From: Candidatus Hydrogenedentota bacterium
GTDB taxonomy: Bacteria > Hydrogenedentota > Hydrogenedentia > Hydrogenedentales > JAJRTN01
NCBI GenBank assembly: GCA_024278275.1
Contig: JAJRTN010000163.1
Span: 1-38,137 of the forward strand
Length of the DNA stretch: 38,137 bases
Direction: 5' to 3'
The notes beneath the pieces were generated by a model. The model saw only the letters and a program-made list of their open reading frames with translations, did no database searches and was not told the DNA's origin. How positions within the stretch are numbered: the first letter of the stretch is position 1; each line of letters starts with the position of its first letter. Positions 1 through 38,137 of the stretch are shown here, piece after piece. The position numbers and the translations under genes are program-made.

Positions 1-31
1 GTTGTGCTTCCAATTGTTGGAGCCGGGTCAT
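1..31 (-). CDS. 5' end of a leftward gene running off the window edge
   Basis: The reverse strand shows a strong ribosome binding site (AGGAGG inside positions 38-44), seven bases, then ATG at 31-29 followed by an open frame reading MTRLQQLEAQ to the window edge. Only ten residues are visible, so no family can be assigned. A perfect 22-bp palindrome (63-84) sits about 20 bp upstream of the binding site, where an operator would overlap the promoter, so the product could be an autoregulated transcription factor. That is inference from position only. The neighbouring glycosyltransferase gene diverges from it. Confidence 0.6.
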   Translation of the reverse strand, partial: MTRLQQLEAQ

Positions 32-62
32 ACTCAATCCTCCTGTGGTTGTAATCAACGAC

Positions 63-84
63 CATGTAGTATATATACTACATG
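63..84. promoter_or_regulatory. Perfect 22-bp palindrome, likely operator
   Basis: Positions 63-84 form an exact inverted repeat with half-site CATGTAGTATA, AT-rich in its centre (TATATATA). It lies between a leftward gene start (ATG at 31) and a rightward gene start (239). A perfect two-fold site of this length in a divergent intergenic region is typical of a dimeric repressor operator, and the central TATA stretch could double as a -10 element. It is not followed by a T-run, which argues against a terminator. Confidence 0.5.
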
Positions 85-238
85 CTACTGCCCAAAAACA
101 AAAGAAAAATCGAAAAACTCACTTTGGTGACGCAGGCCCCCTTGTCCTTCCCCGTGGGTTCCTGCTTCGCGGGGCGTGGTATACTCGCGCCCGTTCCGTA
201 TTGCCTGCTCCTACCCTGAAATGGTGTCATCCAAATCC

Positions 239-1375
239 ATGCGTATTGCCGTCGATGTCAGTTGTCTGAACCCGCAGCCCATGACGGGGGTGGGCTACTA
301 TACCCGTGACCTTTTCGACGCCTTTGCCCGGACCCAGCCCGACTTTGCGCTTCGCCTTTTCGCCAGTGGCGCGCGGGGTCCCTCGGCGCCGGTCGAGGCG
401 TTGGGGAAAACGTGCGGCTCCCTGGCGTTCATGCGCCTGCCGACACGGTGGAAAACTTGGCTGTGGACCACCCTGGAGATGCCCCGCATGGATCGTCGCA
501 CGGGACCGGTGGACATGGCCCACGGCGCGTTCCACCTCCTTCCGGCCACCCGGGGCATTCCGCGCGTAGTGACTATTTTCGACCTCACCGGGATGCGCCT
601 GGCCGACACGCACACGGCCTCGTCGCAACGAACCCACGCCCGCTACCTCAAACACGCGGCCAAGCGCGCCGACGCCATCATCGCCATTTCCCAAAGCTGT
701 CGCCAGGATGTCATCGAACTGCTGGGGGTTGCCCCGGCCCGCGTCCACGTGGTGCCGGGCGGGGTCCGGCTGGAGGACTTCCAGCATCCGTTGGACGTGG
801 ATGCCCTGGCGCGGGCGAAGCATAAGTTCGGCATTGACGGCGACTACCTGATCCACCTGGGCACGATAGAGCCGCGCAAGAACCTGCCCCGCCTGGTGGA
901 GGCCTACGCCAAGGTTTGGAGCGCACGATGCGACCTTCCGAAACTCGTGCTGGCGGGAAAACGGGGCTGGATGTGCGATCCCGTGTTCGAGACCATCGAC
1001 CGGCTGGGGCTGGGAGACGCCGTCATCGAGACGGGCTACCTCACCCGCGAGGAAGCGGTGAACCTGCTTCGTGGCGCGGCGGCCTGCACCTATCCCTCGC
1101 TTTATGAAGGCTTCGGCCTGCCTGTACTGGAAGCCATGGCCGCCGGGGTCCCCGTCCTCACGTCGAACCTATCCTCCCTGCCCGAAGTGGAGGGCGACGC
1201 GGCGGTCTATGTCGAACCGGCGTCGGTCTCCTCCATCGCCGAAGGCCTGGAGCGCCTGCTGGACGAGCCCGAGGCCCGGCGGACCCGGGTCATCCGCGGC
1301 CTGGAACGGGCAAAACAATTCACCTGGGAACAAAGCGCGGCGGCGCTGGCCGGCGTGTACCGGAGCCTGGCGTGA
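239..1375 (+). CDS. Glycosyltransferase family 4 (GT-B fold)
   Basis: A 378-residue cytoplasmic or membrane-associated retaining glycosyltransferase, probably adding a sugar to a surface polysaccharide intermediate. The N-terminus MRIAVDVSCL and the following TGVGYYTRDL glycine-rich loop are the GT-B acceptor-domain start. HLGTIEPRKNLPRLVEAY is the linker into the nucleotide-sugar domain, and EGFGLPVLEAM (about residues 290-300) is the E-x7-E donor-binding motif of GT4. Start chosen at 239 because family homology begins there; ATG at 221 would add six residues, and neither has a clear Shine-Dalgarno. The last four bases overlap the next gene (GTGA), indicating translational coupling with the flippase. 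Donor and acceptor cannot be told from sequence. Confidence 0.9.
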   Translation: MRIAVDVSCLNPQPMTGVGYYTRDLFDAFARTQPDFALRLFASGARGPSAPVEALGKTCGSLAFMRLPTRWKTWLWTTLEMPRMDRRTGPVDMAHGAFHLLPATRGIPRVVTIFDLTGMRLADTHTASSQRTHARYLKHAAKRADAIIAISQSCRQDVIELLGVAPARVHVVPGGVRLEDFQHPLDVDALARAKHKFGIDGDYLIHLGTIEPRKNLPRLVEAYAKVWSARCDLPKLVLAGKRGWMCDPVFETIDRLGLGDAVIETGYLTREEAVNLLRGAAACTYPSLYEGFGLPVLEAMAAGVPVLTSNLSSLPEVEGDAAVYVEPASVSSIAEGLERLLDEPEARRTRVIRGLERAKQFTWEQSAAALAGVYRSLA

Positions 1376-2862
1376 GTGGCGCGGTCAACACGGGCGGCGG
1401 TGCCACGCGGGTGGGCGGCAATATACTTGTCCTTCTCGCGGCACGGCTCTTCTCCATCATGTTCAGCTTTGTCCAGGCATCGCTCATCGTTTCCAGCCTG
1501 GGCCGCACGGGCATGGGACACTTCAGCTTCGCCTGGGGCCTGGCCTCGCTCCTGACCGTCTTCGCCACGCTGGGCGTGCGCCGCGTGCTCATCCGGGACA
1601 TCACCCGCGAGACCCGGGACGCCTGGACCCTCGTGTGGACCGCCGTGGCCATGGTCTTCGTCCTGTCCCTCGTGGTGACGGGCCTGCTCTGCCTGGCCGA
1701 ATGGGGCTTCGACGGCAACGCGCCGCGCCGGTCGGCGGTGATGATGGCCACCTTGTGGATCGTCGTGCTGTGGGCCTGGCAGCAACCCTTCGAGTCACTT
1801 CTCATGGCCCGCGAGAAAATGGCGCTTACCGCCGTGCTCCAGGTGAGCGTCGCGGGACTTAAACTGGCCTCCGTCTGGTGGTTCGTGGCGAGCGGGTCCA
1901 CCGGGGCCGACGCCCACGGCGCGCTCCTGTTGGCCAATGTGCCGGGGCTGGCCCTTTTCATCGGCGCGGCCATTCGCATCGAGGGGTGGTCCCCGCCTCA
2001 CGTCGAATGGACAGCCCTCCGGCGCATCCTCCGCGAATGCCGTCCCCTGTTGGCCGCCATGATACTGTCGCTCCTGTACTTCAAGTCGGACATCGTGCTG
2101 CTGGGGTGGCTGCGCGGCGACGATGCCGCGGGGATCTACGGCGCGGTGCAGCGCATCTCCGAGCCGGTCATGATGATGGCCGCCGTCCTCGGCACGGCCC
2201 TCTTCCCCACCCTCTGCCGCCACTCCGTTGCCTCGGCGGACAACCTGTCCCTCCTGCGCCGGACCTCCGCCCGGTTGGTGTTGCTCGTCTCCATGCCCAT
2301 GGCCTTCGGTCTCGCGGCGGTGGCCGGTTCCGTGATTGGTCTGCTCGCGCAAGATCGCGCGGGCGAATTCGCTGCGTCGGTTGGGGTGCTGCAACTCACC
2401 TGCGCGGTCATTCCCTTCTTCTATTTCAACGGCGTGGCCATCGAATTCCTCTACGCCGCCGACGAGAACTGGTTCGTCGTTCGGGCTTACGCCCTGGCGG
2501 CGGCGATCAGCGTGGCGGGCAACATCATCGCCATTCCCCTCGTGGGTGTTATCGCCGTGCCCTGTGTCGCCATTACCGTCAATGCCCTGATCAGCCTGCT
2601 CTATTGGATCAAGCTGCACGGCGCGCTGAGGGATGCCCACCTGGGTGGGCTGCTGCTGCGAAGCACGGCGGCGTGCTGCGTCATGGGGGGCCTGTCGTGG
2701 TGGTTGGCCGCCCATTCGCTCATCGCCGCCATCGCGGTGGGGACGGTGGTTTATCCCGTCCTCCAAATAGCCTTTGGCACCCTATCGCCGCTGGAGCGAC
2801 AACTGGCGCTACGGCTAGCGGAGGGCGTCATCCGGCATATGCGCCGAGGGCAGACCCCGTAG
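1372..2862 (+). CDS. Lipopolysaccharide/oligosaccharide flippase (MOP superfamily)
   Basis: A 496-residue polytopic inner-membrane protein of the Wzx/RfbX type in the MOP flippase superfamily, expected to move lipid-linked oligosaccharide across the membrane. Long hydrophobic segments alternate with short charged loops through the whole length. The first helix region (ILVLLAARLFSIMFSFVQAS) and the later GIYGAVQRISEPVMMMAAVL stretch are characteristic. It starts with GTG overlapping the stop of the upstream glycosyltransferase, so the two form an operon. Its own TAG stop at 2860-2862 lies inside the left arm of a mobile-looking inverted repeat (2859-2983), suggesting the repeat inserted at or into the gene end and may have changed the last residues. 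Confidence 0.88.
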   Translation: MSGAVNTGGGATRVGGNILVLLAARLFSIMFSFVQASLIVSSLGRTGMGHFSFAWGLASLLTVFATLGVRRVLIRDITRETRDAWTLVWTAVAMVFVLSLVVTGLLCLAEWGFDGNAPRRSAVMMATLWIVVLWAWQQPFESLLMAREKMALTAVLQVSVAGLKLASVWWFVASGSTGADAHGALLLANVPGLALFIGAAIRIEGWSPPHVEWTALRRILRECRPLLAAMILSLLYFKSDIVLLGWLRGDDAAGIYGAVQRISEPVMMMAAVLGTALFPTLCRHSVASADNLSLLRRTSARLVLLVSMPMAFGLAAVAGSVIGLLAQDRAGEFAASVGVLQLTCAVIPFFYFNGVAIEFLYAADENWFVVRAYALAAAISVAGNIIAIPLVGVIAVPCVAITVNALISLLYWIKLHGALRDAHLGGLLLRSTAACCVMGGLSWWLAAHSLIAAIAVGTVVYPVLQIAFGTLSPLERQLALRLAEGVIRHMRRGQTP

Positions 2863-2983
2863 GGTGGGCCTCGGCCCACCATAACCTACGACCAAAGGGC
2901 CATGTTGCGCCGCGAGCCCTCGACTGATGGCATGATGCTCCCGTCGCCAAAGTTCGGGGTTGGTGGGCCAAGGCCCACCCTAC
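2859..2983. repeat. Paired inverted repeat, 23-bp arms (GTAGGGTGGGCC family)
   Basis: The left arm at 2859-2881 and right arm at 2961-2983 are inverted copies of each other with one mismatch (GTAGGGTGGGCC...GGCCCACCA). Each arm is also a hairpin by itself (GGTGGGCC/GGCCCACC with a 2-base loop). The 79 bp between them contains no gene. This resembles the REP/MITE-like extragenic palindromes that are dispersed in many bacterial genomes. It sits between convergent genes (flippase and AIM24), where it could also act as a bidirectional terminator. Confidence 0.8.
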
Positions 2984-2992
2984 GAAAATCCG

Positions 2993-3694
2993 TTACCGCG
3001 TCGATCCCTGCGCCTGGAGGGCGAGTTCCTCGAAAGGCTGAATCACCACGAAACCATCGCCCTCGAATTGCATCTGGACCGATTCGCCGCTGCCCCGGCC
3101 GAAGAAGGTCTTCAGCGAGATATCGGTTCGGAACTCGGGCGTAAGCGAGCCGGACCAGGCGACCGTTGCGTTGGGGTCCGTAATGACCGGCCTCCCCGGC
3201 TCGACGCGCAGGGTAAGCGGGTCGTAGTGGGTGGTGATGGCCACCATGCCCGTGCCTTCCAGCTTCACATTGAACAGCCCCCCCGCCAACATGGCCGTCA
3301 CCTTACGCATCATCTTGATGTCCCATTGCATCCCGTCCTGGAACGCGAGCACGTCGTTGCCGTTCACGAAGAGCGTATCGTTCTCCAGGTAGATGATGGA
3401 CACCTTTTTCCCGGCGTCGGCGAGGTAGAGGGAACCCCGGCCCTCGGCCTTGGTGAGCCGCGCGCCTTCGCCCGACACGGCCTTCTTGAGCAGTCTGCCC
3501 ACGCCATGTTCCAGGATCCCTTCCCGGGTGAACCTGATGTCGCCGAGGTAGGCCACCATGGAGCCGGTTTTCGTCCAGACCATGCCGTTCAGGTTGATTT
3601 CGAGCAGCCGGTCACCCTCCAGCTCGAAGAGTCCCTCGCCCCGGTCCTGCTGCCGCGTCGCTTCCACGAATTCGGACATACTGTACCTGGCCAT
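2993..3694 (-). CDS. AIM24 family protein
   Basis: A 233-residue soluble protein of the AIM24 (TIGR00266-like) family: a beta-rich fold built of repeated strand-turn units, with the family's pattern of acidic and glycine turns (LEINLNGMVWTKTGSMVAY near residues 32-50, LFVNGNDVLAF near 108-118, LEGTGMVAITT near 146-156). The bacterial function is unknown; the yeast namesake is mitochondrial. There is no signal peptide. An AAAGGAGGT-like Shine-Dalgarno lies just before ATG at 3694. It appears to be a single-gene unit bordered by extragenic palindromes on both sides, convergent with the flippase. Confidence 0.8.
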   Translation of the reverse strand: MARYSMSEFVEATRQQDRGEGLFELEGDRLLEINLNGMVWTKTGSMVAYLGDIRFTREGILEHGVGRLLKKAVSGEGARLTKAEGRGSLYLADAGKKVSIIYLENDTLFVNGNDVLAFQDGMQWDIKMMRKVTAMLAGGLFNVKLEGTGMVAITTHYDPLTLRVEPGRPVITDPNATVAWSGSLTPEFRTDISLKTFFGRGSGESVQMQFEGDGFVVIQPFEELALQAQGSTR

Positions 3695-3744
3695 GACGAC
3701 CTCCTTTCGTGTGTGACAATGTTGTTAACCGCTCTCGTTCAAAC

Positions 3745-3828
3745 CGTCATTCCCGCGAACGCGGGGATCCATGCGTTGGCGGGATCGCCTTGACCCGTTC
3801 GTGGATTCCCGCCTTCGCGGGAATGACG
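3745..3828. repeat. Extragenic palindrome (CGTCATTCCCGCG family)
   Basis: The 27-bp arm at 3745-3771 (CGTCATTCCCGCGAACGCGG...) is repeated in inverse at 3802-3828 with two differences, separated by 30 bp. This is the well-known class of dispersed inverted repeat in which each arm also carries a CCCGCG/CGCGGG hairpin. It occupies the gap between the GT9 gene and the AIM24 gene. It encodes nothing. Confidence 0.85.
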
Positions 3829-3847
3829 GCGTGGTGTGGCAACCTGG

Positions 3848-5011
3848 TTAGCATTCTACTCCATGGACGGGTGTTTTATTCTCCGGCCGCCGGGCAATCA
3901 CCCGGCTCACCGCCGCCATGACATCCCGCACTTCGATGCGGCGCATGCATTCGGGTTCGTCGTGGCGGGGGCAATCCTCGGCGAGGCAGGGGCTGCATTC
4001 GATGGGTTTTCGGAGCACTTCGTGGTGATCACCGTGGGGGTCCCAGCGGCCGGGGTAGTCCCGTCCGCTGAACAGGGCCACCACGGGCGTCCCCATGGCC
4101 GCCGCCACGTGCATGGTGCCCGTGTCGTTGGAGACAAAGAGGTCGCACTCGGCGGCCAGGGCCGCGAGCTGGGGGATCTCCGTTCGACCGGCGGCATTGA
4201 TGCAGTTCTGGTGGATGCCGCTCGCCACCAGCGCCACGAGATCCGCTTCGTCGGGGCTACCGGTGAGAACCAGCGTGGCGCCGTGTTCCGCGACGAGTCG
4301 CCGGCCCAGTTCGGCGAAGCGGGCGGGCATCCAACGGTTGGTGCTGCGTTTCGCCCCACACTGCATACCGATAAGCGGTCCCGGCCGGCGTGTCCCGATC
4401 AAGGTCCGCGCGTGATTGCGGTCCTCTTCGGAAACACGCAGCCACGGGAAGGGCTCCACGCGGACTCGGCCAAGCTTTTCAATGGTCCGCAGGAAATGCG
4501 GGACGTGTCCGCGCAAGCTCTCCGCGTGGGGCGTGCACCGCAGGCCCACGATCCGCCGAATCCCGCAGGCGGGCAGCAACACCAGGTACTTGAGCAGGCT
4601 GTCGAAGCGGGTCTTGTCCGAGGCAAGCACGACGGCCAGGTCGGGTTTCAAGGCGGTCAGTTTCGCCCGGAGTTCGCGGAGAAAATCCGGCCGGCAGGAC
4701 TCGTCTTCATAATAGACGATCATTTCGTCGAAGGTATCGTCCCGGGCGAGCACCTCGGCGGCCCCCGGCGCGCCGCGCCGCGTGGGCGACGTGAGCAAGG
4801 TAAGGTGGGTCTTGGGGTAAAGCTTGCGGAGGGCGTGAAAGGCGGGCAGCGTGACGACCATGTCGCCCAGGTTGCCCAGGCGCACCACGAGGATGCGCTC
4901 GACCCGCTCGGGGCGGCGGCCGCCCGGCAGGAAACGAGCCGCCCCCATGCCCAGGCGAAGGAGCACGTTCTCCGCGAAATGGTTGGACTCGCGATTCACG
5001 GAAGGGGCCAT
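3848..5011 (-). CDS. Glycosyltransferase family 9 (heptosyltransferase-like)
   Basis: A 387-residue GT-B enzyme of family GT9, the family of ADP-heptose:LPS heptosyltransferases. The N-terminal ILVVRLGNLGDMVVTLPAF (about residues 40-58) is the signature first strand and loop. GMQCGAKRSTNRWMPARFAEL is the start of the second domain, and SNDTGTMHVAAAMGTPVVALF is the conserved C-terminal donor motif. A cysteine cluster (CSPCLAEDC) near residue 345 is seen in many GT9 proteins. It is the last gene of the leftward operon, six bases after the stop of the heptose-phosphate adenylyltransferase gene, which supports ADP-heptose as donor. The acceptor is unknown. Confidence 0.88.
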   Translation of the reverse strand: MAPSVNRESNHFAENVLLRLGMGAARFLPGGRRPERVERILVVRLGNLGDMVVTLPAFHALRKLYPKTHLTLLTSPTRRGAPGAAEVLARDDTFDEMIVYYEDESCRPDFLRELRAKLTALKPDLAVVLASDKTRFDSLLKYLVLLPACGIRRIVGLRCTPHAESLRGHVPHFLRTIEKLGRVRVEPFPWLRVSEEDRNHARTLIGTRRPGPLIGMQCGAKRSTNRWMPARFAELGRRLVAEHGATLVLTGSPDEADLVALVASGIHQNCINAAGRTEIPQLAALAAECDLFVSNDTGTMHVAAAMGTPVVALFSGRDYPGRWDPHGDHHEVLRKPIECSPCLAEDCPRHDEPECMRRIEVRDVMAAVSRVIARRPENKTPVHGVEC

Positions 5012-5017
5012 GCCGCT

Positions 5018-5530
5018 TTACCGCCCGTCGCCACGCACGCGCCGCATGATGGTCTCGGTGGACACGGCGGGGTCGCCAGCGATGAGGGCCACGCACCCGC
5101 CCTGTTCCTCGACCACGCGGCGCTCTTCCTCGTTCAGTCCCCCGCGGAAATGCATGAGTCCTTTCGCATAGACATCGGGCCGTAGCGCCCGGAGAATACC
5201 CGCGCAGTTTTCTTCGGAAAACACGGTCATGTAGTCCACACAGGCCACGGCGGAAAGCACCAGGAGGCGTTCCTGCTCCGGGGTGAGGGGATGCCCTTCG
5301 CCCTTCAACGCCCGCACGGAAGCGTCGCTGTTGACCCCCACGATGAGCACGTCGCCCAGTTTCGCGGCCTTGATAAGGAACTCGATATGTCCGGCGTGAA
5401 GGATCTAGAAGCAACCGTTGGTCCACACGATGCGGCGGCCCTGGCGCCGGAGACCGTCGGTCAGCCGGATCAGGGCTTCGAGGGATTGCTGCTTCCCGGA
5501 TCGAATAATTCCCGTGTCTTGTTGTGTCAT
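5018..5530 (-). pseudogene. rfaE2: D-glycero-beta-D-manno-heptose 1-phosphate adenylyltransferase, interrupted by an amber stop
   Basis: The reading frame from ATG at 5530 to TAA at 5018 (170 codons before the stop) gives a complete nucleotidyltransferase of the RfaE domain II/HldE C-terminal type, which makes ADP-heptose. The conserved segments are VWTNGCF-x-ILHAGHIEFL, LGDVLIVGVNSDASVRALKG, PDVYAKG and a C-terminal ST-ETIMRR. At 5405-5407 the codon expected to be the invariant Asp of GCFD(I/L)LHxGH is TAG. The frame is intact on both sides, so this is a nonsense codon, not a frameshift. A GTG at 5350 could start a 110-residue product, but it would lack the HxGH active site. It lies one base after the rmd stop and six bases before GT9. 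TAG is used as a normal stop elsewhere here (flippase, rpoB), so recoding is unlikely. Confidence 0.85.
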
Positions 5531-5531
5531 C

Positions 5532-8414
<2,883 letters not shown>

Positions 8415-8714
8415 GACGGAAACCCCTGTGTGAAAACGGTTTGAACGGGTGTGCAGGGCGCGGCTGAAGTGTAGTGGAACAAGGCGCGCCTCCGCAAACC
8501 GAAGGCAGGACGAACACGGCCCCTGGGGGTTTGCTCCTCCCGTATCACAGGCATCATGGATTCCGTGTAGCGCGCGAATCCCGGTGAGACTGTTTTCCTG
8601 CTTAACCCGAAAACCGCGCGCCCAATCGGCTTGGTTTCACCCCCTCCCCTTTTGATGGAAGGCGTGGGGAGATGCTACATTCTGATCCGGCTCCAACCAG
8701 GAGGGCGACATCCC

Positions 8715-10427
8715 ATGAAGACACCGCGAAAAAACATGGCCGCCATCTTCGTTCTGCTTGCCTGCCTCACCTCCAGTCCGGGCGCGGGCGCGGTGGACAC
8801 AAGCGCCTGCCGCCGTCTTTCCGTCGAGGCGTACCGCGACAAGATGGCGGCGGGTTGGATCGGACAGATGGCGGGGGTGGGATGGGGCGCGCCAACGGAG
8901 TTTCGCTACCGGGGCGTGATCATCCCGGAAAACGAGGTTCCCAAATGGACACCCCGTACCATCAACCAGTTCCAGCAGGACGACCTCTACGTGGAGATGA
9001 CCTTTTTGCGGTCCCTGGCGATTCACGGATTCGACCTTTCCATCCGGCAGGCGGGTATCGATTTTGCCAACAGCGGTTACCAACTCTGGCACGCCAACCG
9101 TGCCGGCCGCGAAAACCTGCGCAAGGGTATTGCCCCGCCTGATTCGGGCCATCCCCGTTTCAGCCGCCACTCGGACGATATTGATTACCAGATCGAAGCC
9201 GACTATGCCGGGCTCATCGCGCCCGGCATGCCCAATGTGGCCATCGCCCTGGGCGAAAAATTCGGGCGGATCATGAATTATGGCGACGGTCTTTATGGCG
9301 GTCAGTTCGTGGCGGGCATGTACGCAGCGGCCTTTTTCGAAAGGAACCCCCGGAAGATTGTCGAGGCCGGGCTGGCCTGCATCCCCGCGGAAAGCCAGTA
9401 TGCCGGCATGGTTCGCGATGTGTTGCGCTGGTATGACGAAGCCCCGGAGAATTGGCAATCCACGTGGCGGCACATTGATGAAACCTATCATCGAAGCATG
9501 GACCACCGGCGCTATGCATGCGGAAGCGACCACGACTTCAATATCGACGCCAAGTATAACGGTGCCTGCATCATCACGGGCCTGCTCTACGGCGCGGGAA
9601 ACCCGGACGACACCATGGTAATCGCCATGCGGTGCGGACAGGATTCCGATTGTAACCCGTCCAATGCCGGCGGTATTCTCTTCACCGCCCTCGGTTTGAA
9701 ACAACTGCCCGCCCGCTTCACCTCCGCCCTGGACCGGTCGGCCACGTTCAGCCACACCCTTTACAATTTCGACACGCTGCTGAAGACCTGCGAGAAACTC
9801 GCCCGCCAGGCCGTGGTGCGAAGCGGCGGCCGGATTGAAATGGATGGGACGGGCAGGGAAACCTTTGTCATTCCCGTGACCACGCCCAAGCCATCGGCGC
9901 TCGAAAAAAGCTGGGCGCCCGGTCCCATCGCCCACAGCCGTTTCACCAGGGTCGAAAGGAAGCGGATCAATCCGCCCGGGTGGTCCGCGCCCCGAACAGA
10001 CCTTTCCGAAGCCGTGTCGGCCTTCGCCCCCGGTTGGCGGGTTCGTGACTGCGGCGATGCCATGGAGCCCGGATTGCGCGCGAAATGGGGCGGGCGCGAG
10101 AACGTTCTGCTTACCCACCCCCTGAGTTCCGGGATCCCCTGTGTCCTGTACCGGGACCTGACCATCCCCGCGGGAAAAAAGACCATGCTGCACCTGGCCG
10201 TTGGTCACGACGAGCGCGGCAATTGGGACCTGGCCGTGCGTGTGGGTGCGCGGGAACTATTCCGTACATCGGTCGGAAAGGAAACCGCCCGGAACGGCTG
10301 GTTGGATGCCGACATCGATCTCACCGAATACGCCGGGCAACCCATCCAACTGGAACTATGCAACGAAGCCACCGGTTGGCACTACGAGGGCGCCTACTGG
10401 GCCGGGATTACCATCGAAAGCCGGTAG
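8715..10427 (+). CDS. Secreted ADP-ribosylglycohydrolase-family protein
   Basis: A 570-residue protein with an N-terminal signal peptide (basic MKTPRKN, then a hydrophobic stretch ending near GAGA-VD), followed by an ADP-ribosylglycohydrolase (PF03747-type) domain. This shows GWIGQMAGVGWGAPTEF (about 45-61), DDLYVEMTFL, RHSDDIDYQIEAD and GQDSDCNPSNAGG (the Asp-rich metal site late in the domain). The last 130 residues form a probable beta-sandwich (LYRDLTIPAGKKTMLHLAVGH, ITIESR end), a likely carbohydrate-binding or accessory domain. Start chosen at 8715 because AGGAGGG lies ten bases upstream. Export suggests a role on an extracellular or periplasmic glycosidic substrate, not protein de-ADP-ribosylation in the cytoplasm; that is inference. 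Confidence 0.85.
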   Translation: MKTPRKNMAAIFVLLACLTSSPGAGAVDTSACRRLSVEAYRDKMAAGWIGQMAGVGWGAPTEFRYRGVIIPENEVPKWTPRTINQFQQDDLYVEMTFLRSLAIHGFDLSIRQAGIDFANSGYQLWHANRAGRENLRKGIAPPDSGHPRFSRHSDDIDYQIEADYAGLIAPGMPNVAIALGEKFGRIMNYGDGLYGGQFVAGMYAAAFFERNPRKIVEAGLACIPAESQYAGMVRDVLRWYDEAPENWQSTWRHIDETYHRSMDHRRYACGSDHDFNIDAKYNGACIITGLLYGAGNPDDTMVIAMRCGQDSDCNPSNAGGILFTALGLKQLPARFTSALDRSATFSHTLYNFDTLLKTCEKLARQAVVRSGGRIEMDGTGRETFVIPVTTPKPSALEKSWAPGPIAHSRFTRVERKRINPPGWSAPRTDLSEAVSAFAPGWRVRDCGDAMEPGLRAKWGGRENVLLTHPLSSGIPCVLYRDLTIPAGKKTMLHLAVGHDERGNWDLAVRVGARELFRTSVGKETARNGWLDADIDLTEYAGQPIQLELCNEATGWHYEGAYWAGITIESR

Positions 10428-10612
10428 CGACATGTCCTCTTATGGGCCGTTCCTGACCCGGATTGGCCGGAACCAGAAATCGTCTCCAAGAAGAACCGTG
10501 GTTCCGAAGAGGGGAGGCAAAGAGGTATTCGGGACTAATGGGCACAGAACTTCACGGGAAAGGGGGCTATATGTCCTTAAAAAACACCATATGCGCAACC
10601 ATGTGCTTGCTT

Positions 10613-10645
10613 CGCTGAAAACCGCCTTTTCGCAAATGGAACCTG
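10613..10645 (+). repeat. Left direct repeat next to toxin-antitoxin genes
   Basis: The 33-bp sequence beginning CGCTGAAAACCGCC and containing CGCAAATGGAA is repeated in the same orientation at 11320-11352 with four substitutions. This copy ends exactly at the toxin stop codon. The 218 bp between the ADP-ribosylglycohydrolase stop and the toxin (10428-10645) holds no gene. Confidence 0.6.
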
Positions 10646-10942
10646 TTATTTATTGATGTATTCCTCAATCTTCAACGCCCCGTGAAAGATCCCCAGAATC
10701 TCAACGGCGTTGTCCTTTATGAGATAGGCAATCCTGTAATGGCCGTAAAGAAGTATCCTGATTTCGCCATCAGGGTCATCCCGATACTTGTAACCGATCT
10801 CGGGAAAACGTGACAGTGTCTGCGTTTTTTCATAGATTTCTTCAACAAGGTTACACGCCGCCCAGGGACTGTCCCCTGATATGAATTCGTGGATATTCTG
10901 AAGCCATCCAAGCGCTTCTTCCGTCCATCTTATTTCCGCCAT
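10646..10942 (-). CDS. parE: RelE/ParE-type toxin
   Basis: A 98-residue protein of the RelE/ParE toxin superfamily. The N-terminal EIRWTEEALGWLQNIHEFI helix pair, PEIGYKYRDDPDGEIRILLYGHYRIAYLI in the central sheet and the C-terminal strand VEILGIFHG are the usual ParE layout. Targets differ in this superfamily: ParE members act on DNA gyrase and RelE members on ribosome-bound mRNA. The sequence is closer to ParE. It overlaps the upstream small gene by 13 bp in the antitoxin-then-toxin order. The cassette is visibly less GC-rich than its neighbours and is bracketed by direct repeats, which suggests acquisition by transfer. Confidence 0.85.
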   Translation of the reverse strand: MAEIRWTEEALGWLQNIHEFISGDSPWAACNLVEEIYEKTQTLSRFPEIGYKYRDDPDGEIRILLYGHYRIAYLIKDNAVEILGIFHGALKIEEYINK

Positions 10943-11115
10943 GCACCTATCCTGCGCTTCATTTCATCATTCGACAGGGTCCTGCCTTCTCGTGAATCCT
11001 TCAATCCCCGCGTAATCATATGCTCCATGGCGAGTTCTCTGAGTATCTCTTCATAGGTTGCATCCTCCGGTTGATTCTCGATCACTTCAGTCATTTGCTC
11101 TTTCACGGCAGACAT
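10930..11115 (-). CDS. Antitoxin partner of the ParE-type toxin
   Basis: A 61-residue acidic protein beginning MSAVKEQMTEVIENQPEDATYEEI, a pattern common to small antitoxins encoded before RelE/ParE toxins: an amphipathic helix (TYEEILRELAMEHMI) and a charged tail (LSNDEMKRRIGAW). GGAG lies seven bases upstream of ATG. It ends inside the toxin gene (13-bp overlap), so the two are co-translated. It would neutralise the toxin by direct binding. No clear DNA-binding domain is visible, so autoregulation may depend on a different mechanism. Confidence 0.75.
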   Translation of the reverse strand: MSAVKEQMTEVIENQPEDATYEEILRELAMEHMITRGLKDSREGRTLSNDEMKRRIGAWRK

Positions 11116-11319
11116 GTCCTGGCTCCTTTCCAGCGATTCGGGAACACGTTTCAGTTTATCTCGCCGAGGAGATCATTGTATCCTCGTTGCTTCACCATAT
11201 TCGAGCATGTCCATGCGCTTTCCCGCCAGTCCCTGACGCGGCATTTTCGAAATGGAGGATCTTTCTACGTACCATCCATTGGGCCCTGTTCAATACCGCA
11301 ATTCCGTATGTGGCGGTCT

Positions 11320-11352
11320 CGCTGAAATCCACCTTTTCACAAATGGAATCTG
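11320..11352 (+). repeat. Right direct repeat beyond the toxin-antitoxin genes
   Basis: Second copy of the 33-bp repeat at 10613-10645 (29 of 33 bases identical: CGCTGAAATCCACC... CACAAATGGAA). The two copies bracket the toxin-antitoxin pair at about 700 bp spacing, as expected for an inserted or recombination-prone cassette. Confidence 0.6.
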
Positions 11353-11450
11353 CCGGCTCGGAAAGTCTGAACCTTCGACGCGGGTGCGTTCCGTCTGATC
11401 TTACCAGCCCGGATGGCCGGGCCCGGGAAAATAAAGAAGCAAAGCATCCA

Positions 11451-11477
11451 ACCTAACCCGGCTTGACCGGGTTAGGT
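11451..11477 (-). terminator. Hairpin downstream of uvrA, possible terminator
   Basis: ACCTAACCCGG at 11451-11461 pairs perfectly with CCGGGTTAGGT at 11467-11477 around a 5-base loop, about 87 bp beyond the uvrA stop. On the reverse strand it is followed by a T-rich but interrupted stretch (TGCTTTGCTTCTTTATTTT), not a clean T-run, so terminator function is only likely. Confidence 0.4.
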
Positions 11478-11563
11478 CCAAATAAAGAACCATTCCCAGA
11501 TACAACTTGGGCCTTTATCCGTGAAGTGCTGTCCCAATGGTCACGAAAAGGATCCGTTGCCCC

Positions 11564-14464
11564 TCACACCGGTTTCGCCTTGGGGGCGCGTTTCCTTTTC
11601 GCGGGCGGTCGCGGCAGTTTGCCGGCCAGGTATTGGCCCGTGCAGGACTTCTTCCGCCGGGCGACCTGTTCCGGCGTGCCCTTGGCGATAATCCGGCCGC
11701 CCCCATCACCCCCTTCGGGCCCCAGGTCAACGACCCAGTCGGCCGTCTTGATCACGTCGAGGTTGTGTTCGATCACGATAACCGTGTTGCCGTGGTCGGT
11801 CAGGCGGTGGAGCACTTCCAACAGCTTATCCACGTCCACTGCGTGGAGGCCCGTGGTCGGTTCGTCGAGGATGTAGAGGGTGCGACCCGTCTGGCGCTTG
11901 GACAACTCGGATGCGAGTTTCACGCGCTGGGCTTCGCCGCCGGAAAGGGTGGTGGCCGCCTGGCCCAGCTTGATGTAGCCCAGGCCCACGTCATTGAGGG
12001 TTCGCACGGCGCGGAAGATGGGCGGAACATGGCGGAAGAAATCGCAGGCTTCCTCCACCGTCATGTCCAGCACTTCGGCGATGTTGCGGCCCTTGTAACG
12101 GATTTCGAGGGTATCCCGATTGTACCGCGCGCCCTGGCAGGTGTCGCAGGGCACGTAGACATCGGGCAGGAAGTGCATCTCGATGGTGATCAGCCCGTTG
12201 CCCTCGCAGGCTTCGCACCGGCCGCCCTTCACGTTGAAGCTGAAGCGGCCCGGCTTGTAACCCCGCGCCCGCGCTTCCGGAGTCTTGCTGAAAATATCGC
12301 GGATGGGCGTGAACATGCCGGTGTAGGTGGCCGGGTTCGACCGGGGCGTCCGGCCGATGGGGGATTGGTCGATGTCGATGATCTTGTCGATGTGCTCCAG
12401 GCCTTCGATGGCCTCGTGCTTGCCGGGACGTTTGTGCGACCCGCCGTACAGTGCCCGGTGTACCGCCGGGTAGAGCGTTTCGTTGATAAGGCTCGACTTG
12501 CCCGACCCGCTTACGCCGGTCACGCAGGTGAACAGCCCCAGGGGAAACTCGGCGTTGACGCCCTTGAGGTTGTTGTGCCGCGCGCCGCGGATACGGATGA
12601 ACTTCCCGTCGGCCTTGCGCCGCGCGGGGGGACAATGAATCTGGAAGGCACCCGACAGGAATTGACCCGTCAGGGAATCCGGGTGGGCCACGATGTCTTC
12701 CGGCGTGCCCGCCGCCACCACCTTCCCCCCATGTACCCCGGCACCCGGTCCCAGGTCCACCACGTAGTCCGCCATGCGGATGGTCTCTTCGTCGTGCTCG
12801 ACCACGATGACCGTGTTCCCCAGGTCGCGCAGCCGTTCGAGGGTGCGAATGAGTTTCTGGTTGTCCCGCTGGTGCAGCCCGATGCTCGGCTCGTCGAGGA
12901 TGTAGAGCACGCCCACCAGCCCGGAACCAATCTGCGTGGCCAGCCGGATGCGCTGGGACTCGCCGCCCGAAAGCGAACCCGCCTGGCGGTCCAGGCTGAG
13001 ATAGCTCAACCCCACGCTCACCAGGAAGCCCAGCCGTTCCCGGATCTCCTTCACCACCCGCTTCGCGATGGCCGCCTTGGCTTTCGTCAGCTTCAACGTT
13101 TTCACCCAGTCGAGCGCCTCACCGATGGACAGGGCGGTCACATCCATGATGTTCCGGCTGCCCAGGCGCACGGCGCGGGACTCGGGCCGCAGGCGGGAAC
13201 CACCGCAGACCGCGCAGGGCAGACTGCTCATGAACTCGCTGATGAAGTCCCGCGCCCGGTTCGAATCGGTCTCGCGGAAACGCCGCTCCAGGTTGGGAAT
13301 GACCCCCTCGAAGGGACGGCGCATCTTGAAGTCCATGCGGGCGCTCTCGTGGCTGAACTCCACCTCCTCGTCCCCGGACCCGTACAGGACGATGTCCCGG
13401 AAGTGCTCCGGAAGATGGGACCACGGCGTGTGGACGCTTTGCCCGTAGTGGTTGCAGACACTGACGAGAACGCGCCGCGACCACCCATCCAGCAAGCGCC
13501 GCATACTCCAGGGCCGCACCGCGCCCTCCTCGATGGTGAGGTGCGGTTCCGGCACCACCAGGTCAGGATCCACCTTCATCACCGCGCCCAACCCGGTACA
13601 TTCGGGACACGCGCCGTGGGGATTGTTGAAGGAGAACATGCGGGGTTCGAGTTCCTCGCAGGCAATGCCGCAATCCACGCAGGCCAGATGCTCGCTCTGA
13701 AGGATCTCCCGCGCCTTCTCGCCGGGAGGCTGGTACCACACCCGGAGCAGGCCCTTGCCCAATTCCAGGCAGGTTTCGACGGAATCGGTCAGGCGCTTTT
13801 GGATCCCCTCCTTCACCACCAGGCGATCCACCACGACATCGATATCGTGTTTCACGTAACGCTCGAGTTCCAGGTCGTCGTCCACATGGCAGAATTCACC
13901 GTCCACCCGCATACGAACGAAGCCGCGCCGCTTCACCTCGGCGAAGACCTTCTGGTACGTGCCCTTCCGCTGCCGCACGATGGGCGCCAGCAGTTGCACC
14001 TTCGTCTTCCCGGGAAAAGCCAGTACCCTGTCCACGATGGTCTGCGGGGTCTGCGCCTCGATGACCTTCCCGCACTTGTAGCAATGGGGCGTACCGATAC
14101 GCGCGAAAAGCAGGCGCAGGTAATCGTAAATCTCCGTCACCGTGCCCACCGTGGAGCGGGGGTTGCGATGCGTCGTCTTCTGCTCGATGGAAATGGCCGG
14201 GCTAAGTCCCTCGATGTAATCCACGTCCGGCTTGTCCATCTGGTCCAGGAACTGGCGCGCGTAGGCGGAGAGGCTTTCGACATAGCGGCGCTGGCCCTCC
14301 GCGTAGATGGTGTCGAAAGCCAGGCTCGACTTGCCCGACCCGCTCAGGCCGGTGATGACCACCAGCTTGTCCCGGGGGATGGAAAGGGAGAGGTTGTCCA
14401 GGTTATGTTCGCGCGCGCCCTTGATAATGATGGCGTTATGGGGGTCGGCTGTTTTGCGTGGCAT
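11564..14464 (-). CDS. uvrA: UvrABC excinuclease subunit A
   Basis: A 966-residue ATPase that recognises DNA damage and loads UvrB in nucleotide excision repair. The first Walker A (GLSGSGKS, residues 39-46) is followed by the family hallmark [20 protein letters not shown]. Zinc-binding CxxC pairs occur in the first half (CYKCG, CVDCG, CPEC) and in the second half ([14 protein letters not shown]). ABC signatures are [13 protein letters not shown] and [13 protein letters not shown], and the second Walker A is [10 protein letters not shown]. The frame is open to 14551, but [10 protein letters not shown] at 14464 is the usual UvrA start. The length is close to the family norm. It stands alone, flanked by repeats. 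Confidence 0.97.
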
Positions 14465-14573
14465 GTAAATATGGGGACTCCAAAGTAACCCGTGGTTCGT
14501 GCTGGAAAAGTCTAACGTCGCAGGGTCCGCTTCAGCGCACCGATTTCTCATGCAGCACGACCGAACTCCCTCT

Positions 14574-14671
14574 CGTCATTGCGAAGATTCCTCGGCGACT
14601 GTGGCAATCTGGTTTATACAAGGCTACCGGCGCTACACCAGATCGCTTCGTCGTTCCTCCTCACGATGACG
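14574..14671. repeat. Extragenic palindrome (CGTCATTGCGA family)
   Basis: An imperfect inverted repeat of about 98 bp. The left end CGTCATTGCGAAGATTCCTCGGCGAC...GCAATCTGG is mirrored by CCAGATCGCTTCGTC...CGATGACG at the right end. It belongs to the widely dispersed CGTCATTGCGAG-type intergenic repeats. It fills much of the 276-bp gap between uvrA and the membrane-protein gene. No coding content is seen. Confidence 0.8.
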
Positions 14672-14740
14672 GTGTGGGCGAGGCGGCCTGACTTCGGCCG
14701 GTTCCGTCCAGGAACACGCCCCAGAATACCGAATATATGT

Positions 14741-16651
14741 TCAGTGCCGCAAGACGGGAGACACGCGAAAAAGCACGCCGTGCTTGGCACTTTGCCTTTC
14801 TTCCAGCCAGTCGGCGCGCCGCAACGCCGCAAGCGTCCGGGGGTCGATGGCGGGCCATTCAGGACACCACACCACCGTTGCCCGCCACTGCTCAACCAGC
14901 GCTTTCCGCGTGGCGTCAGACGTTTCGGGCGCGAAAAACCGTATTACCGCTGCGCGGGTGTCCATGAGATCCCGGTCGGAGAAAACCAGCAGGCCCACAC
15001 CATACACGGTGCTGACGCCGGGCTGGAGAGCCGCCACATCCCCGAATTCAGGCGCGCCCGTGGCGGGGGCAAGCACACGGTCGCCCGGCGCAAGTCGGGC
15101 CAGCATGTGCGCGTCGGCGCGGGTCATGAACGCGTGATGAAGGTAGGCAAAGGGCCGACCGGCCCGGCCCGCGCCCAGGGGCCCTTGAAAGCAAAGGGAG
15201 GCCACGGCCACGGAACACACCCCGCAAGCCACCATCAGTACGAGCAAGGGAACGGCAATGGCGCGCCGCCAACGGTGCAGTTCGAAGGCGGTCACCAGCG
15301 CCAGGGGCACACCAATGACGGCACTGAGCCGGGCGGGCGCGAAGCGCAGGAACCACCCCTGGCCCCAGGCGGAAAGGGACACCGCCAGCAGGATGAGAAA
15401 CCACAACACCACCCAGTCGTGTGGTGACGAGGATTTTCCTGTCGCGGAACGCCACCGGCCCAGCATCGCGCCGGGCGCCACGCCCAACAGGGCCCAATCG
15501 CTCACATGCCGGGCAATCGTTCCGTCGTACAGGCGCAACCACTCGCCATAATAGACCAGGCAGGCCAGGTAGAGGGCGCAAAAGGCGATCAGGTACCCCG
15601 CGAGGGCAAAAACCGCCAGCGCCACGAAACGACGTGTGACGCGCCACACCGCGGGGGGCCAGGTGATCGCGTGAAAACAATGGGCCGCGAGAAACGGCGA
15701 CAGCCACAGGGAAAACTGCATGAGGCCGGTGTAGGACCGGGTCAGGGCGGGGTTCATGCGCAGCATGAGGATATCCAGGCCCGCGGCGGCGGCGACGGGC
15801 AGCGCCAGCAGGACCACGCCGAACAGATGCCGGGGCCGCATCGCGCCGTCCCGGGTGACGGCACAAAGAAATGCGGCGAACCAGGTGAGCGGGCCGATGC
15901 GCAGGTTGACGAGGGTGCCTGAAAAGAACAGGACGCCCGCCAGGACAAGCCAGCGTCGACGCGAATGCCGTGTGAAATGGATGAAGGCCGTCAACCCGCC
16001 CAGGCTCAACGCCAGCGACAGGGTGTAGTAAAGACGCGGCGCGATAAGATGCGGGGCGATGTACCCGGACTCCAGGAGTTCATACTGGGCAAATCGAAGG
16101 AAGTAATCGTCAAACGACGGGTGGCCGTGCCAACCGAGCATCCCGGTGACGAGGTACAGCACCCCCCCCAGGCCGCCGCCCAGGGTGTAGATAAGAAACG
16201 CCAGGTTTGCCTTCCCGCGATCCACCGGTGCCGGTTGAAATACGATGACCCGGAAAAGGACGTACACCGAAGACAACAGCAAAAACATGCCCACACCATT
16301 GGCAAGGCCGAGCATCAGGAAGGGATCCAGCCCCACCCACCGCGACAAGGCCCCCAGCACGGCATAAAGATAGTGATCGGGCAGGGGAAACCACGCGCGA
16401 TGGTGTTGACCCAAGGGCGACGTGGCACTGGCGTAAGGCGAGAAGTAGTCCGTCTCGAACATTTCCATGGCGCAGCGGAAAAAGGCGGAGTCCTGGATGT
16501 GCAGTCCCGTCGGCACCATGCCCGCCGGCGGCGCGAAGGCGATCCAGCCATGCGTCACCGGCTCGATGGCCGCGAACACAACGATTATCGCCACCACCCA
16601 CCAGGGCGGGCTGCGGCGCGCGCGGGTTTCCAAACGGTCGAACATGGTCAT
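14741..16651 (-). CDS. Large polytopic membrane protein of unknown function
   Basis: About 636 residues with roughly a dozen hydrophobic segments, from WWVVAIIVVFAAIEP near the N-terminus to LLVLMVACGVCSVAVASL about two thirds along, followed by a soluble C-terminal domain of about 150 residues. A first large loop with SPLGQHHRAWFPLPDHY and a later HPSFDDYFLRFAQYEL resemble the acidic or aromatic loops of GT-C-type membrane glycosyltransferases, but no diagnostic motif is certain. The start is unclear: ATG 16651 or 16645 precede the first helix, and ATG 16684 and TTG 16693 are possible; none has a good Shine-Dalgarno. It is a single gene, not in an evident operon. Confidence 0.75.
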   Translation of the reverse strand: MTMFDRLETRARRSPPWWVVAIIVVFAAIEPVTHGWIAFAPPAGMVPTGLHIQDSAFFRCAMEMFETDYFSPYASATSPLGQHHRAWFPLPDHYLYAVLGALSRWVGLDPFLMLGLANGVGMFLLLSSVYVLFRVIVFQPAPVDRGKANLAFLIYTLGGGLGGVLYLVTGMLGWHGHPSFDDYFLRFAQYELLESGYIAPHLIAPRLYYTLSLALSLGGLTAFIHFTRHSRRRWLVLAGVLFFSGTLVNLRIGPLTWFAAFLCAVTRDGAMRPRHLFGVVLLALPVAAAAGLDILMLRMNPALTRSYTGLMQFSLWLSPFLAAHCFHAITWPPAVWRVTRRFVALAVFALAGYLIAFCALYLACLVYYGEWLRLYDGTIARHVSDWALLGVAPGAMLGRWRSATGKSSSPHDWVVLWFLILLAVSLSAWGQGWFLRFAPARLSAVIGVPLALVTAFELHRWRRAIAVPLLVLMVACGVCSVAVASLCFQGPLGAGRAGRPFAYLHHAFMTRADAHMLARLAPGDRVLAPATGAPEFGDVAALQPGVSTVYGVGLLVFSDRDLMDTRAAVIRFFAPETSDATRKALVEQWRATVVWCPEWPAIDPRTLAALRRADWLEERQSAKHGVLFRVSPVLRH

Positions 16652-16693
16652 GGCATCCCGGTCGATAAAAAGAAACCCCACCATGGTACCCAA

Positions 16694-17065
16694 GTCATGC
16701 GGTCAAACGCAGATCCCTATCCCCCATGGACAGGGATAAGCGCTCACGCCCTTTAGAGACCGTCATTAGAAGGAACCCGGGCGAACGCGGTAACCGGCCC
16801 CGCGCTGCATACCCTATCATCGCCCGCCCGAATAGGGGAATGCGCCCGGTCAACGTTCAAAAGGAAGGAGGCTGGAGTACCCCGGGTATGGCACGCTGGA
16901 GAATCCCGATTTCGCAAATCCCATTTGAAAGGCTTGACTTATTGACGATATTTTGTATACTGATGACTGTATATAACTATTTTCATTCAGTTTTATGATA
17001 TTAATGATCTTATTATTGCACTAATACAACCCTTTAAGTCTCATATATCTTTTATATAAGCTCTT
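16694..17065. other. 372-bp intergenic region with an abrupt AT-rich segment
   Basis: The left part (to about 16925) is GC-rich and shows no gene. From about 16930 to 17065 the sequence becomes strikingly AT-rich, holding a near-consensus promoter (16934-16961) and a roughly 100-base untranslated leader rich in TATATA-type runs. This local composition shift is unlike the rest of the window. Confidence 0.6.
16934..16961 (+). promoter_or_regulatory. Near-consensus sigma-70 promoter
   Basis: TTGACT (16934-16939), a 16-base spacer and TATACT (16956-16961) match the housekeeping -35/-10 consensus at five of six bases each. It lies 104 bp upstream of the regulator gene at 17066 and would give a leader of about 98 nt. 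An overlapping TTGACG at 16942 is spaced too closely to this -10 to be used with it. Confidence 0.65.
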
Positions 17066-17671
17066 ATGACTACTTTATATAGTCAAACTGCGCCGGGCGA
17101 CATGCTGGAGCGCCTTTTCGGGTCCGCCGCCCGGGTGGCGGTGCTTATGGTGTTCCTGGTGGATCCCGTGCGTGCCTATTACCAGCGGCAACTGGAGACC
17201 GTAACCGGCCACCCCATCCGGGCCGTTCAGCGTGAACTGGAGCGATTGACCCACATGGGACTGCTCTACCGGCACGCCGAGGGACGACGAATCTATTACC
17301 GGGTGGACATGGAGTGTCCCTTATATGGAGCGTTGCGTGCCCTTATGCTGACCGGTGTGGATGCGGTGCAGCGTTTCCGGGCACGGGTGGCGGTGCAGCG
17401 GTCCGTGCGATTGGCGTTTCTGTCGGGCACGAAAGACCGGGCGCTCGTGGTCTTTCACGAGGGCGAGGCGGGTGCCGTGGAGGACGGCGACGGCATTCGG
17501 GTGGAAACCATGACTTCGGGCGCGTTCCGTCAGGCCCTGGCGGACCGTGACGCGGTATTGACGCCTTTCCTGACGGAAGGATGTGACCTGCTGGGACGGC
17601 GTGACGATGTAATCTGGCGGCATATCAACGCCGCCGGGTATGGGGTGCGAAAAGGAGACAAGGTGCCATGA
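17066..17671 (+). CDS. Winged-helix transcriptional regulator (ArsR/MarR-like)
   Basis: A 201-residue protein. The N-terminal 85 residues form a winged helix: MLERLFGSAARVAVLMVFL, then a recognition helix around IRAVQRELERLTHMGLL and a wing YRHAEGRRIYYRVD. The rest (about residues 90-201) is an uncharacterised domain with alternating strands and helices (RALVVFHEG, DRDAVLTPFLT) that could be an effector or nucleotidyltransferase-like fold. A second possible start, ATG at 17102 (MLERLFGS), coincides with where homology and GC-rich coding begin; the 12 codons before it are AT-rich. The stop overlaps the next gene by 4 bp (ATGA), so the two are one operon, driven by the promoter at 16934. Confidence 0.75.
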   Translation: MTTLYSQTAPGDMLERLFGSAARVAVLMVFLVDPVRAYYQRQLETVTGHPIRAVQRELERLTHMGLLYRHAEGRRIYYRVDMECPLYGALRALMLTGVDAVQRFRARVAVQRSVRLAFLSGTKDRALVVFHEGEAGAVEDGDGIRVETMTSGAFRQALADRDAVLTPFLTEGCDLLGRRDDVIWRHINAAGYGVRKGDKVP

Positions 17672-19110
17672 TGGACTCATCGCGGGAGATGACGCAGTTG
17701 TGCGAGGCCTGGTGGCAGCAGTTGGCCACCTCGACCAAGGTCGAACAGCAACGCTACGTGGGGCGCTTCCTGGCCCTGTTGGGATGGGAGCCGCCCATTC
17801 CCTTCTCGCCCAGGGGCGCCGCGGAGGCCCTGTCCGCGTCGCCCTACATTCTGCGCGCGGCAGGCCAGACCTCGGTGGCGGCCTACTTTCTCATGCCGGG
17901 GATTCTCGAACCGCCCTCGGCCATCCAGGAACGGGGCCTTGATTTTTGCCTTCCCGCGCGCCGCCTGGTGGAGGAGGCGCGGACGATGAAAGTGGCTTAT
18001 GCGCTGGTGAGCGACCTGTACCGGAGCTACCTCTACGACGTGCGAACGGATGAACTGCTGCTCCACGCCGACACACCGGCCCTGTTCAATGAAGCGCTGG
18101 CGCCCGTCCTTGAAAAGGACGCCCTGGAGCGAGGCATTCTGGAAGAAGTGCGCCGTGAACCCCGGAGCGCCGTGGCCCGGCAGTTTCGGGAATGGCGCGA
18201 CCGATGGACCACGCACATCGCCGCCCAGGGCGGTTTGGGCGGGGAAACGGCCTGCCTGGCGGTGGACCGGCTCGTCACCATTCGGTACCTCTACGACCGC
18301 AACATCCTCAAGCGGACCCGTTATCACCACCAGCAGCGCTTCAACGAGTTGTGCGCGCTGGCCGTCTCCGACGCGCCAAAGGGCGTGGGCGAGGGGCTTC
18401 TCAAGCTCTTTCACGACATGTGGCTCGACTGGCGCATGGACCTTTTCGAGGCGAGTCCTTCCCTGGACGCGGTACTTCGGCGCGACGACATCGCCGCGCC
18501 GCTCCTGAAGGAATTCGGCTTGCTTTCCCACGGGAAATTCAACATCGCCACGATCCTGGAGAGCTTCAACTGGGGCGAACCGGACGAGAAACTGCGGGTC
18601 CGCATGGTGCCCGACAGCAACGAGGACCGCGAACACTACCTTTCCCGGCAGACCCTGGAAACCATCGACGACGCGCGGATCGAAGTGGACCTGGCGGAGG
18701 AAGGCTACCGGGCCATTTTCCACTGGCTGGACCGGGTGATCAACCTCTACGAGCGTCTCGAAGTGGACTTCGACGCCAAGGCCCGGCGCGAACAGGAACA
18801 GCCGGAAGACCTGGATCTTTTCGCCTGGTCCGAAATTGACGCGAGCCGCCCCAATGCCTGCGCCGACAAGATTGCCCACGCCTGCGAACAGGGCTTCCAG
18901 GTCTATTTCGGCAACGCCCACCAGCACCGCGTCGCCCGGCTCCTGCTGACGCTGCACCTGATCAACCGCTACGACCAGACCCGTCAGACGGTGGAGCGCT
19001 TCCCGGGCTTCGCCAACGTCCTCGTGAAGCGCCCCGTGGTGCTGCCCGCCGACCGTGCCCGCCAAAACGCGGCGCGGGGGATCTTCTTTGACGGTGAGGG
19101 AATGGAATAG
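17668..19110 (+). CDS. Unrecognised 480-aa protein, possibly related to type IIG restriction-enzyme N-terminal regions
   Basis: Not confidently recognised. It is soluble with no signal peptide. Residues about 25-40 (QQRYVGRFLALLGWEPP) and 105-135 (AYALVSDLYRSYLYDVRTDELLL) resemble the N-terminal nuclease-like region of type I/IIG restriction enzymes. Residues about 200-220 (AVDRLVTIRYLYDRNILKRTR) resemble the helical bundle that follows in those proteins (family pattern LLdRLiFlRfleDRgI), and LFHDMWLDWRMDLFE fits the next helices. However, the D...ExK nuclease residues are not evident and the protein ends before any methyltransferase domain. It may be a degenerate or regulatory derivative. 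It is translationally coupled to the winged-helix regulator upstream. Confidence 0.6.
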   Translation: MMDSSREMTQLCEAWWQQLATSTKVEQQRYVGRFLALLGWEPPIPFSPRGAAEALSASPYILRAAGQTSVAAYFLMPGILEPPSAIQERGLDFCLPARRLVEEARTMKVAYALVSDLYRSYLYDVRTDELLLHADTPALFNEALAPVLEKDALERGILEEVRREPRSAVARQFREWRDRWTTHIAAQGGLGGETACLAVDRLVTIRYLYDRNILKRTRYHHQQRFNELCALAVSDAPKGVGEGLLKLFHDMWLDWRMDLFEASPSLDAVLRRDDIAAPLLKEFGLLSHGKFNIATILESFNWGEPDEKLRVRMVPDSNEDREHYLSRQTLETIDDARIEVDLAEEGYRAIFHWLDRVINLYERLEVDFDAKARREQEQPEDLDLFAWSEIDASRPNACADKIAHACEQGFQVYFGNAHQHRVARLLLTLHLINRYDQTRQTVERFPGFANVLVKRPVVLPADRARQNAARGIFFDGEGME

Positions 19111-19135
19111 CGTCCGCCGGGATGGGCCTTCGGCC

Positions 19136-21244
19136 TTACACTGGTGGACCCGGTGAAGCCAGCACCGCCAAACGCCAGGGCCCCAGGGAAACATCAGCGA
19201 CCCGTTTATCCGTCAGGGGCACGGGCGTGTCCGTGATAAGATCGTGCAACCGCGATCCGGCAACGAATCCCCTGCGGAACCGCAGGCGCACGGTGTCCAC
19301 CCCGACGGGCGCGAAAACAAAGATTACCGGTTGCCCCTTCGCCGCGCCGTGCTTGACGTATACGAACCGCGCGGCATCGGGCACGGGTGAAAGGACCTCG
19401 ATGTCGGGCATACAACCGCTTTGCCGCGCCAAGTGGTCCGCGAAGTTTTCGAAGCCCTCGGTGAACCGGGTTCGATAGGCCTCGCCGAGGTAGGTCCCGC
19501 AGAGGACGACCCGGCCCCGGCCCACGGGGACCTGCTGAATGAGCGCACCGTCCGAATGGTCGCACCATACCGCGCCCTCGCCACGCGCCCAGGGAGTCAC
19601 CCACTGGGTCAACGCCATTTCCCCGGAGAACCCGTCGCCGGTCACGCGGATCATTTCGCCCGGCAACGACCGGCGGCCCACCTCGGCAAGCCCGGTCAGT
19701 CGTGTGGTGAACCGGTCCTCGGAATAGCGATAGAGCCCGTTGGATTCAAAAGCGCCGCATTCAGATTCACAAACCAGCGTTCCACCGCGTTCGACGAAAC
19801 GCGCCAGGGCCGCCTCGAGGGCCGCGTCGGTCACGAGAAGGTGGGGAAGGAAAAGGATCTTCAGGCCGTCGAGGGCGTCGAGGTGGTCCGCCTCCACCAC
19901 GAGAAAGGGGATGGATTTGCGCACCAGCGCCCGCGTGTAGCCCAGCAGGGCGTTCATGGCCCGCGTGGCGTGGCCCTCCTGGGACCAGCACAGGCGGTAG
20001 GAATCGGGGCTGAACAACACGCCCACCTCGGGCCGGGCCGGCGCGTAGCCCTCCATCGTGTCCGCGTGTCGTTCAAGGAGGTCCGCCGTTTGGCGCATGG
20101 CCGCCAGGCGCGCTTCCGCGAAGCCGTCCTGGCCACACAGACCGAAGCCCCCCGATTAGCTGGTAAAGACCTCATCGCGCCAGCACCAGAAGAGAATGGC
20201 GCTCGCGCCGCCCGCGAAGCCGTTCCAGATCCAGCGCTGCTGCGCGGCGGGGTCCACCGGCTCGTAGACCTCGAAGCCCAGGGACGCGCGGCCGCCCTGC
20301 ACCTCGCTCAGCCAGACCTCCTTGTCGCGGGCGGCGGATTTCACCATCTCCACGCGAATGCCGAAGTCGGCGTCGTCGATGCCGGTCCACTTGGGGAAAC
20401 TGGAACAGCCCACGCCGTCGAGGTGATCGGCGAAATCCCAGTCATTGCCCCGGTTGAGCACCTGGTTATCGGGCGTGCCCGGCCAGTCGGCGCAGGGAAA
20501 CGCGCCGTGTATCGTGACGGGACGGCCGGGATCGAGGGCCTTCATGAGGTCGTAACGGGCGCGGGCGTGGGCGTTGGTGCGCTCCGTCAGTAAATGGAGA
20601 AACGCCATCATCTCGGTATAGGGGCGGTTGTGCGCCTTGCCGGGGAGCACTTCGTCCCACGCCCCGTAGCGCCGTTTCCACGCGGCGTTCAACCCGTCGA
20701 GGCCGCCATACTTTTCGTCGAGCCGGCGGCGGAATGCGGCGAGGGTGTGCGGGCAATAGCACACCGCGCCATCGGCCTGGACATTCCAGCGGATCTCGTT
20801 CCACGCGTCCCACCCGATGAGGGCGTCGGCGTCGCGATACTGCTCGACGGTCTTCGTGAGGAACCCGGCCATCCGCTCCCACACGCCGGGATGATCGAAG
20901 CACCCGCCGGGGGTGAGGCCGTGGTGGACTTCCTGCCGGTTGGACGACACGACCCGGTGGCCGTCACGGTTGATCATCTCGCTGTCCGGCACGACGCGAT
21001 GGATCCAGTAGGGGTGAATGGCGGCGATGGTGCTCAACACGACCCGCAGCCCATGCTTGTCCGCCAATTCGACCAACCGGTCGTAATCGTCGAAGTTGAA
21101 CGCGCCGGGCTTGGATTCCACCCAGGCCCAAACGACCCAGAGTTGCACCGTGTTCAGGCCGCAGGCCTTGATACGCGCAAAATCCTCTTCCCAATAGCGC
21201 CCCTCGGGAAACGGGGGCCGGTAATACTGTGTACCGAGAATCAT
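19136..21244 (-). pseudogene. GH42-type beta-galactosidase, interrupted by an ochre stop
   Basis: One continuous frame of 703 codons from ATG 21244 to the stop at 19136, broken only by TAA at 20156-20158 (codon 363). Before the stop lies a (beta/alpha)8 glycosidase: LGTQYYRPPFPEGRYWEEDF, the acid/base Glu in DAWNE (residue 150) and the nucleophile Glu in LSEVQGG (residue 314). After it comes the continuation SGGFGLCGQDGFAEARLAAM and a GH42 trimerisation-like domain (PEVGVLFSPDSYRLCW; LFLPHLLVTDAALEAALARF), then a small beta domain. Family members read through this point without a break, so a one-base change (for example GAA to TAA) is sufficient. As read, the first 362 residues and a possible restart at 20098 would be separate. 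It neighbours the Gfo/Idh/MocA and GH4 genes, suggesting galactoside use. Confidence 0.82.
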
Positions 21245-21300
21245 GGTGTTGCTCCTGGAGAGATGTGAATGGCCAAAAGGACCCGAGACAGCCCGTAGTC

Positions 21301-21393
21301 CATGGGACTTATGGGACTTATGGGACCTATGGGGCCTATGAGTCCTATGAGTCCTATGAGTCCTATGGGTCCTATGGGTCCCATAAGTCCCAT
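21301..21393. repeat. Tandem array of about ten 9-bp units
   Basis: Ten consecutive 9-bp units (consensus TATGGGNCC with variants TATGGGACT, TATGGGGCC, TATGAGTCC x3, TATGGGTCC x2, CATAAGTCC) span 21301-21393. The ends are inverted copies of each other (ATGGGACTTATGGGAC versus GTCCCATAAGTCCCAT), so the array is also a large hairpin. Read as protein it would give collagen-like triplets, but it lies between genes with no binding site, so I treat it as a non-coding repeat in the gap between the oxidoreductase and GH42 genes. Confidence 0.85.
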
Positions 21394-21427
21394 CCTCCGC
21401 TCCGTACCGGGTCGCGGGATCATCTCC

Positions 21428-22555
21428 TCAATCCCCAAGCGTGGCCGGGTCGCCGTGGAGGGGCGGCAAGGGGTGGGGGCGCACGAGGGCGCCGCCCTGC
21501 TCGTAGGATTCCATCACCGCCCAGGTGTATTCCAGCGCGGCGAGGGCGTCGCGGCCGGAGGCACGCAGACACTCGCGAGGCACGCCGTTGGTGATGTCTT
21601 CGAGGAAGGCATGGATGCGGCGGGGGAAGGTCTCCCCGAAATCGGTGAGCCCCGACTCGGTCACCTCGGGGCCGTCGCCATCGCCGCCCTGGGGCTTGTC
21701 GGCGTCACCGGCGGCCTCGGGCGTAGGCGCGGGCCAATAGGTGATCTTCTCCACGCAGTTCTCGATGCAGAAGGTGCCGTGGGTGCCCGCCACCTCCAGG
21801 CTCCACCAGCCACCCAGGCCGTAGGGCGCGTCGCCGCGCTGGCTGAGGAGATACCCCGCCGCCTCGTTGGCGAAACGCACGTGGACGCTCACGGTGGACA
21901 GCATGACATCGTCCACGCGGCGGCGGAATCCGGGCCGGTTCACGAAGGCCTGTACGTGGGTGACATCGCCGCAGAAATGGCGCATCACGCTGAAGGGGTG
22001 GGAGAGGAAGGCCTTGAGGTGGGCGTAGGGAAAACCGGCGAAGCGGCTCGACGTGGCCTTGGCGTAGGTCGGTTCGCCCGCGGAAAAGCCCATCTTGTGG
22101 AGACAGTAAACGATTTCCCCGATCTTCCCGGCGTCCAGGTATTCCCGGGCCTTCTCGGCGGGTGGGGTGAAGTAGTGGTTCAGGTTGCAGCCGAGGTAAA
22201 GACCCTTCCGGGCCGCCGTGGCCACCATTTCCCGCGCCTCGCCCACGTCGGCCGAAAGGGGCTTCTCCACCAGCACATGCTTTCCGGCGTCCAGGGCCTC
22301 CATGGCCGGCTCGTAGTGCCAGCTCCCGTTCTCGAAGCCGCCCGTGCAGACATCGATGATATCGAGGTCTTCGTTCTCCAGCATGTCCCGGAGCGACGAG
22401 TAAGCACGAACGCCATGCTTTTCCGCCGTTTTGTCCACCCGTTCCTTCACCACGTCGCACACGGCAACCAAGTCGGCGAGATCGTCCGACATGTGTATGT
22501 CCGCGTGGCGGTTGCCGATGCCACGCAAACCGACGATACCCACTTTCAGGGCCAT
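21428..22555 (-). CDS. Gfo/Idh/MocA family oxidoreductase
   Basis: A 375-residue NAD(P)-dependent sugar or inositol dehydrogenase-like enzyme. The N-terminal Rossmann motif VGIVGLRGIGNRHA is followed by the hallmark EKPLSADVGEAREMV (EKP motif, about residues 95-109) and the long C-terminal alpha/beta domain ending in RECLRASGRDALAALEYTWAV, typical of this family. Start chosen at 22555 because AAAGGAG is eight bases upstream; the ATG at 22561 lies only two bases from it. Substrate cannot be predicted, but its position between a GH4 and a GH42 glycosidase suggests oxidation of a released sugar. Same strand as both neighbours, with a 46-bp gap to GH4. Confidence 0.87.
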   Translation of the reverse strand: MALKVGIVGLRGIGNRHADIHMSDDLADLVAVCDVVKERVDKTAEKHGVRAYSSLRDMLENEDLDIIDVCTGGFENGSWHYEPAMEALDAGKHVLVEKPLSADVGEAREMVATAARKGLYLGCNLNHYFTPPAEKAREYLDAGKIGEIVYCLHKMGFSAGEPTYAKATSSRFAGFPYAHLKAFLSHPFSVMRHFCGDVTHVQAFVNRPGFRRRVDDVMLSTVSVHVRFANEAAGYLLSQRGDAPYGLGGWWSLEVAGTHGTFCIENCVEKITYWPAPTPEAAGDADKPQGGDGDGPEVTESGLTDFGETFPRRIHAFLEDITNGVPRECLRASGRDALAALEYTWAVMESYEQGGALVRPHPLPPLHGDPATLGD

Positions 22556-22601
22556 GGCCATATCTCCTTTGCCGTCATGGCGAATACGTTACGTGCGCCC
22601 T

Positions 22602-23951
22602 TCAGGACGCGCAGGTTTCAGGCAGAGATCCACGGTGATTCGGGTCGAACCAAAGCAACAGTTCCTTTTCGGCCTCCCACATCTCTTCAAACATGGCGCG
22701 AATCTTGTCGAGCGGAAGCAGCGCCGACGCCAGCGGACAGAGGGCGCAGGCGTGGAAAGCCGCCTCCCGGTCACGCTCCAGGACGGCCTGCACGGCCAAC
22801 TCCTGCACGGCGATGTTGGCCCGATCCAGGGCGGCCAGTTGCGCGGGCAGCGGGGCGACATGGCACGGGTGAACGCCCCGGGCATCCACCATGCAGGGCA
22901 CCTCGACACAGCATCCTTGGGGCAGGTTGTCGATGAGGCCCGTGTTCATCACGTTGCCGTTGAAGCGGAAAGGCACGTCCGTCACCACCGCCTCCATGAT
23001 GCGCGTGGTGTATTCGTTGGACCGGCGCAGTTCGCCCGCGCCCTCGGCCACCGCGCCGCCGTCCCCCATCCATTCACGGTTCTTGGGGCACGTGTCGCTG
23101 ATTTCTCGCGCTTTCAATCCGAAGGATTCACGTTGCTCCGGCGTGCGGGCAAAATAGGGCATGTATTCCGAATCGTGACGCGAGCTTTCCGTGGGGAAAT
23201 AGCCGAAGTGCTTCATGATCTCCACGCGGACCCGCTCGCGGGCCACGTACTCCGGGTCGGCCGCGCGGTCAGGATGTTCCACCACTTCGCGCAGGCGGGG
23301 GTAGAGATCCTCCTTGCCCCGCATGATTTCGAGAAACCAGGCAAGGTGGTTGATCCCCGCCACGGTGTAGGACACCTCGCCCACGGGAACGCCCAGGAAC
23401 TTCTCGGACAACTCCCAGATGGTGCCCTGCACGCCGTGGCAAAGGCCGACATTGCGCACGGACGTGGTGGCGTGGTGCAGCCAGGTAAGCATGGCCATGG
23501 GATTGGTGTGATTCAGCACGAGGGCGTCGGGACACCGCCGCTCCACGTCTTCCAGGATCTGGCGCTGAATAGGACCGGTGCGGAGAAAACGAAACACGGC
23601 CCCCACGCTGCACGTATCGGCCACCTGCTGGTCGATGCCGTACTGGCGTGGAATCCCCACCTCGGCGGTATAGGGATGGCCCCAGTAGGCGCCGCCGCCC
23701 GCCGAGATGGACGTAATCACGAAGTCCGCGCCCGGGAGCAGGACCGTGCGGTCCGTGTTCGCCTCGATGGTCACCGGTATGTTATGCCGCTCGGCGGTAT
23801 GACGTACATAATCGGTCACCCGCCTCAGCCGCCCGGGGTGGATATCACAGAGGCCGATGGTGGCCCCGCCCAACGCCTCCGTGGCCATCACGTCCAGGGA
23901 GAGGCGGCTGCCAAATCCGCTTCCCGCGCCGATGATAACGATCTTTGCCAT
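22602..23951 (-). CDS. Glycoside hydrolase family 4 (alpha-galactosidase/alpha-glucosidase type)
   Basis: A 449-residue GH4 enzyme, which hydrolyses glycosides by an NAD+- and Mn2+-dependent oxidation-elimination route in the cytoplasm. Visible are the nucleotide-binding start AKIVIIGAGSGFGSRL, the conserved NHTNP at 147-151, and metal ligands Cys171 (GLCHGVQ) and His202 (AGINHLAWF), spaced as in characterised alpha-glucosidase/galactosidase members (Cys-His-type metal site). The frame is open to 24020, but the domain starts at ATG 23951 with a GGGGGAAAG stretch upstream. The Cys variant of the metal site points to the AglA/MelA subgroup, not 6-phospho-beta-glucosidases. First gene of the sugar cluster. 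Confidence 0.92.
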   Translation of the reverse strand: MAKIVIIGAGSGFGSRLSLDVMATEALGGATIGLCDIHPGRLRRVTDYVRHTAERHNIPVTIEANTDRTVLLPGADFVITSISAGGGAYWGHPYTAEVGIPRQYGIDQQVADTCSVGAVFRFLRTGPIQRQILEDVERRCPDALVLNHTNPMAMLTWLHHATTSVRNVGLCHGVQGTIWELSEKFLGVPVGEVSYTVAGINHLAWFLEIMRGKEDLYPRLREVVEHPDRAADPEYVARERVRVEIMKHFGYFPTESSRHDSEYMPYFARTPEQRESFGLKAREISDTCPKNREWMGDGGAVAEGAGELRRSNEYTTRIMEAVVTDVPFRFNGNVMNTGLIDNLPQGCCVEVPCMVDARGVHPCHVAPLPAQLAALDRANIAVQELAVQAVLERDREAAFHACALCPLASALLPLDKIRAMFEEMWEAEKELLLWFDPNHRGSLPETCAS

Positions 23952-24076
23952 AACTGATGTCTTTCCCCCGGTGCTCATCCACCGACGCGCGGCCCGCGCC
24001 GCATGGGTTTCCGGGAACACAGCATAGGCTCTTTTGGCAGGAATTTCACCTTTATGGTCCCCGAAGCCGCGGGAAC

Positions 24077-24124
24077 GAGAAAAGAAACGCCCCCACGGAA
24101 CGTTTTTTCACGGTCCGTGGGGGC
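24077..24124 (-). terminator. Intrinsic terminator after the FKBP gene
   Basis: GCCCCCACGGA (24089-24099) pairs perfectly over 11 bp with TCCGTGGGGGC (24114-24124). On the reverse strand it is followed by GTTTCTTTTCTC. It starts 22 bp beyond the FKBP stop. Confidence 0.8.
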
Positions 24125-24145
24125 CTGTAATCGTTTTGCCGTGGA

Positions 24146-24922
24146 TTAAGGCGTCTGGGGCTGGATGGTGACTTGCGGCTCGCCGCGCTTGATGTCCGTC
24201 ACTTCCATATCGAATATAAGAACACTGTTCGGCGGGATGGGGCCGCGTCCGGCGTCACCGTAGGCGAGTTGCGCGGGGATGGTCACTTCGTACTTCGCCC
24301 CCTTGGGCATGAGCTGAACCGCCTCGATCCAGCCGGGAATCACTTTCCACGGGGGACTCAGGCGAATGGGCTGACGTCCCTTTGAACTGTCAAACTCCCC
24401 GCCGTCGATGAAACGGCCCGTGTAATCTATCCATACCGTGTCGTTCTGGGTGGCGGGCTCGCCGTCGCCCGGCTCGATGACCCTGTACTGGAGACCGCTG
24501 TCCGTGGTGACCACGCCGGGCTTGGCCCCGTTCTCTTCCAGGTACTTCGCGCCGCCCATAAGGGCTTCGGCCCCGCGCTTCTCCATTTCCTTGTCGCGCT
24601 TGGCCTTTTCGGCCTTGGCGCGCTCCTGAAGGCGCTGGCTGACCACGTTGATGGCCTCGAACATTTCGGACTGGGACATGCGGGGTTCGCGCCCCTCGAA
24701 TACGTCCTTGAGGCCCTCGACGAAAACGTCCATGTTCAATTCGTAAACGTCGGTATAGACGCTGTTGCCGACCTTGATGCCCAGGGCATAACTAATCTGG
24801 TCGTTCAGGTCGGTATAGGCGGGCGCCTTCTTCTCGCTGCCCGCATCCTGCGCGGTGGCGATGACGGGTGCGCCGAGTAACGCCAATATCACGCATAAAG
24901 CGGCGATGTGCCGGATGGTCAT
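24146..24922 (-). CDS. Exported FKBP-type peptidyl-prolyl isomerase
   Basis: A 258-residue periplasmic prolyl isomerase of the FkpA/Mip type. It has a signal peptide (MTIRHIAALCVILALLGAPVIATAQD), then a helical N-terminal dimerisation segment with a long charged helix (about residues 95-125, rich in K, E and R), then the FKBP domain with DSGLQYRVIEPG, DYTGRFIDGGEFDSS, IPGWIEAVQLMPKG and LAYGD...PPNSVLIFDMEV containing the active-site residues. AAGAAGGGA lies seven bases before ATG 24922; the upstream open frame is inside the small-RNA region. It ends at a strong intrinsic terminator and is probably a single-gene unit just downstream of sRNA C. Confidence 0.93.
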   Translation of the reverse strand: MTIRHIAALCVILALLGAPVIATAQDAGSEKKAPAYTDLNDQISYALGIKVGNSVYTDVYELNMDVFVEGLKDVFEGREPRMSQSEMFEAINVVSQRLQERAKAEKAKRDKEMEKRGAEALMGGAKYLEENGAKPGVVTTDSGLQYRVIEPGDGEPATQNDTVWIDYTGRFIDGGEFDSSKGRQPIRLSPPWKVIPGWIEAVQLMPKGAKYEVTIPAQLAYGDAGRGPIPPNSVLIFDMEVTDIKRGEPQVTIQPQTP

Positions 24923-25052
24923 GGGGGAATCCCTTCTTGCCGATGGCATTGTGTGGTTCGCGGACCGCCGCGGACCCACGCCGGATCCACCACGGGTCGC
25001 GTAGCTTATCGCTTTAGGGTATTCCCGTGCAAATTGATCGTGAAAGCAACTG

Positions 25053-25085
25053 AAAAAAGGGCGCGCCAATGTTTCATGACGCGCC
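25053..25085 (-). terminator. Intrinsic terminator of sRNA C
   Basis: Reverse-strand GGCGCG (25080-25085) pairs with CGCGCC (25060-25065), followed by CTTTTTTC (six T at 25053-25058). Confidence 0.7.
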
Positions 25086-25220
25086 ATCCGAGGGTGGGCC
25101 TCCCCACCATCTGCCAGCGCACGTCCGGCGTCACGCCAAACGGCCCGTCGCGGTGCCAAGACCTGCGAAGTTGACTTCCCTGTCCGGCGCCCTCCCGACA
25201 TCCCTGTCGCCGCCGCGATG
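25053..25220 (-). ncRNA. Predicted CsrA-sponge small RNA C (third of array)
   Basis: A predicted RNA of about 168 nt, start inferred about 7 nt after a sigma-28-type -10 element. The first hairpin, CGACA-GGGA-UGUCG (25196-25209), contains ACAGGGAUGU, an exact fit to the CsrA selection consensus ACARGGAUGU. The second is GAC-AGGGAA-GUC (25173-25184). Further GGA motifs follow, including one in a GGUGGG/CCCACC hairpin and a CGGAUGG before the terminator. The gene lies 9 bp from the end of sRNA B and upstream of FKBP. No start codon, binding site or conserved frame is shared with the sister copies. CsrA titration is inference from motif and structure. Confidence 0.65.
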
Positions 25221-25226
25221 CATTTC

Positions 25227-25253
25227 CTATCGGCATCAAGAGAAAAAACTTGA
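25227..25253 (-). promoter_or_regulatory. Sigma-28-type promoter of sRNA C
   Basis: Reverse strand reads TCAAGTTT, 11 bases, GCCGATAG, against the FliA consensus TAAAGTTT-N11-GCCGATAA. The -10 differs only at its last base, the -35 at one position, and the spacing is exact. Confidence 0.75.
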
Positions 25254-25257
25254 ACAC

Positions 25258-25295
25258 CAAACAATGAAGAGCGCCACGGGGGTTACCCGCGGCGC
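25258..25295 (-). terminator. Intrinsic terminator of sRNA B
   Basis: Stem GCGCC/GGCGC with inner CGGG/CCCG (25271-25295), followed on the reverse strand by TCTTCATTGTTTG. The T-tract is interrupted, weaker than in copies A and C. Confidence 0.55.
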
Positions 25296-25439
25296 ATCTC
25301 GGAGGTAAGACCTGGGACCTGGCGATTTCTTAAACGGCGGGGGATAAACCGCCTCGCTGTGGTCTTCCAGGGTATTACGTTAGGCGACATCCGTGTCTGA
25401 TTGTCCGGGGCCTCGACCTCCCTGTCTCGGCCGCTCATG
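25262..25439 (-). ncRNA. Predicted CsrA-sponge small RNA B (second of array)
   Basis: A predicted RNA of about 178 nt. It opens with GAC-AGGGAG-GUC (25415-25426) inside a longer GGCC-GA...GA-GGCC helix, then GACA-CGGA-UGUC (25386-25397), with a free GGA between them and another in CUGGAAG near 25366. A larger stem (CCUGG/CCAGG enclosing GGCGG/CCGCC) occupies the middle. A conserved CCUCC element (25301-25305) just before the terminator could pair with the GGAGG of the first hairpin. The layout is the same as in sRNAs A and C although the sequences differ, with compensating changes in the stems. The promoter at 25446-25472 is the best sigma-28 match in the array. Confidence 0.65.
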
Positions 25440-25445
25440 ATGTAA

Positions 25446-25472
25446 TTATCGGCAGAATGCGTGACATCTTTA
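25446..25472 (-). promoter_or_regulatory. Sigma-28-type promoter of sRNA B
   Basis: Reverse strand reads TAAAGATG, 11 bases, GCCGATAA: an exact -10 element, TAAAG at -35 and the exact FliA spacing. Confidence 0.78.
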
Positions 25473-25541
25473 GCTTAAACAATCGGTAAGTGCTTTATTT
25501 TCAAGATCTTGCGAAAACTTCATCACAGGGGTAACCAATCT

Positions 25542-25568
25542 ATATCGGCAAAAGCGGGCAAAACTTGA
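25542..25568 (-). promoter_or_regulatory. Fourth sigma-28-type promoter, no sRNA body
   Basis: Reverse strand reads TCAAGTTT, 11 bases, GCCGATAT. Downstream there is no GGA hairpin and no terminator before the sRNA B promoter 70 bp further on, so transcripts from here would run into sRNA B as a 5'-extended form, or this is the remnant of a deleted copy. Confidence 0.65.
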
Positions 25569-25828
25569 GCTTCCCGCGTGTCCCGGGGAAAACACCCGGC
25601 GGGCGATGGCACGGTGGAAAGCGGGGAAAAAGCGTTTGTATATTGACCCAATCGAGTTCCCCACGGGCAACATCATGCAGACCGTCCAACCGCGCTTCTT
25701 CCCGGCATGAATGGGACCTGAAGCCGGCCGCGCCAACGTTCGGGATGACACCACAAAAGGGAGCGGTTTCCGTGAGGCATACCTGGAGGGGGCGACCGCC
25801 CCGGGCACGCGCCCCCATCATGAGCCCT
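25569..25828. other. Intergenic spacer between sRNA A and the orphan promoter; no gene seen
   Basis: 260 bp without a supportable gene. It contains GC-rich inverted repeats (for example GGGGCG/CGCCCC near 25790-25805 and a CCCGC...GCGGG hairpin near 25573-25603) but no T-run and no sigma-28-type element of its own. Confidence 0.45.
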
Positions 25829-25860
25829 AAAAGAAAACGCCACAACGGGACGTTATGGCG
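25829..25860 (-). terminator. Intrinsic terminator of sRNA A
   Basis: Stem CGCCA/TGGCG with inner AACG/CGTT (25838-25860), followed on the reverse strand by TTTTCTTTT (25829-25837). This fixes the direction of transcription as leftward. Confidence 0.8.
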
Positions 25861-26000
25861 CCTCTCATGGAGGATAAGACACTGTGATACGAAACCGGTC
25901 GCGTGATGCCGGGACAAGCATCCCGGTGGCGTATCGGGTCCTATCGTCGTGACCTCCGTGTCAGGGTTTTACGGCCTCGACCTCCTTGTCTCCGCCGGTG
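25829..26000 (-). ncRNA. Predicted CsrA-sponge small RNA A (first of array)
   Basis: A predicted RNA of about 172 nt. The first hairpin is GAC-AAGGAG-GUC (25979-25990) and the second UGAC-ACGGAG-GUCA (25950-25963), separated by about 15 nt. GGA also occurs in AUAGGACC and in the CCGGGA/UCCCGG stem. A middle helix GAUACG/CGUAUC encloses that stem. GUCUUAUCCUCC (25869-25880) matches the same element in sRNA B. The clean terminator and the upstream sigma-28-type promoter delimit the gene. It is divergent from the DUF1800 gene (ATG 26127). Frames through the three copies are not conserved because gaps between them are not multiples of three. Confidence 0.7.
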
Positions 26001-26006
26001 ATAAGT

Positions 26007-26033
26007 CTATCGGCCCGGAACGGGATTTCTTTA
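26007..26033 (-). promoter_or_regulatory. Sigma-28-type promoter of sRNA A
   Basis: Reverse strand reads TAAAGAAA, 11 bases, GCCGATAG: -35 core TAAAG exact, -10 seven of eight, spacing exact for FliA-type promoters. Confidence 0.75.
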
Positions 26034-26126
26034 GCCGCCAAAAGGTGGAACACAGGCCCGCCGGACGGGGTTTCACGGGATGGCGCCGGTTTGATGATGG
26101 TGGATGCGCCGGAGAGGAGATGGCTC

Positions 26127-27743
26127 ATGCCGGCTTTAACCGCGATAGGCGAAAAGGAATGGGGCCTGACGGAGGCGCGCCACCTACTGAACCGGGCGGG
26201 TTTCGGCACGCCACCGGTACGGGCCGCGCGCATGGCACGAATGGGGCCGGAAGCCGCCGTGGCCTCCCTCGTTGATTACGATCCCCACGCAGCCGGGGCG
26301 GAAAAGCCCGGCTTCGTGCCCGCTCCGCTTTCCCGTGCAGAACTCCGGGCCGCCATTCGTGAACTGTCCGATACGGAACGGCGCAAGGCCTTCCAGGAAC
26401 GGATGCGCGAGGAACGGCGCGCGAACGAAATGCTGAAAAGCTGGTGGCTGGAGCGCATGCACCGAACGCCCAACCCGTTGCAGGAGAAAATGACCCTCTT
26501 CTGGCACGGCCACTTCGCCACGTCGGCGCAGAAAGTCCGGTCGTCGTACCACAATTGGCACTTGAATCAATGCTTCCGCGATCACGCCACGGGGAACGTG
26601 AAGGCCCTTACCTTTGCCGTGGGCCAATCGCCCGCCATGCTGCGTTACCTGGATAATGAACGCAGTACGTGGCAGAAACCGAACGAAAACTGGGCCCGTG
26701 AACTGATGGAACTCTTCACCATGGGACCCGGCACGTATACCGAAGATGACATCAAAGCCTCCGCGCGGGCTTTCACGGGGTGGACCACCGGGGCCGGCGG
26801 CTTCAATTACCGCCTGGAATGGCACGATCCGGGGGAGAAGACCTTTCTGGGACGACGGGGCGCTTTTGACGGATGGGACATCATCAACATTATCTTCGAA
26901 CAGGAGGCGACGGCGGCCTTCCTGGCGGCCAAGCTCTACCGTTTTTTTGTGAAGGAGGACACGGACCCCGTGGTGGTGGCGGAAATGGCGGCCCTGCTTC
27001 GGGAAAATGATTACGCCCTGCGCCCCGTGCTCAAGCGTCTCTTCCTTTCGAGGGCCTTCTACGCGCCGGAGGCGGTGGCCACGCAGGTGAAGAGTCCCGC
27101 CCAACTCGTGGTGCACCTCGCCGACGACATGGAACTGGAGCATCCGCCTTACGGCGCCATGGCCCTCGCCGCGCGGGCCTTGGGACAGGATCTCTTTTAT
27201 CCGCCCAACGTGAAAGGGTGGGACGGCAACCGCGCCTGGATCAACGCCAACACGGCGCTTTTGCGCTACAACCTGCCCGGTGCGCTGGTCCTGGCGGCAT
27301 CACGCCGCGAGAGACGGGACGGCATGGGGATGCAACGCCGCCCCGTTCCCGAGCGGGACCGCATCCTCCGGGAAGTGCGCCGCAAGCTGCACGGCCGGCC
27401 CCCGTCCCGGCAAGGGGCGGCCCTGCGTGTGCTGCGCGAAGGGTCGCCCGAGGAAAAACGGGCGCTCCTGGAGCGCCTGGGCATCGCGCCGCCGGCCGCG
27501 GCGGGCGGGGAAGTCTTGCGGGTCTTCGATCTGTTGAGCTTCACCGATGCGGCGGGCTGCGTGGACGCGCTGGCCCGTCATTTCCTCGCCACGAAACCCT
27601 CCGAGGAACAAAAGGCCGTCCTGCTCCGGGCCCTGGGAACAAACCGTCCGGACAACCCGCTTACCGCCGGGGAGGTGCCCGCCGAGACCCGGCGCGCCCT
27701 GCTCCACCTGGTTACCAGCATGGCGGAGTACCAATTATGCTGA
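26127..27743 (+). CDS. DUF1800 family protein
   Basis: A 538-residue protein of the DUF1800 family, found beside DUF1501 genes in many Gram-negative phyla. Family features are the N-terminal LTEARHLLNRAGFGTPP, MLKSWWLERM...NPLQEKMTLFWHGHFATS, NENWARELMELFTMGPGTYTEDDIKASARAFTGWT and a C-terminal FYPPNVKGWDGNRAWIN. The function is unknown. Start chosen at 26127 because GAGAGGAG lies seven bases upstream; the frame is open to 25986, but that part overlaps the divergent sRNA A. No signal peptide is evident on this start. It is 25 bp upstream of the DUF1501 gene, forming a two-gene operon. Confidence 0.9.
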   Translation: MPALTAIGEKEWGLTEARHLLNRAGFGTPPVRAARMARMGPEAAVASLVDYDPHAAGAEKPGFVPAPLSRAELRAAIRELSDTERRKAFQERMREERRANEMLKSWWLERMHRTPNPLQEKMTLFWHGHFATSAQKVRSSYHNWHLNQCFRDHATGNVKALTFAVGQSPAMLRYLDNERSTWQKPNENWARELMELFTMGPGTYTEDDIKASARAFTGWTTGAGGFNYRLEWHDPGEKTFLGRRGAFDGWDIINIIFEQEATAAFLAAKLYRFFVKEDTDPVVVAEMAALLRENDYALRPVLKRLFLSRAFYAPEAVATQVKSPAQLVVHLADDMELEHPPYGAMALAARALGQDLFYPPNVKGWDGNRAWINANTALLRYNLPGALVLAASRRERRDGMGMQRRPVPERDRILREVRRKLHGRPPSRQGAALRVLREGSPEEKRALLERLGIAPPAAAGGEVLRVFDLLSFTDAAGCVDALARHFLATKPSEEQKAVLLRALGTNRPDNPLTAGEVPAETRRALLHLVTSMAEYQLC

Positions 27744-27768
27744 AGCGAATACGACGAAAGGCCAAGCC

Positions 27769-28989
27769 GTGAACATGAACCGCCGAACCTTCTTCAAACA
27801 GGCCGCCGTGTATTCCGCCGCGGGCGCGGCGCCCGCTTTTCTCACGGGGGCCGCGGCCCGGGCAGGCGCAACACTCGCCAGCTTCGAGGATGACCGTATC
27901 CTCGTGGTGGTTCAGCTTGGCGGTGGCAACGACGGGTTGAACACGATTATCCCCCACGGCCAGGACGCCTATTACCGGTCACGTCCGACCCTCGGCCTGC
28001 GCGGTAGCCAGCTCCTGCCCATCGACGACCATGTCGCCTTCAACCGCCAGTTGGCCGGTCTGCGCCGCCTTTATGATACGGGCCGGGTGGCCGTCGTCCA
28101 GGGCGTGGGCTACCCCAACCCGGACCGCTCCCACTTCCGATCCATGGAGATTTGGCACACCGCCAGCGACGCGGACACCTACCTCGGAAGGGGATGGATT
28201 GGGCGTTACTTCGACAGCCACTGCGGCGGATCGGCCCGGCCCCAGGTGGGCCTGGCCCTCAACAACGAACGCCCCCAGGCCTTTGAAGGACGAAAAGGTT
28301 ATGGCATTGCCACCGACCAGCCGGACCGTTTTGGCTGGACCGCCGGACGGGGCGCGGACACGCCCGCCGCCTTCGCCGAACTCAACGCGCCCGGCCCAAC
28401 CCCCAACCGCACCCTCGACTTCCTGCGTCAGACCACGCAACACGCCATCGCCGCGTCGGCGGAGGTGCGCCAGGCCGCAGAACGGGGCAACGTGGCGTCT
28501 CCCGGCAGGCGCGGGCGGGACATGGACCAACTCGGCATGGTGGCCGGTCTCATTCGCGGCGGCTTACAGACCCGTGTATACTATGCCGCCACGGGTGGCT
28601 TCGATACCCACGCCGGGCAAGCCGCCCAACACGACCGCCTTCTCGCGAGGTTTTCAGAAGCCCTCGAAGGATTCCAGGAACAGCTTGCAAAAGACGGCAC
28701 CGCCCACCGCGTCGTCACGCTGGTCTTCTCCGAATTTGGACGGCGCGTTCGGGAGAACGGCAGCGCCGGCACGGACCACGGCACGGCGGCGCCGGTTTTT
28801 CTCGTGGGGGAACCCGTCCGGGGCGGACTTCACGGGACCTATCCCGACCTGGAGGACCTTGACCAGGGCGACCTCAAGTTCGGCACCGACTTCCGCGCGG
28901 TCTACGGCACCCTCCTCGAAAAGTGGCTTGGCGTACCGCCGGAAAGCGTGCTGGGACGACGATTCGAGACGCTCGATCTGTTGTGCTGA
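27769..28989 (+). CDS. DUF1501 family protein, Tat-exported
   Basis: A 406-residue protein with a twin-arginine signal (MNRRTFFKQAAVYSAAGAAP), then the DUF1501 domain, which belongs to the alkaline phosphatase/sulfatase-like superfamily: ILVVVQLGGGNDGLNTIIP, VGYPNPDRSHFRSMEIWHTA, GGFDTHAGQAAQHDRLLARF and FSEFGRRVRENGSAGTDHGTA, where the D/H residues could bind metal. The substrate is unknown. GTG at 27769 has GAAAGG at good spacing; ATG at 27775 is the alternative and gives the same mature protein. It is paired with DUF1800 just upstream; the pair probably acts in the cell envelope. Confidence 0.92.
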   Translation: MNMNRRTFFKQAAVYSAAGAAPAFLTGAAARAGATLASFEDDRILVVVQLGGGNDGLNTIIPHGQDAYYRSRPTLGLRGSQLLPIDDHVAFNRQLAGLRRLYDTGRVAVVQGVGYPNPDRSHFRSMEIWHTASDADTYLGRGWIGRYFDSHCGGSARPQVGLALNNERPQAFEGRKGYGIATDQPDRFGWTAGRGADTPAAFAELNAPGPTPNRTLDFLRQTTQHAIAASAEVRQAAERGNVASPGRRGRDMDQLGMVAGLIRGGLQTRVYYAATGGFDTHAGQAAQHDRLLARFSEALEGFQEQLAKDGTAHRVVTLVFSEFGRRVRENGSAGTDHGTAAPVFLVGEPVRGGLHGTYPDLEDLDQGDLKFGTDFRAVYGTLLEKWLGVPPESVLGRRFETLDLLC

Positions 28990-29112
28990 TACGCGCCGGC
29001 GGAGCGCTCCGTGACGAAGCGCGGCCCGCTTCGGGCAGAGCGGACAGGCAGGCGCTTGTCCCAACCCTCCACGCCTGTGCCCATGTAAAGGGGTGGTCTG
29101 TCCCCGGGTTTA

Positions 29113-29637
29113 TTATTCCCGGGCCTCAACGGCAAAACCACCTCGAATGCCAAAGGGGGGCACACCGGCCAGGAGTATCGTATAGGCCCAGTCCCCGGCG
29201 TAGGTGTCCATGAAGCCATCGCCATCGGTGTCGGCGGCCTGTCCGGTAAGACCCAGCACCACGCAAAGGCCCGTGCCGCAACCGCCGGAGGCAAGCGTGA
29301 AGGTTCCGTCGTCTGCCAGGAGGCCGGTCATCTGGACCGTGCCGGGGGGCACTTCATCGACCCAATCGGGAAGATCCAGGCACCCGTAATCCACGACGAC
29401 AGTTCCTTCGACACCATGGTCGCCGGGATAGGGGCGGGTGGGATCCTGCGCCAGGGTCATGGTGAGGGGACAGGAAGCGATTTCCTGTACCTGGTCCTCG
29501 GTGGTGCCCCACCAGGTTCCCGCGTATTGACCGGTGGTATCGAAGGGCGGCGGAGGCCACTCGGGACAACCGGCCAGACCCGTGCCCAGGAGCAGCATGA
29601 AAAGCACCGTTGCGATACCGGGAATAAGGGATTTCAT
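29113..29637 (-). CDS. Small predicted lipoprotein of unknown function
   Basis: A 174-residue protein with a lipoprotein signal peptide: basic MKS, hydrophobic core IATVLFMLLLGTG, lipobox LAGC (Cys24 as acylation site), then a proline-rich linker. The mature part is acidic and beta-rich, with TGQYAGTWWGTTEDQ at its start and DTDGDGFMDTYAGDW near the C-terminus, a calcium-binding, dockerin- or thrombospondin-type DxDxDG loop. Such proteins are common in Planctomycetota-like genomes, without known function. GGAGG lies seven bases before the ATG. Single gene, convergent with DUF1501. Confidence 0.75.
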   Translation of the reverse strand: MKSLIPGIATVLFMLLLGTGLAGCPEWPPPPFDTTGQYAGTWWGTTEDQVQEIASCPLTMTLAQDPTRPYPGDHGVEGTVVVDYGCLDLPDWVDEVPPGTVQMTGLLADDGTFTLASGGCGTGLCVVLGLTGQAADTDGDGFMDTYAGDWAYTILLAGVPPFGIRGGFAVEARE

Positions 29638-30029
29638 GGCTCAACCTCCAGATCTCCGCGCAAGAGCGCGCAACCAGGCACAACGTCTACCCGTTTTTAC
29701 CTTTGCGTCGTCAAAAGGTTACACGCGCACCAGGGTGTTCCGCACCTTTCGTGTACATCCATGCGGGAAAGGGACACAAACGGCTATGCTTCGGGCCGAT
29801 CCGTAAGGGTGTCCCGGTTAAAATTTCTCACAAACCAATCACCGCCCCCGCGCTTCGCGCCGTATGGTGCCCAACCGGGTACGGAAAAGCTGCCGGTCAA
29901 CGTTCGAAATGGTGATGAGGGAGAGGGGCGCCCCCTTGAAACGGGCGCAATCCAGACAGGCGCAGGTCATGAGGAAAGGAGAAAAAGACAGGCTTGAAGC
30001 GCATGGGCCAGGTTACAGCCAGGAACCGG
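29638..30029. other. 392-bp gap upstream of the lipoprotein; no gene seen
   Basis: No supportable coding frame in either direction. It must contain the leftward promoter of the lipoprotein gene; a weak candidate is TTGACG near 29707 on the reverse strand, without a convincing -10. The remainder is featureless to me. Confidence 0.4.
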
Positions 30030-30065
30030 AAAAAGGGGATCCGAACCCTTCGGCCCGAATCCCCT
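30030..30065 (-). terminator. Intrinsic terminator after rpoC
   Basis: On the reverse strand AGGGGAT (30059-30065) pairs with ATCCCCT (30034-30040), followed by TTTT (30030-30033). It lies 29 bp beyond the rpoC stop. Confidence 0.7.
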
Positions 30066-30094
30066 CGATGGTGACGTGTTTTTCGCGGGTAACG

Positions 30095-34225
<4,131 letters not shown>

Positions 34226-34229
34226 GATA

Positions 34230-38087
<3,858 letters not shown>

Positions 38088-38137
38088 GGAAAAGACTCCT
38101 TTGACTCTAAGCTGTGGGTGGCAAAGGGTTTAGGCAA

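Follow-up and report, generated by a model that had tools for sequence, protein, structure and literature searches.

Candidate sigma-28-controlled small RNAs of Hydrogenedentota with a predicted CsrA-binding head and a putative flagellin-antisense tail

The window analysed here, a stretch of 38,137 nucleotides from a Candidatus Hydrogenedentota genome, harbors an array of three putative small RNA (sRNA) genes, A, B and C, all on the minus strand and flanked by genes for an FKBP-type isomerase and a DUF1800 protein. In each copy, a sigma-28 box precedes two GACANGGANGUC hairpins and a terminator; no flagellin gene lies directly downstream of the array copies. The features of the array, together with a fourth copy (D) found on another contig of the same genome, are as follows.

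26008..26033, minus strand: copy A sigma-28 promoter, TAAAG-N14-GCCGATA (sequence)
25973..25996 (core 25990-25979), minus strand: copy A hairpin 1 with outer helix, GAC-AAGGAG-GUC, GA/GA-type internal loop
25950..25963, minus strand: copy A hairpin 2, UGAC-ACGGAG-GUCA (covariance model and sequence)
25905..25923, minus strand: copy A mid hairpin with UCCC loop, GGAUGC-UUGUCCCG-GCAUC (the helix covaries in the family)
25862..25879, minus strand: copy A tail, UCUUAUCCUCCAUGAGAG (complementarity to flagellin RBS)
25829..25861, minus strand: copy A intrinsic terminator with T-tract
25543..25568, minus strand: extra sigma-28 box between copies A and B, TCAAG-N14-GCCGATA (exact box)
25447..25472, minus strand: copy B sigma-28 promoter, TAAAG-N14-GCCGATA (sequence)
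25415..25426, minus strand: copy B hairpin 1, GAC-AGGGAG-GUC (covariance model and sequence)
25386..25397, minus strand: copy B hairpin 2, GAC-ACGGAU-GUC (covariance model and sequence)
25336..25353, minus strand: copy B mid hairpin, GGCGG-UUUAUCCC-CCGCC
25300..25312, minus strand: copy B tail, GGUCUUACCUCCG (complementarity to flagellin RBS)
25263..25295, minus strand: copy B intrinsic terminator with T-tract
25228..25253, minus strand: copy C sigma-28 promoter, TCAAG-N14-GCCGATA (sequence)
25196..25209, minus strand: copy C hairpin 1, CGAC-AGGGAU-GUCG (covariance model and sequence)
25173..25184, minus strand: copy C hairpin 2, GAC-AGGGAA-GUC (covariance model and sequence)
25053..25085, minus strand: copy C intrinsic terminator with T-tract
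G000:C130:10671-10727, plus strand: copy D, on another contig

The original prediction had placed three minus-strand copies at these sites, each with a FliA-type promoter (TAAAG in A and B, TCAAG in C), two GGA hairpins and a T-tract terminator, and with a middle helix clear in A and B. These elements were all recovered: a 5'-domain covariance model trained on 47 sequences, with every copy from this genome excluded, detects copy A at E = 4.3e-13, copy B at E = 1.2e-17 and copy C at E = 1.9e-8; exact promoter boxes are located at 26033-26008, 25472-25447 and 25253-25228; the hairpins and terminators were confirmed in A, B and C at the coordinates listed above; and the middle helix, readily recognized in A and B, has diverged in C. 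The presence of csrA and fliA, which had been proposed as a check, was borne out as well, the genome encoding csrA (91 bits) directly behind fliW, and fliA (249 bits). Copy D, the extra box at 25568-25543 and the antisense tail were absent from that prediction. Neither CsrA hairpins nor a terminator were found between the extra box and copy B, and this box is possibly a decayed copy. A further match at window positions 20326-20315 was set aside, since it appears to belong to a longer coding region. The pattern T[AC]AA-N15-GCCGATA occurs 11 times in the 5.35 Mb genome, including four occurrences within the 0.8 kb that hold the array.

We searched 68 Hydrogenedentota genomes with R1, a model of the 57-nt head that contains no promoter, at a threshold of E<1e-5. 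The 83 matches comprise 80 testable loci with readable upstream DNA, two flagellin leaders and one locus at a contig edge, and the RNA family is present in 42 of the 68 genomes, with several copies per genome. The array is real, but rather than being a local one it belongs to a phylum-wide family, in a genome where fliW adjoins csrA. The proposed drive by sigma-28 is likewise supported on the sequence level, as a sigma-28 box stands at the same distance in all 80 testable loci (75 exact boxes, and five with one change in the -10 element). Since the R1 training set was partly collected using a promoter-containing pattern, the 26 R1 loci outside this set provide the fair test of the promoter link, and all 26 carry the box. 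Two contig-end copies with a common head sequence, G002:C2:1-49 (L264) and G002:C216:6691-6747 (L219), are probably one locus split by the assembly. Among the 68 genomes, csrA is found in 45, fliA in 45 and fliW in 46. At least one of csrA and fliA is encoded by 40 of the 42 genomes with the RNA versus eight of the 26 without it (Fisher p = 1.7e-8), the two RNA-bearing genomes lacking csrA/fliA being 83% and 60% complete, and fliW occurs in 38 of the 42 RNA-bearing genomes.

A scan of 85,000 species genomes for a sigma-28 -10 box accompanied by two CsrA hairpins left, after removal of coding repeats and chance hits, Candidatus Hydrogenedentota records; two matching bins labelled Rhodothermaeota (L078) and Nitrospiraceae (L085) correspond to genomes assigned to Hydrogenedentota in the genome set. 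Matches in Deltaproteobacteria, Thalassolituus, Lachnospiraceae and other groups were rejected, nearly all of them being repeats, among them Asp-rich coding ones, or isolated matches within coding sequence. Two Lachnospiraceae records (L062 at 1246, plus strand, and L101 at 1646, minus strand) show paired CsrA-type hairpins behind CCGATA in the leaders of flagellar-looking genes. The Firmicutes bin UBA3943 (L091, at about 429, minus strand) combines a sigma-28-like box and a strong terminator with no fewer than two, and perhaps three, GGA hairpins; this may be a CsrA-binding sRNA of a Gram-positive bacterium that has no relation to the present family. The Rfam search gave no match at the gathering score and nothing relevant at E<=5.

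RNAalifold and pair counts over 43 full-length RNAs revealed two head hairpins, a mid hairpin and the terminator. Paired cells amount to 94%, and both sides have changed in 20 of the 27 pairs, a level reached by none of 500 shuffles; hence, as had been predicted, the stems are kept despite sequence differences, with their pairs covarying. Among hits found without the pattern, the GAC/GUC stem of hairpin 1 is replaced by AAC/GUU, GGC/GCC, GAU/AUC or CAC/GUG, and hairpin 1 lies within a longer helix whose internal loop is mostly GA/GA. Two GACANGGANGUC-type hairpins are present in all A1 members and in 77 of 81 R1 loci, so that the conserved CsrA-type sites number two per RNA, not many as in the CsrB/Rsm sponges. 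In four genomes from a single family, a further sigma-28 RNA lies next to the array (L023 at 1987, plus strand; L026 at 765, minus strand; L027 at 1216, minus strand; and L029 at 1910, plus strand). These RNAs lack the CsrA hairpins and keep the mid hairpin and tail, and in three of the four the tail is complementary to 10-12 positions of a flagellin RBS. Because these sigma-28 RNAs retain the mid hairpin and tail without the CsrA hairpins, the head and tail modules are separable.

The hexaloop of the head hairpins is ANGGAN closed by a C-G pair, and the two GGA motifs are about 23 nt apart. Both properties agree with the description of CsrA dimer sites, in which high-affinity sites are CANGGANG hexaloops and the GGA spacing is 21 nt in flaA, with an optimum of 18 nt (PMC4894983). 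The two head sites should be enough for about one CsrA dimer per RNA, and it is very likely from their sequence that the heads bind CsrA. The same arrangement is seen in flagellin mRNAs: the Shine-Dalgarno (SD) sequence carries ANGGA in all 56 Hydrogenedentota flagellin leaders examined, and an upstream ANGGA is present in a fraction of 0.964 of flagellin leaders versus 0.203 of control leaders. By these motifs, the flagellin leaders are themselves predicted two-site CsrA targets. The sRNA head resembles a flagellin leader because the leaders have the same two-site arrangement; R1 itself picked up two of them, and the flagellin leader on contig C137 bears a sigma-28 box and a hairpin resembling hairpin 1 (GGCCGAUGCAAGGACGCAAAGG...). 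CsrA-type sites on the RBS were also noted at three other sigma-28 loci of this genome, namely, L002 (G000:C57:10973-10998, minus strand), L012 (G000:C185:17565-17590, minus strand) and L011 (G000:C164:27328-27353, plus strand); the genes concerned are a flgM-like gene with GGACACGGAGGUU before the ATG, another one that encodes a small protein and begins in a similar way, and a third with its SD inside the hairpin GGACAAGGAGGUCC.

The tail is located just 5' of the terminator and takes forms such as GGUCUUACCUCCUUGAGUG, UUCUUCCCUCCAUGAG and UCCUCUGUGAGUGG, which complement flagellin RBSs such as CACUCAAGGAGGUAAGA and CCACUCAUGGAGGA. Compared with 204 non-flagellin control leaders containing a GGAGG SD, 27 of 71 tails matched flagellins at p<0.05, 18 of them at p<0.01, and compared with 128 phylum-only controls the counts were 20 and 16 (expected about 3.5 and 0.7), the p values being corrected for the flagellin number per test, in statistics that were designed after the pattern had been seen, on homologous genomes that are non-independent and with sets of flagellin leaders that have gaps in some genomes. 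A majority of the tails gave no significant match, some of them perhaps because of these gaps. Tails scored higher against flagellins of their own genome than against foreign ones (Wilcoxon p = 2e-6), and they matched flagellins better than reversed tails did (9e-10). The longest tail-RBS pairings comprise 22 pairs (G061) and 20 pairs (G033). In the genome studied here, tails A, B and D match flagellins. The part UCCUCCAUGAG of tail A forms 11 bp with the flagellin RBS CTCATGGAGGA on contig C71 (p = 0.07 alone); tail D forms 15 pairs with one C71 flagellin and 14 with another; and tail B forms 13 pairs with a third flagellin, whose RBS is CGGAGGUAAGAUU (G000:C71, upstream of 3148). The 3' half of copy C is without a flagellin antisense tail when compared with the flagellin RBSs of its own genome.

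Flagellins and controls could not be told apart by their duplex energies with the tails (medians -17.7 and -17.4 kcal/mol), since CCUCC pairs with every strong SD and leaders rich in G+C obtain good scores; the separation came from the longest uninterrupted pairing and from the comparison of own with other genomes. As a genome-wide target motif, GGAGGTAAGA was not enriched (four sites versus seven in the reversed control), and its sole RBS site in this genome belongs to a flagellin. Altogether, the complementarity makes pairing between tails and flagellin mRNAs likely. The mid-loop (AUCCC type) also matches a GGGA loop over 4.9 nt in the tail-matched flagellin versus 4.4 nt in paralogs (p = 0.002), and the mid-loop UAUCCC of copy B complements GGGAUA in the leader of its tail-matched flagellin; we regard this match as a lead, not a result. 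In the minimum free energy structure of copy A, the GGAGG of hairpin 2 is paired with the tail. Masking of its own CsrA hairpin by the tail was not supported as a general rule, as the tails of several other genomes mismatch their own heads.

We consider it reasonably likely that these elements are sigma-28-controlled two-part sRNAs, with a head that captures CsrA and a tail antisense to flagellin. This reading builds on the sigma-28 boxes, the covarying structure, the CsrA-type sites, the tail-RBS complementarity and the occurrence of fliW and csrA in the same genomes, from which we infer that the RNAs are transcribed, bind CsrA and pair with flagellin mRNAs, and in which direction they act. 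Active FliA would lead to synthesis of the sRNAs together with flagellin mRNA; the 5' head would take up one CsrA dimer, so that free CsrA falls, while the 3' tail would occlude the start site of its matching flagellin paralogs. In addition to the FliW-CsrA control, the copy set would thereby adjust the choice of flagellins for translation and the amounts made. Sponge and antisense actions oppose each other on the same mRNA unless the paralogs differ or CsrA aids the pairing. Accommodating this, the two parts may serve different paralogs, giving general relief and a specific block, or CsrA may help tail-RBS pairing, as for McaS on csgD. The weakest link in this mechanism is the direction of the net effect; that flagellin paralogs are on balance restrained or selected among, whether or not CsrA assists the pairing, seems to us about as likely as not.

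The original prediction of a CsrA sponge stands in so far as the hexaloops match high-affinity CsrA sites, but not in the number of sites, and it did not foresee the tail. As a pure sponge, the RNA would titrate CsrA when sigma-28 is active and release flagellin and other targets, its 3' half being a stability element plus terminator. Such a function would suit two ideal CsrA hairpins spaced for one dimer, the several RNA copies per genome, the CsrA-type sites on the RBSs of flagellin, flgM-like and other sigma-28 genes in this genome, and copy C, which retains the head and loses the tail. However, the conserved tail matches own-genome flagellin RBSs beyond the SD core, and relatives exist that have the tail and mid hairpin without CsrA hairpins. 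A pure sponge does not account for the conserved anatomy, because each RNA has just two sites and an antisense tail, and we judge it improbable. Less doubtful, though still rather unlikely in our view, is that CsrA is not titrated and instead bridges the head and the flagellin leader, promoting tail-RBS pairing for joint repression. Head and tail do reside in one molecule, CsrA hairpins are found on both the sRNA and the flagellin leader, and in E. coli the repression of csgD by McaS is enhanced by CsrA binding (PMC10729762), whereas the spacing of about 23 nt between the head sites suits one dimer on the same RNA.

The tail could alternatively mimic the 3' end of 16S rRNA and bind SD sequences in general rather than act as flagellin-specific antisense, given that the tails hold CCUCC or ACCUCC and that any strong SD pairs with them over 5-6 bp. 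But flagellin leaders outscore strong-SD controls, own-genome flagellins outscore foreign ones, and the pairing extends into CACUCA and UAAGA flanks, making this quite unlikely. That the elements are leaders of unannotated mRNAs, or protein-coding, rather than independent sRNAs is very improbable. The resemblance of the head to flagellin mRNA leaders, two such leaders being found by R1, would speak for it, but a terminator closes each copy about 175 nt after the promoter, the conserved features are stems with compensatory changes, and coding is disfavored because the distance between hairpins takes all values of 22, 23, 24 and 25 nt and thus varies across all frames. The conserved reading frame named beforehand as a contrary outcome was not seen at these loci, where stems are conserved instead. 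The two-part sRNA hence remains our preferred reading.

In bacteria with FliW, CsrA represses flagellin translation until FliW removes CsrA; Gammaproteobacteria lack fliW, whose occurrence is anti-correlated with that of BarA-UvrY, the system driving CsrA-antagonist sRNAs (PMC7652899). CsrA-antagonist sRNAs and FliW have so far been viewed as alternatives, and according to a 2020 review their cooperation in any species remains to be determined (PMC7652899). Such joint action is now testable, because fliW is present in 38 of the 42 RNA-bearing genomes and lies just upstream of csrA in the present one. On balance, we lean towards a phylum-wide, sigma-28-driven Hydrogenedentota family that combines a CsrA head mimicking the flagellin leader with a paralog-specific RBS-antisense tail, and that would, together with FliW, let RNA and protein antagonists of CsrA act jointly on flagellin synthesis. 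sRNA copies matched to flagellin paralogs would represent a new way of choosing between flagellins. A literature search with subscription papers mostly outside its coverage returned no RNA joining sponge, sigma-28 and dual CsrA/base-pairing features, and nothing of this kind for Hydrogenedentota.

The RNAs share with CsrB, CsrC and RsmX/Y/Z of Gammaproteobacteria the GGA hairpin loops, intergenic genes, intrinsic terminators and several copies per genome, but differ in having two sites instead of many, a predicted sigma-28 promoter where those sponges are under BarA-UvrY control, a putative antisense tail, co-occurrence with FliW and no Rfam match. The hag and flaA leaders of CsrA-FliW organisms similarly carry two GGA hexaloops about 21 nt apart, and flaA mRNA also titrates CsrA (PMC4894983); in Hydrogenedentota, however, the sites are on a separate terminated RNA with no flagellin gene after it. 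UhpU, MotR, FliX and FlgO of E. coli and CJnc170/FlmR of C. jejuni are sigma-28 sRNAs that act on flagellar genes (PMC10578931, PMC11187230), and resemble the present RNAs, by sequence, in their promoter and in the predicted flagellar targets of the latter. No CsrA role has been described for them (CsrA is not mentioned in PMC10578931), and those of E. coli derive from mRNA UTRs, unlike the Hydrogenedentota RNAs. McaS of E. coli both binds CsrA and pairs with mRNAs (PMC7652899, PMC10729762), a single RNA with CsrA sites and an mRNA seed as predicted here; its GGA motif occurs four times and its targets are csgD and flhD, whereas the Hydrogenedentota RNAs have two head hairpins and a flagellin-RBS tail. 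Judged by these features, they are a new RNA family with both putative parts as in McaS, yet a member of neither the CsrB type nor the FliX type.

Follow-up and report, generated by a model that had tools for sequence, protein, structure and literature searches.

CsrA is thought to be restrained by small RNAs (sRNAs) in Gammaproteobacteria and by FliW in most other bacteria. FliW shows a strong anti-correlation with BarA-UvrY, the driver of the Gammaproteobacteria sRNAs (PMC4682653), and according to a 2020 review a joint action of FliW and sRNAs on CsrA was still undetermined for any species (PMC7652899). Control of flagellin by CsrA and FliW is known in several bacteria, and sigma28-dependent flagellar sRNAs are known in Escherichia coli (PMC10578931) and, as CJnc170, in Campylobacter (PMC11187230). 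McaS of E. coli is a dual sRNA combining base pairing with CsrA sequestration. Here a family of sRNA genes from Candidatus Hydrogenedentota is described, whose members are likely to be dual trans-acting RNAs that are made with sigma28, bind CsrA and, in most cases, pair with the mRNA of a specific flagellin. All of the evidence is comparative; what the comparison showed was the gene architecture, the covarying hairpins, a complementarity specific to flagellin, and joint occurrence with flagellin, FliA, FliW and CsrA.

The window, i.e. the whole stretch of DNA analysed, was 38,137 nt long. A sequence-only reading had claimed that CGACAGGGAUGUCG was encoded at 25196-25209 in an sRNA designated C, that it folded into a 5-bp stem capped by a GGGA tetraloop, that ACAGGGATGT within it fitted ACARGGAUGU, the CsrA selection consensus, and that the sister copies had close variants. 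The plus strand at 25196-25209 was read directly as CGACATCCCTGTCG, so the minus-strand transcript is CGACAGGGATGTCG and the first claim held. The minimum-energy fold of copy C was (((((....))))) at the site, and ACACGGATGT and ACAGGGAGGT were found in copy B and ACAAGGAGGT in copy A; copy A further had ACACGGAGGT, and copy C had ACAGGGAAGT. The consensus match held for the 10-nt core. The full SELEX consensus is RUACARGGAUGU, with R-U wanted in front of the core; the site has C-G there, so the exact match is limited to the core.

The same reading had proposed a comparison with shuffled sequence. GACANGGANGTC occurred seven times in the window versus 0.10 expected, and none of 100 shuffles reached seven. 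Six of the matches (form GACANGGANGUC) were pairs in three tandem intergenic copies, A, B and C, and the seventh, at 20315, lay within a region of long ORFs. ACARGGAKGT was matched four times versus 0.16 expected. Four paired motifs were detected in the 5.35-Mb genome (three in the window and one on contig C130) and none of the reversed pattern. The three copies were flanked by genes for an FKBP-type isomerase (24146-24922, minus strand) and a DUF1800 protein (from 26127, plus strand). A TMAA-N15-GCCGATA promoter, which corresponds to the sigma28 (FliA) consensus of the literature, occurred four times in the window versus 0.02 expected. The features are listed below, where R1 is a covariance model of the promoter and 5′ domain.

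26008-26033, minus: copy A promoter, TAAA-N15-GCCGATA (pattern count in window)
25831-26004, minus: copy A sRNA, ~175 nt (R1, 63 bits)
25979-25990, minus: copy A motif 1, GACAAGGAGGTC (motif count)
25951-25962, minus: copy A motif 2, GACACGGAGGTC (motif count)
25860-25887, minus: copy A antisense element, complement of the flagellin-2 start region (GCCACTCATGGAGGAAAAGACAATGGGA, contig C71; local alignment)
25829-25861, minus: copy A terminator hairpin, GCGCCATAACGTCCCGTTGTGGCG, and T-rich tail (covarying stem)
25543-25568, minus: fourth promoter of sigma28 type, lacking a motif pair of its own, ahead of the copy B promoter (pattern count in window)
25447-25472, minus: copy B promoter, TAAA-N15-GCCGATA (pattern count in window)
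25262-25440, minus: copy B sRNA, ~180 nt (R1, 68.3 bits)
25415-25426, minus: copy B motif 1, GACAGGGAGGTC (motif count)
25386-25397, minus: copy B motif 2, GACACGGATGTC (motif count)
25300-25318, minus: copy B antisense element, GTCCCAGGTCTTACCTCCG, complement of the flagellin-3 start region (CGGAGGTAAGATTATGGGAC, contig C71; local alignment)
25271-25295, minus: copy B terminator-like hairpin
25228-25253, minus: copy C promoter, sigma28-type, TCAA-N15-GCCGATA (pattern count in window; aligned with relatives)
25053-25222, minus: copy C sRNA, ~170 nt, two CsrA-type hairpins and a terminator, without antisense element (R1, 48.9 bits, E 6.6e-13)
25197-25208, minus: copy C motif 1 (the site of the original claim, inside 25196-25209), GACAGGGATGTC (motif count, fold)
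25173-25184, minus: copy C motif 2, GACAGGGAAGTC (motif count)
25060-25085, minus: copy C terminator-like hairpin, then CTTTTTT

The promoter at 25543-25568 may possibly be a distal promoter of copy B, a role that is inferred only. A small-protein reading of the copies was rejected: the ORFs were short (median longest, 26 codons) and the family varied by indels.

Comparison was extended to 68 genomes of the phylum, all within one order. Paired motifs were found in 41 of them, and the reversed pattern in none. In most of 64 loci CCGATA preceded the motif, usually at 20-26 nt from motif 1; for the -10 element the usual distance was 14-20 nt. The TMAA-N15-GCCGATA promoter was outside the motif search pattern, yet it preceded most family members. 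A terminator with a covarying stem was located at the RNA end. Members thus had a promoter and terminator of their own, and no conserved ORF. By this comparison of gene architecture, copies A-C belong to an undescribed sRNA family of four parts: promoter, two hairpins, a 3′ antisense element (in most members) and terminator. Transcription by sigma28 is inferred from the literature consensus and from co-occurrence (below), without transcript data. A search of Rfam at gathering score, models of CsrB, CsrC and RsmX/Y/Z included, gave no match, and relaxed thresholds gave weak matches, all to unrelated families. No description of the family was found in the literature searched; coverage was partial, so this absence is weak evidence.

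Some members departed from the usual layout. Six (L345, L346, L349, L352, L353 and L355) lacked it and had several hairpins with CAUCCCU-type loops in the 3′ half, for which the AGGGAU loops in flagellin leaders would be possible pairing partners. L361 had the GACAGGGATGTC motif within the loop of its terminator hairpin, and the 3′ element of L343 and L344 was GCGAACCTCCAAGAG, unlike the flagellin-type elements.

Two hairpins per member presented ANGGAN loops and were supported by compensatory changes; the first was extended, beyond a GA/GA or AA/AA step, by an outer GCC/GGC stem. The first family set had been gathered by exact motif, so motif invariance within it proves little. R1 found further members that broke the exact motif; in these the GGA loop was kept and GAC/GUC gave way to AAC/GUU, GGC/GCC, GAU/AUC or CAC/GUG. 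In 21 matches from model-chosen loci, a set largely free of exact-motif bias though including one weak partial match inside L361, 97.8% of cells paired, and both-sided changes occurred in 16 cells versus 4.1 in shuffles (none of 500 shuffles reached 16). That these hairpins bind CsrA is inferred, there being no binding data for the lineage.

R1 matches were obtained in 47 of 49 flagellin-bearing genomes (42 strong) and in none of 19 flagellin-less ones. Many weak R1 matches were flagellin leaders rather than sRNAs, and five of the 47 genomes had weak matches only, maybe such leaders, so 42 genomes are safe. The window's genome encodes CsrA, and csrA adjoins fliW (e.g. contig C69 of genome G000). 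Among 60 genomes, csrA and an R1 match were both present in 37, both absent in 18 and discordant in five; R1 matches for which no csrA was found were in G017, G031, G040 and G052 (60-94% complete). FliA_WhiG was above cut-off in 45 of the 68 genomes, 42 of which had an R1 match. The sRNA family was retained across about ten families and lost together with flagella, its losses coinciding with those of csrA, fliW and fliA. Fifteen of the 19 flagellin-less genomes fell in family f10, of which genus g19 retained everything. G024 (100% complete), G025 and G005 had no flagellin, csrA, fliW or fliA; in G058, an incomplete genome, flagellin was missing and csrA, fliW and fliA were present. Because the genomes are related, Fisher p-values overstate the case, and the separate losses carry more weight.

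The flagellin leaders themselves resembled two-site CsrA targets, as inferred from sequence. CANGGAG was present at the Shine-Dalgarno (SD) position in 121 of 126 leaders versus 11 of 162 other start regions (mechanical ORFs, also used as controls below), and an upstream hairpin with a GGA loop in 97 of 126 versus 15 in shuffled sequence. Of the 126 leaders, 19 had the same sigma28-type promoter in front, versus none for the reverse strand.

In most sRNAs the 3′ half was antisense to a flagellin start of the same genome, over a stretch leading from CUCA across the SD as far as AUGGGA, and the match extended past the SD on both sides. Ranks by RNA duplex energy, computed for entire tails and a small pool, were mixed, since a long GC-rich tail will pair with anything; local alignment of the whole 3′ region against two control sets was used instead. 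Over 55 sRNAs, the match to own flagellin starts surpassed that to other SD-bearing starts (p 1e-9) as well as that to flagellins of other families (p 2e-6); these p-values are too small because the genomes are related. Taken singly, 34 of the 55 exceeded the SD-start control at 0.05 and 12 of 55 the other-family control. About a third of the members tested, copy C among them, showed no significant flagellin complementarity.

The window's genome had eight flagellin-N matches in all, and G000 contig C71 (L243) carried four tandem flagellin genes with differing start regions. Copy A fitted flagellin 2 (28-nt alignment, four mismatches), copy B fitted flagellin 3, and the C130 member had a weak fit to flagellin 1, its score of 24 not exceeding the controls; in local alignment of the copy C 3′ region, none of the flagellins of its own genome fitted. 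The best targets differed among members in most genomes with at least two members. In several genomes GGAGGGTAA flagellins were accompanied by TTACCCTC elements and GGAGGTAA flagellins by TTACCTCC elements, G018 being an exception; this correspondence is what pairing would predict. Pairing in the cell remains an inference, without pairing data for the lineage.

The central claim of the sequence-only reading, a CsrA target in sRNA C, is thus well supported comparatively though not by binding data, since the genome encodes CsrA, the paired hairpins covary, csrA co-occurs and flagellin leaders share the GGA-hairpin logic. Its interpretation was incomplete: the sigma28-type promoter and the antisense match to flagellin mRNAs were not named, and the copy reported is the atypical one, without antisense element.

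Outside the phylum, a partial motif-pair scan of GTDB gave matches that mostly resembled coding sequence or simple repeats, Hydrogenispora excepted, and a sigma28-plus-motif search of 21 genomes drawn from that scan found Hydrogenispora only. In its phylum, Bacillota, a sigma28 promoter with the motif was detected in eight of 398 genomes (the reversed pattern in one); one of the eight matches was a flagellin leader, which served as a positive control. Hydrogenispora and relatives (L333, L338 and L339) encoded a minimal RNA of ~75 nt, made up of two GACANGGANGTC hairpins and a terminator behind a sigma28-type promoter; a tRNA gene lay close by in the three genomes and hisIE in two of them. In L340, three GGA motifs (GAACAAGGACGTTC, GACAAGGATGTC and GACAAGGAAGTC), possibly a three-site form, stood behind a promoter of the TAAA-N15-CCGATA type. 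Separately, a repeated element with GACATGGATGTC and GGACAGGGAYGTCC was observed in Salinicola, Halotalea and a groundwater gammaproteobacterium (L076, L088, L089, L098, L102, L105, L125 and L130), with several copies per genome in some.

In the proposed mechanism, active FliA would lead to synthesis of the sRNAs, which would bind CsrA through the ANGGAN loops of their 5′ half. Most members would then pair with the start region of one chosen flagellin, blocking or retuning its translation, and CsrA might bridge the sRNA and the flagellin mRNA. A decoy role towards CsrA is proposed for members that lack an antisense element, e.g. copy C. For particular flagellins, repression is inferred to be likelier than activation, because the pairing covers the ribosome site.

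Among the alternatives, the one that survives best is that the RNAs are flagellin antisense sRNAs for which CsrA is merely a stabiliser or pairing helper (a chaperone, as reported for SR1 and ahrC), CsrA levels being unchanged. This remains possible: most genomes have one member per flagellin, each RNA has two sites, few in comparison with CsrB, and promotion of SR1-ahrC pairing by CsrA has been cited (PMC7652899). Against it, members without the antisense element retain the CsrA hairpins and promoter, and the Bacillota form has nothing besides these. Alternatively, the RNAs could be pure decoys like CsrB or RsmZ, which, while FliA is active, would do no more than draw CsrA away from its mRNAs, those of flagellin included, with a structural 3′ half and an incidental flagellin fit. 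Copy C and several relatives have CsrA hairpins and no flagellin match, and the ~75-nt Bacillota versions consist of two hairpins and a terminator only; but the fit of the 3′ element is far closer for flagellin starts than for other starts with an SD, and closer for flagellins of its own genome than for those from other families, and the match passes the SD on both sides, so this reading is unlikely. A DNA repeat or flagellin-leader relic without RNA function is more doubtful still. The copies are tandem, and flagellin leaders share the order of promoter and GGA hairpin and match R1 weakly; however, covariation preserves the hairpins and the terminator stem, the similarity to flagellin starts is antisense rather than sense, and the elements were kept across about ten families and lost with flagella. 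Chance GGA hairpins in GC-rich intergenic DNA, where GGA is common, are practically ruled out by the counts (seven matches versus 0.10 expected; paired motifs in 41 of 68 genomes versus none reversed).

The preferred reading therefore remains that of dual sRNAs. It could be extended to a joint claim that one sigma28-made sRNA per flagellin paralogue exists phylum-wide, that FliW-balanced CsrA is the matchmaker through GGA hairpins in both RNAs, that the cell thereby selects which flagellin is translated, and that a minimal CsrA-decoy form exists independently in Bacillota; taken together, these propositions go further than we are inclined to follow, if not by much.

Under the dual-sRNA reading, one lineage has both FliW and sRNAs with CsrA sites, the latter apparently tied to sigma28 and directed at flagellin. 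Concrete sequences are now at hand for the question of joint FliW and sRNA action, and the family offers a possible means of choosing among flagellins in multi-flagellin bacteria.

The family resembled CsrB/CsrC and RsmX/Y/Z of Gammaproteobacteria in that the RNA is non-coding, carries more than one hairpin loop of ANGGA type, ends in a terminator and comes from a CsrA-encoding genome. It differed from them in having two sites only, in the presence of FliW, in the antisense element of most members, in a sigma28-type promoter instead of BarA-UvrY (GacA) control, and in matching none of their Rfam models at gathering score. As in McaS, CsrA sites and an mRNA-pairing region occurred in one RNA, but the lineage and promoter type were different, the targets were flagellin starts and several paralogues had different targets. 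Like the sigma28 sRNAs of E. coli (PMC10578931) and CJnc170 (PMC11187230), which are made under FliA and act on flagellar genes, the family would link FliA to flagellar expression; the E. coli sRNAs, however, are UTR-derived and CsrA is not mentioned for them (PMC10578931), and for CJnc170 the relevant sections of PMC11187230 do not describe a CsrA site. A role for CsrA in helping an sRNA meet its mRNA has likewise been proposed for SR1 and ahrC of Bacillus subtilis (cited in PMC7652899). Closest at the flagellin gene itself was the FliW-CsrA-hag switch of B. subtilis, with csrA beside fliW and a flagellin leader containing one GGA hairpin and one SD site; to that switch as described, Hydrogenedentota add sRNAs with CsrA sites.
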